DNA of 64,000 nucleotides from Bacteroidota bacterium (GTDB taxonomy: Bacteria > Bacteroidota > Bacteroidia > B-17B0 > Aurantibacillaceae), in NCBI GenBank assembly GCA_018267825.1, contig JAFDXR010000005.1, forward strand, positions 186,001 to 250,000, written 5' to 3'. Positions 1 to 64,000 of the stretch are shown piece by piece (position 1 is the stretch's first letter; each line of letters starts with the position of its first letter). Both the position numbers and the translations under genes were made by a program. The notes below the pieces were generated by a model that was not told the DNA's origin, made no database searches, and worked only from the letters and a program-made list of their open reading frames with translations.

Positions 1-159
1 CAGAATATTTTTTTTTCCCTGCCGGGTAGTGATGATGTCAAAATTATGGTAGCCCTTTTTCTGATTGGCAGCAATAAAGTCCACATAAAATCGTTCGACA
101 CCACCAACTCCTGACACATCTCCGACCATTAGAAATATTGCTACCCGCTCGCGTATCAT
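1..159 (-). CDS. Glycosyltransferase, N-terminal fragment (cut by window edge)
   Basis: Only the first 53 codons are inside the window; the gene runs off the left edge. The ATG at 157-159 opens a frame with a hydrophobic beta strand followed by a glycine-rich GVGGVERF motif. This is the donor-side N-terminal pattern of GT-B glycosyltransferases of families 1 and 4, where a GGVE/GGAE stretch follows strand 1. It is the last visible gene of the minus-strand polysaccharide operon, 111 bp after the deacetylase-like gene. Sugar specificity cannot be told from the fragment. Confidence 0.75.
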   Translation of the reverse strand, partial: MIRERVAIFLMVGDVSGVGGVERFYVDFIAANQKKGYHNFDIITTRQGKKNIL

Positions 160-270
160 TTTATCCTTTAATTGACCAAGCTTTGCTTTCTTAAACTGCC
201 AACTCTATAATGGGCTTTAACGTTTTGAATTTTCAGTGTGCACACCAGCCTACAATTATAAAGTGTTCAG

Positions 271-1005
271 TTATCTGATACTAACTGTTCTCCGGTGTCC
301 AAAAGCTCCTTCCGTTTCAAAAACCTGATCGATCGTTCTGTTAAAATTATCAAGCAGGGCTTTGTCCCATAATACTTCGGTATTTTGACTTCCATCTCCC
401 ACCCACCACATGGGATGAATGAGTAACTGAATTCGGTTCTCGGTTGCTGATTTAAAAAGGTCCCAGGCCGGCAGATGCTTCCATACCATGTTGGAATCGG
501 ATATATAAAAAATACCTTTCATATCGTCTTTATCATACGTATTGATAAAACCTTTCAATTTAAATTCATTTTTCAGAATTCTCGGCCCGGGTTGATGAAA
601 GGATATGACTTTAATTTCACGTGAAAACATTTTTCCCAGAATCTCTGCTTCAACTTCAATCATTTCCTGAAGCGAACGGTCTATATCCGGATAAAAAGCC
701 TCATCGTAATGCAGTGCCAACTGGTGACCGAGCTCAAGTATTCTTTCAACACAACGGTGGTTATGACGTCCGAACAGGTTGTAAACCGGCGATCTCAGCA
801 TGACAAAAAAAGTTGATTTGACACCGAGTTGAAACTCTACTTCTGCTATTTTCATTGCGGCATCAAGGTCATTGTCGATATCATGCCGGAGCAGACATGA
901 CTTTCCGGGAGGCGCAGGTTCATTAAAAAAAACAAAAGTGTAGCCGGCATCCAATGCTGTTTTCAATAAACTCTGATAACCGGAAACTGAAAATACTTTT
1001 TCCAT
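271..1005 (-). CDS. Polysaccharide deacetylase-like protein
   Basis: A 244-residue protein with features of the NodB/WbmS-like deacetylase fold. A strand ending in LRHDID (near residue 40) corresponds to the metal-binding and catalytic Asp pair of motif 1. A GHQLALHYD stretch near residue 95 resembles motif 2, although the usual HxxxH is not clear. WbmS-type proteins occur in O-antigen loci, so removal of an acetyl group from a sugar is a reasonable guess but not proven. I start it at the ATG at 1003-1005, 10 bp after the methyltransferase stop codon, because the longer frame up to 1089 would only add sequence overlapping the upstream gene and no domain. Confidence 0.7.
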   Translation of the reverse strand: MEKVFSVSGYQSLLKTALDAGYTFVFFNEPAPPGKSCLLRHDIDNDLDAAMKIAEVEFQLGVKSTFFVMLRSPVYNLFGRHNHRCVERILELGHQLALHYDEAFYPDIDRSLQEMIEVEAEILGKMFSREIKVISFHQPGPRILKNEFKLKGFINTYDKDDMKGIFYISDSNMVWKHLPAWDLFKSATENRIQLLIHPMWWVGDGSQNTEVLWDKALLDNFNRTIDQVFETEGAFGHRRTVSIR

Positions 1006-1015
1006 CTGTTTTATA

Positions 1016-1897
1016 TTAGCTTTTCTTTGGAGTTCCCTGCATCGTAATTCCGTAATGATCCACGAACTCATGTGTAATCTCAAGTCCATTGTTACTGAAC
1101 CATGTTCTTATTTCTTCCACATCGTATCTTTCGCAATTCTGCGGGTGATACCAGTCATAATTGATTGCCGAATTTGCAGGAAAAGAAAAGTCGTTTGACC
1201 AGAAGCACTTCATAAAATAATGATAAATGAACCTCTGGAGGTCATATTCGCCGGCTTCAATTTTCAAAACATCGACCTGGGGTACTTTAATTTTGATATT
1301 GAGATCCGACAACATCTTCCCCAGTTCTGTTATCTGGTCGCATTTTTTAATAGCTTCCTCGTAACTCATACCTTTAATGGCATCACGGATATAATCATCA
1401 ACAAACTCCCGAACGGGCGCCTTTTTCTTATACACATAAATAGCTATAATACCATTGGCAGCCAGGTTATTCGTAACCAGGTTTTTGAACCCAAGCTCAG
1501 GGTTATTTGTATGGTGCAATACTTCCTGGCAATATATAAAATCGAATTTCCCGAATCTGGAATTATCTTCCAGCAGATCGGCCTGATGAGCCGCTATATT
1601 GTTGTAAGCTTTTAAATTGTTTCCCGCCACCTCATAAGCCACAAGATCGATTCCAGTAACCTGCGCTTCAGGTTTTGCATTTTCGCGCAACAAAGCTGTA
1701 ACTCTGCCGTTGCCGCATCCTGCGTCCAGAATCGTGTTTTTATCGGATAAAAACTGTCGAAACTCTTCGACTGACTTCCAGCCATTGCGATTGAGTATCC
1801 AGGTCTGTACTTCAGAGCCGGCTCTCAATGTCTCGGTAAAGGCGAGGTCCTGGTTATTCTCCCATTTATCTTTAAAGCTTGTTTTTGTATTATTCAT
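1016..1897 (-). CDS. SAM-dependent class I methyltransferase
   Basis: A 293-residue methyltransferase. Motif I of the Rossmann fold is clear near residues 56-65 (ILDAGCGNGRV), followed by an acidic residue at the end of strand 2 (GIDLVAYE) and the post-I/motif-II stretch FDFIYCQEVLHHTNNP, typical of the Methyltransf_11/25 group. It probably methylates a sugar or a late polysaccharide intermediate in the cytoplasm. The start overlaps the stop of the upstream epimerase gene by 8 bp, so the two are likely translationally coupled. The C-terminal 100 residues are aromatic-rich and match no motif I know. Confidence 0.85.
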   Translation of the reverse strand: MNNTKTSFKDKWENNQDLAFTETLRAGSEVQTWILNRNGWKSVEEFRQFLSDKNTILDAGCGNGRVTALLRENAKPEAQVTGIDLVAYEVAGNNLKAYNNIAAHQADLLEDNSRFGKFDFIYCQEVLHHTNNPELGFKNLVTNNLAANGIIAIYVYKKKAPVREFVDDYIRDAIKGMSYEEAIKKCDQITELGKMLSDLNIKIKVPQVDVLKIEAGEYDLQRFIYHYFMKCFWSNDFSFPANSAINYDWYHPQNCERYDVEEIRTWFSNNGLEITHEFVDHYGITMQGTPKKS

Positions 1898-2774
1898 GGC
1901 TTATGCTTTTAATAAGTTTGTCGACTCCCATCTCAAAATTGATCGCAGGCGTGAACAAAATATGTTTCATTTTTTGAATATCTCCGATCAGGTTTTTAGG
2001 TTCAGAATCCGTATACTCAAATATTGGTTCTATACCTGTCTTTGCTGAAATCGTTTCTGCAATTTCCTTGATCGAGAGGTCCTCTGTTCCTCCAATATTG
2101 ATCTTATCAGAATGGCTCAACTTTAATGTATTTACAACAGCGTGTGCAGCATCAACTACATAAACCGGGTTTATTTTGATTCCACCAGTACCCGCCAATA
2201 TAATAGGGATGCGGTTTAACACGGAATTTACAAGACGCGGAATCAGCATGGTCTTATTCTGTCGTTCACCATACACAAAAAAGAAACGCAATTGGATCAC
2301 ATCAAAAAATACCGAGTAATTATCTGCTAAAATCTCAGAACATAATTTTGTTGATAGATAAAAACCCAGTTCTCCGTTACCCATCACGGGCGAATCTTCA
2401 GTAAAACCAATATCTTTATTTCCATAAACCCCACCCGAAGATGCATAAATAAACTTTCCTGCGCCGGCCTGCCTGGCATATTCCAGAAGTTTAAGTGTAC
2501 TTACTGTATTGGTATCAAAAACTTCGAGGGCACTCTGCGGAAAATTCCTGAATTTTTCTGATTGTGCAAAATGGAAGACTGCATCAAGTTTCTGAGGCAG
2601 TAAGGTTATAAATTCAGCCTGCTGAAGATCTGTGCGGATATGTTTATAATTTTCTGCCTGCACAAGCTGACTTGTTCTGGCAAGGCCATAAATCGTATGA
2701 TCCGGATTGTTACAAAGCAACTTTGCCACCTCATAGCCCAATAATCCGTTTACCCCTGTAATTAAAATATTCAT
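1890..2774 (-). CDS. NAD(P)-dependent epimerase/dehydratase (extended SDR)
   Basis: A 294-residue extended short-chain dehydrogenase/reductase. The nucleotide-binding motif GVNGLLG lies at residues 7-13. The active-site serine is in YASSGGVYG and the catalytic pair is in FYLSTK. It most likely works on a nucleotide-sugar (epimerase, dehydratase or reductase); the substrate is unknown. The ATG at 2772-2774 places the Rossmann motif at the usual distance from the N-terminus. The longer frame to 2840 would add 22 residues overlapping the upstream glycosyltransferase gene and is not credible. Confidence 0.85.
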   Translation of the reverse strand: MNILITGVNGLLGYEVAKLLCNNPDHTIYGLARTSQLVQAENYKHIRTDLQQAEFITLLPQKLDAVFHFAQSEKFRNFPQSALEVFDTNTVSTLKLLEYARQAGAGKFIYASSGGVYGNKDIGFTEDSPVMGNGELGFYLSTKLCSEILADNYSVFFDVIQLRFFFVYGERQNKTMLIPRLVNSVLNRIPIILAGTGGIKINPVYVVDAAHAVVNTLKLSHSDKINIGGTEDLSIKEIAETISAKTGIEPIFEYTDSEPKNLIGDIQKMKHILFTPAINFEMGVDKLIKSISHE

Positions 2775-2796
2775 GGTTGTGCGTTCTCTTTTTGAT

Positions 2797-3897
2797 TTAT
2801 GATAATAGCTCTTCGTAAACAGCTTTGTAACGCATGGCAATTGCCTGATTGTTGTGCAGATTCATTACTGAAGACTGTGTGACGCGACGTTTTCCTTCGA
2901 GTTTGTCAGGATGGTCTATGAAATATCTGATGGTGCTTTCGAGTGTATCGAGATCAGCAAGTATAAGTCCGGAATTCTCGATGTCAGGCGTAATAAACTC
3001 CTTTCGTACATACGTTATTGCAGGAACACCACAATACAAACTTTCAATTTGAGCATTGGCATAATAACCCATTTTCATTTTCCCGACAGACAAATGTGCT
3101 GTTTTATACTCTTCAAGAACACTATCATTAGACACCTTGCTCAAATGCACAAAATCTATATCATAACCCTGCCGCCTGAGATTATCAATAGCCTGAATAA
3201 TATATTTTGTCCCTTCAATTCCCGGATGATTCGTTACATGTACGATTTTAAATGTTTTTGACTTCGGATGTGTCAGATCAGGTAGTGGTAATGGCGGAAA
3301 GAAAAAAGGAATATGTTCTGCATGAGGTACAAAGTCCTTCATGTCGGGTGTTGTCACAAAAAAATGATCCGCTTGTTGCTTACTCAGTGTTCTTCTGAAA
3401 ACGTTAATAGGATCTTTACATATCCGCGCATTATAATCGCAATCCTGACAGATATTCATAGCCGGATGCAATTTCATATTAAGTTCTCTGTCGCGTTCGG
3501 CACAACCCCTGCCGTGAACCACCCATTTACCGCCGAGCATCCTGAAAAATTTCATCTCCCAGGCAGATTGAGTAAGCGTCATCATAAAATGCGAATGAAT
3601 AATTTCATAACGTGAAACAACTTTCCAGAAAAAAAAGAACTCCCTGAAAAGTTCCTTTGCAGAAACATGCCCATAGGATTTCCGGAAAGTATAGTCCGAT
3701 TGCCATTCCCCGTTTCCATCAATGGCGAGGTAATCAGCGTTTACTCCATTTTGCCTGAGAATTTTGACAGTGTAAAAAGCAATATGAACCATGTAGGAAA
3801 TATGCAGAACTGACTTCCTTTTTTTTCTCATCAAACCTACAGGTATAAGCAGATAACTTAAACCCTGGGTAATGATAATGGCCAGTCTGAGTTTCAT
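2797..3897 (-). CDS. Glycosyltransferase, GT-B fold
   Basis: A 366-residue protein with a hydrophobic N-terminus, a SHFMMTLTQSAWEMKF stretch in the acceptor half, and a C-terminal GT4-like donor half containing KIVHVTNHPGIEGTKYIIQAID and, near residue 290, an ESLYCGVPAITY loop, the usual E-x7-type nucleotide-sugar contact region. Four cysteines around residues 120-150 (CAERD, CQDCDYNARIC) resemble a structural metal site and are uncommon in this superfamily. The start codon overlaps the end of the wbpP-like gene by 4 bp. Predicted to act at the cytoplasmic face of the inner membrane in repeat-unit assembly. Confidence 0.8.
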   Translation of the reverse strand: MKLRLAIIITQGLSYLLIPVGLMRKKRKSVLHISYMVHIAFYTVKILRQNGVNADYLAIDGNGEWQSDYTFRKSYGHVSAKELFREFFFFWKVVSRYEIIHSHFMMTLTQSAWEMKFFRMLGGKWVVHGRGCAERDRELNMKLHPAMNICQDCDYNARICKDPINVFRRTLSKQQADHFFVTTPDMKDFVPHAEHIPFFFPPLPLPDLTHPKSKTFKIVHVTNHPGIEGTKYIIQAIDNLRRQGYDIDFVHLSKVSNDSVLEEYKTAHLSVGKMKMGYYANAQIESLYCGVPAITYVRKEFITPDIENSGLILADLDTLESTIRYFIDHPDKLEGKRRVTQSSVMNLHNNQAIAMRYKAVYEELLS

Positions 3898-4889
3898 CCG
3901 TTTTTTGCGAGTTGAGCCTTATACCAGGACACAGTAATTTCAAGTCCTTTATTAATCTCGATTGTCGGTTTAAATCCAAGTTTTTCTTTGGCTTTGGATA
4001 TATCGGCAAAACTATCTTTTATATCGCCTTTTCGTTCTGGCTGGTAATTTGGCTTTATATCGGACCCTACAGATTCGGCAATTTTGGTAAAAAGTGCATT
4101 CAATGAAGTTGTTCCGCCATAAGCGATATTATAAATCTGGTTCACAGCTTCTTTATTTTCGGTTAAAGCAGCCAGCAGGTTTGCCTGGATGACATTTTCC
4201 ACAAAAGTAAAATCACGGGTTGTAGTCCCGTCTCCAAAGATACTGGGGGAGCGGGCACTCAGCAGTTCATTAATAAATATAGGGATTACGGCTGCATAAG
4301 GACCATTTATATTTTGTTTAGGCCCAAACACATTAAAATACCTCAAGCCGATCACTTCGAGTCCATATGTTTTTGCGAAAACATCAGCATAAAGTTCATT
4401 CGCTTTTTTGGTAACCGCATAGGGCGACAGCAGCTCTCCAGTTTTCATTTCTGTTTTAGGCATGGTCTTATCATTGCCATAAACAGAAGAAGATGAAGCG
4501 TATACAAAGCGCTTAACATGGTGCTGCACAGATGCCTGGAGCATATTCAGAAATCCATTTACATTCACATTATTTGAAGCAACAGGATCTTTTATACTCC
4601 GCGGCACGCTGCCAAGTGCGGCCTGGTGCAGCACGTAGTCAGCGCCGTCGCATGCCAGGCTACAATCCTCCGGATTTGTAATATCTCCCTCTATAAGCCT
4701 GAAGTTTTTATACTTTTCAAAGCCAGCCAGATTTTCCCGGTAGCCCGTAGAAAAATTGTCAAGAATACGCACTTCACGGGCATTGTTGACAAGCAGAAAT
4801 TCGGCCAGGTTACTGCCGATGAAGCCAGCTCCACCGGTAACCAAAAAAGTCATTTTTGAAATATCGACTGGTGATTTATATGAAAACAT
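3894..4889 (-). CDS. wbpP: UDP-GlcNAc(A) C4-epimerase, WbpP/TviC type
   Basis: A 331-residue extended SDR. It has GGAGFIGS near residues 19-26, the block HQAALGSVPRSI that is characteristic of the WbpP/TviC/WbgU epimerases of N-acetylated UDP-hexoses, the serine-rich YASSSSVYG, and the YAVTK catalytic pair. Known members interconvert UDP-GlcNAc and UDP-GalNAc or the corresponding uronic acids, supplying precursors for O-antigen and Vi-type polymers. No UDP-GlcNAc 6-dehydrogenase lies in the window, so I cannot decide between the neutral sugar and the uronate. It overlaps the downstream glycosyltransferase by 4 bp and follows the asnB-like gene by 3 bp. Confidence 0.85.
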   Translation of the reverse strand: MFSYKSPVDISKMTFLVTGGAGFIGSNLAEFLLVNNAREVRILDNFSTGYRENLAGFEKYKNFRLIEGDITNPEDCSLACDGADYVLHQAALGSVPRSIKDPVASNNVNVNGFLNMLQASVQHHVKRFVYASSSSVYGNDKTMPKTEMKTGELLSPYAVTKKANELYADVFAKTYGLEVIGLRYFNVFGPKQNINGPYAAVIPIFINELLSARSPSIFGDGTTTRDFTFVENVIQANLLAALTENKEAVNQIYNIAYGGTTSLNALFTKIAESVGSDIKPNYQPERKGDIKDSFADISKAKEKLGFKPTIEINKGLEITVSWYKAQLAKNG

Positions 4890-4892
4890 ATT

Positions 4893-6725
4893 TTAAGATT
4901 TTTCGTATTGTGTTAACCATTCTTCAAGAAATAATATAAGCCATAAAGCTCCGCTATGATTCTTTGAAATGAGTTCATGAATAACATTCTGATCAAAATA
5001 AGTTCTGATCAGTGAATTTTGCGAAAGAATGCGATCCTGTAGCAGACCATTCAATTCTCCCTCATGCGAAAACCATCTGGAAATCGGAACACCAAAGCCC
5101 TGCTTACGGCGATGAATGAATTCGGCCGGAAAGTGTTTCATCAGAATTCCCTTAAGCAGGAGTTTGCCCCGCCACTCACCGGATCTATTATTGATATTGA
5201 ATTCCTCCGGAATACTGGCGGCAAACTCCCATACTTCCTTATCAATGAGTGGTGTTCGTACTTCAAGGCTATGAATCATGCTGGCTGTATCAACCTTAGT
5301 CAGGATGTCAAAATTCATATAGGTTTTCATATCGAGGTATTGAACCTTATTCACCTTACTGCATGATTTTGCTTTATTGTATATCTCCTGAAAACCTGTT
5401 GGCATATCGGAAATATATTGATGGTATTCTTTATTCCAGAGCTTTGTACGCCAGTCTTTCTGAAGGTAGCTCATATAACTGAGCCATGTATTGAGTGTAT
5501 CGTATTTCGGATACCGTTTCGGGAAGAGCATTTCAGCATAAGGAAACAGCTTTTTCTTAATACCGGTTCTGAAATTCACAGGCATGTACCGCATATACTG
5601 TGTATATGTATTGTATCCTGCAAATCCTTCATCACCACCATCACCGCTTAACACCATCGTAACGTGCTTACGGGCCAGCTCACACACATAATAGGTAGGT
5701 ATAGCAGAACTATCACCAAAAGGTTCGCCGTAATGCTGCACCAGCTTCGGTAATACATGGAGTGCGTCGGGTTTTACAATTTCAACATGATGGTTTGTCC
5801 CGAATTTTTTTGCAACGACTTCCGAGTATTTCAACTCATTGTACTCCTCTTCTTCAAAACCAATGCTGAAAGTTTCTACTTTCTTGTTCAGCACTTCACT
5901 CATGTAGCCAACGACCAAACTGGAATCAATGCCACCGGAAAGAAAAGCACCAAAAGGGACATCCGAAACAAGATGAGCTTTCACGGAGTTTTTAATAACG
6001 TGCTCTGTAGCTTCTACCCATTCTTTTTCTGTGCGAACTTTCTTTTTACTGAAATCAAGATCCCAATAAGGAATCTGATTGCTTATATTACCTGAAAAAT
6101 CGATGGTAATGTAATGTGCAGCTTTTAGCTTGCGGATAGATTTAAAAACAGTTAAAGGTGCCGGAATGTACTGCAACCACAAATACTGATCAATGGCATT
6201 GAGATCTATTTCTTTATTGAAGCCAGGCAATTTCCTGAATTGCTGCAGTTCGCTGCCAAACGCAATAATGTCTCCGGACTGATAGTAAAACAATGGCTTA
6301 ATTCCGAAATGATCCCTGGCAATAAATAATTTTTTCGTTTCCAGATCCATAATAGCAAAAGCAAACATGCCCCTGAAATGCTCCAGACAACGTTCTCCCC
6401 ATTCACGATAAGCATAAATAATCACTTCCGTATCAGAGCTTGTTTTAAAAACATAACCTGATCCGGTTAAACGTTCTTTAATCTCTTTATAATTATAAAG
6501 TTCTCCGTTATAGGTAATCCATATTTTCCCGGAGTTATCGGACATGGGCTGGGCACCTGACTCAAGGTCAATGATAGAAAGGCGTCTGTGACCAATCGCA
6601 ATATTATCTGCTATTTTATGCCCGAAGCCATCGGGGCCTCGGTGGGCAATGGCATCTGTCATTTGCCTGATGACTTCTTCGGAAGCATGTCCATTTAAAT
6701 TTATATAACCGGCAATTCCGCACAT
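4893..6725 (-). CDS. asnB: AsnB-type glutamine-dependent amidotransferase 1
   Basis: A 610-residue class II glutamine amidotransferase fused to an ATP-pyrophosphatase synthetase domain. Cys2 follows the initiator Met (MCGIAGYI) and is the glutaminase nucleophile; RGPDG is near residue 32; the synthetase P-loop SGGIDSS is near residue 265, followed by LSGDGGDEGFAGY. Housekeeping asparagine synthase has the same architecture, but family members in O-antigen loci (for example WbpS) amidate uronic-acid sugars. Position inside the sugar operon, 6 bp after a glycosyltransferase, favours sugar amidation; the sequence itself does not prove it. A second, diverged copy lies at 13381-15279. Confidence 0.9.
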   Translation of the reverse strand: MCGIAGYINLNGHASEEVIRQMTDAIAHRGPDGFGHKIADNIAIGHRRLSIIDLESGAQPMSDNSGKIWITYNGELYNYKEIKERLTGSGYVFKTSSDTEVIIYAYREWGERCLEHFRGMFAFAIMDLETKKLFIARDHFGIKPLFYYQSGDIIAFGSELQQFRKLPGFNKEIDLNAIDQYLWLQYIPAPLTVFKSIRKLKAAHYITIDFSGNISNQIPYWDLDFSKKKVRTEKEWVEATEHVIKNSVKAHLVSDVPFGAFLSGGIDSSLVVGYMSEVLNKKVETFSIGFEEEEYNELKYSEVVAKKFGTNHHVEIVKPDALHVLPKLVQHYGEPFGDSSAIPTYYVCELARKHVTMVLSGDGGDEGFAGYNTYTQYMRYMPVNFRTGIKKKLFPYAEMLFPKRYPKYDTLNTWLSYMSYLQKDWRTKLWNKEYHQYISDMPTGFQEIYNKAKSCSKVNKVQYLDMKTYMNFDILTKVDTASMIHSLEVRTPLIDKEVWEFAASIPEEFNINNRSGEWRGKLLLKGILMKHFPAEFIHRRKQGFGVPISRWFSHEGELNGLLQDRILSQNSLIRTYFDQNVIHELISKNHSGALWLILFLEEWLTQYEKS

Positions 6726-6731
6726 ATCGTC

Positions 6732-7964
6732 TTAGTGTTTTCTGATCGTTTCCTGATAAAGATTCATGAGTTCTTCAAGAACTATATCAGGGCTTAATTT
6801 TTGTGTTCTTTCGAATGCTTTCTGCTCCATGGTTTGTTTTTCAATTGCATCCATAGATAACACTTTAGAAATGGAATTGTATAAAGCTTTATGGTCATCC
6901 ACTTCTATAACAAATCCATTTTTCCCGTCATCGATCAGCTGGTCAAAACCATTTCCTTTCGTTCCTATTACAATTTTAGAATGTGCCATGGATTCAATAC
7001 AGGTATTCGGAAAATTATCGGTTCTTGAAGGCAGTGTTACCAGGGCTGCATTCCGGATTATAGGAAAAAGGGTGTTTTGTCGCTGTGAAGGTATGTAGAT
7101 GATTCTTTTCTGGTATGGCGAGGCTTTTTCCAGAAGATAATCCCAAACGTCTTTTCCGTTTAATGTATTGTTCAATTGTTTCCCAACGAACACATAATAG
7201 AGATCGGGATGTTTTTCAAGCAAATCGTGTATCATTTCGGCAATTGTTCCCACACCTTTAATAAGGCCAATAGATCCGAAAAAGAGAATGTATTTCTTTC
7301 CCAGAAGTAATTCATTGTAAACGGAAGAATCTTCTGGTTGGGAAGGTCTGATGTAGGGTGTTTCAATAATGCGGATCTGCTTCCCGATCTTTGGCTCCGT
7401 CATGGCTGCAATCATTTTACTGGGGCCAAAAACGGCATCGGCTTTTTCCATGGCATCATACTCGAATTGAGCCTGGATTTTCATCCGCAAATCACTCGCC
7501 CCATATCCGCCCATTTTCTGGCACAATTCAGTAGATCCTGAAAGCCTTACAACACAAGGGATTTTTTTCTCCCGATAAAAAGAAAGACCACCTAAATGTG
7601 AGTAATGTACAATATCGATTCTTGATTGTCTGTTTGCTTCGGAAATATATCTATTCGTTACTTTTGAAACATGCCTGAGTTGTAAAAGGTATTGTAACCT
7701 GGGATTAATCAGAAAACCAAGTCCGAATCTCCCAAACCAATACTTAACGATCCAACCTCTGTCCTGAATACATATTCTTACTACTCTGATATCCTCGTAA
7801 AGAAAACGCTCTACCGCATCTTGTTCAGCCTTTAAAGAGACGTAAACAGTTACCTCATGCTTTTGCGACAGCAACCACTTCGCAAGTTTATATGTATAAT
7901 TCGCCAGGCCGCCATCAAATATTTTCTCTGAAACGAATTCAGTTGTTGCTATTGCAATATTCAT
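6732..7964 (-). CDS. Glycosyltransferase family 4
   Basis: A 410-residue GT-B glycosyltransferase. The N-terminal domain begins with a strand and GGLANYTYKLAKWL, the acceptor-side glycine loop typical of GT4. The C-terminal domain carries ILFFGSIGLIKGVGTIAEMI (the start of the donor domain) and PSRTDNFPNTCIESMAHSKIVIGTKGNG, the E-x7-E-like nucleotide-sugar binding region. It should transfer a hexose from a nucleotide-sugar onto the lipid-linked repeat unit. A 40-bp gap separates it from the HisF-like gene upstream. Confidence 0.9.
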   Translation of the reverse strand: MNIAIATTEFVSEKIFDGGLANYTYKLAKWLLSQKHEVTVYVSLKAEQDAVERFLYEDIRVVRICIQDRGWIVKYWFGRFGLGFLINPRLQYLLQLRHVSKVTNRYISEANRQSRIDIVHYSHLGGLSFYREKKIPCVVRLSGSTELCQKMGGYGASDLRMKIQAQFEYDAMEKADAVFGPSKMIAAMTEPKIGKQIRIIETPYIRPSQPEDSSVYNELLLGKKYILFFGSIGLIKGVGTIAEMIHDLLEKHPDLYYVFVGKQLNNTLNGKDVWDYLLEKASPYQKRIIYIPSQRQNTLFPIIRNAALVTLPSRTDNFPNTCIESMAHSKIVIGTKGNGFDQLIDDGKNGFVIEVDDHKALYNSISKVLSMDAIEKQTMEQKAFERTQKLSPDIVLEELMNLYQETIRKH

Positions 7965-8004
7965 TTCAGTTGGTAATGATTCGCTCCTTTATTTATACTA
8001 CGCA

Positions 8005-8769
8005 TCACTCCTTAAGTCTTTTTTCGAGTAATGTTTTATCCGGGAAATTAACGAGTACTCCGAATCCCTTTTTCTGATACACCACCATGCTTCCCATAGC
8101 GACCGCATCAGCACGACCAATTTTGATGGCATTTACAAGATCATCTATACTCCCAGCACCACCCTGTGCAATAACTGGCACTTTAGAACTTTCTGAAATT
8201 TCACGGATCAAGTCAAAATCCATTCCGGCCCAAGTTCCTTCACGGTTTACATTTGTCAACAAAACTTCTCCAACTCCTGCATCTTCAAGTATTTTTAACC
8301 ACTCCACCGGAGTATGTTTAGACCTGGAATTTCCCGAATTTGAAACAACTCCATATTTTCCGAACAGGTTTTTCTTCACATCAATAGCTCCTACTACAGC
8401 CTGGGAACCATATACCGTTACTATCTGGCTTATCAGATCCGGGTTTTTATGAGCCGCTGTATTAATTGCCACTTTCTCAATGCCTATACTAAAAATACGC
8501 TGAGCCTGTTCAAAGGTTCTGATGCCTCCGCCATATGCCAATGGCATAAAACATTCATTCGCTATTTCCGTCAATAATTTATAATTAGGTTCCTGATTAT
8601 TGGGAGAAGCCTCAATATCCAGAAGTATGAGTTCATCCACCTCTTTTTCATTAAAAATACGGATGGTGTTAATAGGATCTCCAACGTAAGATGGATTTCT
8701 GAAATTAACAGTTTTCACCAACCCCTCATTTTTGAGTAACAAGCAAGGAATAAATCGGGTAAGAAGCAT
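8005..8769 (-). CDS. HisF-like cyclase subunit of the LPS/acetamidino-sugar type (HisF2/WbpI-like)
   Basis: A 254-residue TIM-barrel relative of imidazole glycerol phosphate synthase subunit HisF. In histidine-pathway HisF the first strand reads IPCLDV and Asp11 is the general acid/base. Here it reads IPCLLLKNEGLVKT, so that aspartate is a leucine. The second catalytic aspartate is kept in VVGAIDVKK near residue 129. The block RIFNEKEVDELILLDIEAS is the signature I associate with the O-antigen versions that, with HisH and a PseA/WbpG-type enzyme, deliver ammonia for amidino-sugar formation. The stop codon region is separated by 40 bp from the next gene; the start overlaps the hisH-like stop by 1 bp, which fits a complex. 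Confidence 0.85.
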   Translation of the reverse strand: MLLTRFIPCLLLKNEGLVKTVNFRNPSYVGDPINTIRIFNEKEVDELILLDIEASPNNQEPNYKLLTEIANECFMPLAYGGGIRTFEQAQRIFSIGIEKVAINTAAHKNPDLISQIVTVYGSQAVVGAIDVKKNLFGKYGVVSNSGNSRSKHTPVEWLKILEDAGVGEVLLTNVNREGTWAGMDFDLIREISESSKVPVIAQGGAGSIDDLVNAIKIGRADAVAMGSMVVYQKKGFGVLVNFPDKTLLEKRLKE

Positions 8770-9380
8770 TATATTTTGGAAAAATTTTTCAGGAGATGCA
8801 TTCCATAACGGTGGCTTTTTTCCGGATGGAACTGTGCACCATAAATATTATCTTTCTGAACGGCTGAATCAAACCAACCTCCATAGTCTGTTCGTAAAAC
8901 AACATGCTCCGGATGATCACACACCACTTTATAAGAATGCACAAAATAAAACCGATAATCGTCCGTAAACCCCTCGGTGATTTGGCTTTGCTGATTAGTC
9001 CGAACAAAATTCCAACCCATATGGGGGATTTTCAAATGTGTTTGTTCTTTAAATTCAAATTTCACTGTAGCTGCAGGGATATAACCAAGTCCATTTCCAG
9101 GTCCTTCTTCACTGTTACGGGTAAGCAGCTGCATTCCAAGGCAAATACCCAAAAAAGGAACTTTTTGTTCAATCGCTTTATAATACAGTACCTGCCTTAG
9201 TCCCAATTCGTCTATGCGTCTCACGGCCGCATCAAAAGATCCAACGCCCGGTAATAAAACCTTCTCTGCCTTTTCGATTTCGCGAATATCGGATGTAATA
9301 ACGGACGGCATTCCGATCCGCTTCAGCATGTTCTGAACAGATCCAAGGTTTCCCATCCCATAGTTAATAATGGTGATCAT
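8769..9380 (-). CDS. HisH-like glutamine amidotransferase subunit (LPS type)
   Basis: A 203-residue class I glutaminase. The catalytic triad is complete: Cys80 in FLGICLGMQ, and His185 and Glu187 in QFHPEKS. The oxyanion region PGVGSFD is near residue 44. It should hydrolyse glutamine and pass ammonia through the barrel of the HisF-like partner encoded directly downstream. Nothing else from the histidine pathway is nearby, so a role in the modification of a nucleotide-sugar is more likely. It starts 1 bp after the stop codon of the preceding glycosyltransferase. Confidence 0.88.
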   Translation of the reverse strand: MITIINYGMGNLGSVQNMLKRIGMPSVITSDIREIEKAEKVLLPGVGSFDAAVRRIDELGLRQVLYYKAIEQKVPFLGICLGMQLLTRNSEEGPGNGLGYIPAATVKFEFKEQTHLKIPHMGWNFVRTNQQSQITEGFTDDYRFYFVHSYKVVCDHPEHVVLRTDYGGWFDSAVQKDNIYGAQFHPEKSHRYGMHLLKNFSKI

Positions 9381-10670
9381 TTAATTGGCTGAAATTATCT
9401 GCATTATTTTTTCGAGAGGTTGTTCAATAGCATATTTATCGAGCCAGGCTTTGCCCTTTTTTGCCTCAGCTTGATAGTATTCTTTATTCTGAGCATAATT
9501 TTCGAGATGCATCAGTACGTCATTTTCATCGTTTACATTCAGATACGGGTATACTTCTGGAAAATCCTTCTCATAGAGATTTTTATCCAGATGATGTAAG
9601 AGCGGTTTTGCCATGGCCAGAGATTCATAAATGGAACCACTTTCAATGAAACTAAAAATAAAATGCCCGCTGCATCCTATATCAAAAAGATTAAGTGCTA
9701 CCAAAAGCTCTTTACGTGGCATTTGTTCGAACCAAAATACCCGATCTGTAATGCCCAGTGAATCTATAAGCTGTTTCGTCGCCTCTACATCTGTACCATA
9801 TTCGAGCAATACCAATGCAGTGTTTAAGGTAGGGTATTTTTTGGCATAAGCTGCAAATCCTTTTATCAGCTTATCATTGCCCCGCCACGAATATTGATCC
9901 GGTGCAGTTCTCCATTGCAAGCGTGAATGGTGAAAAACAACCAGGTTGTATTTTTCGCGAATGTCAGAAAATGCCTGATAGTGTTTTGAAAGATGTTGCA
10001 GTTTTCCTAAAGTTTCAGGATTGAATAGTGGCGTATATATACATGGAAAAGAAGCATTGAGCCGTGTTCCTTCTATGTCGATTTTTTTTAAAGCACTTTC
10101 GAATGTATCATTTGTAGGTACATGAAACATAAAATCAGCATATTTCATTCCCAAAAACTGATTCCGCGCCTGATTGTAAAGCACAAAAAAACGATCTATA
10201 CTTACCAGTTTCCTGTTCAGATACTTTGGCAATCTATACAGAAATTTTTTTCTGAAAGCAAAGAGACGGTTTATTGAGTTTATGAGTCCATTCAAATGAC
10301 GATAGCGGATATAAAGTGCTGGAATATCGTATAGATCGGAGCCATAAGGAATGAACATATTGAGTTTAATACCCGTTTCATGAAGAAAAGCAGGCGCCAA
10401 GCCACAAGCAATTGTATAGTTATACGCTTTCAATTGTTCACTAATGGCATCCCGCCTTAAAGCCGGGTCAGTAATTTTCTCCCAGTCGATAAAATACGTG
10501 TACGATTTATACTCATCATCAAAGCTATCAGCAGAGGGATGAAAATGTGCTGGTTCATTTGCAAAAACAAAAAGATCTGCATCGTAGCCCTTATCCCTCA
10601 GGAATCTCACGAGGCAAAACATATTGTTATTCATGTTCCCGATGCAGGCTATTTTGCGACGAACCACCAT
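9381..10670 (-). CDS. Glycosyltransferase, GT-B fold (divergent)
   Basis: A 429-residue protein with a GT-B layout: N-terminal KIACIGNMNNNMFCLVRFLRD, a central linker rich in basic and aromatic residues (near 130-170), and a C-terminal donor-like half with LVVFHHSRLQW, a NTALVLLEYGTD strand and the loop FSFIESGSIYESLAMAKPLL, which supplies the conserved glutamates of family 4-like enzymes. Similarity is by architecture only and I cannot name a donor or acceptor. It abuts the hisH-like gene and follows the acyltransferase gene by 22 bp. Confidence 0.7.
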   Translation of the reverse strand: MVVRRKIACIGNMNNNMFCLVRFLRDKGYDADLFVFANEPAHFHPSADSFDDEYKSYTYFIDWEKITDPALRRDAISEQLKAYNYTIACGLAPAFLHETGIKLNMFIPYGSDLYDIPALYIRYRHLNGLINSINRLFAFRKKFLYRLPKYLNRKLVSIDRFFVLYNQARNQFLGMKYADFMFHVPTNDTFESALKKIDIEGTRLNASFPCIYTPLFNPETLGKLQHLSKHYQAFSDIREKYNLVVFHHSRLQWRTAPDQYSWRGNDKLIKGFAAYAKKYPTLNTALVLLEYGTDVEATKQLIDSLGITDRVFWFEQMPRKELLVALNLFDIGCSGHFIFSFIESGSIYESLAMAKPLLHHLDKNLYEKDFPEVYPYLNVNDENDVLMHLENYAQNKEYYQAEAKKGKAWLDKYAIEQPLEKIMQIISAN

Positions 10671-10692
10671 TTATTCTACTACAACCTGATAT

Positions 10693-11277
10693 TTATAAAA
10701 CCGGCTTCCAATTTTTTATATGATCTTTCAATGGCGGTCGCTCGCCAATTTTGCGTGCCGGGCTGCCTACATATATGCTCCATGGTTCACAATCCTTATT
10801 CACAAAACTTCCGCCACCAATAACTGCGCCCTCACCAATAGTAACATTCGGCATAATTGTGCAGTTTACTCCTATATAAACATCACTTTCGATAACGAGT
10901 TTTCCAAACAGTGTATTAGTATGATCCTCAGGAAGACCATCGACCATTCGATAACCACGATAGTCATACGTAGCTGTAAGCAACTGAGAGCCGCCACCAA
11001 CAGAAATGTAGTCCCCCATCACCAATTCGCCGCCTCCCCATATATTCACAAAAGGTTGTATATCATTATAGTTACCTATCTTGATACCCAAGCCTCCCCA
11101 CATGAATACAAAATCATGTATTCTTGCCCAGTCTCCGATTTCGATGACCTCAGGCTTACATAACTTAGCAAGTGGGAATAATTTCGTATTCTCTCCACAT
11201 TTTTTCAGCAATGATCTGACATTATCAGCCATAAATTCATTGCCCGGAAAATCTTTAGGAATGTTGTGATGTATCAT
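10693..11277 (-). CDS. Left-handed beta-helix acyltransferase (hexapeptide repeat)
   Basis: A 194-residue acetyltransferase. From about residue 45 it carries imperfect hexapeptide repeats ([LIV]GxxxxI rhythm): IGDWARIHDF, GIKIGNYNDI, LVMGDYISVGGG, VIESDVYIGVNCTI, VTIGEGAVIGGGSFV. It ends with the typical VYVGSPARKIGERPP motif of sugar O- or N-acetyltransferases (WbbJ/VatB group). It probably uses acetyl-CoA to acetylate an amino-sugar made by one of the aminotransferases in the operon. Confidence 0.85.
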   Translation of the reverse strand: MIHHNIPKDFPGNEFMADNVRSLLKKCGENTKLFPLAKLCKPEVIEIGDWARIHDFVFMWGGLGIKIGNYNDIQPFVNIWGGGELVMGDYISVGGGSQLLTATYDYRGYRMVDGLPEDHTNTLFGKLVIESDVYIGVNCTIMPNVTIGEGAVIGGGSFVNKDCEPWSIYVGSPARKIGERPPLKDHIKNWKPVL

Positions 11278-11300
11278 GTTTTATGTTTTATAAGTTGTTC

Positions 11301-12320
11301 TTAATCTTCATTTACCATTCGCTTCTTTCGGCTTAATAAAAATTCCCATGTTCCGCTCTCCATTTCTTTCTTATAATCAATTAAAATGTCTTCGAAAGAA
11401 AATACGGGTGACCATCCCAGCTCACGTTTTGCCTTACTGATATCATAAACACAGGAATCTATTGAATTGGGCTTTTCAGGCACATAAACTATAGTGGATG
11501 GGTTGTCTTTTCTTGAAAATACTTTTATGACAGTATCAACCTGTTGCTGCAGGGATAATTTTTGCCCTGAGGCAATATTGTATATACCTTTTGCTTTATC
11601 ACTTCGAATAGCAAGAATAATAGCAGAAACTACATCTTTAACATACACCACGTCACGGCCTTTATGGGGATCGCCCCAAATCTCAAATGTTTTGCCTTGG
11701 ATTGCATTATCAATAAAAACCCCCAAGCCCGTTTTCACAACTTTTCCATCTTTAAAAAAACTTTCATGGTGGCCATACCCGTATACTGATGGTAGTCGAA
11801 AGATAATTCCATTCATTCCATAATCCTGATTAAAGTATTCTATAACATCAGCTGCCGCACTTTCGGAAATACTGAACATAGAATATCTTCCTGTAAACCG
11901 GATAGCCCGGGGTGATTCTTCGTTAATCATTTCACCTTTCTCCCACAATCCCTGTACATTGCGGTGCGAGATGGTATGTAACACTTTCTGTATATTATTC
12001 TTTTGACAGAACTTCAAAATATGTGTAACCCCCAAAACATTCACACGGATATACTGAGCTGGGTCGTATTTCTCTTCTGGCATATTCGCGGGCTGAACAC
12101 AGGCAAGGTTTATAAATGCATCAATATTCCCGGTAGGTAACTTTGTGAACTCCTTTTCATCGGTAATATCAAGTTGAATAAACTCAATTCCTTTTTTTTC
12201 AAAATACGTAGCTTCCTCCTGGCGACTCTTATCAACAGCCAATACTTTAAACCCTTCGGCATGAAGCTGATTCACGAGGTAGAAACCTATAAAACCTGTA
12301 GCACCTGTAACAATGATCAT
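11301..12320 (-). CDS. Extended SDR protein with altered catalytic residues
   Basis: A 339-residue NAD-dependent epimerase/dehydratase-like protein. The cofactor motif GATGFIG (residues 6-12) and the RLPSVYGYG block near 175 are intact, so it should still bind NAD(P). The catalytic YxxxK, found as YAVTK or YGATK in its neighbours, aligns here with FSISE (Phe149-Glu153), so both Tyr and Lys appear to be missing; a tyrosine at 146 is three residues early. Either the alignment is shifted or the protein has a non-redox or regulatory role. It lies 11 bp after the FemAB-like gene. Confidence 0.78.
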   Translation of the reverse strand: MIIVTGATGFIGFYLVNQLHAEGFKVLAVDKSRQEEATYFEKKGIEFIQLDITDEKEFTKLPTGNIDAFINLACVQPANMPEEKYDPAQYIRVNVLGVTHILKFCQKNNIQKVLHTISHRNVQGLWEKGEMINEESPRAIRFTGRYSMFSISESAAADVIEYFNQDYGMNGIIFRLPSVYGYGHHESFFKDGKVVKTGLGVFIDNAIQGKTFEIWGDPHKGRDVVYVKDVVSAIILAIRSDKAKGIYNIASGQKLSLQQQVDTVIKVFSRKDNPSTIVYVPEKPNSIDSCVYDISKAKRELGWSPVFSFEDILIDYKKEMESGTWEFLLSRKKRMVNED

Positions 12321-12331
12321 ATTTATTTAAT

Positions 12332-13384
12332 TTAATGGGAAACTAAAGCATTAAATGGCGCCACAAAAAAATAGGGGTAATTCTGCAGCAGTTCTTCTTT
12401 TGTTTTCTCCAGAATTTTTGTTTCAAAAATCCGTGTATAGTAATAATAATTTATATCGCGCGTCCCCCATTGACTCTTAAAGTGATAAACACCGCCCTGA
12501 CTTATCCAGGTACCTCCCCAATTCCACCAATGAAATCCTTTCACAACAGCATCTTTCATCGCCTCAAAAATAAGGAGGCTCATTGGCTGAAAATTCCTGT
12601 ACTCCGCTTTGATTACAGGCGTAAAGTACTCAACTGTTTTGTTAAAATAAAACACAAGTACTGCCGCAATAAGTTTTCCTTCGTGTCGGGCTGTATATAT
12701 TTTATAGTCGGTACCATATTGAAAATAAACCGGAACAAGCCTGAAAAAATTTTCGGGCTTTGGTAAGCCACCGATAGCCCTCATGTTTTCATGATGAGTA
12801 CTTATCAGAAAATCCATATTTTCCTGGCTTTCTGAATCATCGATTGTAATTTCCAATTTCTGAGCTTTACGAACGAGGTTACGGGTTTTGTAATGAATTA
12901 CCTTCATAACCGAATCGTCGACAGAAATTCCTTTATCGGGCAACGGAGTGAGCTGACCAATACGTGAATCTTTCAATGTATAGCTGGTGTTCACTTCATA
13001 AAAATCATCCAGTGGACTCAATGGTGAGGAGATAATAGTAGAAGATACACACCGTTTTTGGTTTGCATAAGCATAATATGCCTGCAAAAGCTGCAAACGG
13101 GCATGTTCATCGTGGCCTGTTTCAATGATGCCACCATTGCTTCCGTAAAATGGGAGAGAATTCAACACATTCCCAAGTTCATCGTTTTTTTTCAGAAACG
13201 AAGGTAACGCAGCAACTATATTACCATTTTCGTCTATTGAAAGAAAATACGCATCTTCTGCTCCCAGAAATTCTCTAAGAAAATGCCTCAATTTATTTGA
13301 AGCAAAAAAAAGTGATTCAGGAATACCCAACAGAAACTCCTCGTATTTTTCCTCCAATGTATTATCAAGCAATTTTATTATCAT
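12332..13384 (-). CDS. FemAB/GNAT-type acyltransferase
   Basis: A 350-residue protein resembling the GNAT-fold FemAB group (GNAT family acetyltransferases seen in exopolysaccharide loci). Recognisable parts are an N-terminal half with LPFYGSNGGII near 95 and a C-terminal half with YKIYTARHEGKLIAAVLVFYF and HWWNWGGTWISQGGVYHFKSQWG near 295-320, the conserved W-G and FK motif of the family. Members transfer amino acids or acyl groups to amino-sugars or peptidoglycan precursors. The start codon overlaps the stop of the second asnB by 4 bp, so the two may act in sequence on the same sugar. Confidence 0.75.
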   Translation of the reverse strand: MIIKLLDNTLEEKYEEFLLGIPESLFFASNKLRHFLREFLGAEDAYFLSIDENGNIVAALPSFLKKNDELGNVLNSLPFYGSNGGIIETGHDEHARLQLLQAYYAYANQKRCVSSTIISSPLSPLDDFYEVNTSYTLKDSRIGQLTPLPDKGISVDDSVMKVIHYKTRNLVRKAQKLEITIDDSESQENMDFLISTHHENMRAIGGLPKPENFFRLVPVYFQYGTDYKIYTARHEGKLIAAVLVFYFNKTVEYFTPVIKAEYRNFQPMSLLIFEAMKDAVVKGFHWWNWGGTWISQGGVYHFKSQWGTRDINYYYYTRIFETKILEKTKEELLQNYPYFFVAPFNALVSH

Positions 13385-15279
13385 TCCGGAATTTCTTCAT
13401 TATTCAAAAATAATCTGCACCACCATTCAAAGTTCATGAGAGACCAAATAAGTAACCGATGATTAATCCGTTGATCAATATGTTCTTTGATTATTTTTTC
13501 GATATACTTGGGACTAATATACTCCGAAGAAACGGTTTTCTTATTCAACAGCAGTTCTTTAACATAATCCGCATTTTCGCCACGATACCAGCTTTCATCT
13601 GGAGCTGAAAATCCCTGCTTTTTCCGATCAACAATCGACCGAGGAATAAAATCCATCATGGCTTTCCGCAAGACATTCTTTCCGTCATCAAACTCGGTAT
13701 AAGCCTTCTTTTTATTACCGGACCTGTTTTCATCGAGACGTTTCATTTCTTCAAGATTACCCAGTTTATAGCGCACCGGGATCTTCTGAGCGAAATTAAC
13801 AAGTTCATTATCAAGAAAAGGAAAGCGTTCTTCCAAGCCGTTTGCCATTGCCAGTTTATCCCCTACCAACAACAGGCCGGGTAAAAACGTTTTTATTTCG
13901 AAATACAGCGAGTTGCTAATATGCTGTTCAGGGCTATCGTATTTCAATTTTTTATTAAATGTGAAAACGCGCTCAAAAATTTCGCGAGGCAAATTAACAT
14001 TGATTTGAGAATGTATGGCAGATGTAAACAATTCTGATTTGGACTCGTCAGGCACTAAACGTTGCCAGAAACCATAATAGTTGTCGAAAAATGATTTCTG
14101 ATCCAGTGACTGAAAAATTCGATAATACCGCCACGGATAACCACCGTATAATTCATCACCGCCAGTTCCCTGCAAGCATACCTTTACAAATTTGGAAGCA
14201 AGCCGGCTGATGTAATAGTTCGGATAACTCATACCCACCCGCAGATCCTCCAGATGCCATACAACACGAGGTAACGACCAGGATAAATCCCCTGCATTAA
14301 TAACCTGCTCATAATGCTCCGTTTTAAAGTAATTTGCCATGAGTTCCGCATCCCTTCTTTCATCATAATTGGCTTCAATTCCGGTTACAGAAGACATATC
14401 AAAACCTGCCGTAAACGTTGTAAGTCTCTTTACATGCTGACTCGCAATTGCCGTCAGGGAACCTGAGTCCATACCCCCGGAAAGGTATGTCCCCACAGGC
14501 ACATCAGCAATCATTTGTTTTGCTACAGCGTTTTTAAGCAAGCGCTCCGTTTCCATCTTGGCGTCTTCAAACGTCATGCTTTCATCCGTTTCCGAGAAAT
14601 TATAATTCCACCATGAATTGTGTAAAATACCGGTCACATTGCTTACATCTATTTTTACTGTATTAGCAGGAGGAAGCATAATAACTCCCTTGAAAAGGGT
14701 ATGGTATGCAAATAAATTCTGGAATGTAAAGTATTCGTTTAATGCTTCCGCATTTAGCTCTACCTTAAAATCGGGATGAGCCATAAATGCTTTTATTTCG
14801 GATGCAAACAGCAAGGTCTTACCATTTAACCAATAGTAAAGCGGTTTTACCCCAAACCTGTCGCGGCTCAGATACAGTGTTTTGGTCGGTTTATGCCATG
14901 CCGCAATAGCAAACATTCCATCCAGTTTTTCAAAAAAACTGATTCCATAAGCTGCAAGCCCCTCAGGAATAATCTCAGTGTCTGTATTGGAAATGAAAGA
15001 ATGTCCTTTTGATTTCAAATGGGATTTCAATTCCAAATAGTTATAAATACAACCATTAAAAATAACCACCCATTCACCATTCTTCGATTCCATAGGTTGA
15101 TTTCCCAAAGGCGATACATCCAGTATTGCAAGTCTACGGTGACCAAATGCTATATTATCTTCCATGTAGAACCCTTCCCCATCGGGCCCCCGATGAGCAA
15201 TCTTATTCGCCATTGCTTTGATCGTATTCAGCGAAACTGCATTCCCATTAAGATTGAATATTCCTGCAATACCACACAT
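13381..15279 (-). CDS. asnB: AsnB-type glutamine-dependent amidotransferase 2
   Basis: A 632-residue enzyme of the same architecture as the copy at 4893-6725: Cys2 nucleophile (MCGIAGIF), RGPDGEG near 33, and a synthetase P-loop SGGMDSG near residue 267. Internally it differs clearly from copy 1, with an extra segment near 540-560 and a different C-terminus, so this is not a recent duplication. In this setting it may amidate a sugar carboxylate or a group installed by the FemAB-like protein next to it. It follows the DegT aminotransferase by 6 bp. Confidence 0.9.
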   Translation of the reverse strand: MCGIAGIFNLNGNAVSLNTIKAMANKIAHRGPDGEGFYMEDNIAFGHRRLAILDVSPLGNQPMESKNGEWVVIFNGCIYNYLELKSHLKSKGHSFISNTDTEIIPEGLAAYGISFFEKLDGMFAIAAWHKPTKTLYLSRDRFGVKPLYYWLNGKTLLFASEIKAFMAHPDFKVELNAEALNEYFTFQNLFAYHTLFKGVIMLPPANTVKIDVSNVTGILHNSWWNYNFSETDESMTFEDAKMETERLLKNAVAKQMIADVPVGTYLSGGMDSGSLTAIASQHVKRLTTFTAGFDMSSVTGIEANYDERRDAELMANYFKTEHYEQVINAGDLSWSLPRVVWHLEDLRVGMSYPNYYISRLASKFVKVCLQGTGGDELYGGYPWRYYRIFQSLDQKSFFDNYYGFWQRLVPDESKSELFTSAIHSQINVNLPREIFERVFTFNKKLKYDSPEQHISNSLYFEIKTFLPGLLLVGDKLAMANGLEERFPFLDNELVNFAQKIPVRYKLGNLEEMKRLDENRSGNKKKAYTEFDDGKNVLRKAMMDFIPRSIVDRKKQGFSAPDESWYRGENADYVKELLLNKKTVSSEYISPKYIEKIIKEHIDQRINHRLLIWSLMNFEWWCRLFLNNEEIPE

Positions 15280-15285
15280 AGATTC

Positions 15286-16428
15286 CTATTTAATGCTTTT
15301 CAGGATGTTTACAATATATTCATAATCTTCCTTCACCATTTTATTGTGCAACGGAATACTCATGGAAAAATTATTGGCTGCTTCTGCGCCGGGGAAATCG
15401 GAAGACTTTATGCCGAATGTTTTAGCGTAATAGCCAAGCATATGCACGGCGTGTGTGCCAGGCCTGGTGCTGACACCATGCTGTTGCAGATATTCCATAA
15501 GATCATTGCGTTTCATGGGAGCCTTTGCTTCATCAACAAACAACACATACGATTGCCAGCCATGCTTATATCCCTCAGGAATATATGGCGTGCGCAACCA
15601 TTCGATTTCTGACAATGCCTCTGTATAAAAATCAGCCCAGCGCTGACGCTCGTCAATAAACTGATCCAGTTTTTTCAACTGCACTACTCCAACAGCTCCC
15701 TGTATATCGGTCATACGATAATTATATCCGACCATATCAAATTCAGGCAGTATATAGGGTTTGGGACCTTTGTGGCGTTGTTCTTCCGAAACAGAAGCAC
15801 CGTGGTTTCTAAGCATATTAAGCTTTTCGGCCAGTTTATCGTCATTTGTAGTCAGCATACCACCTTCGCCGGTTGTAACAGATTTGCGCGGATGAAACGA
15901 AAAACACCCGATGTCGCCAAGACTACCGGCAGGCCTGTCGCCTATACCGGCACCTGCTGCACAGGCTCCATCTTCTACTATTTTCAATTGTGGAGCCGTC
16001 CGCTTAATCTCATCTATATTGGCGCATAATCCAAACAGGTGTACCGGTATAACTGCTTTTGTTCTGGAGGTTATTTTATTCTTTAGCTGGCTCACATCGA
16101 TATTGAATGTTCTTATATCGATGTCGATAAAGACGGGCGTAGCGCCACAGTACATAATAGCATTGGCCGTAGACACCCATGTAAATGCCGGAACAATGAC
16201 CTCATCGCCAGGCTTGATATCGAGTGCAACCAATGCCAGATGCAGTGCTGTTGTACAATTTGAAACAGCAATAGCATGTTTTACTTTATGCCGTTGTGCA
16301 AATATTTTTTCGAACTCGGCAATCTTTGGTCCCTGCGTGATCCAGCCTGAAAAAATCGGTTCTTTGGTTGCTTCCCACTCCTCCTGCCCCATAGATGGGA
16401 GAGAGATCGGTATGATTCTTTTTTCCAT
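15286..16428 (-). CDS. DegT/DnrJ/EryC1 family sugar aminotransferase
   Basis: A 380-residue PLP-dependent aminotransferase for nucleotide-linked keto-sugars. The PLP lysine is Lys182 in FHPRKSVTTGEGG; the substrate/cofactor loop SNCTTALHLA is at 56-65 and EDGACAAG at 152-159. The opening SGWITQGPKIAEFE is typical of the family. It makes an amino-sugar from a 3- or 4-keto intermediate. The gene ends 6 bp before asnB copy 2 and its start overlaps the stop of the SDR gene upstream by 1 bp, which suggests a dehydratase/epimerase-aminotransferase pair. Confidence 0.9.
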   Translation of the reverse strand: MEKRIIPISLPSMGQEEWEATKEPIFSGWITQGPKIAEFEKIFAQRHKVKHAIAVSNCTTALHLALVALDIKPGDEVIVPAFTWVSTANAIMYCGATPVFIDIDIRTFNIDVSQLKNKITSRTKAVIPVHLFGLCANIDEIKRTAPQLKIVEDGACAAGAGIGDRPAGSLGDIGCFSFHPRKSVTTGEGGMLTTNDDKLAEKLNMLRNHGASVSEEQRHKGPKPYILPEFDMVGYNYRMTDIQGAVGVVQLKKLDQFIDERQRWADFYTEALSEIEWLRTPYIPEGYKHGWQSYVLFVDEAKAPMKRNDLMEYLQQHGVSTRPGTHAVHMLGYYAKTFGIKSSDFPGAEAANNFSMSIPLHNKMVKEDYEYIVNILKSIK

Positions 16429-17420
16429 TATGCCAATGCGTGTATTTGTTTTGATTTGTTTTTATCTCTCCATTCTATCAGGCGTAAAAGCCCTTCCTCG
16501 AGGGAATACTGATAGCGGAAGCCGAGTTCTTTTTCTGCTTTAACTGCAGAGCCAATACGGTTTTGCACGAGGGCTCTGGCATCATCAGCACTATATGGCT
16601 TATAGGTTACTTTGAGTTCCGATTTTTTGAGTTTAAGAATCAGGTCGCAAAGCGACTTGATGGATGTCTGAACTTCAGTACCAACATTATAAAATCCATG
16701 GTCTACATCTGATTTCAAGGCCTGAACGTTGCAACGCGCTACGTCTTCTACGTATATAAAATCGTATGCCTGGCTACCGTCTCCATTAATTACAGGAGCC
16801 TCGTTGGCATCAATTTTATTAAGCATAATAGGCACAACACCTGTATAAGCCGCGGTCTGATCCTGATGCGGGCCATACACGTTCATGTAACGAAGTCCAA
16901 TTACCTTTAATCCGTAACGGTCATTAAACGCCGTAGCCATTGCTTCGCCTGCAATTTTTGTAGCGCCATAAAAGTTTTTATTATTAAACGGATGGGCCTC
17001 CGTCATGGGGAGTTCTACTGCATCGCCATAAACAGAAGCGGATGAAGACCAGATAAGTTTCCTGATGTTATTTTTCACACAAGCCTCCAGTACATTAAAA
17101 GTTCCCGCAATATTGACGTCAAAAGCCGTGCGCGGAAAATCCTTGCAATGCAGCAGCCACATGGCCGCGAGGCATATCACATAATCCATACCCTCCATAG
17201 CCTTGTTGAGAATGTCGGTTTCGCGAATATCACCACCAATAGGAAATATCCGGCAACGCTTATCCTGCAAGGACTCCGAAAGGTATTCTTTTTTGCCACG
17301 CGCGAAATTATCATAAACAACAACTTCGCTGACATCTTCTTTCAACAACTCGGCTACCACAAAGCTTCCTATGAAGCCGGCCCCACCGATAACGAGCACT
17401 TTTGAATTTTTTAGTTCCAT
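16428..17420 (-). CDS. NAD-dependent epimerase/dehydratase (extended SDR)
   Basis: A 330-residue extended SDR with GGAGFIGS at 12-19, WSSSASVYG near 123 and the catalytic pair in FYGATK near 150. The GLRYMNVYGPHQ block and the YVEDVAR stretch are those of UDP-glucose 4-epimerase/dTDP-glucose dehydratase relatives. It is intact in every catalytic position, unlike the SDR at 11301-12320. Its stop codon overlaps the start of the downstream aminotransferase gene, and it follows wzt by 3 bp. Confidence 0.88.
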   Translation of the reverse strand: MELKNSKVLVIGGAGFIGSFVVAELLKEDVSEVVVYDNFARGKKEYLSESLQDKRCRIFPIGGDIRETDILNKAMEGMDYVICLAAMWLLHCKDFPRTAFDVNIAGTFNVLEACVKNNIRKLIWSSSASVYGDAVELPMTEAHPFNNKNFYGATKIAGEAMATAFNDRYGLKVIGLRYMNVYGPHQDQTAAYTGVVPIMLNKIDANEAPVINGDGSQAYDFIYVEDVARCNVQALKSDVDHGFYNVGTEVQTSIKSLCDLILKLKKSELKVTYKPYSADDARALVQNRIGSAVKAEKELGFRYQYSLEEGLLRLIEWRDKNKSKQIHALA

Positions 17421-17423
17421 ATT

Positions 17424-18719
17424 TTATTTTTTAGAGTAATTCCATTGCGTGACAGGCTCCACATATCCATGTGTAGAATCCCAAGGGTAATCTGCATGCA
17501 TATTATAACTTATCTTTCCTACCTTAAACGTAGAAACCCCTTCGACCCAATCGATCGTAACTCCGGATTTCATGTGACTGATTCCAACGGTGAGCTTATA
17601 ATTTGAAGGGAGCAGGTTCAGATCAAATTCAACCAGAATCTCATGATACCCGGGCTCGAAAGAGCGGGCCGCATATACTGAATCCTTTTTCTCTGCGGCA
17701 AAGGCAATAGGTTCACCAAGGGTATTGCAGATATTAATATTGATCATAACATTGAACAGAGGCTTCAGTACTTCCAACAACAATTTTACTTTAAAAGGCT
17801 CATTAAATGCCAGTTCACTGACCATCTGCTCCGAAAGATTTAAAACCTCTATTTTTCTAAAATATGCATCACCGGTGGCAAATTGGCGTAGCATATCTTC
17901 CGGAATAGTACCATCCTGCAGTTGGGTATTACCATCATTAAGATACTCTTCAATGATTTCTGTTGTTGCACCTGTTTTTTTCAATGTTCCGTTTTTCATA
18001 AAAACAGCTTTCGTACACAACTGTTTTATCGATACAAGGTTATGACTCACAAACAGAACCGTTCTACCTGCCGCAGAAACCGATTTCATTTTACCGAGGC
18101 ATTTATCCTGAAACTCCTGGTCGCCAACGGCCAGCACCTCGTCCACGATCAATATCTCAGGATCAAGGTGTGCTGCAACAGCAAAGGCCAGCCTGACATA
18201 CATACCCGACGAGTATCGCTTCACGGGTGTATCAATATATCGCTCCACGCCGCTGAAATCAACTATTTCGTCGAACTTGGCTCTGATCTCCTGGGTTTTC
18301 ATGCCCAGGATGGCTCCGTTCAGGAAAATATTTTCGCGGCCTGATAAATCCGGATGAAACCCTGTACCAACTTCCAGTAAACTGGCAACACGGCCTCTTA
18401 TCTTATATTCACCTACGGTGGGGGCCGTGGTCCTTGACAGAATTTTAAGTAAGGTGGATTTCCCGGCTCCATTTTTCCCGATGATCCCCATCACATCCCC
18501 CTCATTCACGCGGAGGTTAACATCCCGTAAGGCCCAAACATAATCAGACTTCCCGGCTTTGGAACGGTCATTTTCTTCACCAACTTTCAAAAATGGATTT
18601 TCTTTACCGCGAACCTGATACCACCACTTTTTGAAATCATCCGCAATACTCCCTGTTCCAATCTGTCCAAGACGATATTGTTTTCCGAGGTTCGATATTT
18701 CTATAACAGTTCTTGTCAT
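17424..18719 (-). CDS. wzt: Polysaccharide ABC exporter, ATP-binding subunit with C-terminal carbohydrate-binding domain
   Basis: A 431-residue Wzt/TagH-type ATPase. Walker A is GIIGKNGAGKS near residue 75; the ABC signature is YSSGMYVRLAF near 170; Walker B is ILIVDEVLAVGD near 190, followed by the H-loop in LFVSHN. Residues from about 270 to the end form an extra beta-rich domain of the Wzt_C type, which in O-antigen exporters reads the modified non-reducing end of the finished chain. That implies a polymer with a terminal modification; the methyltransferase or acyltransferase of this operon could supply it. It starts directly before the wzm stop. Confidence 0.92.
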   Translation of the reverse strand: MTRTVIEISNLGKQYRLGQIGTGSIADDFKKWWYQVRGKENPFLKVGEENDRSKAGKSDYVWALRDVNLRVNEGDVMGIIGKNGAGKSTLLKILSRTTAPTVGEYKIRGRVASLLEVGTGFHPDLSGRENIFLNGAILGMKTQEIRAKFDEIVDFSGVERYIDTPVKRYSSGMYVRLAFAVAAHLDPEILIVDEVLAVGDQEFQDKCLGKMKSVSAAGRTVLFVSHNLVSIKQLCTKAVFMKNGTLKKTGATTEIIEEYLNDGNTQLQDGTIPEDMLRQFATGDAYFRKIEVLNLSEQMVSELAFNEPFKVKLLLEVLKPLFNVMININICNTLGEPIAFAAEKKDSVYAARSFEPGYHEILVEFDLNLLPSNYKLTVGISHMKSGVTIDWVEGVSTFKVGKISYNMHADYPWDSTHGYVEPVTQWNYSKK

Positions 18720-19577
18720 CTATACTGTATCCATAAAGGACTTCTCCGTTTTATTGAACTTGAGCATAGCCATGAACAATAGACCTGCAACGGCTATTGT
18801 ATCCACCAGAATATACATAAGCGAAATATGACCATGGCCTGTTAAAACAAATTTTATAGCTTCCAGATATGCTACCACCGGGTTAAACATGAGAAAGCTT
18901 TGTATTTTGGCTGAATACATGGTTACCGGGAAAACAACGCAGCTTCCAAACATCAGCAGCTGAACGGCGAAACCGAGCAGAAATGTAAAATCCCTGTATT
19001 TTGTTGTATAGGATGAAAATAAAATACCTAAACCCAATCCAAACACTCCCATAAAAACAACCAAAAAAGGCAGCAGTAAAATGTATTTCCATTGCACAGT
19101 GATATCCTGTTTCAATATCAATATTACAAACAGATATACCGCTATTAAAAGCATAAGCTGTATTCCCAGTTTAAGCAGATTAGAAATAACCACAGATATT
19201 GGCATTACCAATCTGGGAAAATATACCTTTCCAAAAACAGAAGCATTCGAAACAAATGTATTTGCTGTTTTATTCAGGCAATCGGCAAAATAAGTCCAGA
19301 AAACCTGCCCTATCAGGTAAAATAATACCGGAGGGATCCCATCAGTACTCAATTTAGCACTGTAACTGAATGTAAATGTATAAATAGCTGTTGTAAATAC
19401 CGGTTGAACAAACATCCAAAGCGGGCCAAGTATCGTTTGTTTATAGATGGATGTAATATCCCGTTTCACCAAAAGCAAAATCAGATCCTTATATCCCCAG
19501 ATTTCACGAATATTGAGATTAAACGATGATGATTTCTGTTTAACGACAATATCCCAGCCTTCTTCTTTATGCGACAT
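18720..19577 (-). CDS. wzm: Polysaccharide ABC exporter, permease subunit
   Basis: A 285-residue ABC-2 type membrane protein. An amphipathic N-terminus (NIREIWGYKDLILLLVKRDI) is typical of Wzm/TagG/RfbA permeases, followed by about six hydrophobic segments, the first in GPLWMFVQPVFTTAIYTF. It forms the inner-membrane channel with the adjacent Wzt, flipping the undecaprenyl-linked polymer to the periplasm. It lies 3 bp after the UpxY gene and directly abuts wzt. Confidence 0.92.
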   Translation of the reverse strand: MSHKEEGWDIVVKQKSSSFNLNIREIWGYKDLILLLVKRDITSIYKQTILGPLWMFVQPVFTTAIYTFTFSYSAKLSTDGIPPVLFYLIGQVFWTYFADCLNKTANTFVSNASVFGKVYFPRLVMPISVVISNLLKLGIQLMLLIAVYLFVILILKQDITVQWKYILLLPFLVVFMGVFGLGLGILFSSYTTKYRDFTFLLGFAVQLLMFGSCVVFPVTMYSAKIQSFLMFNPVVAYLEAIKFVLTGHGHISLMYILVDTIAVAGLLFMAMLKFNKTEKSFMDTV

Positions 19578-19580
19578 AAT

Positions 19581-20096
19581 CTATACCGATACTAAAATTT
19601 CGTGGGGAAGCTTTACCCTGATGCTTTGGCCTATGCTTTCAAGTACCACTTCGATGTAGCGTCCTTCTTTGTTTTCAACTACAAAGCCTTCAACACCTTT
19701 CAATATGCTTGAGTTTACCTTTACCTTATCTCCTTCTTTCAGATGCGCGTTTATATTTCCAACCTCCATCTGGTATCCTAAACTTACCAGTTGTTTCATG
19801 TTCTGAATTTCCTCCGGCCGCACAACTGCAATCTTTCCTTCAATGCGAACATAATTTACAACGCCACGTGTCTGCAATACTTTTTGCTGTTCCAGAGTGT
19901 CAACATATACAAACACGTAGCCATTCAACAAAGGAAACTCCACCATTTTCTTCCGATCGCTCCATTGACGCATTGTTTTCACGAGAGGGACGTAAGCTTC
20001 CAGACCTTTCAGCAACAGTAATTCAGCCACTTTTTTCTCCTGGCGGGATGACACGTATAAAGCGTGCCATTTTTTATGTTGTTCTTTGTCTGCCAT
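19581..20096 (-). CDS. UpxY-type NusG paralogue (operon-specific antiterminator)
   Basis: A 171-residue NusG/RfaH-like protein. Residues 1-100 form the NGN domain (WHALYVSSRQEKKVAELL, then FPLLNGYVFVYVD), which binds RNA polymerase, and the C-terminal KOW domain begins near LKEGDKVKVNSS. In Bacteroides the UpxY proteins prevent premature termination in the leader of their own capsule operon. Position immediately upstream of wzm/wzt fits that role. It is preceded by a stable RNA hairpin at 20124-20155 in the leader. Confidence 0.9.
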   Translation of the reverse strand: MADKEQHKKWHALYVSSRQEKKVAELLLLKGLEAYVPLVKTMRQWSDRKKMVEFPLLNGYVFVYVDTLEQQKVLQTRGVVNYVRIEGKIAVVRPEEIQNMKQLVSLGYQMEVGNINAHLKEGDKVKVNSSILKGVEGFVVENKEGRYIEVVLESIGQSIRVKLPHEILVSV

Positions 20097-20123
20097 CGGT
20101 TTGGTCTGATTGGTTAAAGCTTC

Positions 20124-20155
20124 GCCTCCTCAGTCACAGTCGTGAACTAAGAAGG
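20124..20155 (-). promoter_or_regulatory. Leader hairpin upstream of the UpxY gene
   Basis: On the minus strand the arm GCCTTCTTAGTTCAC pairs with GTGACTGAGGAGGC around a GACT loop. That gives about 14 pairs with two G-U wobbles and one bulged U. No U-run follows, so this is not a normal terminator. It begins about 18 nt after the stop codon of the regulator gene and ends 28 nt before the UpxY start. It may be a pause or loading site for the antiterminator, or a translational control element. Confidence 0.55.
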
Positions 20156-20173
20156 CTCTTTAAAAACTATACG

Positions 20174-20707
20174 CTATCTACTCCACAGTAATAGTGGATG
20201 TACTCCCGGTTCCTTGATCTTGTTCATATCAAATTCTTTGGGAGTATAATGTACATAACGAATTTTCTTATCAATTTTCTTCTCGGCCTTTTCAATCTGT
20301 TCGAGTAAAAAGGTTTTATTCAAATTGTCTCCAATCAATACCAGATCTATGATATCAGATGATTGCCCCTTGGCAAGCTTCCCGACAAGGTATACCTTAT
20401 CCAGATCGCCCAGGCGTTGCACCACATAATCTACAATGTGATCAAGTCCGGTCAGTTTCATCACAATGCTATTAATATCCTTAAATAGAGGATGTGATGT
20501 ATTAACTGTAAATAGTTTTTTGTTTCCCTCACTGAAAGAATCCAGGAAGCCTGCTTTTTCGAACTTATTAAGTTCAACACGAACAGCATTGGACGACTCT
20601 CCGAATTCCTCTTCCAGATTTCTGAGATACGCCGTATTCTGACTGTTCAGAAAAAATTTCATCAACAGTTTAATGCGGGTTTTGGAAGATATGAGCGTTT
20701 CGATCAT
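20174..20707 (-). CDS. Winged-helix regulator with a nucleotidyltransferase-like domain
   Basis: A 177-residue protein. Residues 1-75 look like a winged helix-turn-helix (SSKTRIKLLMKFFLN, then SSNAVRVELNKFEKAGFL). Residues 90-175 resemble a small nucleotidyltransferase-like fold (VYLVGKLAKGQSSDIIDLVLIGD has the position of a GS...D-x-D motif, but the canonical GS is absent), so this half is probably not catalytic. Similar proteins occur beside UpxY genes in Bacteroidota polysaccharide loci. Expected to control transcription of the exporter half of the operon. A near-perfect promoter lies directly upstream. Confidence 0.75.
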   Translation of the reverse strand: MIETLISSKTRIKLLMKFFLNSQNTAYLRNLEEEFGESSNAVRVELNKFEKAGFLDSFSEGNKKLFTVNTSHPLFKDINSIVMKLTGLDHIVDYVVQRLGDLDKVYLVGKLAKGQSSDIIDLVLIGDNLNKTFLLEQIEKAEKKIDKKIRYVHYTPKEFDMNKIKEPGVHPLLLWSR

Positions 20708-20718
20708 ATATTGAGTAA

Positions 20719-20749
20719 CAAAATTACTCGTTTTTTCTAAAAAACCAAA
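20719..20749 (-). promoter_or_regulatory. Consensus Bacteroidota promoter for the regulator-upxY-wzm-wzt segment
   Basis: On the minus strand TTTG (20746-20749) is followed by exactly 19 bp and TAATTTTG (20719-20726), a full match to TTTG-N19-TAnnTTTG. The predicted start point is about 5-7 nt upstream of the ATG at 20707, so the transcript would be almost leaderless for the regulator. This suggests that the regulator and everything downstream can be transcribed apart from wzc. Confidence 0.7.
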
Positions 20750-20787
20750 TTGGACGGGCTTTTCCGCCTCTTTTACATAATCACATT

Positions 20788-21912
20788 TCAGGCGAATTCA
20801 GCCTGAAGACGCCGGGCCACTTCCCGGATCTGATCTTCGGTGAGCGCCATACCACTTGGGATATAAAAACCCTGTTCTGCCAGCATTTCAGCCACCGGAT
20901 AAGACTCGCCTTTAAATAATCCCATACGTTGAAACACCGGCTGTAAATGCATCGGATAAAAGAAAGGACGGGTACCAACACCCGCATTGGCCAATTGTTT
21001 CATACAGCTTATTGCATCCCTGCCCTTATCAAGCGATACAAGTCCGTACACCCAATATATATTTTCATCGGTTCCGGCATACGCAGAGGGCCCCTGGAAA
21101 CCCTGTAAATTCACCAGAAGTTCATTATATAAGCGTCCCATATTTCGTTTTCGTATGACGAATTCGTCGAGGCGCTCCAGTTGTGCAAGGCCCAAAGCAG
21201 CCTGAAGGTTTGTCATTCTGAAATTATATCCGAGTGTTTCGTGCACAAACCGGCGCATAGGCATAAAGCAGAGGTTACGCAAGGACCTGCATTTCTCTGC
21301 CAGTTCTTCGTTATCCGTTACAATCATGCCACCTTCGCCAGTTGTAATATGTTTGTTGGGATAGAAGCTGAAAATGCTGATATCACCAAAAGAGCCACAG
21401 GGTCTGCCTTTGTATGTCTGTCCATGCATTTCAGCAGCATCTTCAATGATCTTTAAACCATTTGTACGTGCCAGCTTCAGTACAGGATCCATATCTACCG
21501 GCAGTCCATAAATATGAACCACCATAATGGCTTTTGTTTTGGAGGTTATTTTTTTTTCGATATCGTGCACATTCATGTTCCAGGTAACCGGGTCAGCATC
21601 CACCAGTACCGGTACGAGGCCAGCCCTCACGATGGCTGCAGCACATGAAATTATTGTAAAAGCAGGCATAATCACCTCACTGCCTTTTTCCAGATCAAGG
21701 GCCATAACTGCTGCATCAAGGGCCACCGAACCATTGCTCACTGCAATGCCATGGGTGCGGTGACATCGCTTTGAAAATTTCTCCTCGAATTCCCGGATAA
21801 AAGGACCTTCCGAAGAAATCCACCCGGTGTCGATACACTCATTCAGGTATTTTTTCTCGTTCCCGTTTAATAAAGGTTCGTTCACGGGTATAAATGCAGG
21901 ATTATCCGCCAT
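20788..21912 (-). CDS. DegT/DnrJ/EryC1 aminotransferase, perosamine-synthase type
   Basis: A 374-residue PLP aminotransferase. The N-terminal GWISSEGPFIREFEEKF resembles GDP-perosamine synthase (Per/RfbE). The PLP lysine is Lys187 in FYPNKHITTGEGG and the SNGSVALDAA loop is at 59-68. It should install an amino group at C4 (or C3) of a keto-deoxysugar nucleotide. The gene overlaps the cupin gene by 11 bp, so the two are probably co-translated. It is only distantly similar to the second DegT enzyme at 15286-16428; two different amino-sugars are plausible. Confidence 0.88.
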   Translation of the reverse strand: MADNPAFIPVNEPLLNGNEKKYLNECIDTGWISSEGPFIREFEEKFSKRCHRTHGIAVSNGSVALDAAVMALDLEKGSEVIMPAFTIISCAAAIVRAGLVPVLVDADPVTWNMNVHDIEKKITSKTKAIMVVHIYGLPVDMDPVLKLARTNGLKIIEDAAEMHGQTYKGRPCGSFGDISIFSFYPNKHITTGEGGMIVTDNEELAEKCRSLRNLCFMPMRRFVHETLGYNFRMTNLQAALGLAQLERLDEFVIRKRNMGRLYNELLVNLQGFQGPSAYAGTDENIYWVYGLVSLDKGRDAISCMKQLANAGVGTRPFFYPMHLQPVFQRMGLFKGESYPVAEMLAEQGFYIPSGMALTEDQIREVARRLQAEFA

Positions 21913-22339
21913 AGTTTAATTTAATGAGAGATTGTTCAATGGAATTAAATTTCACTTTGTCTTTTTCACCACAGTAAGGCCCCTGCTTAACCTCAATCAT
22001 CTCTGACTGTTCGAGCATAAAAAAACCATGTCCCCCATCTGCCAGTAGAATAACATCACCCGGCAATAAAACCCGGCTCTCCAGATATACCTGTTCATTG
22101 TTATAAAAATCGACCCTTACTTTTCCTGATTTTATAAATAAAACCTCTTGGGTGAGGTGTACTTCGCGTTGTACAATATTATGGCGATGCGGCAATATTT
22201 CATAACCTTCAGGGCGATTCATATACCCCAACTGTTGCGAATCATCATCATTGGTGAAAAATTCAATGCCCTCTTTTTTATAATCACGGCGAATAATTAT
22301 CGCCAGTGTGAGTTCATTGTTTATGATTTTTTCGATCAT
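21902..22339 (-). CDS. Cupin-fold protein, sugar-locus type
   Basis: A 145-residue single-domain cupin. Motif 1 is visible as LPHRHNIVQREVHLTQEVLFIKSGKVRV (His, His, Glu in roughly the G(X)5HXH(X)3,4E(X)6G spacing) and motif 2 as PGDVILLADGGHGF, with a second histidine. Small cupins next to DegT aminotransferases are usually sugar-nucleotide isomerases or epimerases such as the FdtA/WxcM group, but the reaction cannot be named here. It overlaps the aminotransferase gene and lies 92 bp after wzc. Confidence 0.72.
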   Translation of the reverse strand: MIEKIINNELTLAIIIRRDYKKEGIEFFTNDDDSQQLGYMNRPEGYEILPHRHNIVQREVHLTQEVLFIKSGKVRVDFYNNEQVYLESRVLLPGDVILLADGGHGFFMLEQSEMIEVKQGPYCGEKDKVKFNSIEQSLIKLNYGG

Positions 22340-22431
22340 ACATCAAGGGTTTGATTTTTATCTGTTGTATTTTAATAGTGTATTGTTACCCGAAAATCGT
22401 GTCTCATCTGTAACACGGCAACAAGATAAGT

Positions 22432-24810
22432 TTAGTCAGCAGCTTTGGAAGATCCGCCCTTACCGTAGCCATAACCATAGCCGTAACCATAGCCGTAACC
22501 ATAACCATACCGCGAATAATAATAGCGACTCCTTCTCCTTTTAACCCCATTTAAAATCAAATACACATTTTTAATATCATTATCTTTTACTTCCTTATGA
22601 AACAGATTCAAAATGCGTTTGGTCGCAAATTTTGTATTCATCACAAAAAGATTGATGCTGGAATACTGCATCAGGTAAATAGCATCTGACAACAAGCCGG
22701 CTGGTGGTGTATCAATAAGCACGTAATCAAAATTATCCTTCACATAATTCAGAATTTCCTTAATGCGTTCTGACAGGATAATTTCTGATGGATTCGGAGG
22801 AATAGGCCCCGACAATATTGTATAAAGATTCTCTACTTTTGTTGGCTTAATAATCTCTTCTATCGTATTATAACCCGACATGAATGTGCTCACTCCGATA
22901 TCGGCATTCATTTCCAAAGCTTTCTGGATTCTTGGTTTATGCAAATCCAGTTCAAGCATAATGGTTTTCTTTCCTCCCTTGGCCAAAACAGCTCCCAGGT
23001 TAATTGTTGTAAAAGTTTTCCCTTCCCCGGGACCATTGGATGTAATGAGGATCGTTGTCCGCGGGGCATTCAACGTTGCATAGCTGAGATTTGTCCGCAT
23101 GGTTCTGAAGGATTCAGCAATAAACGAATTAGGTTCGCTCTCTACAATAAATCCTATACTGGATGCATTTTTCACCAATGGTAAATCAGAAAGAATCGGA
23201 AGAAATGTTTTTTCCTTAAGCTCCTCAACCGTTTCGATAGTTGTGAAAAACAAAAATCTGATGATGATGAAAATAACAGCCAAGGCCAATCCAACAGTAA
23301 CAAAAGAACTGATGATCTTATTCTTATCCGGTTTAATTACACCCAGGTTCCGCGGTGTATCAATAACTTTAATCTCCGAAATGATGCTGGCTTTGGCAAT
23401 TTTCGTACTGGCCCTGTTCTGTAATAAAAAAGTATACAGCTGTTCATTGACATCTACTTTCCGCTGTATACCAAACATATTGCGCTGTTTTTCCGGCAAT
23501 TTCCTGATACTACCCACATAAGCATCAATCTGGGTATTGATGTTCTCCATGATTTTGTAAGTAGCATTTCTGGAATTATTGATATATACCAGCATATTCT
23601 GTTTCAATTTCTTAATACTCTGCTTCAAATCAATGATGGTGGGATTCACCTCTTTTGTGGAGTTATATAAGTTATTCAGTAAAATTTGGTTTTTGTAGAG
23701 TTCAGCAATTGTTCCGGAAAGAAACTGATCCGCATCGACCAGAAAAACACTTGGAGGCAGAAACTGCGGATCTTTATCTTCAATAATATATTTTTCGAGA
23801 TCATTCAGTGCTTCTATTTTCAATTTAAGTTTGGATTTTTCAGCATCATAGCTGGTCAGCTTCGTAAAAAAGTCTTGCTGCTCCCAACCAAGATCCAGAA
23901 TGGCGTTTTTACTTTTATAGTTCTGCATGGTATCCTCAACATCTTTCAGTGAAGCGCTGATCTCGTCGAGTTGCTTATCGATGTATGCAATTGTTCTTTC
24001 ATTAATATCAATCTTGTCTTTGAGTGAGTTATTGATATATACCTGTGACAGCGTATCTAATACCAGAACCGCACGTTCCGGGATAATATCCTCGAGTGAG
24101 ATCACCAGCACATTAGTGTAATCGGGGTTTTCAACATAGAGTACCGACTGAAATGTACTCACCAGATTTGCCTCCGAGTGGATAATAATCTGATAACCCG
24201 ATTTCACAAAACCATCTATGGTAGCCCTGTTGAGATTTGCTTCACGACTTACTTTCAATCTGAAATCCGTATCAATCAGTTCCTCTTCAAAACGGCCGAT
24301 CTTTGCGATTTCCGTTCCACCGTGTTTGTAGGATATTTTAAACTCATCGTAATTAAGAATACTGAACAACATCGGAGTTTCATACAGAGATTCGGAAATA
24401 GCTGAGACACTTATTTTAAATGGCATTCCCGAAAACTGCTCAGTTGTCCGGACCCTGCCAATGAGATAATAAGAAACCTGTAAACGGTCTTTTAGTTTAG
24501 CGACCGTTTCATGCATCAGGTCATACGATTGAATTTTCCGTATTTCGTTTGAGTTATCAATGTAAGACTGACCTGATCCACCATAAAAATTTCCTTCCGT
24601 AATAAGGTTATTCTTGTAGTAGGTATCATTCGACTTCAACAGTTCAACAGAAGCCTTATAAATGTCTGTGAGCTTATAAGCATAGAAAAAACCGATAGCG
24701 TAGAAAATAGGAACAATAACTAACGGGATATACCAGTTTTTAACGATTAAACGCCAGATAACTTTAAGGTCATCAACATTGATGATTTGGGCATTCTTTT
24801 TTTGATTCAC
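22432..24810 (-). CDS. wzc: Wzc-type bacterial tyrosine kinase / polysaccharide co-polymerase
   Basis: A 792-residue protein with an N-terminal Wzz-like half (membrane segment YIPLVIVPIFYAIGFFYAY, large periplasmic part with coiled coil, second membrane segment near FVTVGLALAVIFIIIRF) and a C-terminal BY-kinase. Kinase motifs: Walker A GPGEGKT, Walker A' LELDLHKP, Walker B YVLIDTPP. The tail holds 11 tyrosines as YYY plus eight YG units. It controls chain length and export by autophosphorylation. No ATG precedes the first membrane segment; I choose GTG at 24808-24810, since upstream sequence overlaps the predicted promoter. First gene of the locus. Confidence 0.9.
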   Translation of the reverse strand: MNQKKNAQIINVDDLKVIWRLIVKNWYIPLVIVPIFYAIGFFYAYKLTDIYKASVELLKSNDTYYKNNLITEGNFYGGSGQSYIDNSNEIRKIQSYDLMHETVAKLKDRLQVSYYLIGRVRTTEQFSGMPFKISVSAISESLYETPMLFSILNYDEFKISYKHGGTEIAKIGRFEEELIDTDFRLKVSREANLNRATIDGFVKSGYQIIIHSEANLVSTFQSVLYVENPDYTNVLVISLEDIIPERAVLVLDTLSQVYINNSLKDKIDINERTIAYIDKQLDEISASLKDVEDTMQNYKSKNAILDLGWEQQDFFTKLTSYDAEKSKLKLKIEALNDLEKYIIEDKDPQFLPPSVFLVDADQFLSGTIAELYKNQILLNNLYNSTKEVNPTIIDLKQSIKKLKQNMLVYINNSRNATYKIMENINTQIDAYVGSIRKLPEKQRNMFGIQRKVDVNEQLYTFLLQNRASTKIAKASIISEIKVIDTPRNLGVIKPDKNKIISSFVTVGLALAVIFIIIRFLFFTTIETVEELKEKTFLPILSDLPLVKNASSIGFIVESEPNSFIAESFRTMRTNLSYATLNAPRTTILITSNGPGEGKTFTTINLGAVLAKGGKKTIMLELDLHKPRIQKALEMNADIGVSTFMSGYNTIEEIIKPTKVENLYTILSGPIPPNPSEIILSERIKEILNYVKDNFDYVLIDTPPAGLLSDAIYLMQYSSINLFVMNTKFATKRILNLFHKEVKDNDIKNVYLILNGVKRRRSRYYYSRYGYGYGYGYGYGYGYGKGGSSKAAD
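22461..22512 (-). repeat. 12-bp tandem repeat encoding the Tyr-Gly tail of Wzc
   Basis: Alternating ccgtag/ccataa-type hexamers (roughly 12-bp units, for example ccgtaaccatag) encode eight consecutive Tyr-Gly dipeptides. The frame is kept through the repeat and the gene ends normally. Copy number could change by slippage in steps of two or four residues, altering the number of phosphorylatable tyrosines. Confidence 0.75.
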
Positions 24811-24828
24811 AATCCAGTATAATAGAGG

Positions 24829-24861
24829 CAAATATAAATATTTGGCACGATTTTTACACAA
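24829..24861 (-). promoter_or_regulatory. Promoter for wzc
   Basis: Minus-strand TTG at 24859-24861, 22 bp spacer, then TATATTTG at 24829-24836, a match to the TAnnTTTG -7 box. The start of transcription would fall near 24822, just upstream of the GTG start at 24810, and supports that start choice over the earlier TTG codon. Confidence 0.55.
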
Positions 24862-24864
24862 GAA

Positions 24865-24894
24865 TTGCCGTTCGTAAGTTTTTTAGTATATTTA
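24865..24894 (+). promoter_or_regulatory. Promoter for the PID-tail gene, back to back with the wzc promoter
   Basis: Plus-strand TTG at 24865-24867, 19 bp spacer, then TATATTTA at 24887-24894 (one mismatch to TAnnTTTG). The start point is expected about 15 nt upstream of the ATG at 24914. The -33 elements of this promoter and that of wzc are only a few bases apart, so the two could be controlled by one factor. Confidence 0.5.
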
Positions 24895-24913
24895 TCCTGT
24901 TTTTAAAGAAAGC

Positions 24914-25132
24914 ATGTCTATTCGTATTGTATTTTGCCTCATTTTTTCCCTCGCGTTTGTGGCAATTGGCCTGGCAGCGCCACCACCACCACCGGGTGGA
25001 TCTCCTTCCTGTTGGCCACCACCATGCATTCCTATTGATGGCGGAATCACTTTTTTAATGGCTGCAGGAGCCCTATACGGCGGTAAAAAATTGTACGACA
25101 AGAAACAAAAGAAGAATTCTGAACTTCAATAA
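24914..25132 (+). CDS. Small secreted protein with PID-type C-terminal exosortase sorting tail
   Basis: A 72-residue protein in four parts: a signal peptide (1-22, ending GLAA); a Pro/Gly/Cys linker (APPPPPGGSPSCWPPPC; Cys33 and Cys38); the motif Pro40-Ile41-Asp42 followed by GG; a hydrophobic stretch 45-55; and a basic end (GGKKLYDKKQKK). Motif, hydrophobic segment and basic cluster are the layout of PEP-CTERM-like sorting signals, and the PID variant is one I recall being described for Bacteroidota. The exosortase gene directly follows. The mature part between the two signals is only about 17 residues, so the substrate is nearly nothing but sorting signals. Function of the linker unknown. 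Confidence 0.82.
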   Translation: MSIRIVFCLIFSLAFVAIGLAAPPPPPGGSPSCWPPPCIPIDGGITFLMAAGALYGGKKLYDKKQKKNSELQ

Positions 25133-25139
25133 GCACTTA

Positions 25140-25163
25140 AACCCCGCAATTGCGGGGTTTTTT
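25140..25163 (+). terminator. Strong intrinsic terminator between the PID-tail gene and the exosortase gene
   Basis: AACCCCGC-AATT-GCGGGGTT is a perfect 20-bp palindrome (25140-25159) followed by a U-run to 25163. It starts 8 nt after the stop codon of the small gene and ends 4 nt before the exosortase ATG, so exosortase transcription either depends on read-through or uses a promoter inside the small gene. Confidence 0.9.
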
Positions 25164-25166
25164 AAT

Positions 25167-25700
25167 ATGCTCGCATCGGTTAAACAAAATAAATTCCTGT
25201 ACTTCCTCCTTAAAGCAGGAGTTCTGTATACCCTGTGCTACGTTCTTTATGAATTTCTCATAAAACCCTATACGCTGCTCGACGAGAGGTTTATACGTTC
25301 TATCATCAACCAATGCATTTTCCTGTTCAGCCTGCTTGGCTACAAAACCTTTGCCAGTGCAGAAACCAACGACGTGCAGGTTTTTGGTATCGATGGCTCC
25401 AATGGCGTATGGATCGGAGGCCCCTGCAACGGAATTACACTTATTTTTCTTTTTGCAGTGTTTATTGTGGCCTATCCCGGCAACATAAAGAATAAACTGT
25501 GGTTCATTCCCCTCGGAATATTGCTTGTTCACCTCATTAATCTGCTCCGCATTATTTCGCTGGCGCTCATCGCCTTCTATGCTCCCGAATATCTCAACTT
25601 CAATCATACATACACTTTTACATTTCTGGCCTACAGTTTTGTGTTTGGTCTGTGGATGTTATGGGTGAATAAATATGCCAACCCAGCGGCAAAACCATGA
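25167..25700 (+). CDS. xrtF: Exosortase family membrane protease/transpeptidase (XrtF-like)
   Basis: A 177-residue multispanning protein. The three conserved residues of exosortases are all present and well placed: Cys87 in GGPCNGITLIFLF, Arg128 in LLRIISLAL, and His147 in NFNHTYTF. Members recognise a short motif plus hydrophobic tail on secreted proteins at the inner membrane and cleave or transfer the protein. Size and partner gene resemble the XrtF group of Bacteroidota. The neighbouring PID-tail protein is the obvious candidate substrate. The start at 25167 is the only Met before the first membrane segment. The stop overlaps the next start by 4 bp (ATGA). Confidence 0.85.
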   Translation: MLASVKQNKFLYFLLKAGVLYTLCYVLYEFLIKPYTLLDERFIRSIINQCIFLFSLLGYKTFASAETNDVQVFGIDGSNGVWIGGPCNGITLIFLFAVFIVAYPGNIKNKLWFIPLGILLVHLINLLRIISLALIAFYAPEYLNFNHTYTFTFLAYSFVFGLWMLWVNKYANPAAKP

Positions 25701-26209
25701 AAAAGCTTATCCTATACCTGCTTGTACTGTTTGCCGCATTTGCCATTCTCGGGTTTAGCCGAGAGTTTATTTTCGTAAACATCAACAACCAGCTGTATAA
25801 TCTTTACTACGGCTACAATGATGCGCCAATCCCCGCTTCACTCCATTTTATAACGGCTTACAGTTACGAAACTCTGTATTATGCCAAATACCCGCTCACT
25901 ATCCTTTACGCCGTCCTCTATTTTTTAACCACTTACCTTGCTGTGAGGTATATGACTGCTGATAAAAAATTTGGCCGTTGGGCTGTGTATATTTATGCAT
26001 TATTGCTAATATTGTCGGGCATTGTAATGGCATGGGGTTATTTTGTAAATCACCGCCTCGACAATGAAGAATACAGTTTTAGCCGGTGGGTTATGGGTAT
26101 TGCCCAGTCTCCTTTGGTGGCGTTCTTTTTACTGGCGTCATCCGGTTTATACACACATCTGAATACAACAAAACAATCGCCATATGAAAAAAGAGACCGA
26201 GATCTTTAA
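25697..26209 (+). CDS. Exosortase-associated membrane protein
   Basis: A 170-residue protein with about four membrane segments (residues 4-22, 66-84, 95-115, 132-150). The first loop carries [24 protein letters not shown]. Order, size and topology match the small membrane protein that accompanies XrtF-type exosortases (exosortase F-associated family); I did not find a catalytic motif. Overlap with the exosortase by 4 bp, and with glyA by 26 bp, shows it belongs to the same transcript. Probable role: assembly or substrate presentation for the exosortase. Confidence 0.72.
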
Positions 26210-27458
26210 ATTAATCCGCGAAGAGAAAGAACGCCAGACCCGTGGCATTGAACTCATTGCTTCCGAAAATTATGTCAGCGACCAGGTTATGAAAGCCATG
26301 GGAAGTGTGCTGACCAATAAATATGCTGAAGGATTGCCGAACAAACGCTATTATGGCGGCTGCGAAGTAGTTGATAAAGTAGAACAACTCGCCATTGACC
26401 GTGCTAAAGCACTTTTTGGTGCCGAATGGGTAAACGTACAACCGCACTCCGGTGCCCAGGCAAATGCAGCCGTGATGCTGGCCTGCCTCAAACCAGGCGA
26501 TACTATTCTCGGCTTCAACCTCAGTCATGGCGGCCACCTCACGCATGGTTCTCCTGTAAACTTTTCAGGTAAATTATACCGCGCCACGTTTTATGGCGTA
26601 GAAGAAAAAACAGGTCGTATCAACTACGATGTTGTTGAAAGTACCGCCAAACAAGAAAAACCGAAAATGATCATCTGCGGTGCTTCGGCCTATAGCCGCG
26701 ACTGGGACTATGAGCGCCTCCGGAAAATTGCAGATTCAGTTGGTGCCCTTTTGTTAGCCGACATTTCGCATCCGAGCGGACTCATCGCCAAAGGCATTCT
26801 CAACGATCCGCTACCGCACTGCCATATCGTAACCACCACAACACATAAAACACTTCGTGGTCCGCGCGGTGGTATGATTATGATGGGTAAGGATTTCATT
26901 AACCCATGGGGTGAGAAAACACCTAAAGGTGAACCTAAGATGATGAGTGCGATCCTGGATTCAGGCGTATTCCCCGGCACACAGGGTGGCCCTCTGGAAC
27001 ACGTTATCGCTGCCAAAGCCGTGGCTTATGGTGAGGCTCTCACCGACGAGTATATGCTCTACTGCGTGCAGGTAATTAAAAATGCACAGGTAATCGCCAA
27101 AGGCCTTGTAGAAAAAGGTTACAAAATTATTTCGGGTGGTACTGACAACCATTGTATGCTGATCGATCTCCGCAACAAAAACATATCCGGCAAAGATGCT
27201 GAAAAGGCGCTGGGAGAAGCGGATATCACCGTGAACAAAAACATGGTACCATTTGATGATAAATCTCCGTTCGTGACCTCCGGTATCCGTATCGGAACAC
27301 CGGCAATCACCAGCCGTGGACTCAAAGAAAAAGATTGCGTTAAAGTTGTTGAACTGATTGATGCCGCGCTCAAAAATAAAGACAATGTAAAAGAGCTGGC
27401 CAAAATCAGAAAAAAAGTAAATACAATGATGGAGAAATTTCCATTGTTCAAAGATTAA
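26184..27458 (+). CDS. glyA: Serine hydroxymethyltransferase
   Basis: A 424-residue PLP enzyme converting serine and tetrahydrofolate to glycine and 5,10-methylene-THF. Signatures are IELIASENY near 25, [15 protein letters not shown] near 50, and the PLP lysine in [14 protein letters not shown] near 230. Length is normal. Its start lies inside the end of the exosortase-partner gene (26 bp overlap), an unusual setting for a housekeeping gene that couples one-carbon metabolism to the sorting genes at least at the transcript level. A terminator follows at 27480. Confidence 0.97.
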
Positions 27459-27479
27459 TCCATCATTACCCTGTTTCGG

Positions 27480-27513
27480 AAACGCCTTCCGCTTTGGCGG
27501 ATGGCGTTTTTTT
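27480..27513 (+). terminator. Intrinsic terminator after glyA, overlapping the next start codon
   Basis: Stem of about 12 bp with one T-T mismatch (arms 27480-27492 and 27497-27509), loop TTTG, and a seven-T run to 27513. The ATG at 27501 assigned to the outer-membrane protein sits inside the 3' arm. Confidence 0.8.
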
Positions 27514-28610
27514 ATAAGCCAATATTGAAAACCCGGTTCACAATAATCTGCGTATTTATGAGCTGGCTGGCACAGGCCCAGCTCCTTCAGCCCGATACGA
27601 GCAAACGGGTTAACTTCCTGGTGATTCCGGTCATTTTCACAGGCCCTGAAACCAACTGGGCATTTGGAGCCTCAGCATCCATGGCCTTCAAAACAACGCA
27701 CAAAAACGATTCGCTGACCCGCACGTCCATTATCCAGGCACTTGGCATTTATACACTGAATAAACAGTACATCGGTGGACTTGATGCCACGATTTATTTT
27801 CCGAAAGAACGTTTCATTTTATATTCCAATGTCTCTTACAGTTATTTCCCTGATAAATTCTGGGGAGTGGGTCCATACACGAAACCCGCTGATATTGAGC
27901 GATACAGTACCTCGCAGCTCGGATTCTCTGCACACCTGAAACATAAAGTCTGGAAACGCCTTTTTATAGGTGCCCTGTGTGATGTAAAACACGTATATGA
28001 TTTCAGGTATTGGGAACACGGGAATATCGACACCAATGCAATTCCCGGAAAACAACCTTACAATCTTGTGGGGGGCGGTTTAAGCATAAGCTACGACACA
28101 CGCAACAGCTCATTTTATCCCACCCGGGGGTATTTTATACAGACGCAATGCATCAACTATGGTTCTTACTTCGGATCAGATTACAACATGGTGAAATGGA
28201 TGGCAGAAGCCAGATACTTTAAGCAAATTCATACAAACATTATTTCAGCCACGCAACTTTTCAGCGTTGTCAATAATGGCACAGTCCCTCTGAAATCACT
28301 GGCTATGCTCGGTGGTTCCGATAACCTGCGTGGTTTTTACCAGGGTCGTTTTCGGGATCAGGTTTACATCAGTCTCGTGAGCGAATTACGCTTCCCTGTA
28401 AATGAGATGATCGGGTTCACACTTTTCGGTGGAGCGGGAAACGTAAGCCATAGCCTGAACAGCTGGCGAACGGATCAGTTAAAGTACAGTTATGGTGCCG
28501 GTATACGCCTGGCCATTCGTCCCAAAGACAGACTCAACCTGAGAATTGACTATGGCTATTCCGACAAAAACAACAAAGGATTGTATTTTACCATCGGAGA
28601 AGCATTCTAA
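27501..28610 (+). CDS. Outer-membrane beta-barrel protein of the D15/Omp85 surface antigen type, without POTRA
   Basis: A 369-residue secreted protein. The signal peptide ends at SWLAQAQ. The remainder is rich in amphipathic strands with aromatic girdles (FILYSNVSYSYFPDKFWGVG, GGGLSISYDTRNSSFYPTRG) and contains the LRGFYQGRF motif near 275 that Omp85 barrels carry in strand 6/loop 6. It ends in Phe. There is no room for POTRA repeats, so it is a barrel-only surface antigen, not BamA. The ATG at 27501 lies within the upstream terminator; the TTG at 27525 would also give a full signal peptide and may be the true start. Confidence 0.82.
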   Translation: MAFFYKPILKTRFTIICVFMSWLAQAQLLQPDTSKRVNFLVIPVIFTGPETNWAFGASASMAFKTTHKNDSLTRTSIIQALGIYTLNKQYIGGLDATIYFPKERFILYSNVSYSYFPDKFWGVGPYTKPADIERYSTSQLGFSAHLKHKVWKRLFIGALCDVKHVYDFRYWEHGNIDTNAIPGKQPYNLVGGGLSISYDTRNSSFYPTRGYFIQTQCINYGSYFGSDYNMVKWMAEARYFKQIHTNIISATQLFSVVNNGTVPLKSLAMLGGSDNLRGFYQGRFRDQVYISLVSELRFPVNEMIGFTLFGGAGNVSHSLNSWRTDQLKYSYGAGIRLAIRPKDRLNLRIDYGYSDKNNKGLYFTIGEAF

Positions 28611-28626
28611 GCTGAATTTCAAATAA

Positions 28627-28655
28627 AAAAGCCCCCGCTAAATACGGAGGCTTTT
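28627..28655. terminator. Bidirectional terminator between convergent genes
   Basis: AAAAGCCCCCG and CGGAGGCTTTT form a stem with one C-A mismatch around a CTAAATA loop. It has T-runs on both strands and serves the outer-membrane protein gene on the plus strand and the small membrane protein gene on the minus strand. Confidence 0.75.
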
Positions 28656-28672
28656 CAAAATAAACTGGTTGA

Positions 28673-29134
28673 TTACATAGGCGATGTAGCCTGCAGAGAT
28701 TGCAGATCGCGTTTATATTCGGCAGTTTTAACCCAGTACACAATCCACAATACCAGGCCGCCAAGACTGGCTAAAAAACCTAGGAAAGGAATCCAACCGC
28801 AGCAGTTACAGATACACATGGCCAAACCAATGGAATAAGCCGGTTTTTCTTCTTTACAAGGTAGTTGCCTTGAATCGTATTCCGCTTTAATAGACTCCGC
28901 AATACGCTGAACCATAATAAAGTTCCAGACAATATTGAAAAGCGGAATGAACATCAGCCACACCTGGCCCGGAGGCATTTTCTGATTTTCAGGACGCACC
29001 GCTTTAAGGGTATTTTGAAGATTAATCAGGTAAAAAATAACCGGAATTAATCCGATAATAACAGCCACCAATACAATGGCTATAATGGCACCTGCTGCCA
29101 TACCAGAATCATAAGAATCGTAAGAGTTGTACAT
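28673..29134 (-). CDS. Small membrane protein, unknown function
   Basis: A 153-residue protein with a Tyr/Ser-rich start (MYNSYDSYDSG), a first hydrophobic segment (AIIAIVLVAVIIGLIPVIFYLI), then PENQKMPPGQVWLMFIPLFNIVWNFIMVQRI and a last segment in FLGFLASLGGLVLWIVYWV. Three cysteines cluster at CICNCC between segments. The PGQVWL-FIPLFN-W stretch is a pattern I have seen in Bacteroidota hypothetical membrane proteins but cannot name. Separated by terminators from both neighbours' ends. Confidence 0.7.
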   Translation of the reverse strand: MYNSYDSYDSGMAAGAIIAIVLVAVIIGLIPVIFYLINLQNTLKAVRPENQKMPPGQVWLMFIPLFNIVWNFIMVQRIAESIKAEYDSRQLPCKEEKPAYSIGLAMCICNCCGWIPFLGFLASLGGLVLWIVYWVKTAEYKRDLQSLQATSPM

Positions 29135-29178
29135 ATTTTGTTTTTTTTAAGTTTTACTAATATAAGATTTTCACTGTA

Positions 29179-29652
29179 TTATTTCATGTGTTTTAGGTTG
29201 GCAGCATACATTGCGATAAAGGCGATAGTAACAACTGCATCAAAATACCCACCACGATAAATATTTATTATCATGAGTAAAATATTGACAGTCGTATAAA
29301 CATAAAAACCAACCTTTTTCTGTTTCCACATTTTGGCAACACCAAAAATTGACACACCATAGGCCAACATAAATCCGCCCATTATGACAGCAAACTTACC
29401 TTCGCCAATATTCAGCAATTGATTCATTGCTTCAATTTGCTCAGCACTCACTTTCGCCATCTGATCATCGTTCACAAAATTCTGCACCGCTTCAAAAATA
29501 AATCCGCTGAAACATAATGCAAGAAGTGCCAGTAAACTGAGTAAAATTTCCCAAATCAAACTCAAAACACATAAGACAGTCAAAAATGATGGTCGCTTAT
29601 TAGACCTAACCTCATCTATATCTGCTGTTTGTTTACTTTCCAATGATTCCAT
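29179..29652 (-). CDS. Small membrane protein, unknown function
   Basis: A 157-residue protein with an acidic N-terminus (about 22 residues) and four hydrophobic segments, the first in FLTVLCVLSLIWEILLSLLALLALCFSGF, the last two near VYTTVNILLMIINIY and VVTIAFIAMYAANL. A short amphipathic acidic helix (NDDQMAKVSAEQIEAMNQLL) lies between segments 1 and 2. No family recognised. It forms a set with the flanking genes at 28673 and 29715, all small membrane proteins on the same strand with similar size. Confidence 0.68.
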   Translation of the reverse strand: MESLESKQTADIDEVRSNKRPSFLTVLCVLSLIWEILLSLLALLALCFSGFIFEAVQNFVNDDQMAKVSAEQIEAMNQLLNIGEGKFAVIMGGFMLAYGVSIFGVAKMWKQKKVGFYVYTTVNILLMIINIYRGGYFDAVVTIAFIAMYAANLKHMK

Positions 29653-29666
29653 TTACATTCCTTTAG

Positions 29667-29702
29667 ACAAAAAAAGCCCCACAAAATGCGGGGCTTTTTT
29701 GT
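29667..29702. terminator. Bidirectional terminator
   Basis: ACAAAAAAAGCCCC pairs with GGGGCTTTTTTGT around an ACAAAATGC loop. On the minus strand it ends the transcript of the gene at 29715-30086, separating it from the gene at 29179-29652. Confidence 0.88.
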
Positions 29703-29714
29703 ACGATTAAAATA

Positions 29715-30086
29715 TTAGTGCATTTGGGTTGTATCCATTGCATTTTTCAGTTCTTCCATGTGAACATTTAAAGAATCCTGAAGATTTTCAAGGCCACCTA
29801 CCATAGCAGAAGCTGCACTGGCGATTTTGTAGATCCAGAAAATAGCTAATCCTAAAGCAACAATGTTTAAAATGATACCGGTAATCATCATTCCTTTGCT
29901 TGGGTTACCACCATTTTTAGCCATAAAGAAAGCAACAAGGCTTAAAATAAGGCCCACAAGAGCCAGCCACCATGCTGCAGCTCCTATCAGAGGGATAATT
30001 GACCATACGAGGGCTACAATCCCGATAACCATACCTGCGATACCAAGGCCTTTGCCTTTCGTACTTGTTGTTGTTGTTTGTTCCAT
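29715..30086 (-). CDS. DUF4190-like small membrane protein
   Basis: A 123-residue protein with a Thr-rich N-terminus, then two long glycine/alanine-rich hydrophobic segments: GLGIAGMVIGIVALVWSIIP continued by WWLALVGLILSLVAFFMA, and GMMITGIILNIVALGLAIFWIY. The KGMMITGIILN pattern resembles the DUF4190/DUF4352-neighbour type of bacterial membrane proteins. The C-terminal 35 residues are an acidic amphipathic helix (LENLQDSLNVHMEELKNAMD). Function unknown. A promoter-like sequence lies upstream at 30149-30176. Confidence 0.7.
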   Translation of the reverse strand: MEQTTTTSTKGKGLGIAGMVIGIVALVWSIIPLIGAAAWWLALVGLILSLVAFFMAKNGGNPSKGMMITGIILNIVALGLAIFWIYKIASAASAMVGGLENLQDSLNVHMEELKNAMDTTQMH

Positions 30087-30148
30087 AGTTTGTTTTTTTA
30101 GTTTTAAAATTTATTTTTCGTAAAACAAGAACATTTTTGCCTTTTAAA

Positions 30149-30176
30149 CAAATTTAACGTGATTAGTTATTAACAA
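30149..30176 (-). promoter_or_regulatory. Promoter-like sequence upstream of the DUF4190-like gene
   Basis: Minus-strand TTG (30174-30176), 17 bp, TAAATTTG (30149-30156). The leader to the ATG at 30086 would be about 55-60 nt and is very A/T-rich. Confidence 0.4.
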
Positions 30177-30218
30177 TCATCTATTAATTCATTGATTTCG
30201 AATACACTTTTTTATCAT

Positions 30219-31949
30219 TCATCTACTCATACCATACTGCCAGTTTTTGGCATTTTGAGCCTCTTCCGGCGATAATGTCGTTTTTGCACGAAGTCGTATC
30301 ACATCAAAATAACGCTGTTCCTGCACCTTTTTCAATTCCACTTCCTTCAGTTTTCCTCCAGATTGAACCATCAGAAAAACAGCTTCTGCTGCAAAATAAT
30401 TTAACCATTCATCCAGGTCATTTTTTAAACTGTAACCATTCACCGAAAGAATATCATCCCCTATTCCAATGCCTGCATCCCAGGCCGGGGAACCAGGTGC
30501 CACCATACTTACCTTACGTATCAGACCGTGCTCTGTCGTTTTAAATCCAAAATCACGTTCTGCCGGATGTACACCCGGAACCTTCACCATATCGAGTCCT
30601 ACGAAATCGAAACAGGCCTTCAGTTGCGGTTCATAGCTCTGCGTTCCATACACGATATCCGAAAAGAAAGACTGCAGGGAAATACCTGCCATCTCTTCAC
30701 AAATAGAAATTACATCCGATTCGCTGTAGCCTTTATTTTGTTTGCCATAATCTGTGTATAACTTTCTGCAAACATCACTCAATGCGTGCTTTCCGCCGCT
30801 ATATTTTCGGATCATGACATCAAGCATGAATGCCACAAGGTTCCCTTCGTCGTAAATAGATGTTTTGCGGTATGGCGCTCCCGGCACATAACCATCCAGC
30901 CATGTATCCCAGCTACTGGCAGCCACCGACAAATTGAAACGCCCGTAATTGTGAAAATGCTTCAGCAAACGTTCTTCCAGCGTATCATAATACTGCTCAT
31001 CCGTAAAAACACCTGAGGCCCACAACATCAGGTCGCCGTAGTAAGTTGTGAAACCTTCATATACATAACCCGTACGCGCATAATTTTCTTTTGTAAAATC
31101 ATACGGCAGCATTTCTGCCGGCCGGATGTATTTGATGTTCCAGGTATGAAATAATTCGTGCGACGATACACCCAGAAAATCTTCGTAAGTCTTTCCACGG
31201 TTTAAGGCATAACCCGGCCCCAGTGCAATAACAGTCGACTTCTGATGCTCTACGCCATGGTAAAATTTATATGGTAAAATCTGGAAAAGAAAATGGTATT
31301 CATTTACAGGTATACTACCCCAAAAGCGAAGCTGTGTCTCTGTAAATGCGACAAAGTCCTTTTTTATTCTTTCCATATCAGGTTTGCACTCCCCCTGAAA
31401 ATGCAACCAGAATTTTACACCGCCACATTCGTAGTAATCACTTTGCAAGCGGCTGCCTGCCATGAAAGGACTATCGGCCAGTTCATCAAAATGAGCGGCA
31501 GTAAGTTTATGCACCTCAATTTGCAGCGAACCTGCCACCTTATAGTTTGCAGGCACATCAAGCTCTATAACATGCTTCTCTTGCATACGCTCAGGCACAT
31601 ACATGCACAGATGTACAGGGTTTACGTATAGCTGCGTATCATCGGCATAACAGGAGCCTGCATTAATTTCAGACGTAAAATAACTGTAGCTTACCTTCAC
31701 TGTTTTTACACCTTTCGTCTGAAATACCCAACGATCCTTAGTTTCTTTGGCATATAGCAGTTCCTTCCCGCTTTCGTCAAATGCCTTTAATGCTTTTATA
31801 TTTTTAGCGAAATTGCCGAGTTCATAGCGTCCGGGTCTCCAGGCTGGAAGCTGCAAGGCCAGTGCATCAGATGCAACGGCATCAATGCACATTTCAACAT
31901 CAATGTAATGCGATGAAGCTTGCTGAACAGAAAGTTTATAAGAGATCAT
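30219..31949 (-). CDS. M61 family metallopeptidase with PDZ domain
   Basis: A 576-residue protein of the glycyl-aminopeptidase-like M61 family. The N-terminal beta domain contains LQLPAWRPGRYELGNFAKNI, diagnostic of the family. The zinc motif HELFH (in SSHELFHTWNIKYIRP) lies near residue 265, and the third ligand is expected in YEGFTTYYGDL. A PDZ domain occupies about 455-540 (PGSPAWDAGIGIGDDILSVNGY). There is no obvious signal peptide on the ATG chosen, so it may act in the cytoplasm, as many Bacteroidota members seem to. Transcribed alone, divergent from the TPR gene. Confidence 0.92.
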   Translation of the reverse strand: MISYKLSVQQASSHYIDVEMCIDAVASDALALQLPAWRPGRYELGNFAKNIKALKAFDESGKELLYAKETKDRWVFQTKGVKTVKVSYSYFTSEINAGSCYADDTQLYVNPVHLCMYVPERMQEKHVIELDVPANYKVAGSLQIEVHKLTAAHFDELADSPFMAGSRLQSDYYECGGVKFWLHFQGECKPDMERIKKDFVAFTETQLRFWGSIPVNEYHFLFQILPYKFYHGVEHQKSTVIALGPGYALNRGKTYEDFLGVSSHELFHTWNIKYIRPAEMLPYDFTKENYARTGYVYEGFTTYYGDLMLWASGVFTDEQYYDTLEERLLKHFHNYGRFNLSVAASSWDTWLDGYVPGAPYRKTSIYDEGNLVAFMLDVMIRKYSGGKHALSDVCRKLYTDYGKQNKGYSESDVISICEEMAGISLQSFFSDIVYGTQSYEPQLKACFDFVGLDMVKVPGVHPAERDFGFKTTEHGLIRKVSMVAPGSPAWDAGIGIGDDILSVNGYSLKNDLDEWLNYFAAEAVFLMVQSGGKLKEVELKKVQEQRYFDVIRLRAKTTLSPEEAQNAKNWQYGMSR

Positions 31950-32031
31950 ATTGAGTAAAAATTTACTGGTTTCGTAATAATCGTTTTCATTACTTCAGGC
32001 GTAAATTTAATTATTTATCTTTAGCCTCTTC

Positions 32032-33117
32032 ATGCGCTTTACGGTTGTATTCATATTTCTTTGCCTGGGTATTCGGGCGCAGAGCAGCGACTCACTGATC
32101 CATGAAATCATGCAGGTGGCCAGCGACACAGAGCGCGTCAACCTGCTTTACAAAACGGGGTTTGATCTCCGGAATACAGACCCGGCACATGCCTATCGCC
32201 TTGCCCGGGCCTGTGAACACGAGGCACTTTTATCGAACAGTAAAAAACACCTGGCAAAAAGTTACAACCTGCTCGGTATTTTATTTTATAAGCGTTCCGA
32301 CTACACAAAAGCCCTTCAGTACCACCGCCGCGCCCTGCAACTCCGTGAAGAAATTCAGGACAAACTGGGAATTGCCATCAGCGAAACCAATCTTGGAAAC
32401 ATATACACAGACCTGCTTTATTTCAGACTTGCCGAGAATTCATATCTCGATGCTCTGAAACAGTACAAAGAACTTGACAATACGCTTCAAACTGCCAAAT
32501 GCCTGATTAACCTGGGGGTGCTGAAACATGAGCAGAAACAAAATATACCGGCTATTCATAATTTCAAAGAAGCCCTGAAGCTTGGCAACAGCATCGGTGA
32601 TTATGAGATTCTGGCTATATGCAACAGCAACATCGGTGAGTTAATGGCTGAACAAGGTCTTCTGGATACGGCCCTGCTTTATACCGAAGAAGGGCTCAAA
32701 ATGCGCAACATGCTCGACAATGAAGTGGAAGTTGCCGACAGTTACCTCAACATGGCGCATATTTTCACCTTGCAAAAACGCTATAGCGAAGCTGAGAACT
32801 ACCTGGGGCTCGCAGAAAAAATTGCACATGATTATGATTACACGCAAGCAAGGCTGATATTATATAAACTCAAAGCCGAGCTGTATCACGACACCAAAAA
32901 CCCTGATAAAGCGTATCTTTACCTGCAAAAACACTATAGCCTAAAAGACAGTCTGCAGAATCTTGAGAAAGAGACCATGGTGCTGCTGGATGAAGAAACC
33001 CCGGAAACTACTTATGAAACCGGGCATGCAAAACCCGCAGGAAATACATGGTTACTTATTTCATGTATTGCGTGCCTGTTCCTTGTGCCATTTATTTTAT
33101 TCCGATATAAACGATGA
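32032..33117 (+). CDS. Secreted TPR protein with C-terminal membrane anchor
   Basis: A 361-residue protein: signal peptide (ending GIRAQ), about six TPR units between residues 60 and 310 (for example [29 protein letters not shown]), and a C-terminal hydrophobic segment ([18 protein letters not shown]) followed by RYKR. The layout is that of the sensor part of Bacteroidota TPR-histidine kinases or TPR-LuxR proteins, but no catalytic or DNA-binding domain follows: the protein ends four residues after the membrane segment. It may be a scaffold or a truncated sensor. Overlaps the SUI1-like gene by 4 bp. Confidence 0.8.
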
Positions 33118-33455
33118 GTAAAAAAGAAAAAAACAGGGTCAATGTCGTGTATTCAACAAACCCTAATTTTCAATATGAAGCCGAAAATACCGAGGAACAA
33201 ACAACCCTTCCTCCGGCTCAGCAGAATCTGAAAATTTTCCTCGACAGAATAGGTGGCGGCAAAATGGTGAGCCGTATCAATGGATTTGTTGGTACTGATC
33301 AGGACCTGGAAAGCCTGGCGAAAATACTGAAACAAAAATGTGGCGTAGGTGGCAATGCCAAGGACGGAGAAATTCTGATCCAGGGCGATAACCGCGACAA
33401 GTTGCTTGATATACTCGGCAAAGCAGGCTATAAAGCAAAAAAAGCAGGAGGGTAA
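33114..33455 (+). CDS. yciH: SUI1/YciH-type translation initiation factor
   Basis: A 113-residue eIF1-like protein. After an acidic linker of about 35 residues comes the SUI1 fold with [53 protein letters not shown] and a final GYKAKKAGG, matching bacterial YciH. It may influence start-codon selection on the ribosome. The start overlaps the TPR gene (ATGA). The stop codon lies in the loop of a terminator-like hairpin. Confidence 0.9.
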
Positions 33456-33466
33456 CTCCTGCTTCT
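33442..33466 (+). terminator. Terminator-like hairpin spanning the yciH stop codon
   Basis: AAGCAGGAG (33442-33450) pairs perfectly with CTCCTGCTT (33456-33464); the GGTAA loop holds the TAA stop. The T-run is short (CTTCTT), so termination efficiency is uncertain. Confidence 0.55.
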
Positions 33467-33499
33467 TAAATCTACCCTTGCCACTCAAGGGGCGCCGCC

Positions 33500-33799
33500 C
33501 TACTTCTTGTTTTTCAGTTTTTCGTATTCGCGTTCAATGCTCGAGTGTTTATTGTAAAACACATAAGCACTCAGAAAATTCATCATCAGGCCTACACCCC
33601 ACCCCAGCATTGAAAAAATGGGCCACGGAATAGCACTATATTCATCATTCTCCGAAAGTCTCTCATCAGAAAACCACCAGATTCCCCAGAAAAAAGCATT
33701 GATAACAATATAAGCAGCGAGATGTTTTTTAAATCCCACACGTTTGCGGGCAATACGCCATAATTCCTGATCAGCGATGTTTTGATTTTCCATGTTCAC
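33500..33799 (-). CDS. 2TM domain protein
   Basis: A 99-residue protein of the Bacteroidota 2TM-domain family: an N-terminal charged helix (LWRIARKRVGFKKHLAAYIVINAFFWGIWWF), a polar loop, a second hydrophobic segment (WPIFSMLGWGVGLMMNFLSAYVFY) and a basic end. The family is often found with LytTR or winged-helix regulators and is thought to be a membrane signalling adaptor; no activity is known. Last gene of a four-gene minus-strand operon, 4 bp after the regulator gene. Confidence 0.85.
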   Translation of the reverse strand: MNMENQNIADQELWRIARKRVGFKKHLAAYIVINAFFWGIWWFSDERLSENDEYSAIPWPIFSMLGWGVGLMMNFLSAYVFYNKHSSIEREYEKLKNKK

Positions 33800-33803
33800 G
33801 TAT

Positions 33804-34100
33804 TTAGTTTTTAGGTTTTACAGTTAAATAGGCTTTCAGATTTTCCACATACTCTTCAAAAGCCCGGATTCCTTTGGGTGTAATTCTACACATGGTCTGC
33901 GGATAGTTATCCTTGAATTTTTTTTCAATATCGATATACCCCGCTTCTTTCAGTTTCTGCAGCTGCACGCTCAGGTTGCCCGCTGTAGCCTTGGTCTGTT
34001 CTTTGAGATACGTAAATTCCGCTTCTTTCACCGAAATAAGTAAAGACACTACCGCAAGGCGTAGCTGTGAATGCAATATAACGTCGAGATCTTTAAACAT
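33804..34100 (-). CDS. Winged-helix transcriptional regulator (HTH_34-like)
   Basis: A 98-residue DNA-binding protein: LHSQLRLAVVSLLISVKEAEFTYLKEQTKATAGNLSVQLQKL is broken here as helix 1, helix 2 and recognition helix around TAGNLSVQLQKL, and the wing follows in GYIDIEKKFKDNYPQT before the ITPKGIRAFEEYVENL helix. This is the dimeric single-domain wHTH seen across Bacteroidota, usually repressing its own operon. It overlaps the membrane-protein gene by 8 bp. A perfect 15-bp dyad inside the operon promoter at 35377-35391 is the likely operator. Confidence 0.85.
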   Translation of the reverse strand: MFKDLDVILHSQLRLAVVSLLISVKEAEFTYLKEQTKATAGNLSVQLQKLKEAGYIDIEKKFKDNYPQTMCRITPKGIRAFEEYVENLKAYLTVKPKN

Positions 34101-34677
34101 GCTGCGATTTGTACCTGGAACGGAGTAAATGACCTGGGATCACATAACTGCAAAGCAGCGCTGCGGATATACACAGCAGCTGATCGGTATCGCTCAGAAA
34201 AACCGAGATAACCGCACAGGCAAAAGCAAAGAGGCTTCCGATAATCAGCGGTCTGAAATTCAGGAGTCCGCCGGAAACCATGGTAGCAAGCCCATATAAG
34301 AGCATCAGAAAAAAATACGACGATTTCACTCCATGAAACGGCATAAATCCAAGTGTTATTGCCAGCGAAACCCCAAATCCGATCCAGAGGTATTTCAGGT
34401 ATTTGTCGATATAGGTTTTCACCTTTTCCTTTTTGTTTTGCCTGTATCCGTATACCATCGAGAAAATGCCTCCCAAAGGCATCAGGATAAGCCAGGCTGC
34501 ACCTCCCCATTCTACATTCATACGGATGCAGATGTAGTTGAACATAGCTGCGACAATAACCAGCCAGCCCCAGAAAACAATTAGCACCCCATCGTCTGCC
34601 AGCCGGTTCTTGGCCGTGCTTATCATTGAGTTTATTAATTGCAGGCTCTCTGCCGGATTAATTTCTTTTTCTTCCAT
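34093..34677 (-). CDS. Membrane protein of a wHTH-linked operon
   Basis: A 194-residue protein with a soluble N-terminal helix (residues 1-28, ESLQLINSMISTAKNRL) and six hydrophobic segments in three pairs, the first in VLIVFWGWLVIVAAMFNYICI. Similar proteins commonly sit between a wHTH gene and a 2TM gene in Bacteroidota, where they are annotated as hypothetical. It may sense an envelope state for the small regulator encoded next to it; this is inference from position only. Confidence 0.7.
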   Translation of the reverse strand: MEEKEINPAESLQLINSMISTAKNRLADDGVLIVFWGWLVIVAAMFNYICIRMNVEWGGAAWLILMPLGGIFSMVYGYRQNKKEKVKTYIDKYLKYLWIGFGVSLAITLGFMPFHGVKSSYFFLMLLYGLATMVSGGLLNFRPLIIGSLFAFACAVISVFLSDTDQLLCISAALLCSYVIPGHLLRSRYKSQHV

Positions 34678-34679
34678 GA

Positions 34680-35351
34680 TTATTTAGTTTTTACGGTCGT
34701 TTGTTTTTCCGATTCATGCAACATTGCTTTTGCCCGGTCCTTGCCCCAGTGTGGGTACAGATTTGAGCTTACCTTAAAGGCAGTGAATTTTTCCATGGCC
34801 GTATCAAAAACAGGTTTCGCTTTTTTGGCCCCACCTCCAAATGCCGGCGGAGTATAATAAATAGCTGTCGCTTTTTGCAGCCAGGCTCTTGGGTTTGAAG
34901 CATCCAGTTTAATGGCTTCTTCGGCCCATTTGTAGGCTTGTCCCCCAAACTTCTGTCCACGGGCTGTTTTATTAACCTGGATACGGGCCGATGCCAGCAG
35001 CGATTTTAAAACATAGATTTCCGAATTATTCCCGGAGAGCGAATCAGCCCTGGAAATATGCTTCTCCGATTTATCGCACCAGGCATCGATCTCATTTCCT
35101 TTTTTTTCGAGTGCCACCAGCAGTTGACATAATGCAATATAATAATGCGGCAACCATTCGCCCGGATGATCCTGGTTCACTTTTTCAAAAACAGCAGCAG
35201 CTTTTGTAAAATCGGCAACACCCCTTGCCGTATCAAGCATCGCGATGCCTTTTTTCATGTTGGCTGTATACATATTACCCTGGGCCTGCCCGCGCATAAC
35301 CAGTAAAACAAAAGCAAACAGCGCTACGATATAAATACGTTTTGTTCTCAT
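34680..35351 (-). CDS. Secreted TPR-like protein
   Basis: A 223-residue protein with a signal peptide (MRTKRIYIVALFAFVLLV...GQAQG) and two or three degenerate TPR units (ADFTKAAAVFEKVNQDHPGEWLPHYYIALCQL; RAWLQKATAIYYTPPAFGGGAKKAKPVFDTAMEKF). The PPAFGGGAKKA stretch is conserved in a family of Bacteroidota periplasmic proteins of unknown role. First gene of the operon. I start at 35349-35351 since the longer frame to 35366 would overlap the predicted -7 box of the promoter. Confidence 0.78.
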   Translation of the reverse strand: MRTKRIYIVALFAFVLLVMRGQAQGNMYTANMKKGIAMLDTARGVADFTKAAAVFEKVNQDHPGEWLPHYYIALCQLLVALEKKGNEIDAWCDKSEKHISRADSLSGNNSEIYVLKSLLASARIQVNKTARGQKFGGQAYKWAEEAIKLDASNPRAWLQKATAIYYTPPAFGGGAKKAKPVFDTAMEKFTAFKVSSNLYPHWGKDRAKAMLHESEKQTTVKTK

Positions 35352-35363
35352 ATAAACACAAAA

Positions 35364-35395
35364 CAAATGTAAACTAGTTTATAATATAAACCAAA
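35364..35395 (-). promoter_or_regulatory. Promoter and putative operator of the TPR-wHTH-2TM operon
   Basis: Minus-strand TTTG at 35392-35395, 20 bp spacer, TACATTTG at 35364-35371. The spacer holds a perfect dyad GTTTATA-n-TATAAAC (35377-35391) that touches the -33 box, and an overlapping palindrome AAACTAGTTT (35371-35380) that touches the -7 box. A dimeric wHTH bound here would block RNA polymerase; the operon encodes such a protein. Confidence 0.6.
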
Positions 35396-35432
35396 TAATT
35401 TCATGATTTTCCAAGCATTTAAACTTATCTGC

Positions 35433-35461
35433 TTGTAAATCAAATATATTTATTATCTTTG
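35433..35461 (+). promoter_or_regulatory. Promoter of the DEAD-box helicase gene
   Basis: TTG (35433-35435), 18 bp, TATCTTTG (35454-35461). It predicts a start near 35467 and thus an mRNA leader of roughly 155 nt. Confidence 0.6.
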
Positions 35462-35467
35462 CGCCGC

Positions 35468-35623
35468 AATCGGGTTTATGGTTGCTGCTAAATAAAGTGT
35501 TTTGTCGGCCCCGAGGGGGCATCACTACTCTAAAGTAAACTGTTAAAATACTACTTACAGTTTTAAAATATCTGCAGCTCTTAAAATCTACTTTGCAGTA
35601 TTTATTAATTTAATCTTATTAAA
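35468..35623 (+). promoter_or_regulatory. Long 5' leader of the DEAD-box helicase mRNA
   Basis: This stretch encodes no protein I can support. It contains a short strong hairpin GCCCC-GAG-GGGGC at 35508-35520 followed by an A/T-rich part with several TTAAAAT runs. Long structured leaders are common on cold-shock helicase genes such as csdA/rhlE, so a temperature- or auto-regulatory element is possible. Function inferred only. Confidence 0.4.
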
Positions 35624-37456
35624 ATGACATTTGAAGAATTAGGCCTGGAGCCCAAGCTCCTCAAGGCTGTTACCGAATTGGGTTTTCAAAATCCGACTCC
35701 GATTCAGGAACAAACCATTGCGCAATTACAGAACAAATCAACCGACATCGTGGCGCTTGCTCAGACAGGCACTGGTAAAACGGCCGGTTTTGGCTTACCA
35801 TTGCTCAGCAAACTGGATTTAAACACGCGTGCCACCCAGGCCCTGATCCTGGCTCCGACCCGCGAATTATGCGTACAGATCAGCAAAGATCTGGTAAACT
35901 ATTCGAAATACCTCAGCAACCTTAAAGTAACGGCTGTTTACGGTGGTGCGCCTATCATGGGCCAGATCCGCGACCTGAAAGCCGGTTCACAGGTTGTAGT
36001 GGCAACACCGGGCCGTTTATGCGACCTCATCGACCGCCGTGCCATCGATCTTTCGTATGTAGACATTGTTGTGCTCGATGAAGCTGATGAAATGCTGAAC
36101 ATGGGCTTTAAAGATGATCTTGATATTATTTTAGGTCAGACCCCGCCTACCAAAAACACATGGTTGTTTTCGGCTACCATGCCTCAGGAAGTGGAGCGTA
36201 TTGCCCGCAAATACATGGAAAACCCGCTGGAGATCAGTGTTGGTAAAAAGAACCAGGGTGCTGCCAACATACAGCACGTATACTACATGGTAAATCAGCG
36301 CGACCGTTATGCGGCCCTGAAACGTATTGCCGATTTCTATCCTGAAATTTTCGGGATCGTTTTCTGCCGCACCAAAGCCGAAACACAGGAAGTGGCTGAC
36401 AACCTCATTAAAGACGGTTATAATGCCGATGCACTGCATGGCGACTTATCGCAATCGCAACGTGACTTCGTTATGAAACGTTTCCGCAGCCGTACCCTGC
36501 AGATGCTGGTGGCTACAGATGTAGCAGCCCGTGGTATTGATGTGAATGATGTAACACACGTGATCAACTACAACTTACCGGAAGAGGCCGAAAATTACAC
36601 ACACCGCAGCGGACGTACAGCCCGTGCCGGTAAATCCGGAATTTCGATTGCTATTGTAACTCCGAAAGAAAGCGGTAAGATCCGCGATATCGAACGTATT
36701 ATTCAAAGTAAATTTACAAAAGCCAATGTACCGAATGGTGTGGACGTGTGCGAAAAGCAGCTGTTCAACCTGGTTACCAAACTGCATGATGTAGAGGTAA
36801 AAGACAATGAAATTGAAAAGTACCTTCCGAAAATTTATGAAGAACTGAAAGACCTCAGTAAGGAAGAACTGATCAAGCGATTTGTGTCAGAAGAATTCAA
36901 CCGTTTCTATAACTATTACCAGAATGCTCCTGACCTGAACTCTGCCAATGGCGAAGGTAATGGCGGACGCACAGCCCGTTTCTTTGTGAACATGGGTGCT
37001 ATGGACGGATTCAACCGCATGTCGCTGAAAGATTTCCTGGCAGAGATTGCCAATGTTCAGCCGCGCATGGTGTTTAATGTGGATGTAAAAAACAGCTTCT
37101 CTTTCTTTGAAACAGAACCTCGTTTTACAGACCAGTTCCTAGCCGCCAGCCGCGCCGAAGTTGAGTTCAATGGACGCCCGGTAAGCATGGAGCTTTCCAA
37201 CAAAAAAGCCGAAGGCGGTAAAGGCGAACGCAAATCCTTTGGTGGTGGCGAACGCAAGTCATTCGGCGGAGAGCGTAAATCTTATGGTGGTGGTGAGCGC
37301 AAGTCGTACGGTGGCGGAGAACGCAAATCGTATGGCGGTGGCGAAAAACGCAGCTATGGTAAAGGTCGTGGCGAATCCAAATCATTTGGTGGTAACCGCG
37401 AAAGTAGTGGTGGTGCACGCCGCGAACGCTTCAGCAAAGACAAAAAAGGGTATTAA
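35624..37456 (+). CDS. DEAD-box RNA helicase with DbpA-like RNA-binding domain and Gly-rich repeat tail
   Basis: A 610-residue ATP-dependent RNA helicase. Motifs in order: Q motif (FEELGLEPKLLKAV, PTPIQEQTI), motif I AQTGTGKT near 48, Ia PTRELC, II VLDEADEM near 150, III SATMP, and VI HRSGRTARAGK near 325. A DbpA/CsdA-type RNA-binding domain is likely at about 440-530 (ARFFVNMGAMDGFNRMSLKDFL). The last 70 residues are tandem GGGERKS(F/Y) repeats, like the RGG-type tails of CsdA/DeaD. Likely functions in ribosome assembly and mRNA unwinding; location upstream of ribosomal protein genes agrees. Confidence 0.93.
   Translation: MTFEELGLEPKLLKAVTELGFQNPTPIQEQTIAQLQNKSTDIVALAQTGTGKTAGFGLPLLSKLDLNTRATQALILAPTRELCVQISKDLVNYSKYLSNLKVTAVYGGAPIMGQIRDLKAGSQVVVATPGRLCDLIDRRAIDLSYVDIVVLDEADEMLNMGFKDDLDIILGQTPPTKNTWLFSATMPQEVERIARKYMENPLEISVGKKNQGAANIQHVYYMVNQRDRYAALKRIADFYPEIFGIVFCRTKAETQEVADNLIKDGYNADALHGDLSQSQRDFVMKRFRSRTLQMLVATDVAARGIDVNDVTHVINYNLPEEAENYTHRSGRTARAGKSGISIAIVTPKESGKIRDIERIIQSKFTKANVPNGVDVCEKQLFNLVTKLHDVEVKDNEIEKYLPKIYEELKDLSKEELIKRFVSEEFNRFYNYYQNAPDLNSANGEGNGGRTARFFVNMGAMDGFNRMSLKDFLAEIANVQPRMVFNVDVKNSFSFFETEPRFTDQFLAASRAEVEFNGRPVSMELSNKKAEGGKGERKSFGGGERKSFGGERKSYGGGERKSYGGGERKSYGGGEKRSYGKGRGESKSFGGNRESSGGARRERFSKDKKGY
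37241..37360 (+). repeat. 24-bp tandem repeats encoding the helicase tail
   Basis: Five units of about 21-24 bp (ggtggtggcgaacgcaagtc and variants) encode (G)GGERKS[FY]. Unit length stays a multiple of three. Confidence 0.7.
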
Positions 37457-37477
37457 CCCCGGTTTAGATATGGCAGA

Positions 37478-37507
37478 CCCGGGTATTTCGACGAAAAAAT
37501 ATCCGGG
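37478..37507 (+). terminator. Hairpin downstream of the helicase gene
   Basis: CCCGGGTATTT (37478-37488) pairs with AAATATCCGGG (37497-37507) with one G-U. There is no T-run after it, so it may protect the 3' end of the message instead of terminating. Confidence 0.4.
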
Positions 37508-37529
37508 ATTGCCAAAAAATAAACAAGTA

Positions 37530-37561
37530 TTTGTTCATTAATAAAAAAGTTTATATATTTG
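37530..37561 (+). promoter_or_regulatory. Promoter of the rpmB-rpmG-DUF4295 operon
   Basis: TTTG (37530-37533), 20 bp, TATATTTG (37554-37561). The predicted leader is about 32 nt to the rpmB ATG. Confidence 0.7.
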
Positions 37562-37599
37562 CCCTCCTTTTAGGAAAAACGAATTAAGATTAAGAAGTC

Positions 37600-37836
37600 A
37601 TGTCACGTATTTGTCAATTAACAGGAAAGAAAGCGATGAAAGGTAACCACGTTTCATTTTCGAATCGTAAAACCCGTCGCCAGTTCAAAGTGAACTTAAA
37701 AACTAAAAAGTTTTTTGTTCCTGAAACTCAGGAGTGGATCACATTACGTGTATCTACATCTGCTATCAAAAACATCAACAAAAAAGGAATTTACGCCTGC
37801 CTGAAAGACGCAGTTGAAGGCGGAATTTTAGCATAA
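37600..37836 (+). CDS. rpmB: 50S ribosomal protein L28
   Basis: A 78-residue L28: [29 protein letters not shown] is represented by its opening [10 protein letters not shown] and the NRKTRRQF motif; SALKNI-type ending is seen as [14 protein letters not shown]. Normal length. First of three co-transcribed small genes; 20 bp to rpmG. Confidence 0.97.
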
Positions 37837-37856
37837 CCTTATTAAAATCAGAGAAA

Positions 37857-38039
37857 ATGGCTAAGAAAGGCAACAGAATTCAGGTAATATTGGAGTGTAC
37901 CGAACACAAAGACAGCGGTATGCCTGGAACATCTCGTTACATTACAAAAAAGAACAAGAAAAATACGCCTGACCGTATCGAGTTGAAAAAATACAACCCG
38001 ATCCTGAAACGCATGACTGTTCACAAAGAAATTAAGTAA
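37857..38039 (+). CDS. rpmG: 50S ribosomal protein L33
   Basis: A 60-residue L33 with [23 protein letters not shown] and [18 protein letters not shown] at the end. Only one cysteine is present, so it is the zinc-free (C-minus) form. Conserved neighbour of rpmB in Bacteroidota. Confidence 0.97.
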
Positions 38040-38062
38040 TAAATCATTAAACGTATTTTGTC

Positions 38063-38218
38063 ATGGCAAAGAAAGTAGTTGCGACACTAAAAAGCGGTAA
38101 AGGAAAAGACTTTACCAAAGTGATTAAAATGGTGAAATCACCAAAAACAGGAGCTTACGCTTTTAGAGAAGAGATCGTTCACAACGACCACGTGAATGAT
38201 TTCCTGAAAGGTAAATAA
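38063..38218 (+). CDS. DUF4295 family small basic protein
   Basis: A 51-residue lysine-rich protein (starts MAKKVVATLKSGKGKDF, ends VNDFLKGK). It is the DUF4295 protein that follows rpmB and rpmG in Bacteroidota; it is a candidate ribosome-associated protein by size, charge and context, but its function is not established to my knowledge. The gene starts 23 bp after rpmG and ends 21 bp before a strong terminator. Confidence 0.9.
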   Translation: MAKKVVATLKSGKGKDFTKVIKMVKSPKTGAYAFREEIVHNDHVNDFLKGK

Positions 38219-38239
38219 TATTTTATTTTTTCTATCACG

Positions 38240-38271
38240 AAAAGCTTCTTCTCAAACGAAGAAGCTTTTTT
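38240..38271 (+). terminator. Terminator between DUF4295 gene and ftsY
   Basis: AAAAGCTTCTTC (38240-38251) pairs with GAAGAAGCTTTT (from 38258) around TCAAAC, followed by a six-T run. It uncouples ftsY from the ribosomal protein transcript. Confidence 0.9.
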
Positions 38272-38307
38272 GATTTTCACCCAGACACCACTAAACACAC
38301 ACATCTC

Positions 38308-39267
38308 ATGGGATTTTTCGGTAAACTGTTCGGAAAAGAAGAAAAACAAAGCCTGGACCAGGGTCTCTCCAAAACCAAGGAAAGTTTTTTTGGCAAAATC
38401 GCAAAAGTCGTTGCAGGTAAAAGCAATGTAGATGCTGAAGTACTCGATAACCTGGAAGAGGTACTCATCTCGGGTGATGTAGGCGTTAATACAACCATTA
38501 AAATCATTAAACGTATCGAAGACCGTGTGGCCCGGGATAAATACGTGAGCACATCCGAACTCAATGGAATCCTTAAAGAGGAAGTGGCTGCCCTGCTCAC
38601 CGAAAACAACACCACCGATACCACAAGCTTTGATATTCCTGCCGATAAAAAACCCTATGTACTCATGGTTGTTGGTGTAAATGGCGTGGGCAAAACCACA
38701 ACCATCGGCAAACTGGCTTACCAACTTAAAAAAAGCGGTAAATCCGTTATCCTCGGAGCGGCCGATACATTCCGCGCCGCCGCAGTAGATCAGCTCACTA
38801 TCTGGAGCCAGCGTGTAGATGTTCCTATTGTATCGCAGGGCATGGGCGCAGATCCCGCCAGTGTGGCCTTTGATACACTCAGCAGTGCCAAAGCAAAAAA
38901 TGCGGATGTGGTGATCATTGATACAGCCGGCCGTTTACACAATAAAGTAAACCTCATGAACGAGCTTACGAAAATTAAGAACGTGATGAAAAAAGTGATT
39001 CCTGATGCGCCGCATGAAGTACTCCTTGTACTGGATGCCAGCACCGGGCAAAACGCTGTAGAACAGTGCCGTCAGTTTACAGCAGCTACTGACGTTACAG
39101 CCCTGGCCCTTACCAAACTCGATGGCACAGCCAAAGGTGGCGTCGTTATCGGGATCTCCGACGAGTTTAAAATTCCGGTAAGATATATTGGTGTGGGTGA
39201 AAAAATGGAAGACCTTCAGGTATTTAACCGCGCCGAATTTGTAGATAGTCTTTTCAGCAAGAACTAA
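38308..39267 (+). CDS. ftsY: Signal recognition particle receptor FtsY
   Basis: A 319-residue SRP GTPase with the N domain (1-100) and G domain: P-loop GVNGVGKTTTIGKLA near 127, DTFRAAAVDQL, DTAGRLHNK near 212 and TKLDGTAKGG near 273. It lacks the long acidic A domain of the E. coli protein; the N-terminus is a short amphipathic MGFFGKLFG helix that could bind the membrane. It docks ribosome-SRP complexes at the translocon. Its 3' end overlaps the convergent VOC gene by 4 bp. Confidence 0.97.
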   Translation: MGFFGKLFGKEEKQSLDQGLSKTKESFFGKIAKVVAGKSNVDAEVLDNLEEVLISGDVGVNTTIKIIKRIEDRVARDKYVSTSELNGILKEEVAALLTENNTTDTTSFDIPADKKPYVLMVVGVNGVGKTTTIGKLAYQLKKSGKSVILGAADTFRAAAVDQLTIWSQRVDVPIVSQGMGADPASVAFDTLSSAKAKNADVVIIDTAGRLHNKVNLMNELTKIKNVMKKVIPDAPHEVLLVLDASTGQNAVEQCRQFTAATDVTALALTKLDGTAKGGVVIGISDEFKIPVRYIGVGEKMEDLQVFNRAEFVDSLFSKN

Positions 39268-39674
39268 CTGTGGCTATACAGATACAGGTGATTTCCTTCC
39301 GGATCCTTTATCTCTGAATAATACCCTACTTTTCCGTCGATCAGATTGGTACCGATGATAATCTGTCCGCTTTTATTTTTCTGACGAAGCAGGGTCGGCT
39401 GCCTGAACACACTCCCACCGAATTCTTTTACCCGTTCGATGGCATCACCCATAATATCCACATAAAATATGGGTTTAATACCAAGGCCGGCTTTATAGCC
39501 CGGCAGTTCTACAATAGAGCCTTTCATACCCAGCTGATCTTTTGTAAAAAGTGCATGACGTGTGTCGAACAATACACGTGTTTCCGTTTTAATATGAAAC
39601 ACATTTTCATAAAATGTTACAGCCTGTTCAAAATCATTGGCCGGAATTTCCAGCCATACAAGAGACGAATTCAT
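39264..39674 (-). CDS. VOC superfamily protein (glyoxalase/bleomycin-resistance fold)
   Basis: A 136-residue protein with the two beta-alpha-beta-beta-beta modules of the VOC fold: VWLEIPANDFEQAVTFYENVF at the start and IFYVDIMGDAIERVKEFGGSVF in the second half, ending in IKDPEGNHLYLYSHS, where the last acidic/aromatic positions often bind metal. The substrate is unknown. Members annotated this way in Bacteroidota are mostly uncharacterised enzymes, not lactoylglutathione lyase. Confidence 0.88.
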   Translation of the reverse strand: MNSSLVWLEIPANDFEQAVTFYENVFHIKTETRVLFDTRHALFTKDQLGMKGSIVELPGYKAGLGIKPIFYVDIMGDAIERVKEFGGSVFRQPTLLRQKNKSGQIIIGTNLIDGKVGYYSEIKDPEGNHLYLYSHS

Positions 39675-39829
39675 AAACTTAAAAATAACGATTTATAGTT
39701 TTCAGATTCTGAGATCAGATTAAATTATTGTTACCTCCAACCTATTCTCCCCCAGTTAAACGATTGCCGCTCAAAAATGTTTTCTTTTTGACGAAAGTCA
39801 GAAAACACAGTAGAATCATACTATAGCAC

Positions 39830-39854
39830 AACAGCCGGGCATTGCCCGGCTGTT
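39830..39854. terminator. Terminator downstream of the first T9SS cargo gene
   Basis: AACAGCCGGGC and GCCCGGCTGTT form a perfect 11-bp stem with an ATT loop. It lies 70 bp after the stop codon of the minus-strand gene that ends at 39925. The rest of the 250-bp spacer 39675-39924 shows nothing else. Confidence 0.8.
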
Positions 39855-39924
39855 TACTGATAGAAACAAATACATATCAACCATCATGATTTATCCGTTT
39901 TCTACCATGCTCTTCTGTAAAGAA

Positions 39925-42900
39925 TTATTCTTTTACAATCCGTTTGGTAAGTTTTCCTGAAGCTGTTTCTGTAACAACTGTATAAACGCCCGGAGCCAGC
40001 ATCGACAGATCAACAACAGCCTGGTGCTCTTTGCTGCAGTTAATTTCTGCTACCATAGTACCTATAACACTATACACGGCAATACGTTTCAGGTCGTAGC
40101 CCGAACTTACACGGATAAAATCGTGCGATGGATTTGGTGCCAGTAAAATGTTACGTTCCAGATCAGCCTGATTCACCGCTGTAATACCTCCCAGATTATT
40201 TTTTACGTTCGATTTGGAGCGCACCACCTGTTGGGTAACCTGTGCTGTTTTGGCAAGCGGCGTACAGTTAAACCCAAGCGCTTCGACACGCCAGCGGCCC
40301 GTATTCATGTATACGGAATACTGCGGATCGTTCAATACGTTCTGCGTACCTGCCACAGAACCTACAAAAGTCCATACGCCATCACTCAGGTTATCGCGCA
40401 TGAGATCGAACTGCGTGACGGGGGTGAGCGATTGCCCTTCGACATTATAGGTATTCCAGGTAAAGGTACCGGAGTTGTTCACGAAATAAATACTGTTGTG
40501 ATACGGACTGAGGGCGCTGAGATTTCCGCAGCTATCCTTGATCTGAATCTTATAGCGGTATGTACCCACATTCGGGTTTCCATTGGCCGGCCCGATAGCC
40601 TGCAGGGAATCTTTAAACTGGCTGAGGTCAGCGTATTTCACACCACCGATGCGTAGGTAATACCCCGAAATAACTTCCCGGTAAATCAGGAATGAATCGA
40701 CATTGGTATATGGTGTTTTATCCCAGTAGATGTAATTGAACAGGGATGCCGAATCTACCGTTACCACACAAATAGCTGGTGTTTGCGGAGCAATAGACAG
40801 AATTTTCACGGTATCAATAATATGGGTCTGATCGCAGGAAGCACTCATTACATAAGTAGCCGTGGGTGAATTCACCGTAAGGGTCGGATTCGGCGCTGTA
40901 ACACCAGTAAGACTCACTGTAGGAGTCCATATGTATGAATACAGCGCTGAATTATTCGCCCCACCTAAAACAACCTGTGCATTGTTGCAGATAGATTTAT
41001 CTGCACCGGCTGTTGGCACAGGAACAGCCGAACAATCGAAAGTGAATCCGCATTTATCGGGTGATGCTCCATTATTGACACCATCAAAATCCAGTTTCTT
41101 TGTAAATGTATTGGTAGCATAATTATAGGTAAACATGGTGCCCATACCATGGGCGCCACCCTCTTTCGTCATTCCCATGATGATGTTGCCCGGCAGTAAT
41201 TGCAGATATCCGTTTGGTGTCTGGCCTTTATTTGTGCCGTCAAAATCAACCAGCTTCTGAATCAGTCCGGTATTGATATCGAAAGCATATAACACCCCTT
41301 TGTCATAAGTTCCCCCCATGGTGGTTGTGCCATAAATCTTGCCATTCGCTGCCTGCACAAGCTGTCCGTCAGGATAAGCACCCCGACTGACGCCATTGAA
41401 ATCGATCAGTTTGGTGACATTGAAACTATTAATATCGAGGCTATAGATAATCCCCTTGGCAAACACTCCACCATCATTGGTAATTCCATATATCTTACCA
41501 TTATTGGCCTGGATCAGCCCACCGAACCAATCGCCCTGCAGGGTATTGCTTGCCTGATACACCAGATATTCGGACTGTGACACCGAGTCCAATACATACA
41601 CACCATTATTTCCGGGGAGTGTTCCATAGATATAGCCGTCTGTAGCCGAAATAAAGTACCCGGAAGGATCGCCGGAAATCTGATTCGTCTGTCCGATGGC
41701 TGTATAGGTATTGGTTGCAATATCATAGACACTGGCCCGGAATGTATTATGCCCAAGGCCAAATGTTGCCATGATACGATTTCCACCAAGATCCAGAAAA
41801 TTTCCGCCCACACCATTTGTATTCGGCACTATGCCTGTTAATTGATTATTGCCCAAATCGAATTTGAACATGGCTCCAAAATTCTGCTTTGCAAGTTCCG
41901 AAGGTCTGAGGTTGCAGAACAATTGGTTGTTTTTTACAATCGGTTTACCGTAAGGGTAAGCTCCAAAGGCTCGTCCCTGCTGTGCTTTCTTGGTTACCGT
42001 ATTTGTTTGGGTATCGTAAAGGAGTATAGAATTGTTGATCGATGCGATGAACTTATTGCCACCGTACAAGGAAAAACTTGTGGCCAGTAATCCATCACAA
42101 AAAGGATTGTATGGATACCCTTTAACAACTCCATCCACGTATGGATTGAGTGAGGCCTTTGTATTGAGCACTGTGCCTGCGATATCATATTCATACACGT
42201 TTAAATTAAGGCACACAGAATCAGATGGGGATGAAGCACAGATGGAATAGCCAAGTATATACAGCTTGCCATTTGTACTCTGTCGGAAATTACCAAAAGG
42301 AATAATGTTATAGGCTACCGGTGAATTCTCAGTCAGGGTATTCGCCACCGGATCATATTCAAGCACTGTGGTCATCGCAAAACTCGACGAGGATTGGCGG
42401 CCACTGGCATAGAGTTTCCCGTTCGCGGCAGACTCAAAACCATAAGATGTGATATAAGCATCTGTATTTGGCCATGCAAGATCGGCCAGCGTATAAAAAA
42501 CAGGTGTACTGGTGGAAAGATTATACTTAATCATTCCGCCCATATAGGTAGCCTGGTTAAATGCATTGGTTGTTCCAAGGATCATATAAAGATTACCGGC
42601 CACTTCCGAGATCCACAGTCCATTGTGATTCGCCCCATTGTCAAATTTCTTAGTAAACACATTGTTGATGTAGTCATATTCGAAGAAGGTGCCATTATTG
42701 TTCGCACCGTCGTACATAGTACTCCCGTACATCTTTCCGTTGCTGGCCAGGAATAACTTTCCGCGTGGATTAGAGCCATTGACCCCTCCCGTAAAGTTGT
42801 ATTTCAGCGTCACGGTTTTGGTGGCGACATCAAATTCAAAAATACCGCCATAACCCGAACTACCGGCATAGGCGACCGCATATAGTTTACCGTTGGCTCC

Positions 42901-43260
42901 GGCAGTGAACCCCCAAAGATCCAGTTGGTTAAACGTATTCAAAAATGAAGCGTCAGCTACTGCAATCGCTTGCATATTCAGCGTATCATATTTATAGATT
43001 CTGTAGATGCTATTGATAACCCCATAACCATAGTAATTACCATCACTGGCTTTGCATAAGCTAAGCCCGGCATTTTGAGGATAAGCCACAATATCCTTGA
43101 GTTTCTGGTAATTATTCCCGACTGCATCTGTTTTAAAAATAACACCGGCATCGTAGGTACCGCCTCTCGACGTAACACCATATATATCCGGGCTCTGTGC
43201 CTTTACAACGGACAGCAACATCACCATGCACCACAGCAAGCAAATCTTCTTCATACGCAA
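39925..43260 (-). CDS. T9SS type A cargo protein with GloVer-type tandem repeats
   Basis: An 1111-residue secreted protein. A signal peptide (ends SVVKAQ) is followed by about 780 residues of propeller-like repeats with the pattern GGxxxxGxLFxYDxxT...KLVDFDGxNxGxxPxGxL, the choice-of-anchor GloVer type. Then come an Ig-like stretch (GADKSICNNAQVVLGG), a 200-residue module shared with the protein at 43471-45900, and a C-terminal sorting domain (LAPNPSHDF ... PGVYTVVTETASGKLTKRIVKE). Such proteins cross the outer membrane through the type IX system and are anchored or released. Likely adhesin-like or matrix component; ligand unknown. Confidence 0.9.
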   Translation of the reverse strand: MRMKKICLLWCMVMLLSVVKAQSPDIYGVTSRGGTYDAGVIFKTDAVGNNYQKLKDIVAYPQNAGLSLCKASDGNYYGYGVINSIYRIYKYDTLNMQAIAVADASFLNTFNQLDLWGFTAGANGKLYAVAYAGSSGYGGIFEFDVATKTVTLKYNFTGGVNGSNPRGKLFLASNGKMYGSTMYDGANNNGTFFEYDYINNVFTKKFDNGANHNGLWISEVAGNLYMILGTTNAFNQATYMGGMIKYNLSTSTPVFYTLADLAWPNTDAYITSYGFESAANGKLYASGRQSSSSFAMTTVLEYDPVANTLTENSPVAYNIIPFGNFRQSTNGKLYILGYSICASSPSDSVCLNLNVYEYDIAGTVLNTKASLNPYVDGVVKGYPYNPFCDGLLATSFSLYGGNKFIASINNSILLYDTQTNTVTKKAQQGRAFGAYPYGKPIVKNNQLFCNLRPSELAKQNFGAMFKFDLGNNQLTGIVPNTNGVGGNFLDLGGNRIMATFGLGHNTFRASVYDIATNTYTAIGQTNQISGDPSGYFISATDGYIYGTLPGNNGVYVLDSVSQSEYLVYQASNTLQGDWFGGLIQANNGKIYGITNDGGVFAKGIIYSLDINSFNVTKLIDFNGVSRGAYPDGQLVQAANGKIYGTTTMGGTYDKGVLYAFDINTGLIQKLVDFDGTNKGQTPNGYLQLLPGNIIMGMTKEGGAHGMGTMFTYNYATNTFTKKLDFDGVNNGASPDKCGFTFDCSAVPVPTAGADKSICNNAQVVLGGANNSALYSYIWTPTVSLTGVTAPNPTLTVNSPTATYVMSASCDQTHIIDTVKILSIAPQTPAICVVTVDSASLFNYIYWDKTPYTNVDSFLIYREVISGYYLRIGGVKYADLSQFKDSLQAIGPANGNPNVGTYRYKIQIKDSCGNLSALSPYHNSIYFVNNSGTFTWNTYNVEGQSLTPVTQFDLMRDNLSDGVWTFVGSVAGTQNVLNDPQYSVYMNTGRWRVEALGFNCTPLAKTAQVTQQVVRSKSNVKNNLGGITAVNQADLERNILLAPNPSHDFIRVSSGYDLKRIAVYSVIGTMVAEINCSKEHQAVVDLSMLAPGVYTVVTETASGKLTKRIVKE

Positions 43261-43426
43261 TTAATAAAAATATACTGACGAATATAAAAATTTTATGCAG
43301 ACCAACAACATGAAACTATTGTAAAATCAAGGCTTACAAGGCCCCAAATGCCCCGCTAAGCCTTACAAAACGAGACACACACCATTTGATAAATAAATTT
43401 CACAAGATGGCAGATTCAGCATAAAA

Positions 43427-43449
43427 AAGCGCTCCCATGAGGAGCGCTT
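43427..43449 (-). terminator. Terminator downstream of the second T9SS cargo gene
   Basis: AAGCGCTCC (43427-43435) pairs with GGAGCGCTT (43441-43449), loop CATGA. On the minus strand it is followed by a T-run (43421-43427). The remaining spacer 43261-43420 shows no other clear feature. Confidence 0.85.
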
Positions 43450-43470
43450 CAAAAAAGATCATGAAACAGA

Positions 43471-45900
43471 TTATTCTTTCACTATCTTTCGTGATACACG
43501 TGTACCAGAAGCTTCGATGATGAGGGTATAAACTCCCGGGGCAAACGATCCGGTGCGGATAACCATGCCGTAATCTGCAGCAGATGTTTCCTGGTAAACC
43601 AATTCACCCATCACATTATACACAGACACTTTACGTATAGCTACCGGCGACTCGATTTTCACAACATCTGTAGCCGGATTCGGCGATACCTTCATCGACC
43701 CGCTCAGCTGACTTTCGCTAATACCTGTAGCCGTACCCAGGTTATTTTTCACGTTCGACTTCGATTTGGCATATACCTGCGACACTTTGGCCGTAGGCGA
43801 ACAGTTAAAGCCGAGCGCCTCTACACGCCACTTGCCTGTTGACTGATAGGTATTGTATTGCGGATCGTTCAATACGTTTTGGGTTCCCGCCACGGTACCC
43901 ACAACTGTCCAGGTGCCAGTACCGAGATTATCGCGTAACAAATTAAACTGGGTAACCGGCGTTATAGACGCACCTTCTACATCGTATGTATTCCAGGTGA
44001 AAGAGCCTGCATTATTAACGAAGTAAATACTGTTGTGATAAGGGCTCATAGCTCCAACATTCCCGCAACTGTCTTTGATCTGTATTTTATAACGATAGGT
44101 CCCTACGTTCGGATCACCGTTGGCAGGGCCTATGCTTTGTAATGAATCCTTGAACTGGCTCAGGGCACTGTATTTTTGGCCGCCGATCCGGTGATAAACA
44201 CCTGAAGTTACCTCGCGGTAAATAATAAAACTGTCGACATGCTGATAGGCTGTTTTGTTCCAGTATATATAATTGTAAGTCGATGCGCTGTCTGACGAAA
44301 CCAGGCATATATTTGGTGTCTGAGGCACCAGTACATTAATGCTGCCTGTTGTTGTATTGGAACAACCATTGCTGGTACCGGTTACTGTATATACCGTAGT
44401 AACGGTTGGAGAAGCCGAAATGCTTGCTGCTGTAGAGCCTGTATTCCAACTGTATGTTGTAGCCCCACTGGCCGTGATAGTAGCAGAATTGCCACCGCAG
44501 ATTGTTGTATTGGTTGCAATAACCGACGGAATAGAATAAATGGTAATGGTGTGCGACACCGGTGTACCACTTCCAAACTGGTTGGTGGCAATCATGGTAA
44601 TGGTTTTTGTTCCGACTGAGCTATATGTCACAACGGGGTTTTGCGAAATAGAACTGGACGGAGAGCCTCCGGCCATGATCCAGTTCCAGCTATTGGCCAT
44701 ATTAGCTGAATTATCCGTCAGCTGAACAGCTTGCCCGACACAGCCCCCGGAAGGCAATGTAAAACTTGATACCGGAAGCATCTGCGATTTCAGGTACATA
44801 TTATCAATTTTAAAATCGGAACCTATATAGTTTGCAGGAGTTGGATAGGTGCGCGACGAGTTCAGAAAAATAAGAAGAGAATCTGGCTGACTTGGCGCAT
44901 TGATCGGAATTTTGGCAAGCTTATACACGGCTGAAAGCCCCAGATATTTATTAACGCCATAATTGAATACACCGTTTTTCTTAAAATTAAGGTAAACCGC
45001 AGCGCTATCAGTCGGATCGGCCGGCAGGTATTTATAGTACAGGAATAATGTATCAACCTGGTTTGGAAACGGGTAACCGCCTTTGGTTGTGCCTGGTGCT
45101 GAAATTCCATCTACAGCTGAACCCATACGTGGTGAGTTGTCGCCAAAACCCGGTGCAGAGGTCTGCAGTTCGAGTGCATAACTTCCGCTGTATACATCGG
45201 TAGTCCGCTGGTAACCGCCTCCGAGCGACCAGCCGTTTAATTTGTAAGACGACAATGTTTGCCAGCTTTCAAAATCACCGTTAAGCATTGCGGGTTGACT
45301 GGTGATCCCCGTAAAGCTGAGGCTGTCGAGTTGCAGCATATTGCCCGGGATGCCAAAATTGGCAAACGCATTGCTCGATGCCGCCGCAAAAATAACCGTA
45401 TCGGGAGTTACCGGTAATGCCGGACTGAATGTAGGGTTGAATAAAGTGTATGTGGCGTGTGTAGCACCTATTTTATAGAGATAGGTTCCAATAGTGGTCC
45501 CCAGTTTTTTGAAATACAGGAGGATCAATGCTGTATCGCCGGTATTGATATTACTTTTGTAATACACCCTCAATCCATTCGGTTTTTGGGAGATAGGCAC
45601 TCCGCCGGTGGGAGGATTGCTCCCCGGATTACCATTGGCAAAATAAGCGAACAGGGTATCATTGTTTGCTGCAACTGTTGTCAGCTGTATCGCATACGAT
45701 CCATGATAGGCATCGTTGGTTTTAATGGCATTAACAACGTTGGTCTGACCATTTTTTTCTTCCTGGTTAGACGACTGATAGTTGAGTGGATTTTCATAGC
45801 TGGTAACGATCCAGTTTTCAAATCCTCCATTGGGTACAGACTGGGCCATGCCCGCTGCCGAAAAAAAAGCGCTCAGAATAAAAAGTAAAATTTTTCTCAT
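43471..45900 (-). CDS. T9SS type A cargo protein with PKD-like domain
   Basis: An 809-residue secreted protein. Signal peptide ends GMAQS. Two similar jelly-roll-like blocks follow (VPNGGFENWIVTSYENPLNYQS near 22 and LNGDFESWQTLSSYKLNGWS near 210), each with YSGSYALEL/YHGSYAIQL, then a PKD-like domain near 390-460 (ANSWNWIMAGGSPSSS), an Ig-like repeat (TICGGNSATITASGATTYSW), the 200-residue module shared with the 39925 protein, and a sorting domain ending in TRVSRKIVKE. The two genes are adjacent on the same strand and are likely paralogous in their C-terminal part. Expected at the cell surface. Confidence 0.9.
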   Translation of the reverse strand: MRKILLFILSAFFSAAGMAQSVPNGGFENWIVTSYENPLNYQSSNQEEKNGQTNVVNAIKTNDAYHGSYAIQLTTVAANNDTLFAYFANGNPGSNPPTGGVPISQKPNGLRVYYKSNINTGDTALILLYFKKLGTTIGTYLYKIGATHATYTLFNPTFSPALPVTPDTVIFAAASSNAFANFGIPGNMLQLDSLSFTGITSQPAMLNGDFESWQTLSSYKLNGWSLGGGYQRTTDVYSGSYALELQTSAPGFGDNSPRMGSAVDGISAPGTTKGGYPFPNQVDTLFLYYKYLPADPTDSAAVYLNFKKNGVFNYGVNKYLGLSAVYKLAKIPINAPSQPDSLLIFLNSSRTYPTPANYIGSDFKIDNMYLKSQMLPVSSFTLPSGGCVGQAVQLTDNSANMANSWNWIMAGGSPSSSISQNPVVTYSSVGTKTITMIATNQFGSGTPVSHTITIYSIPSVIATNTTICGGNSATITASGATTYSWNTGSTAASISASPTVTTVYTVTGTSNGCSNTTTGSINVLVPQTPNICLVSSDSASTYNYIYWNKTAYQHVDSFIIYREVTSGVYHRIGGQKYSALSQFKDSLQSIGPANGDPNVGTYRYKIQIKDSCGNVGAMSPYHNSIYFVNNAGSFTWNTYDVEGASITPVTQFNLLRDNLGTGTWTVVGTVAGTQNVLNDPQYNTYQSTGKWRVEALGFNCSPTAKVSQVYAKSKSNVKNNLGTATGISESQLSGSMKVSPNPATDVVKIESPVAIRKVSVYNVMGELVYQETSAADYGMVIRTGSFAPGVYTLIIEASGTRVSRKIVKE

Positions 45901-46142
45901 GTGATATAAAGTTTGAGTAATAAAGGTATAAAAAAATTAGTTTTGGCCAGAATGAGTAAAATTCCAGAGTATCTTTCCTGGCTGTTGCCTCATCCTATGC
46001 ATTGTATTAAGGCTCTTTGGCCGTGAATCCGGGGAAATGTCCGGAAAGAAACAAAGTCCTCAAAAACATCCTGCCATGGCACATTAAGTGGCTAGTTTTA
46101 GTAATATCCATTATATTTACTCTGGATTTAACATTTCAACAG
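45901..46142. other. Spacer between divergent T9SS and SpoIIE genes
   Basis: About 240 bp without a gene. A TATATTTA -7-like box is at 46112-46119 on the plus strand, with no good -33 element. The plus-strand frame is open back to about 46017, but this part shows no signal-peptide features or ATG and is unlikely to be coding. Confidence 0.4.
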
Positions 46143-49100
46143 TTGCCATTCCGGTCGGTCTATATTTATTGTATTATTCTGAGCTTTTACTTTTTAAACG
46201 TTTCAGGTCAGCAGGGCAACCGTTATCTCACCAATTTCTCCACAGCCGATTATAAAGCAAGTGATCAAAACTGGGATGCTGTTCAGGACAGTAGTGGTAA
46301 AATGTATTTTGCCAACCTGAGCGGGGTGCTTGTGTATGACGGGAAGTTCTGGAAAATTATTCTGCTGCCCGGCGGAACGAGTGTATTTTCGCTGGATAAA
46401 GATGAACATGACCGGATCTATGTGGGTGGCGACAATGAATTCGGGTTCCTGGAACAGGACGCACAGGGGGCTTTGCAATACCGTTCGCTTTCCGATAAAC
46501 TAAAAGGCCCTGATAAGGAATTTTCCAGCACCTGGGCCACACACTGCATCGGTAAAGATGTTTTTTTCTGCAGCAACGAGAAAATTTTCTGGTATCACGA
46601 AGGCGTTGTAAAGGCCTATTCGCCAGACAGTTCGGGCTTTCACACATTTTTCAGGGTGGGCAACCACCTTTTTGTCAGGGAATTCGACAAAGGCTTCAGT
46701 GTTTTCGAAAACGGGAACCTGAGTTTTGTAAAAGGCAGTGAGGAGTTTGCCGACAAACGTGTTTATTCTGTTCAGCAGATGCAGGGCAACACTTACATTG
46801 TGGCTACCCGCAACAATGGTATTTACCTGTTGTATTACAACGATAAAAATCCGTCCAAGTCTGTTTTTGTAAAACGCAACACGCTTATTGATCAGTGGAT
46901 GACCGAAAAAGAATTATACTGCGGCGCCCGCCTGAGCGATAACCGCTATGCTTTCGGCAGCTTAAAAGACGGGATGATCATCACGGATCGTTCGTTTCAC
47001 ATCATCACAAAACTCCACTCCAATAACGGGTTGCAGGATGATGCTGTTAAAAATATTTTCCAGGATGCCAATAACAACCTGTGGCTGTCGCTTAATTTCG
47101 GTATCGCCTTTTACGAAGAAAACACCCCGATTACGTTCTGGAAAAAAAACGACGGTATTAAAGGTGTGGTCGAAAACATCATTACCTATAAAGGCACCAT
47201 GTATGCAGCTACCGACAAGGGCCTTCTGAAATATAACCGCGATGAGGAACATTTCGAGCTCAGCCCGATTACATTTCCGTGCTTCGCGCTCACATCATCC
47301 GGCGAGTCCCTCTTTATTGCTACAACAGACGGCTTTTATATGTTTGACGGCAAAAATTATAAACTGCTCCTCGAGGAATCTGCCTATTCAGCACTTTACG
47401 ACAAGCAAACCAATATGCTGTATATAGGCACCAGCAATAATCTTTATAAAACACGTTTAAAAAACTCAGCACTTGAAATTCTTAATACTATAGAAGATGC
47501 AGGCGCTGTGAGATCCATCGCCGTGGATGCAAATGGCAATGCCGCCGTGGGCACAACCGGAAACGGCGTTTATGTATTGACCAATGCCAACGAACAAATT
47601 CACCTGACCGACAAAGAGGGCTTACCCTATACGAATGAAAATGCCGTGTTTGTATACAACGGAAAAATATACATCACCTCCGAAAAGGGCATTTATGGCT
47701 GGATTCCCGCTAACAAAAAAACAGTGACACTGGCCGCAAACATGAATCCTTTTAAAACGGGAATCTCCATTTCATCGGCCAGCCAGGTACGCAACCAGAT
47801 CTGGTTCCTCGGCGCATATATCGACAAATCCAAAGAACGCACCGAAGAAATCTATAGCATAGAACCGGTTGGCGACCAGTTCAGAATCCATCCTTCATTC
47901 CTCAACCGTATCCAGGGTGCTACTGCCAAGCAGTTTTTTTGCGACTCAGACTATGTATACATTGGTACAAACCAGGGGCTCTTCTGTTATGATCTGGGCA
48001 AAACAGTGAAACCGGCACATTTCAGTACCATTGTTTCCAAAGCCTGGTTTGGCAACGACACGGTGAATTATATCGAGAACTATGCCGGCGAATCTTTTTT
48101 CGTGGAATCAGTAATTCCTTACGATAAAAACGAATTGCATATTGCGCCTGCTGCCACAACTTTTTTCGGTTCAGATCTTATTGAATTTTCCTATTACCTC
48201 GAAGGCAAGGAAAGCACTTACCGCGACTGGAATGTGACCAATATGATTGAATATAACAACATTCACGAGGGGCATTACATCCTGCACCTCAAAGCACGCG
48301 ATATTCTGGGTAACGAATCAAGGCCTGTGACGTTTTCCTTTTCGGTATCGCCTCCCTGGTTCCGCACAACCTGGGCATACATCTGCTATGGTTTATTAGC
48401 CATCGGTTCGGTTTTACTTTTTGTAAGCCTGTATACTAAACGACTCAAGCAACGAAACATCAACCTTGAGAACATTATCACGCAACGTACCAAAACCATT
48501 GTAGACCAGAAGCAGGAACTGGAACATAAAAACCAGGAAATCACAGACTCCATTAACTACGCCAAGCGGATTCAGCTTTCGATTCTGCCTGAAATAAAAT
48601 CCATTAACCAGCAATGGAATGACGTGTTTGTTTTCTATCAGCCAAAAGATATCGTGAGCGGTGATTTTTACTGGTACAAAAAACTCAATGACCATGAGTT
48701 TCTCATTGCCATTGCCGATTGTACCGGGCATGGTGTTCCGGGAGGATTCATGAGTATGATCTGTTCCGACAAATTGCACCAGGCCGCAGAAATTTCGACA
48801 GACCCGGGACAATTGCTTTATCATGCCAATAACTTCCTGAAAGATGCCCTCAAACAGGGTAATGTAGAGGGTGGCACAAAAGACGGGATGGAAATTGCAC
48901 TGCTCAAAATAAACACGGCCACGCAGTCGGTAAGCTATAGCGGTGCCAACCGCTTTCTATGGATCATTAAAAAAGATACACGTGTGCTTGAAGAAATAAA
49001 AGCCACAAAAGCCAGTATTGCCAGTACCACCGATTACAACTGCGAATACGAAGTGCATTACCTGCAGCTTCAGAAAGGCGACACCCTGTATATCAGCAGC

Positions 49101-49292
49101 GACGGGTATCCGGATCAGTTTGGCGGACCAGACGGAAAAAAATTCATGACAAAAAATTTCAAGCAATACCTTCAGAATATTACCGATCTGCCAATTGCCC
49201 AACAGGGCGAACTGCTTCGCGACAACATCAATAACTGGATGAATGGCGTTGAGCAGGTCGACGATCTCCTCGTGATCGGTGTCAGACTCTGA
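46143..49292 (+). CDS. Two-component-type propeller sensor fused to SpoIIE (PP2C) phosphatase
   Basis: A 1049-residue protein: signal peptide, a periplasmic beta-propeller of ligand-sensor type (repeats such as NGLQDDAVKNIFQDANNNLWLSLNFGIA), a Y_Y_Y domain near 690-760, a membrane segment (WAYICYGLLAIGSVLLFVSLY), coiled coil with EITDSINYAKRIQ, and a SpoIIE phosphatase with SGDFYWY, ADCTGHGVPGG and DGYPDQFGG carrying the metal-binding aspartates. Output is therefore Ser/Thr dephosphorylation in the cytoplasm. There is no ATG before the signal peptide; TTG at 46143 gives a normal one and follows the -7-like box at 46112. Confidence 0.85.
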   Translation: MPFRSVYIYCIILSFYFLNVSGQQGNRYLTNFSTADYKASDQNWDAVQDSSGKMYFANLSGVLVYDGKFWKIILLPGGTSVFSLDKDEHDRIYVGGDNEFGFLEQDAQGALQYRSLSDKLKGPDKEFSSTWATHCIGKDVFFCSNEKIFWYHEGVVKAYSPDSSGFHTFFRVGNHLFVREFDKGFSVFENGNLSFVKGSEEFADKRVYSVQQMQGNTYIVATRNNGIYLLYYNDKNPSKSVFVKRNTLIDQWMTEKELYCGARLSDNRYAFGSLKDGMIITDRSFHIITKLHSNNGLQDDAVKNIFQDANNNLWLSLNFGIAFYEENTPITFWKKNDGIKGVVENIITYKGTMYAATDKGLLKYNRDEEHFELSPITFPCFALTSSGESLFIATTDGFYMFDGKNYKLLLEESAYSALYDKQTNMLYIGTSNNLYKTRLKNSALEILNTIEDAGAVRSIAVDANGNAAVGTTGNGVYVLTNANEQIHLTDKEGLPYTNENAVFVYNGKIYITSEKGIYGWIPANKKTVTLAANMNPFKTGISISSASQVRNQIWFLGAYIDKSKERTEEIYSIEPVGDQFRIHPSFLNRIQGATAKQFFCDSDYVYIGTNQGLFCYDLGKTVKPAHFSTIVSKAWFGNDTVNYIENYAGESFFVESVIPYDKNELHIAPAATTFFGSDLIEFSYYLEGKESTYRDWNVTNMIEYNNIHEGHYILHLKARDILGNESRPVTFSFSVSPPWFRTTWAYICYGLLAIGSVLLFVSLYTKRLKQRNINLENIITQRTKTIVDQKQELEHKNQEITDSINYAKRIQLSILPEIKSINQQWNDVFVFYQPKDIVSGDFYWYKKLNDHEFLIAIADCTGHGVPGGFMSMICSDKLHQAAEISTDPGQLLYHANNFLKDALKQGNVEGGTKDGMEIALLKINTATQSVSYSGANRFLWIIKKDTRVLEEIKATKASIASTTDYNCEYEVHYLQLQKGDTLYISSDGYPDQFGGPDGKKFMTKNFKQYLQNITDLPIAQQGELLRDNINNWMNGVEQVDDLLVIGVRL

Positions 49293-49302
49293 CCTCTATA
49301 CG

Positions 49303-50004
49303 TTACTGAAAAAAGGTTCTTACCAATCCTATAGACAGAAAATAATTATTGGTAGGAATCGGGGCATCGTGGTTAAACTCCATGGTATAGGATATTTCGG
49401 CCTGCCAGTTTTCACTGACATTATACAACAAACCATAAAACAGGCGGATGCGGTTAAAACCATGGAATCCGCGTTCGTAATACATGCCGTCGAATTTATA
49501 ATAGGTTTCTTCGGCAATATAAGGCGTGAATTTATAAGGGAGTTTATAACGGGCCGTGATTTTATTCCGCAGGTAATAATCGCGCACCCGGTTGCCCTGT
49601 GGGTCTGCATTAAAATCCTTAAACTGCATATCGCCCAGAAAGCGATCAAAAAAAGTAAAATTACCAACCTTCTTCCGGCCTGTAAAATACCACTCCAGCT
49701 GGTGTCTGTAGCTGTACGAAGGGTCCTCCCGTTTCTTATTCACGAAAATGTAGTTCACATTAAAACGAAGGTTTTTGCCAAACCGGTACAAAGCGCCTCC
49801 ATCGAAATAAGAATAACCGTACTGCGTTGCATTATTTATAAACCGGGTCTGATGCTGGAGATGTACCATCCAGCGCTTATTCAAAGGCGTTTCTCCTTCC
49901 AGGTTTAACCATACCTGAAAGTCCTTTTCCGGCTTCTGTGCAGATATTGGTGCTGCATGCAGAAGTAAAAAACACAGACTTATAAACGCGAAAACAGACC
50001 TCAT
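49303..50004 (-). CDS. DUF2490 outer-membrane protein
   Basis: A 233-residue protein with signal peptide (ending APISAQ) and the beta-strand pattern of DUF2490: LEGETPLNKRWMVHLQHQTRFI, LRFNVNYIFVNKK, YRHQLEWYFTGRKK, YLRNKITARYKLPYKFTPYIAEE, and FLSIGLVRTFFQ at the end with a terminal aromatic. The family is predicted to be a small outer-membrane barrel; role unknown. Convergent with the SpoIIE gene (10 bp apart). Confidence 0.85.
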   Translation of the reverse strand: MRSVFAFISLCFLLLHAAPISAQKPEKDFQVWLNLEGETPLNKRWMVHLQHQTRFINNATQYGYSYFDGGALYRFGKNLRFNVNYIFVNKKREDPSYSYRHQLEWYFTGRKKVGNFTFFDRFLGDMQFKDFNADPQGNRVRDYYLRNKITARYKLPYKFTPYIAEETYYKFDGMYYERGFHGFNRIRLFYGLLYNVSENWQAEISYTMEFNHDAPIPTNNYFLSIGLVRTFFQ

Positions 50005-50150
50005 CTTTCAACAAAGCTATTATTTTATGGCAATACTTTACAAAAAAGAGGTAAATACCCCCAAAAAACCGAGTGAAGAATTTTGAAGACACGGCCTTTC
50101 AAAGTATATTAGAGATTAATTTAATGTTTCTTTTATATTAAATATACAGC

Positions 50151-51821
50151 ATGAGAAAACGCTTTATTTTACCTCTTTGCATACTCCTTGTTTTTTATAC
50201 ATTCAATATCCGTGCTCAGTGGAGCAATTTTACAACCGTCAACACCCCGGTGTCTGTTCCTCCGAAATCGCAGCAGAATGCGCACGGAGTTACCGATAAA
50301 AAAGGAGGCATTATTGCCGCCTGGGACGACAACAGGAACAGCACCGGCAATTCTACCGATATCTATGCGCAGCGCCTCAATTCTGCCGGCCAGGCCAAAT
50401 GGCCTGCCAATGGCGTCGCCGTATGTACCAACACCCTTATGCAACGCTCCGTGAATGTAGCCGAAGACGGTGTGGGCGGTGCTATTTTTGTGTGGGAAGA
50501 TAACCGCAATGGCAATTATGATATCTACGCCCAGCACATCGACTCCAGCGGTAATGCCTTATGGACAGCAGATGGCGTGGCAGTATGCAGCAAAACCACA
50601 AACCAGAAAAACCCGAAAATCATTACCGATCAGGCCGGCGGAGCCATCATTGTGTGGGAAGACTCCGTGAATATTTACTGGGATATTTATGCGCAACGCA
50701 TCAGCTCTACCGGCAACCTGCTCTGGACCAGCGGCGGGGTGGGCATTTGCACCGCACCCAATATGCAGAATAACCCAAGGCTTGATATAGATGGAGCCGG
50801 TGGCGCCATTATAACCTGGCAGGATAAACGCGGGAATGTTGATTATGACATTTATGCGCAACGCGTCAACGCAACGGGTGCAACACAATGGAACTCCAAC
50901 GGTGTTGTTGTATGCAACGCCACCAATACACAGAATAACCCAAGGGTTGAACCCGATGGTGCCAGTGGTGCTTATATTGCCTGGGTCGACAAACGCACGG
51001 GATTTGATTATGATATTTATGCACAGCGGCTCGATGCTTCCGGTGCTGCTCAATGGACCGGCAATGGCGTAGTTGTGTGCAATGCATCAACGAATCAGAG
51101 TGCTGTTGATATGAAATATTTTGGTTCAGGGCTTATCCTCTCCTGGAAAGATGAGCGAAACGGCAGCTACGACATTTATATGCAGGTACTCAATAGTAGT
51201 GGAGTTGCCAGTGGCACTGCCAATGGTGTCAAATTATCATCGGCCCTCAAATCTATTAACCCCAATAGTATCAGCGACGGAACTGGCAACGCCATTGTGG
51301 TTTGGCAGGATTCTACAGTAGCGGGCTGGGATGTTACATCTCAAAAAGTAAATGCCTCTGCTGTCATTCAATGGACAGCCGGAGGTGTAACCGTTTCGAA
51401 TGCTTCCGACGACCAGGTCAATCCTTCGCAGGTAAGCGATGGGCACGGTGGCGCTATTTACATATGGGAAGATCACCGCAATACTGCCGATTATGATGTA
51501 TATGCACAGCATCTGTATACAAACGGTGCCGTGAGTGTAGGTATTGAGGAATACACACAGGCTCACGCCAACAACTCCCTGTGCTATCCAAACCCTGTTT
51601 CTGATGTAGCATCTATCCGGTTAAAAAATCCGGAGCCGGACCAGGAATACACACTCAACATTTACGATATTTATGGTAATATTGTTGGCGGTGACAACAT
51701 GAACCAGGAAGGTGTTTTCAGGCTCATGACATCGGCATTCAGTGCAGGCATCTACTATTATACAATTTCTACCAAATATACAACCCTTGTCAGCAAAGGA
51801 CATTTCAGTATTATCCGATAA
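50151..51821 (+). CDS. T9SS type A cargo protein with eight tandem repeats
   Basis: A 556-residue secreted protein. Signal peptide ends FNIRAQ. Residues 40-430 consist of eight units of about 50 residues with core GGAI(I/F)xWEDxRNxxxDIYAQRxxxxGxxxW and ending in NGVxVCxAxxxQxNP, probably one blade each of a beta-propeller. The C-terminal 90 residues are a T9SS type A sorting domain (SLCYPNPVSDVASIRL ... LVSKGHFSIIR). Unit 6 is the most diverged. Co-directional with the lipoprotein gene 6 bp downstream, suggesting a surface complex. Confidence 0.9.
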   Translation: MRKRFILPLCILLVFYTFNIRAQWSNFTTVNTPVSVPPKSQQNAHGVTDKKGGIIAAWDDNRNSTGNSTDIYAQRLNSAGQAKWPANGVAVCTNTLMQRSVNVAEDGVGGAIFVWEDNRNGNYDIYAQHIDSSGNALWTADGVAVCSKTTNQKNPKIITDQAGGAIIVWEDSVNIYWDIYAQRISSTGNLLWTSGGVGICTAPNMQNNPRLDIDGAGGAIITWQDKRGNVDYDIYAQRVNATGATQWNSNGVVVCNATNTQNNPRVEPDGASGAYIAWVDKRTGFDYDIYAQRLDASGAAQWTGNGVVVCNASTNQSAVDMKYFGSGLILSWKDERNGSYDIYMQVLNSSGVASGTANGVKLSSALKSINPNSISDGTGNAIVVWQDSTVAGWDVTSQKVNASAVIQWTAGGVTVSNASDDQVNPSQVSDGHGGAIYIWEDHRNTADYDVYAQHLYTNGAVSVGIEEYTQAHANNSLCYPNPVSDVASIRLKNPEPDQEYTLNIYDIYGNIVGGDNMNQEGVFRLMTSAFSAGIYYYTISTKYTTLVSKGHFSIIR

Positions 51822-51827
51822 AGCATT

Positions 51828-52241
51828 ATGAAAAAAACAATTCTGACCTTATTGCTGATAAGCCTGCTCGCAGGTATCCATTCATGCAAGAAAACACCCG
51901 GCGAAGGCGGCAATGCCCAAATAACCGGCAAAGTATGGACCGAAGACTGGGATAACCCGAATTTCACATACATCGTACACGAGTATCCCGGAGCTAATGT
52001 CAATGTATATATCTACTTTGGCGATGACCTCTCTCCGGGCGAATCCGTGAAAACAAATGCCAATGGTGAGTTTCAGTTCAAATACCTGCGCAAAGGCGAT
52101 TATAAGATTGTTGTATACAGCAAAACAAAACAGGACCCGTCGAGCCTGTCTTCACCCAGCACGATTCCAATAGTAGTTAAAGCCACTCTATCAAAACGTA
52201 AAGAAATTAAAGACGTAGGCACACTTACCATCAAAGAATAA
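51828..52241 (+). CDS. Lipoprotein with a carboxypeptidase-regulatory-like fold
   Basis: A 137-residue lipoprotein. The lipobox is IHSC with Cys about residue 23, followed by KK. The mature part starts AQITGKVWTEDW and has the beta-sandwich look of carboxypeptidase regulatory or SpaA-like domains: PGANVNVYIYFGDD, KTNANGEFQFKYLRKGDYKIVVYSKT. Such domains bind ligands or act as spacers. Gene lies 6 bp after the T9SS gene and 3 bp before the next one, so it is a probable operon of three secreted products. Confidence 0.8.
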   Translation: MKKTILTLLLISLLAGIHSCKKTPGEGGNAQITGKVWTEDWDNPNFTYIVHEYPGANVNVYIYFGDDLSPGESVKTNANGEFQFKYLRKGDYKIVVYSKTKQDPSSLSSPSTIPIVVKATLSKRKEIKDVGTLTIKE

Positions 52242-52244
52242 ACC

Positions 52245-52724
52245 ATGAAACGCATTCTCACAGCTATATGCTGCTTCATATTCTGCACCTTTTCGTTACT
52301 TGCCCAAAGCAAGAAGCAGATTAAACAAAATAAAATCACAAGCACTTCTGTAACCGTTACCGAAAACGGGAAAACCATTAACGAAAGTAAATCGGTGTAC
52401 GACAGCAAAGGCAATGAGATTGAAACCGTTGATTATAATAAGGAAGGCGCTATTAAGGCCACGCATAAACTGAAATACAACAGCGAGGGCGATGAGATTG
52501 AAGACGACCAGTACGATGCCGCCAATAAGCTGGTGGAAAAGAAACTAACGAAGTATAACATGCTGGGCGAAAAAACCGAGGAACTTTTTTACGACGGTGC
52601 CGACAAACTCACTAAAAAACATGTGTATACATACGATGGCAAAGGCCTCCGCACGGAGCGCAAAACCCTGGATGCCTCCGGAAAAGTAACCGCCGTCAAA
52701 AAATACACCTACACCACCAAATAA
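52245..52724 (+). CDS. Secreted YD/RHS-like repeat protein
   Basis: A 159-residue protein with a signal peptide (ending SLLAQ) and about five units of 20-24 residues of the form YDSKGNEIETVDYNKEGAIKATHKLKYN shown in pieces: YDSKGNEI, YNKEGAI, YNSEGDEI, YDAANKLV, YDGADKL, YDGKGLR. This resembles the short beta-hairpin repeats of RHS/YD and toxin-like wraps, or of MORN-like antitoxin-type secreted proteins. Lysine- and glutamate-rich. Function unknown. Last gene of the three-gene secreted operon, before the XRE repressor. Confidence 0.75.
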   Translation: MKRILTAICCFIFCTFSLLAQSKKQIKQNKITSTSVTVTENGKTINESKSVYDSKGNEIETVDYNKEGAIKATHKLKYNSEGDEIEDDQYDAANKLVEKKLTKYNMLGEKTEELFYDGADKLTKKHVYTYDGKGLRTERKTLDASGKVTAVKKYTYTTK

Positions 52725-52754
52725 ATTCAACAGGCCGGGGCTCAAAAAACAGAC

Positions 52755-52802
52755 TTGCAAATTACTATAAAAAGTAGTAACTTCATGCTACAATTTATAG
52801 TA
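52755..52802 (+). promoter_or_regulatory. Promoter with paired inverted operators of the XRE-S24 gene
   Basis: TACTATAAAAAGTAG (52763-52777) is repeated in inverse orientation as CTACAATTTATAGTA (52788-52802), 13 of 15 positions identical, with a 10-bp spacer; the whole 40 bp is centred at 52782.5. A TTG (52755-52757) and a TAACTTCA -7-like box (52778-52785) place the promoter between the two arms. Predicted autoregulation by the protein encoded 2 bp further on. Confidence 0.65.
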
Positions 52803-52804
52803 CC

Positions 52805-53581
52805 ATGAGTCGTATAGCCAATAACATCAAATTCATGCGCCAGCTCAAAGGTCTCTCTCAGGAGCAGCTGGCCGACGATCTGAGCATTACACGATCGCGT
52901 TTAGGTGCCTATGAAGAAGGGCGCAACGAGCCACCCATTGACCTGCTGGTAAAGCTTTCCGATTTTTTTCATATCGCTGTTGATGCCCTTGTGCGCGGCG
53001 ATCTGAAGAAAACCAATCCCGATGCCATGATGCGCATCGGTAAAAACCGCATTTTATTCCCGGTGATCATCGATGAAGAAGGCGACGACCTCATCGAATT
53101 AATTCCGGTAAAAGCCAGTGCCGGCTACCTGCGCGGTTATGCCGACCCTGACTATGTGGAAAGACTCCCCCGTATGAAATTACCTTTTCTACCCGTGGGT
53201 AAACACAGGGCTTTCCCGATTCGCGGCGACAGTATGCCACCGCTTCGCGAAGGTTCTTTTGTGATCGGTAAATTTCTCGAAAGCCTCGATCATATTAAAG
53301 AAGGCGCAACTTACGTGATTGTCACCAAAGACGATGGCTTATCCTACAAACGGGTATTTAACCTCAACAAAAAGGATGGCACCGTTGAGCTGCATTCCGA
53401 CAATAAAATATACCCGCCTTTTAAAGTAAAACTCCACGATATACTTGAACTCTGGGAATTCACCTGCTCCATCAACCTGGGCGAATACAAAGAAGAAGAA
53501 CTCAATGTGGGCAGCATTATGAGCATGCTCCGCAACCTGCAGGTCGAAATAGAAACCATAAAAAAACAGGGCAAAAAATAG
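52805..53581 (+). CDS. XRE-family repressor with LexA-like S24 peptidase domain
   Basis: A 258-residue protein. The N-terminal HTH (IKFMRQLKGLSQEQLADDLSITRSRLGAYEEGR, given as residues 8-40) is XRE-type. The C-terminal S24 domain has Ser143 in RGDSMPP and Lys182 in SYKRVF, the nucleophile and general base of LexA/CI-type self-cleaving repressors; an Ala106-Gly107 pair is in the right place for the cleavage site. The tail ends in a coiled-coil segment. No phage gene is nearby, so this is a chromosomal regulator, possibly damage-responsive. Its own promoter is flanked by two operators. Confidence 0.88.
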   Translation: MSRIANNIKFMRQLKGLSQEQLADDLSITRSRLGAYEEGRNEPPIDLLVKLSDFFHIAVDALVRGDLKKTNPDAMMRIGKNRILFPVIIDEEGDDLIELIPVKASAGYLRGYADPDYVERLPRMKLPFLPVGKHRAFPIRGDSMPPLREGSFVIGKFLESLDHIKEGATYVIVTKDDGLSYKRVFNLNKKDGTVELHSDNKIYPPFKVKLHDILELWEFTCSINLGEYKEEELNVGSIMSMLRNLQVEIETIKKQGKK

Positions 53582-53647
53582 CCCTGTTTTCTTTTCATAA
53601 AACTTTCCCTCACTCTTCAAAAGCCGAAAAAATCAGTATGTTTGCTT

Positions 53648-55639
53648 ATGCACCTGTCCGGCATAAAAAAAATAATACTGTTGGTTTGCATAGCATGTTT
53701 CGTCATGACCTCGTTACATGCTCAGGATGCTGCGAAAGAATTCAGGCATTACCGCGACAGCATTCAGACCCTGCCGGCTTACGACTCTGCTACATTTTTC
53801 AGGCTTACCAATAAACTCCGCCTGCTGGCCCGCCAAATGCACTCGGGGCCCCACGAAGCAGATGTACTGCATATTATTGGTACCTATTATTTTTTTCAGA
53901 AAAACATTTCACAAACCAATCGCTATTTCGACTCGGCCCTGCACATCCTGCAAAAAACACCCGATCTGAAACTACAAAACCAGATTGCCGTAAAACGCAG
54001 CTATATCTGGATAGATCGTGGCGATTTTGAAAAGGCCGAAACATTCTATAACCAGCAGGATCCCGTATACAGCGCCCAGAAAGACACCATGGCCCTGATC
54101 CTCCTGAACATGGGACGGGGACAGATTTACCAGGCCGGCATGCGAAACGATGAGAGCATCCGGTACATGTACAGAGCTCTGAATCTCGCTGTGGCTTCGC
54201 GAAACATTTATTATGAAGCCACCTGCCGCAACAACCTGGGAGGGGAATACACCATTCTGGGTAAACACGAACAGGCGAAAGCCGAATACCTGCGGGCACT
54301 TGAGCTTACCGAAAAAAGTCACAACCGGAAACTCAGCGCCAGCGTGAGCGGAAACCTCGCTTCTCTCTACATCCAGGAAAATAAATTCAGCCAGGCCCTG
54401 GGCATATACAACAACATTATTACGCTGTATGAAACTTCGGGTTTCTACTACGAAATGGCCTACGTATACCTCAACATGGCTTATTGCTACAGCCAGATGA
54501 ATAACACCGCCATGATGAAATATTACGGCGAAAAATCCATTCACACACTCATTGAGCATCACCTGCCTGTAGACGCCGTGAATGTATACGTACAGGTTGC
54601 AGGATTTTATGCGGCACACAATCAATTCGACGATGTGCTCCGGATTACCACCGAAGCCAGCCAATTTGCAACAGCAAGCCATATACCCATCGCAGATCCT
54701 ACGTTTTACGATGTACTTAGCAAGACCTACGAACACCGAGGCGACTATGCCGGGGCGCTGCGCATGCATAAACGCTTTGCCGCCCTGGAAGACAGTATCG
54801 GCCAGATAAACAACACCAAACAGATGAACGAGCTGATATCGAAATATGAGCTCAACGAGAAAGAACAAAAGATCAAACTGAAAGACAATGAAAATGCTTT
54901 GCTGCGCAAGGAAAATGAACTGGCTTCGTTAAACAGAATCTACATCATCGTGGTCAGTGCCATGATCCTTGTACTGATTGCCTTCGTAGCCTTTGGTCTG
55001 ACACAACGCAAACTCAAAAAACAAAAAGATGATTATGCGGCGCAACTTATCAATGATATAGACCGTGAGCGCGAACGTATTGCCATGGATCTGCACGATG
55101 ATATTGGTCTGCAGATCACCATGGTTCGTCATAAGCTGGCAGGCCCCGGTCCTCTTGACGCTCAGAGCCGGCAGGATATGGAAAACACACTGCAGAAACT
55201 CCTGGAACAGACCCGGAAATTGTCGCGCGACCTTTACCCGGCCCCATTAAAACACCTGAGTTTCCAGGAGTTTACAAGCGAACTCCTGAACACCATCGAA
55301 TCCAAAACCGGTATTATCTGCAGCCAGGAAATTGATCCGAAAATAGACACGTATAACCTCGATATCAAAATGCATATTCTCCGTATGTTGCAGGAATGCC
55401 TTCACAACAGCCTTAAATATTCGAAAGCAAGTGCCATTCGTATTGAAATAAAACCGGCCCATAAAAAACTGCTGATCATTTACCAGGACAACGGCATTGG
55501 GATTCCCGACAACCTCAGGAGTCATGGGCTGGGCCTGCAGAACATGCACCAGCGGGCCAGGCAGATTCAGGCTGACGTGCAGGTAGCCAGGCAGGATAAT
55601 AACAGTGGTGTTAAAATAATAATTACACGACATGAATGA
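53648..55639 (+). CDS. TPR sensor histidine kinase (HisKA_3/NarX type)
   Basis: A 664-residue kinase: signal peptide (ends SLHAQ), about eight TPR units in the periplasm (residues 60-400), coiled coil, membrane segment (IYIIVVSAMILVLIAFVAF), HisKA_3 with phospho-acceptor His483 in AMDLHDDIG, and an ATPase domain with NSLKYSKA, DNGIGIP and GLGLQNM. Starts at the ATG at 53648; the earlier TTG in frame has no advantage. It overlaps the response-regulator gene by 8 bp, its likely partner. Stimulus unknown. Confidence 0.92.
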   Translation: MHLSGIKKIILLVCIACFVMTSLHAQDAAKEFRHYRDSIQTLPAYDSATFFRLTNKLRLLARQMHSGPHEADVLHIIGTYYFFQKNISQTNRYFDSALHILQKTPDLKLQNQIAVKRSYIWIDRGDFEKAETFYNQQDPVYSAQKDTMALILLNMGRGQIYQAGMRNDESIRYMYRALNLAVASRNIYYEATCRNNLGGEYTILGKHEQAKAEYLRALELTEKSHNRKLSASVSGNLASLYIQENKFSQALGIYNNIITLYETSGFYYEMAYVYLNMAYCYSQMNNTAMMKYYGEKSIHTLIEHHLPVDAVNVYVQVAGFYAAHNQFDDVLRITTEASQFATASHIPIADPTFYDVLSKTYEHRGDYAGALRMHKRFAALEDSIGQINNTKQMNELISKYELNEKEQKIKLKDNENALLRKENELASLNRIYIIVVSAMILVLIAFVAFGLTQRKLKKQKDDYAAQLINDIDRERERIAMDLHDDIGLQITMVRHKLAGPGPLDAQSRQDMENTLQKLLEQTRKLSRDLYPAPLKHLSFQEFTSELLNTIESKTGIICSQEIDPKIDTYNLDIKMHILRMLQECLHNSLKYSKASAIRIEIKPAHKKLLIIYQDNGIGIPDNLRSHGLGLQNMHQRARQIQADVQVARQDNNSGVKIIITRHE

Positions 55640-56297
55640 TTTCAGGATAATTGTGGCCGACGATCATCCTATTTTCAGGATGGGACTCTGTAATGTAATC
55701 CGTACCGAGTTTCCCGGCTGCCAGGTATTTGAGGCCGACAATGGTCGGCAAGCCTGGGAGGTTTTCGAGAGAGAAAAACCCGACGTGGTGATCCTCGATA
55801 TTAATATGCCACAAACCGATGGACTGGAAACCTGCCGGAAGATTACTGAGGCAGCCCCAGCCACAAAGGTGATTATACTCACCATGTACAAAGAAAAAAC
55901 GCTCCTGATGAAAGCCAGGGCCTATGGTGCAAAAAGCTACCTCATCAAAGACAATTCTATTTTTGAGGTGGTAGATTCCATTCGGGCTGTTCGCAACAAC
56001 CGGTTTTACTGGAGTGAATCGCTTCATGAACTGCAAACCGAGATCGAAGATGCTACAAAAGAAACTGCCAGGATACAAACTCAGTTGCTGGAACTCTCGG
56101 CCACCGAACTGAAAACGCTGAAACTGGTTTGCAAAAATTACACCTCCAAGGAAATAGCCGACTTTTTATTTGTGACCCCGAAATCGGTTGACAACTACCG
56201 CTCACGCATCTGTAAAAAAATAGGCATTGACCAGGGCGTGCACAACAGCTTGCTGCTGTGGGCTCTGAAGCACAAGGAACTCATAGACTCTATGTAA
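55632..56297 (+). CDS. NarL/LuxR-family response regulator
   Basis: A 221-residue regulator: receiver domain with acidic pair Asp10-Asp11, phospho-acceptor Asp56 in VVILDINMP and Lys in KSYLIKD; linker; and a LuxR helix-turn-helix at about 155-215 (LKLVCKNYTSKEIADFLFV TPKSVDNYRSRICKKIGI, split here). It should be phosphorylated by the TPR kinase encoded just upstream, whose end it overlaps by 8 bp. Target genes are not known. Confidence 0.93.
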   Translation: MNDFRIIVADDHPIFRMGLCNVIRTEFPGCQVFEADNGRQAWEVFEREKPDVVILDINMPQTDGLETCRKITEAAPATKVIILTMYKEKTLLMKARAYGAKSYLIKDNSIFEVVDSIRAVRNNRFYWSESLHELQTEIEDATKETARIQTQLLELSATELKTLKLVCKNYTSKEIADFLFVTPKSVDNYRSRICKKIGIDQGVHNSLLLWALKHKELIDSM

Positions 56298-56299
56298 AC

Positions 56300-56330
56300 A
56301 AAAAAGCCCCGGCAATGCCAGGGCTTTTTA
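56300..56330. terminator. Bidirectional terminator between response regulator and atpC
   Basis: AAAAAGCCC at 56301-56309 and GGGCTTTTT at 56321-56329, continuing as GGC-AAT-GCC at the tip with one C-A mismatch. It serves both convergent transcripts. Confidence 0.88.
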
Positions 56331-56347
56331 TAATATGCTTTTTCTGA

Positions 56348-56584
56348 TTATTCAGCCAGAACGGTTACTTTGTTCTTAAACACCTCTACAACGCCGCCTT
56401 TCACATCAAAGCTTACTTTGTTGTTACTTTCTTCTGTCAACTCAATGGTTCCGGCTTTCAGGGTGGCGATCATAGGCGCATGGTTATTCAATAACCCGAA
56501 GCTGCCTTCTGATCCCGGAAATACAGCGGATTTCACTGAACCTTCAAACAATTTTTTATCCGGTGTTATGATCTCTAATTTCAT
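56348..56584 (-). CDS. atpC: ATP synthase epsilon subunit (N-terminal domain only)
   Basis: A 78-residue F1 epsilon subunit: LEIITPDKKLFEG, PGSEGSFGLLNNHAPMIATLKAG, VSFDVKGGVVEVFKNKVTVLAE. It consists of just the beta-sandwich domain and lacks the C-terminal inhibitory helices, as is usual in Bacteroidota. It lies 25 bp after atpD; no other ATP synthase genes are present, which is the common split arrangement in this phylum. Confidence 0.95.
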   Translation of the reverse strand: MKLEIITPDKKLFEGSVKSAVFPGSEGSFGLLNNHAPMIATLKAGTIELTEESNNKVSFDVKGGVVEVFKNKVTVLAE

Positions 56585-56609
56585 GGCGTTTCTGGACCTT
56601 TAATTCAGA

Positions 56610-58208
<1,599 letters not shown>

Positions 58209-58245
58209 TTAATAAAATAGGTCTTTTTGTTTATGACCCCGACAC

Positions 58246-58290
58246 ACGGGCCCGATTTTTGCCCGTTTAACCGCGGAATTCCGGGTTTTT
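58246..58290 (+). other. Hairpin-rich leader region before the lipoprotein gene
   Basis: ACGGGC (58246-58251) can pair with GCCCGT (58261-58266), followed by a weaker CCGCGGAATTCCGGG and a run of seven T (58286-58292). No plus-strand gene precedes it, so it is either an attenuator-like leader or a terminator acting on stray transcripts. Confidence 0.35.
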
Positions 58291-58378
58291 TTCAATGAAA
58301 TACAAAAAAATGCAATTTCATTTTAAACCCGGCCACCCTCCCGGAGTCAAACCCGGCAAATACCAAAACCTAAATATT

Positions 58379-59329
58379 ATGAAAGCCATCTTCAAAACCG
58401 TTTCTCTTGCTGTAATCGCTGCGGGATTAACCTTTACCTCTTGCAAAAAAGATAAAAAAACAGATCCTCAGGATCCGGATGAAACTGCGAGCTTCTCACA
58501 GCAATCGCGCGATGAAAGCACAACCAATACGACTGCCGACATGTCGATGGATGATGCGGAAGCTGTATTAGGCAATACATCCCTGAGCGGGCTCAAAACC
58601 ACATCTATTCCGGGCCTTTGTAATGCTACAGTAGACACCAGTCAGAAAGCCAGTGGTATCGTGACCATTACCTATAATGGTAACTCCTGCGACGGATTAA
58701 GAAGCCGTACCGGTACCATTACCCTGCAAATTGCCAATTACCCAACCATGCACTGGAAAGATGCCGGTGCCGTGCTCACCATTACATATAACAACTTTAA
58801 AGTAACCCAAAACAGCTCAGGTAAGTCGACTACCCTCAATGGTACGCATACCCTGACAAATGTAACCGGTGGTATTGTGGCACATATTGGTATTTCGCCG
58901 AATCCATCGACTATTGTAAGAAAAATCCGCAGCAATAACATGACCCTGACCTTTGATGATGGCACACAACGCAGCTGGTCAGTAGCCCGCAAAAGAACCT
59001 GGACCGGAACCTCGGGCACACCTACCAGCCTGACGATTGACGGCGATACAACCATCAATGGCCATAGCAATACTGTGGTTTGGGGTACAAACCGTGCCGG
59101 AAACAGCTTCAGTGCTTCGATCAATAATGGTATTGTGGTAACCTCTGCCTGCGGCTGGTATGCTCCGGTAAGCGGCTTAAAAACACATTATTTCAACAGC
59201 CGTGTATGTACTGTACAGTTTGGCCTCGATTCAAATGGCAACACACCGGCTTCGGGATGCCCGGGCTACTATAAAGTAAGCTGGACCGGATTAAATGGCA
59301 ATACCCATACCTATATAGGCAGTTATTAA
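58379..59329 (+). CDS. Lipoprotein of unknown function
   Basis: A 316-residue protein. A signal sequence (MKAIFKTVSLAVIAAGLTF) ends in a TSC lipobox followed by KKDKK, the usual Bacteroidota lipoprotein start. Then an acidic low-complexity linker and a beta-rich domain with four cysteines (LCNATVD, NSCDGLRSRTG, SACGWYAP, SRVCTVQFG, ASGCPGYY). The C-terminus GLNGNTHTYIGSY is of interest since a decayed copy is found at 60288. No family recognised. The start at 58379 is chosen for the lipobox; earlier ATG codons lie in the leader. Confidence 0.8.
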   Translation: MKAIFKTVSLAVIAAGLTFTSCKKDKKTDPQDPDETASFSQQSRDESTTNTTADMSMDDAEAVLGNTSLSGLKTTSIPGLCNATVDTSQKASGIVTITYNGNSCDGLRSRTGTITLQIANYPTMHWKDAGAVLTITYNNFKVTQNSSGKSTTLNGTHTLTNVTGGIVAHIGISPNPSTIVRKIRSNNMTLTFDDGTQRSWSVARKRTWTGTSGTPTSLTIDGDTTINGHSNTVVWGTNRAGNSFSASINNGIVVTSACGWYAPVSGLKTHYFNSRVCTVQFGLDSNGNTPASGCPGYYKVSWTGLNGNTHTYIGSY

Positions 59330-59354
59330 ACTATTTATTCGTACTTGTTTGTTT

Positions 59355-59383
59355 ACCCCCCGGACTTTGTCCGGGGGGTTTTT
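59355..59383 (+). terminator. Strong terminator after the lipoprotein gene
   Basis: ACCCCCCGGAC (59355-59365), loop TTT, GTCCGGGGGGT (59369-59379), T-run to 59383. Perfect 11-bp stem. Confidence 0.93.
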
Positions 59384-59437
59384 ATTTATAGCCGATTGCC
59401 AAGTGCTATGTGCTAAAAATCCTTTTAATGGTATTTC

Positions 59438-59464
59438 TTGCGACCCGGATCTCAGATAAATTTG
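59438..59464 (+). promoter_or_regulatory. Promoter of the outer-membrane barrel gene
   Basis: TTG (59438-59440), 16 bp, TAAATTTG (59457-59464). Leader about 20 nt to ATG 59492. Confidence 0.5.
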
Positions 59465-59491
59465 CAGCCTTTTTATATAATTTCCAGAACC

Positions 59492-60253
59492 ATGAAAAAA
59501 CAATTACTTCTGTTAGCACTTCTTCTATCGATCACAGTTCCTGCTTCGGCCGGATTCAGTATACCGGGCAATTCCGATAGCGATTATGAGAGTCTCTTTA
59601 AACCAAAAAAGAAAAAAAAGAAAAACAACTTTGCCAAGAAACGTGGTGTAGGCCATGGACATGGTGGTGGTGGAACCGCCTTCGGGGTTGGGGTACAATC
59701 GTCAGCACTGAAACTTCTGGGTAATAAAATGCTTATCGGTTTCGGTCTCAATGGCCTATATGCTCCCGGCGGTGGTAAAAACGCTTTTTTCACCGACTTT
59801 ACCTATTACATGCCAGGCATACAAACCAGCACAGACTATGGTTATGCCTATAGTTCACTCACTGAGCCATCGGAAGTTACGGTACAGGTTCAAACAAAAA
59901 TTACAGGATTCGGATTCAGAATTGGCTACAAAAGATACCTGATTCACGAGGTTTCCGAAGAGGGTTTTAAAATGTATTTTCAGGCTGCAGTCGGTGTGAT
60001 GGCGTTTAAAGGAACCAATACAACCACCGGGTATGATAAGTCGGAGTATTACACCGTTGTGGAGCCCGTGAGTGCAGCTGTAGGATACCCTATTGGCGGT
60101 GGCCTTGGTTTTGAATACTCCATCCGGTCCAAAATCAATATTTATCTTGAAGGGAATATCAATATTCCGGCCAATACTGTAAATGGTGAGCAAATAGAAG
60201 TACAAATCCCAGTTTCTGCTCAGGGCGTTTTCGGTCTCCGCTACCATTTCTGA
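59492..60253 (+). CDS. Outer-membrane beta-barrel protein
   Basis: A 253-residue secreted protein: signal peptide (ends VPASAG), a highly basic spacer (FKPKKKKKKNNFAKKRG near 31-47) with a GHGHGGGG stretch, then alternating strands: MLIGFGLNGLYAPGGG, VQTKITGFGFRIGYKRYLI, GFKMYFQAAVGVMAFKG, INIYLEGNINIPA, terminating in GVFGLRYHF with a C-terminal Phe, the usual barrel end. Resembles OmpW/porin-like family proteins. The lysine-rich spacer may bind an anionic surface polymer. Function unknown. Confidence 0.8.
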   Translation: MKKQLLLLALLLSITVPASAGFSIPGNSDSDYESLFKPKKKKKKNNFAKKRGVGHGHGGGGTAFGVGVQSSALKLLGNKMLIGFGLNGLYAPGGGKNAFFTDFTYYMPGIQTSTDYGYAYSSLTEPSEVTVQVQTKITGFGFRIGYKRYLIHEVSEEGFKMYFQAAVGVMAFKGTNTTTGYDKSEYYTVVEPVSAAVGYPIGGGLGFEYSIRSKINIYLEGNINIPANTVNGEQIEVQIPVSAQGVFGLRYHF

Positions 60254-60287
60254 TAATGCATATGGTTTCGGTTGCCTTGTGTAGAAT

Positions 60288-60330
60288 GGCTTAACCGGTA
60301 ATAGCCATACCCATAACAGGCAGCTATTGA
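60288..60330 (+). pseudogene. Decayed copy of the 3' end of the lipoprotein gene
   Basis: Translated with one frameshift this reads G-L-T-G-N-S-H-T-H / T-G-S-Y-stop, against G-L-N-G-N-T-H-T-Y-I-G-S-Y-stop at the end of the lipoprotein (58379-59329). The following 60 bp also look like the parental 3' flank, including a C/G-rich terminator (60363). The rest of the copy is gone. Probably a remnant of a tandem duplication. Confidence 0.5.
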
Positions 60331-60362
60331 TCTTCTATCCTCGTTTTATTCCCGGCATATGT

Positions 60363-60393
60363 ACCCCCGGCCCTTTTCCAGGCCGGGTTTTTT
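60363..60393 (+). terminator. Terminator upstream of the TPR-SpoIIE gene
   Basis: CCCGGCC (60366-60372) pairs with GGCCGGG (60381-60387), followed by a six-T run. It ends the transcript of the outer-membrane barrel gene; a TATATTTA -7-like box (60414-60421) follows directly for the next gene. Confidence 0.8.
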
Positions 60394-60428
60394 ATGGATT
60401 CTGATTAAACTTTTATATTTACATATCC

Positions 60429-62591
60429 ATGCTTCAACTCCCAAAACCTCTTGCCTTACTGGCATTATTTTCCCTGAGCTTTCTGCTTCAGGCACAGGAA
60501 GAAGAGTTGGATATTGATGCACTGAAAAAGACCCTTCAGGAGGCTAAACACGATACGACCCGCTGCCGGATTCTATATGACCTGTCGCAAAATGCAAGCG
60601 ATGAGGAATGGCCCGGTTTTAATCAACAACTCCTGCAGCTCAGCGAAAACAACCTGAAAAATCTTCCTCCAAAAGCACCTGCATACCGGGCTTTTCAGAA
60701 GTACTATGCCGAAGCCCTGAATAACGTTGGCTACCTGGCCAACCAGGAAGGAAATGGCGCCAAAGCCCTGGAATACTATACCAAAAGCCTGAAGGTCAGC
60801 GAAGCCATGGGCGATATGGAAGGCCTTGCCACCTCCCTGAATAATGTAGGTGCTATTTACAATCATCTGGGTGACATTGGCCGGGCTCTCGAATATTACA
60901 GCCGCAGTCTGAAAATTCGCGAAAAGATCGGAGATCAGCAAGGCATAGCCAATTCGCTCAATAATATCGGGATTATTTATGCCAACCAGGGCGACCTCAA
61001 AAAAGCCCTTGAATCGTACAATAAAGCATTGAATATCCGCGAAAAAATCGGCGACAAAGATGGTATGACAAGCAACCTCAACAATATCGGGATCATTTAC
61101 GATCAGTTGGGTAACCCCTCGAAGGCCCTGGAGTATTACGAAAAAAGTCTGAAACTGAAAGAGGAGCTTGGCGACAAACGTGGTATTGCCACCTCACTGA
61201 ATAATATAGGGCGCATAAGCAACAACCTCGGCAATACCGCCAAAGCCCTTGACTACCTGCAAAAAGGCCTGAAGATCCGTGAGGAGATCGGCGACAAACA
61301 AGGCATTGCATTTTCTCTCCACAATATCGGCAACGTTTACCTGCGTCAGAAAAAATATGATCAGGCCCTGGATTATATGAAGCGAAGCATGACACTCAGC
61401 AAAGAGATTGGCTTCCCGGAAAGCATCCGTAATGCTGCCCAGCAACTGAGTGCAATTCACAAAGCGAAAGGCAATTACAAAGACGCGTTCGAAAACTACG
61501 AACTGTATATCCTTATGCGTGACAGCATTGAGAATTCCGAAAATCAAAAAGCAACGATACGCCGGGAACTTCAGTACAATTACGATAAGAAAGCCGCAGC
61601 AGACAGCATCGTGAATGCCAAGCAGGCTGAGGTACAAAAAGCACAGGTTCAAAAGCAGGCTGCCGAGCTGCGTGCCCAAAGAAATCAGCAGTATGCACTG
61701 TATGGCGGATTGGTGCTGGTATTAATATTTGCCGGGTTTATGTACAATCGCTTTAAAGTAACCAGTCGCCAGAAAAACATTATTGAACAGCAGGAGAAAG
61801 AAACGCAGTACCAAAAGCACATCATTGAAGAGAAACATAAAGAGATCACCGACAGTATCAATTATGCCGAACGGATTCAGCGCAGTTTCCTGGCCAGTGA
61901 GCAATTGCTCACAGAAAACCTGCAGAATTACTTTGTGTGTTTTAAGCCAAAGGATGTGGTGAGTGGTGATTTTTACTGGGCTTCCGGGCTGAAGGACGGT
62001 CGCTTTGCTTATGCTACTGCGGACAGTACAGGCCATGGAGTTCCCGGTGCTATTATGAGTATTTTGAATATTTCTTCACTCGAAAAAGCCATTGAAACAG
62101 AAACCGAACCCGCTGCAATCCTTAATGTTACCCGCACACTGATCATTGAACGCCTCAAAAAAGATGGCAGCCCCGAAGGCGGAAAAGACGGCATGGACTG
62201 CAGTCTTGTGGTACTCGATCTGCCCAAATGCCAACTGAGTTATGCAGCAGCCAATAACCCTGTATGGATTATCAGACAACAGGAGCTTATAGAATGCAAA
62301 CCTGATAAAATGCCGGTGGGTAAGCATGATAAAGAGGCGGAACCCTTTACCCAGCACAGTATAGAACTACAACCTGGCGATGTGGTATATACCTTCACTG
62401 ACGGCCTTCCCGATCAGTTTGGCGGACCTAAAGGAAAGAAATTCATGTACAAACAATTTAAGGAGTTGTTGCTTTCCATTTCACACTTTCCGATGCCGGA
62501 GCAACGTGAAAAAATTCTGGAATCTTTCAATACCTGGAAAGCCAATACAGAACAGGTAGACGACATGTGCGTAATCGGCGTAAGGATATAG
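60429..62591 (+). CDS. TPR sensor fused to SpoIIE (PP2C) phosphatase
   Basis: A 720-residue protein: signal peptide (ends LLQAQ), six consecutive 40-residue TPR units (residues 97-336, LNNIG-start), one diverged unit, a coiled coil rich in Gln/Lys, a membrane segment (YALYGGLVLVLIFAGFMY), a second coiled coil with EITDSINYAERIQ, and a SpoIIE phosphatase domain (SGDFYWA, DSTGHGVPGA, DGLPDQFGGPKGKKF). Same output domain as the propeller protein at 46143. Aspartates for two metals are all present. Substrate anti-sigma-antagonist not in the window. Start ATG gives a normal signal peptide. Confidence 0.92.
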   Translation: MLQLPKPLALLALFSLSFLLQAQEEELDIDALKKTLQEAKHDTTRCRILYDLSQNASDEEWPGFNQQLLQLSENNLKNLPPKAPAYRAFQKYYAEALNNVGYLANQEGNGAKALEYYTKSLKVSEAMGDMEGLATSLNNVGAIYNHLGDIGRALEYYSRSLKIREKIGDQQGIANSLNNIGIIYANQGDLKKALESYNKALNIREKIGDKDGMTSNLNNIGIIYDQLGNPSKALEYYEKSLKLKEELGDKRGIATSLNNIGRISNNLGNTAKALDYLQKGLKIREEIGDKQGIAFSLHNIGNVYLRQKKYDQALDYMKRSMTLSKEIGFPESIRNAAQQLSAIHKAKGNYKDAFENYELYILMRDSIENSENQKATIRRELQYNYDKKAAADSIVNAKQAEVQKAQVQKQAAELRAQRNQQYALYGGLVLVLIFAGFMYNRFKVTSRQKNIIEQQEKETQYQKHIIEEKHKEITDSINYAERIQRSFLASEQLLTENLQNYFVCFKPKDVVSGDFYWASGLKDGRFAYATADSTGHGVPGAIMSILNISSLEKAIETETEPAAILNVTRTLIIERLKKDGSPEGGKDGMDCSLVVLDLPKCQLSYAAANNPVWIIRQQELIECKPDKMPVGKHDKEAEPFTQHSIELQPGDVVYTFTDGLPDQFGGPKGKKFMYKQFKELLLSISHFPMPEQREKILESFNTWKANTEQVDDMCVIGVRI
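60717..61436 (+). repeat. Six tandem 120-bp repeats in the TPR-SpoIIE gene
   Basis: Exactly 40-codon units each beginning LNN(V/I)G or LHNIG and ending in GDxxG(I/L/M)AxS. DNA identity between units 3 and 4 is high around cAAcaATATcGGGaT(T/C)ATTTA. Constant unit length suggests gain by unequal recombination. Confidence 0.85.
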
Positions 62592-62595
62592 CCCT

Positions 62596-63129
62596 TCAGC
62601 GCAACGGAGGAAGCACGCTTGGCAGCTCAAGCCATTTCTTTCTGACAAGTTCTGTGATATCTTCACCGGGGTCAGTATCCAGATAATTGGGCCTGGATGT
62701 ATCAAGAATGTACGAATACCTTCTGTCGTTACTGACAGCTTCCACTGCCATACAGGCCTTCTCACGCAACAGATCGTACCAGATATTTTGTTTCAACGTA
62801 TAATCGTGGATTGCAGCGAGCCTGAACTGTTCCATGCGATCCGCCAATTCCTGAAATTGCGTATAGGCTTCTTTCTTCTCCTGCACAGTCCAGGTGCGGT
62901 CCGTGTGCCCGATCGTGCTATATTTATTTTCGAGCATCTCCCGGAGGTCTGTCATGGAACGCTCCATCTGCTTCATATAAGATGCCATGGTGTCCTTCAT
63001 CTGTCGGTATTCGGGTGTACCAAGCGCCACGGAATCGAGGTTCACGTGCGCCCCATGCTGGGCATATCCCCCAAAAGATGCAAACAGAAAGCAGCCCGGA
63101 ATAAGTAAATATATTTTGATGAAACGAAT
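62596..63129 (-). CDS. OmpH/Skp-like periplasmic chaperone paralogue, non-ATG start
   Basis: The coding frame continues upstream from the GTG at 63043-63045 through a clear signal peptide (FIKIYLLIPGCFLFASFGGYAQ) that is otherwise closed by a TAA. Inside it no ATG, GTG or TTG is found; the best-placed codon is ATT at 63127-63129, giving about 177 residues. The mature part has the alpha-hairpin/coiled coil pattern of OmpH (TPEYRQMKDTMASYMKQM, KKEAYTQFQELADRMEQF) and ends like the neighbour (YSYILDTS ... ELVRKKWLEL). Likely an OmpH relative; start uncertain. If GTG is used, the protein would stay in the cytoplasm. Confidence 0.68.
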   Translation of the reverse strand: MRFIKIYLLIPGCFLFASFGGYAQHGAHVNLDSVALGTPEYRQMKDTMASYMKQMERSMTDLREMLENKYSTIGHTDRTWTVQEKKEAYTQFQELADRMEQFRLAAIHDYTLKQNIWYDLLREKACMAVEAVSNDRRYSYILDTSRPNYLDTDPGEDITELVRKKWLELPSVLPPLR

Positions 63130-63140
63130 GTTTTAAAAAT

Positions 63141-63167
63141 AAAAAAAGGCGCAGAATCTGCGCCTTT
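63141..63167 (-). terminator. Terminator after the OmpH gene
   Basis: AAAGGCGCAG (63145-63154), loop AAT, CTGCGCCTTT (63158-63167); A-run at 63138-63147 reads as T-run on the minus strand. Ends 12-15 bp before the ATT start of the OmpH-like paralogue. Confidence 0.92.
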
Positions 63168-63188
63168 AAAATATGTTAAGTCGGGGTA

Positions 63189-63797
63189 TTATTTTCCGCC
63201 GGTTTTTGGAGTTGTTTTAGGTGCTGTGCCAGTACCGGGTGTTTTTGGTGTGGTATTACCAGGTGTGGCGCCCGGGATGTTGGCGGCAGGCATTGAATCC
63301 AGTTTTTTCTTAACCAGTGGGAGGATGTCGTCGCTTGGCTCAGAGTAAATAACCACACCAGTACTTGTATCGAGCACGTATTTATAACCGTTTTCTTTTG
63401 CTACTGCATCAATGGCTTTTTTGGCTTTATCGTAAATCGGTTTTGATAATTCACCGTATTTACGCTGATAGTCTTCCTGGGCCTGTGCTCTGAAATCGTC
63501 GATACGTTTGCTGAGGTCCTGCAGTTCTTTTTGTTTGGTTTGTTTCACCAGGTCGCTCATGGTTGCTTCTTTTTCCATGTAGTCTTTGTATTTGGTCTCC
63601 AGTTCGGTTTGCATGGTTGCAACGGTACTTTCGAGATCTTTCAGGTATTTCTGAGCCACATCCTGTGCTACTTTGCTTTCAGGCATGATGGTAATTAATG
63701 AATCGAGGCTGATGTGTGCGATCTTTTGTGCATTGGCAAACGTCACTGATCCAACAGTAAGCGCAAGGATGGCAATCGATTTTACTAGTTTTTTCAT
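63189..63797 (-). CDS. OmpH/Skp family periplasmic chaperone
   Basis: A 202-residue OmpH: signal peptide (ends TFANAQ), KIAHISLDSLITIMPESK at the mature N-terminus, the long coiled-coil tentacle (DLESTVATMQTELETKYKDYMEKEATMSDLVKQTKQKEL, split), and the trimer core YKYVLDTSTGVVIYSEPSDDIL. The tail after 170 is Pro/Thr/Gly-rich and disordered. Chaperone for outer-membrane proteins, located near bamA in Bacteroidota; bamA itself would be to the right of the window. Confidence 0.95.
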   Translation of the reverse strand: MKKLVKSIAILALTVGSVTFANAQKIAHISLDSLITIMPESKVAQDVAQKYLKDLESTVATMQTELETKYKDYMEKEATMSDLVKQTKQKELQDLSKRIDDFRAQAQEDYQRKYGELSKPIYDKAKKAIDAVAKENGYKYVLDTSTGVVIYSEPSDDILPLVKKKLDSMPAANIPGATPGNTTPKTPGTGTAPKTTPKTGGK

Positions 63798-63833
63798 TTC
63801 TTGTTTTGTTTTATTTGATATTTAGATGTTAGC

Positions 63834-64000
63834 TTATTTCTTATTGTAACCTAAAAATGTAAGTACGTCGTCACTTTTGTCGTACTTATTGTTGGTATAC
63901 AGCATGGATACCTGTCCGGCTTTATCAAAAATGAAAGCCAGGCCGCTGCGCTCAGCAACTGATTTCACCGCATTGTAAACCTTATCCTGAATGGGTTTGA
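63834..64000 (-). CDS. OmpH/Skp family chaperone, C-terminal fragment (cut by window edge)
   Basis: The C-terminal 55 residues of a second full-type OmpH. Readable parts are KPIQDKVYNAVKSVAERSG, LAFIFDKAGQVSMLYTN and DVLTFLGYNKK. It lies 36 bp upstream of the OmpH gene, forming the usual tandem. The Cys-free end lacks the Pro/Thr tail seen in the neighbour. Confidence 0.9.
   Translation of the reverse strand, partial: KPIQDKVYNAVKSVAERSGLAFIFDKAGQVSMLYTNNKYDKSDDVLTFLGYNKK

Follow-up and report, generated by a model that had tools for sequence, protein, structure and literature searches.

The window (i.e., the whole stretch of 64,000 nucleotides analyzed here, from a Bacteroidota genome designated G000) encodes a 258-aa XRE-S24 regulator that is very probably an SOS repressor, specifically of the non-canonical LexA type known from Bacteroidetes. 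Judging from sequence comparisons, the protein would be cleaved in response to RecA and would act through operators of its own at its own gene, recA, dinB-dnaE, a radical-SAM gene, and an exonuclease gene; the altered form of these operators would stem from an asparagine at residue 41. In a group of Bacteroidota, such a repressor would serve as the damage-triggered switch for DNA repair, reading an altered DNA word that one amino acid appears to choose. The features are as follows (window coordinates).

52755-52757, + strand: -33-like TTG (29 of the 39 distinct orthologous promoters have a TTG 20 to 21 nt upstream of the -7 box)
52763-52779, unstranded: operator 1, TACTATAAAAAGTAGTA (core CTATAAAAAGTAG, 52765-52777), within the spacer between -33 and -7 (sequence; conserved in orthologs)
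52778-52785, + strand: -7-like box TAACTTCA between the operators (38 of the 39 distinct orthologous promoters have TAnnTT)
52786-52802, unstranded: operator 2, TGCTACAATTTATAGTA (core CTACAATTTATAG, 52788-52800), positioned at the probable transcription start (sequence; conserved in orthologs)
52805-53581, + strand: XRE-S24 repressor gene (non-canonical LexA), 258 aa (ORF, Pfam, homolog search, model, Foldseek)
52826-52984, + strand: HTH_3 DNA-binding domain, residues 8 to 60 (Pfam, model); the recognition helix, within it, comprises residues 30 to 37 in the predicted model
52925-52927, + strand: Asn41 codon, for the loop residue that covaries with the operator inner base (operator and residue comparisons across homologs)
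53111-53434, + strand: Peptidase_S24 domain, residues 103 to 210 (Pfam)
53120-53125, + strand: Ala106-Gly107, presumed self-cleavage bond (A in 141/145 and G in 145/145 homologs)
53231-53233, + strand: Ser143, presumed nucleophile (145/145 homologs; aligned to the lambda CI catalytic Ser)
53348-53350, + strand: Lys182, presumed general base (145/145 homologs; aligned to the lambda CI catalytic Lys)

The repressor gene is present in the ORF list of the window, and Pfam assigned HTH_3 (7e-13) and Peptidase_S24 (7e-07) to its product, with no match to the LexA winged helix (PF01726). Both an HTH of the PF01381 type and an S24 domain with an Ala-Gly bond and a Ser-Lys dyad are present. The preliminary description had numbered Ala106-Gly107, Ser143, and Lys182 correctly, and these residues are near-invariant among 145 aligned homologs (G107, S143, and K182 without exception). 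In a MAFFT alignment, Ser143 and Lys182 fall on the lambda CI residues that we take to be the catalytic pair. (In the phage collection, the lambda record J02459 [L351] has its cI coding region annotated as rexb.) The predicted structure was of middling quality (pLDDT, 71; pTM, 0.45), with low confidence in the cleavage loop. Foldseek searches with this model returned lambda-type repressors and LexA as top matches; with VIA-align, residues 97 to 225 matched LexA (Z, 12.0; rmsd, 2.5; 108 aligned) and residues 1 to 66 matched P22 c2 (Z, 10.7; rmsd, 1.6; 66 aligned).

G000 contains a single homolog of the repressor, and full-length orthologs were found in 53 of the 61 genomes of the same-family set. 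Genus g3 had no homolog of the regulator in any of its four genomes (G002, G011, G018, and G024), all of which carry recA, and a search of named genomes for relatives gave one distant HTH match only. PF01726 was not found in G000 by a search that was positive in 10 of 14 control genomes; weak matches occurred in 6 of 100 genomes searched. A weak PF01726 match lies about 0.8 kb upstream of recA (G065:C70:14133; L107), in a relative that has a Ser41 regulator. A second S24 protein of G000 (L206:1399-1977; G000:C28:65476; 193 aa) has no HTH_3 match, and no CTA-N7-TAG was present in its 3.2-kb locus.

Upstream of the repressor gene, TACTATAAAAAGTAG (52763-52777, + strand) and TACTATAAATTGTAG (52788-52802, - strand) differ at 2 of 15 positions, and the pair spans 40 bp, ending 2 bp before the ATG. 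These inverted 15-bp repeats had been described as the arms of a 40-bp dyad; the 13/15 identity, the 40-bp span, the flanked -7-like box, and the 2-bp distance to the start all hold, but the arms are each palindromic (TACTA-N7-TAGTA and TGCTA-N7-TAGTA) and are therefore two operators rather than halves of one dyad. The operators are 17-bp palindromes with the core CTAY-N5-RTAG, and their starts lie 23 bp apart. The -7-like box occupies most of the linker between them, with a TTG 20 nt upstream of it; TTG/TAnnTTTG is the promoter form of Bacteroidetes. Each of the 48 Asn41 orthologs of the same family has one or more CTAY-N5-RTAG cores within 130 bp, and the cores are paired exactly 23 bp apart in 41 of them (22 bp in one). 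Of 39 distinct tandem promoters, 38 have TAnnTT immediately behind the first operator. The second core and the ATG are separated by a variable 2 to 30 bp, so that the conserved unit is the operator pair plus the promoter. By this comparison of sequences, the tandem operators exceed chance. Operator 1 would fill the -33/-7 spacer, and operator 2 would cover the start site. Absence of the motif from orthologous promoters had been set as one refuting observation for the preliminary description; the opposite was found, the cores being kept in the Asn41 orthologs.

The prediction that other targets bear the same 15-mer did not hold: TACTATAAANNGTAG has two exact copies in the 4.82-Mb genome, both at the repressor promoter, and it cannot find other targets since it is unique to that place. 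As a target finder, the literal 15-mer was rejected; it has four one-mismatch places, three of them inside ORFs and one being the exonuclease promoter. The core CTAY-N5-RTAG is the signature that can be used instead. A scan for TRCTA-N7-TAGYA gave seven exact places, including the two operators of the repressor gene itself and one before recA (core about 135 bp upstream). The site CTATGTTTTGTAG precedes a SplB-like radical-SAM gene (within the longest ORF, though ahead of the likely start), and CTACGATTTATAG precedes an RNase_T+GIY-YIG exonuclease gene. In the promoter of dinB, which is the only Y-family polymerase gene found in G000 and precedes a PHP-domain (dnaE-like) gene, there is a one-mismatch core (CTACAAATTATGG) and, 23 bp farther along, a more degraded copy. 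The gene types recA, dinB-dnaE, SplB, and GIY-YIG exonuclease are among those given for the regulon in PMC8565304. Genome-wide, neither CTAYW5RTAG nor TGCTAYN5RTAG was enriched (16 versus 20 and 19 versus 27 in the reversed-pattern control), and the targets thus rest on place and conservation, which in relatives was examined for the recA and dinB sites, with the radical-SAM and exonuclease sites resting on G000.

Further candidate targets in G000 include a restriction-type N6-methylase gene about 189 bp downstream of a perfect palindrome, TGCTATAAATTATAGCA (L182:1500-1695; G000:C28:18051), a DUF72 gene (L200), and a GNAT gene (L195). A tandem CTAC-N5-RTGG pair, 23 bp apart, also lies just before an 86-aa ORF (L261:1511-1575; G000:C2:43911-43974). 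This ORF has no Pfam match and no relative in the 59 other genomes searched; it is possibly a lineage-specific, SOS-induced small protein.

We examined 88 recA promoters. CTAY-N5-RTAG was present in 41 of the 41 promoters of genera g1, g2, g6, and g8 (about 1.1 expected by shuffling), and CTAA-N5-TTAG was present in all three of the sister genus g9, whose self-operators are likewise CTAA. The six promoters of g4, g5, g7, and g10 had no CTAY site despite CTAY self-operators, and the regulon therefore varies. For g3, the counts were 0/4 (CTAY) and 1/4 (CTAA), and for other families they were 0/34 and 1/34. Among 30 dinB loci fetched, 18 came from Asn41 genomes of the same family; their promoters carried an exact CTAY core in 11 cases, a core with one mismatch in 4, and none in 3. 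CTAA was found in all three promoters of Ala41 genomes of the same family, and nine other-family promoters carried neither CTAY nor CTAA. The self, recA, and dinB sites switch together with residue 41 of the repressor. The regulator and dinB are divergent neighbors in several relatives (G083:C93, G062:C19, G028:C1, G080:C11, and G069:C8), and some Ser41 homologs divergent from dinB (L143 and L144) have ATAC-N5-GTAT operators.

The window operators (CTAT/CTAC) do not match CTAA-N5-TTAG; they keep the CTA-N7-TAG frame and carry C/T:G/A as the inner pair. Residue 41, which lies just after the recognition helix (YEEGR-N-EP in the window protein), was the only one of 66 HTH columns to separate the operator classes in a first set of 62 homologs with an assigned operator (C/T for Asn in 48/48 and for Ser in 4/4; A for Ala in 10/10). 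For a second set, 75 further homologs were fetched. Here, Ala41 went with A only or with A plus a mixed site (21 homologs), with mixed sites only (2), or with no site (7); Cys41 went with A (8, one also with a mixed site) or no site (1); Gly41 went with A (1); and Asn41 went with C/T (5) or no site (1). Ser41 was the diverse case, with C/T in 6 homologs (one plus a mixed site), one operator of each kind in 3, hybrid operators in 3, A in 1, and no site in 11. The remaining 5 (Thr, Arg, or His) had no site. Once the rows lacking a clean operator class had been removed (9/70 and 36/75), rules from the first set predicted the second correctly at column 41 in 30/31 cases, 8 being left without prediction for residues new to the rule, while the next-best HTH column reached 23/33 (70%) out of sample. 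The residue 41 comparison excluded rows L147 to L170 (identities of about 44% or lower), with L157, L158, L160, and L165 retained. Hybrid or mixed operators characterize 8 of the 18 Ser41 rows with a site, against 5 of 95 for Ala, Asn, Cys, and Gly; on this ground, a strict two-state rule for Ser41 was rejected. As an association among sequences, the rule is that Ala or Cys goes with A, Asn with C/T, and Ser with either or with a hybrid. Two homologs with TTAC-N5-GTAA operators (L131 and L135) also carry Asn41.

We somewhat favor the reading that this one loop residue sets the SOS box across Bacteroidota (CTAA for Ala/Cys, CTAC/CTAT for Asn, and both for Ser), such that a regulon could be rewired stepwise through a tolerant Ser state, with a single-copy repressor and no duplication. 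The main competing explanation, to which we give a clearly smaller chance, is that several HTH changes or common ancestry set the operator difference and that residue 41 is merely a clade marker. Most Asn41 rows belong to a single family, Ser41 is ambiguous, and only five contrasts lie on well-supported branches, all of which would suit a clade marker. The other HTH columns, however, fail out of sample (70% or less). On a quick, unrooted tree built without the HTH, in which some rows are long-branched, the operator class changes at least 10 times, giving five contrasts on well-supported branches (P = 0.06 to 0.125) and 10 on all branches. All five well-supported contrasts had the same direction in 172 of 200 draws, and four did, with one uninformative, in the other 28. 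Within genus g30, Asn41 genomes with C/T operators (G403, G248, and G421) sit among Ala41 genomes with A operators, which also speaks against a clade marker. Finally, residue 41 aligns by MAFFT with residue 56 of the lambda CI translation, which we take to be Asn55 in the usual Met-less count. According to PMC5171851, lambda CI Asn55 contacts operator positions 4 to 6 (i.e., the bases at the corresponding place). That residue 41 sets the operator would be a causal reading of these sequence comparisons.

The identification as an SOS repressor has two weaker competitors. A stress regulator blind to DNA damage is very unlikely; it might sense, for instance, stress at the cell surface or in nutrient supply by way of the neighboring histidine kinase and response regulator, and the recA sites would then belong to another factor. 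A NarL-type two-component pair does lie directly downstream of the repressor gene, but the self, recA, and dinB sites change along with repressor residue 41 and the cleavage residues are all conserved. Similarly improbable is a prophage-derived CI-type repressor controlling only itself or leftover phage genes, which the best PHROG match (phrog_4, a phage transcriptional repressor family) and the lambda CI-like fold of the model might suggest but which is disfavored by the full-length orthologs throughout most of the family, by the ordinary neighbors at 46 to 60 kb (the two-component pair and ATP synthase genes), and by the operators conserved at recA and dinB, the recA footprint alone already counting against it. 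The preliminary description had likewise seen no prophage nearby, and no phage genes were found among seven neighboring proteins checked or were evident in the 46- to 60-kb ORF list.

For the SOS repressor, we infer binding, repression, cleavage, and induction along the following lines. A dimer with a phage-CI-like HTH and a self-cleaving S24 domain would bind CTAY-N5-RTAG palindromes. At the self-promoter, two dimers 23 bp apart would cover the -33/-7 spacer and the start site and keep the gene off, and the same repression would operate at the recA, dinB-dnaE, SplB-like radical-SAM, and GIY-YIG exonuclease genes. Upon DNA damage, RecA filaments would provoke cleavage of Ala106-Gly107 by the Ser143/Lys182 dyad, and the gene set would be switched on. 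An Asn in place of Ala at residue 41, which sits in the loop behind the recognition helix, would account for the departure of the operator from CTAA-N5-TTAG. The earlier suggestion of an autoregulated, chromosomal damage switch of the self-cleaving type gains support from the operators kept in orthologous promoters; it was partly borne out, being right in kind and wrong in the literal 15-mer, and it did not recognize an SOS repressor of a published kind.

Changes of LexA operator are frequent in evolution, and the model given for them in the Discussion of PMC8565304 is gene duplication and loss. Three genomes combine a Ser41 regulator with one operator of each kind (L277, L282, and L286; G334, G104, and G142), and each of them has one homolog match. 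Together with the single homolog of the window genome, they make a stepwise change of operator through Ser possible, in either direction on the unrooted tree. Relatives offer a natural series at the same promoters (CTAA with Ala, hybrid with Ser, and CTAY with Asn), and the path of operator change is thus directly testable by single substitutions. The residue 41 rule also allows the SOS box of unstudied Bacteroidota to be predicted from the protein alone.

Proteins of the same build are known from PMC8565304 (2021) as SOS repressors of Bacteroidetes that bind CTAA-N5-TTAG or GGA-N5-TCC. A text search of that paper gave neither CTAC nor GTAG, although Table S10 or Fig. 8A might contain a CTAY case; the paper was the only occurrence of "CTAA-N5-TTAG" in a literature text search, and a title-level listing of later work contained nothing on a CTAY operator variant. 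The kind of protein is therefore already published, and the operator switch and the one-residue rule appear to be new. With the CTAA group of that study (the P. actiniarum protein), likened here by its description rather than by protein sequence, the window protein shares the phage-CI-like HTH (PF01381) with an S24 domain, the Ala-Gly and Ser-Lys residues, autoregulation, the CTA-N7-TAG frame, and the predicted control of recA, dinB-dnaE, SplB, and GIY-YIG exonuclease genes; it differs in the operator inner pair (C/T:G/A versus A:T) and has Asn at residue 41. The Elizabethkingia anophelis LexA paralog described there (TTAC-AAATT-GTAA) has the inner base C and the N5 spacing found here, with T rather than C as the outer base. 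Canonical LexA (PF01726 plus PF00717) has the S24 domain and the predicted SOS role in common with the window protein, which lacks the winged helix and has another operator. The HTH fold is also that of lambda CI and the 933W repressor, and in the latter, according to PMC3317979, a residue outside the recognition helix (E51) sets the T/C preference at the inner base, operator position 6 (T-A or C-G preferred). Unlike these phage repressors, the window protein would be a chromosomal regulator of repair genes, with no prophage seen around it.
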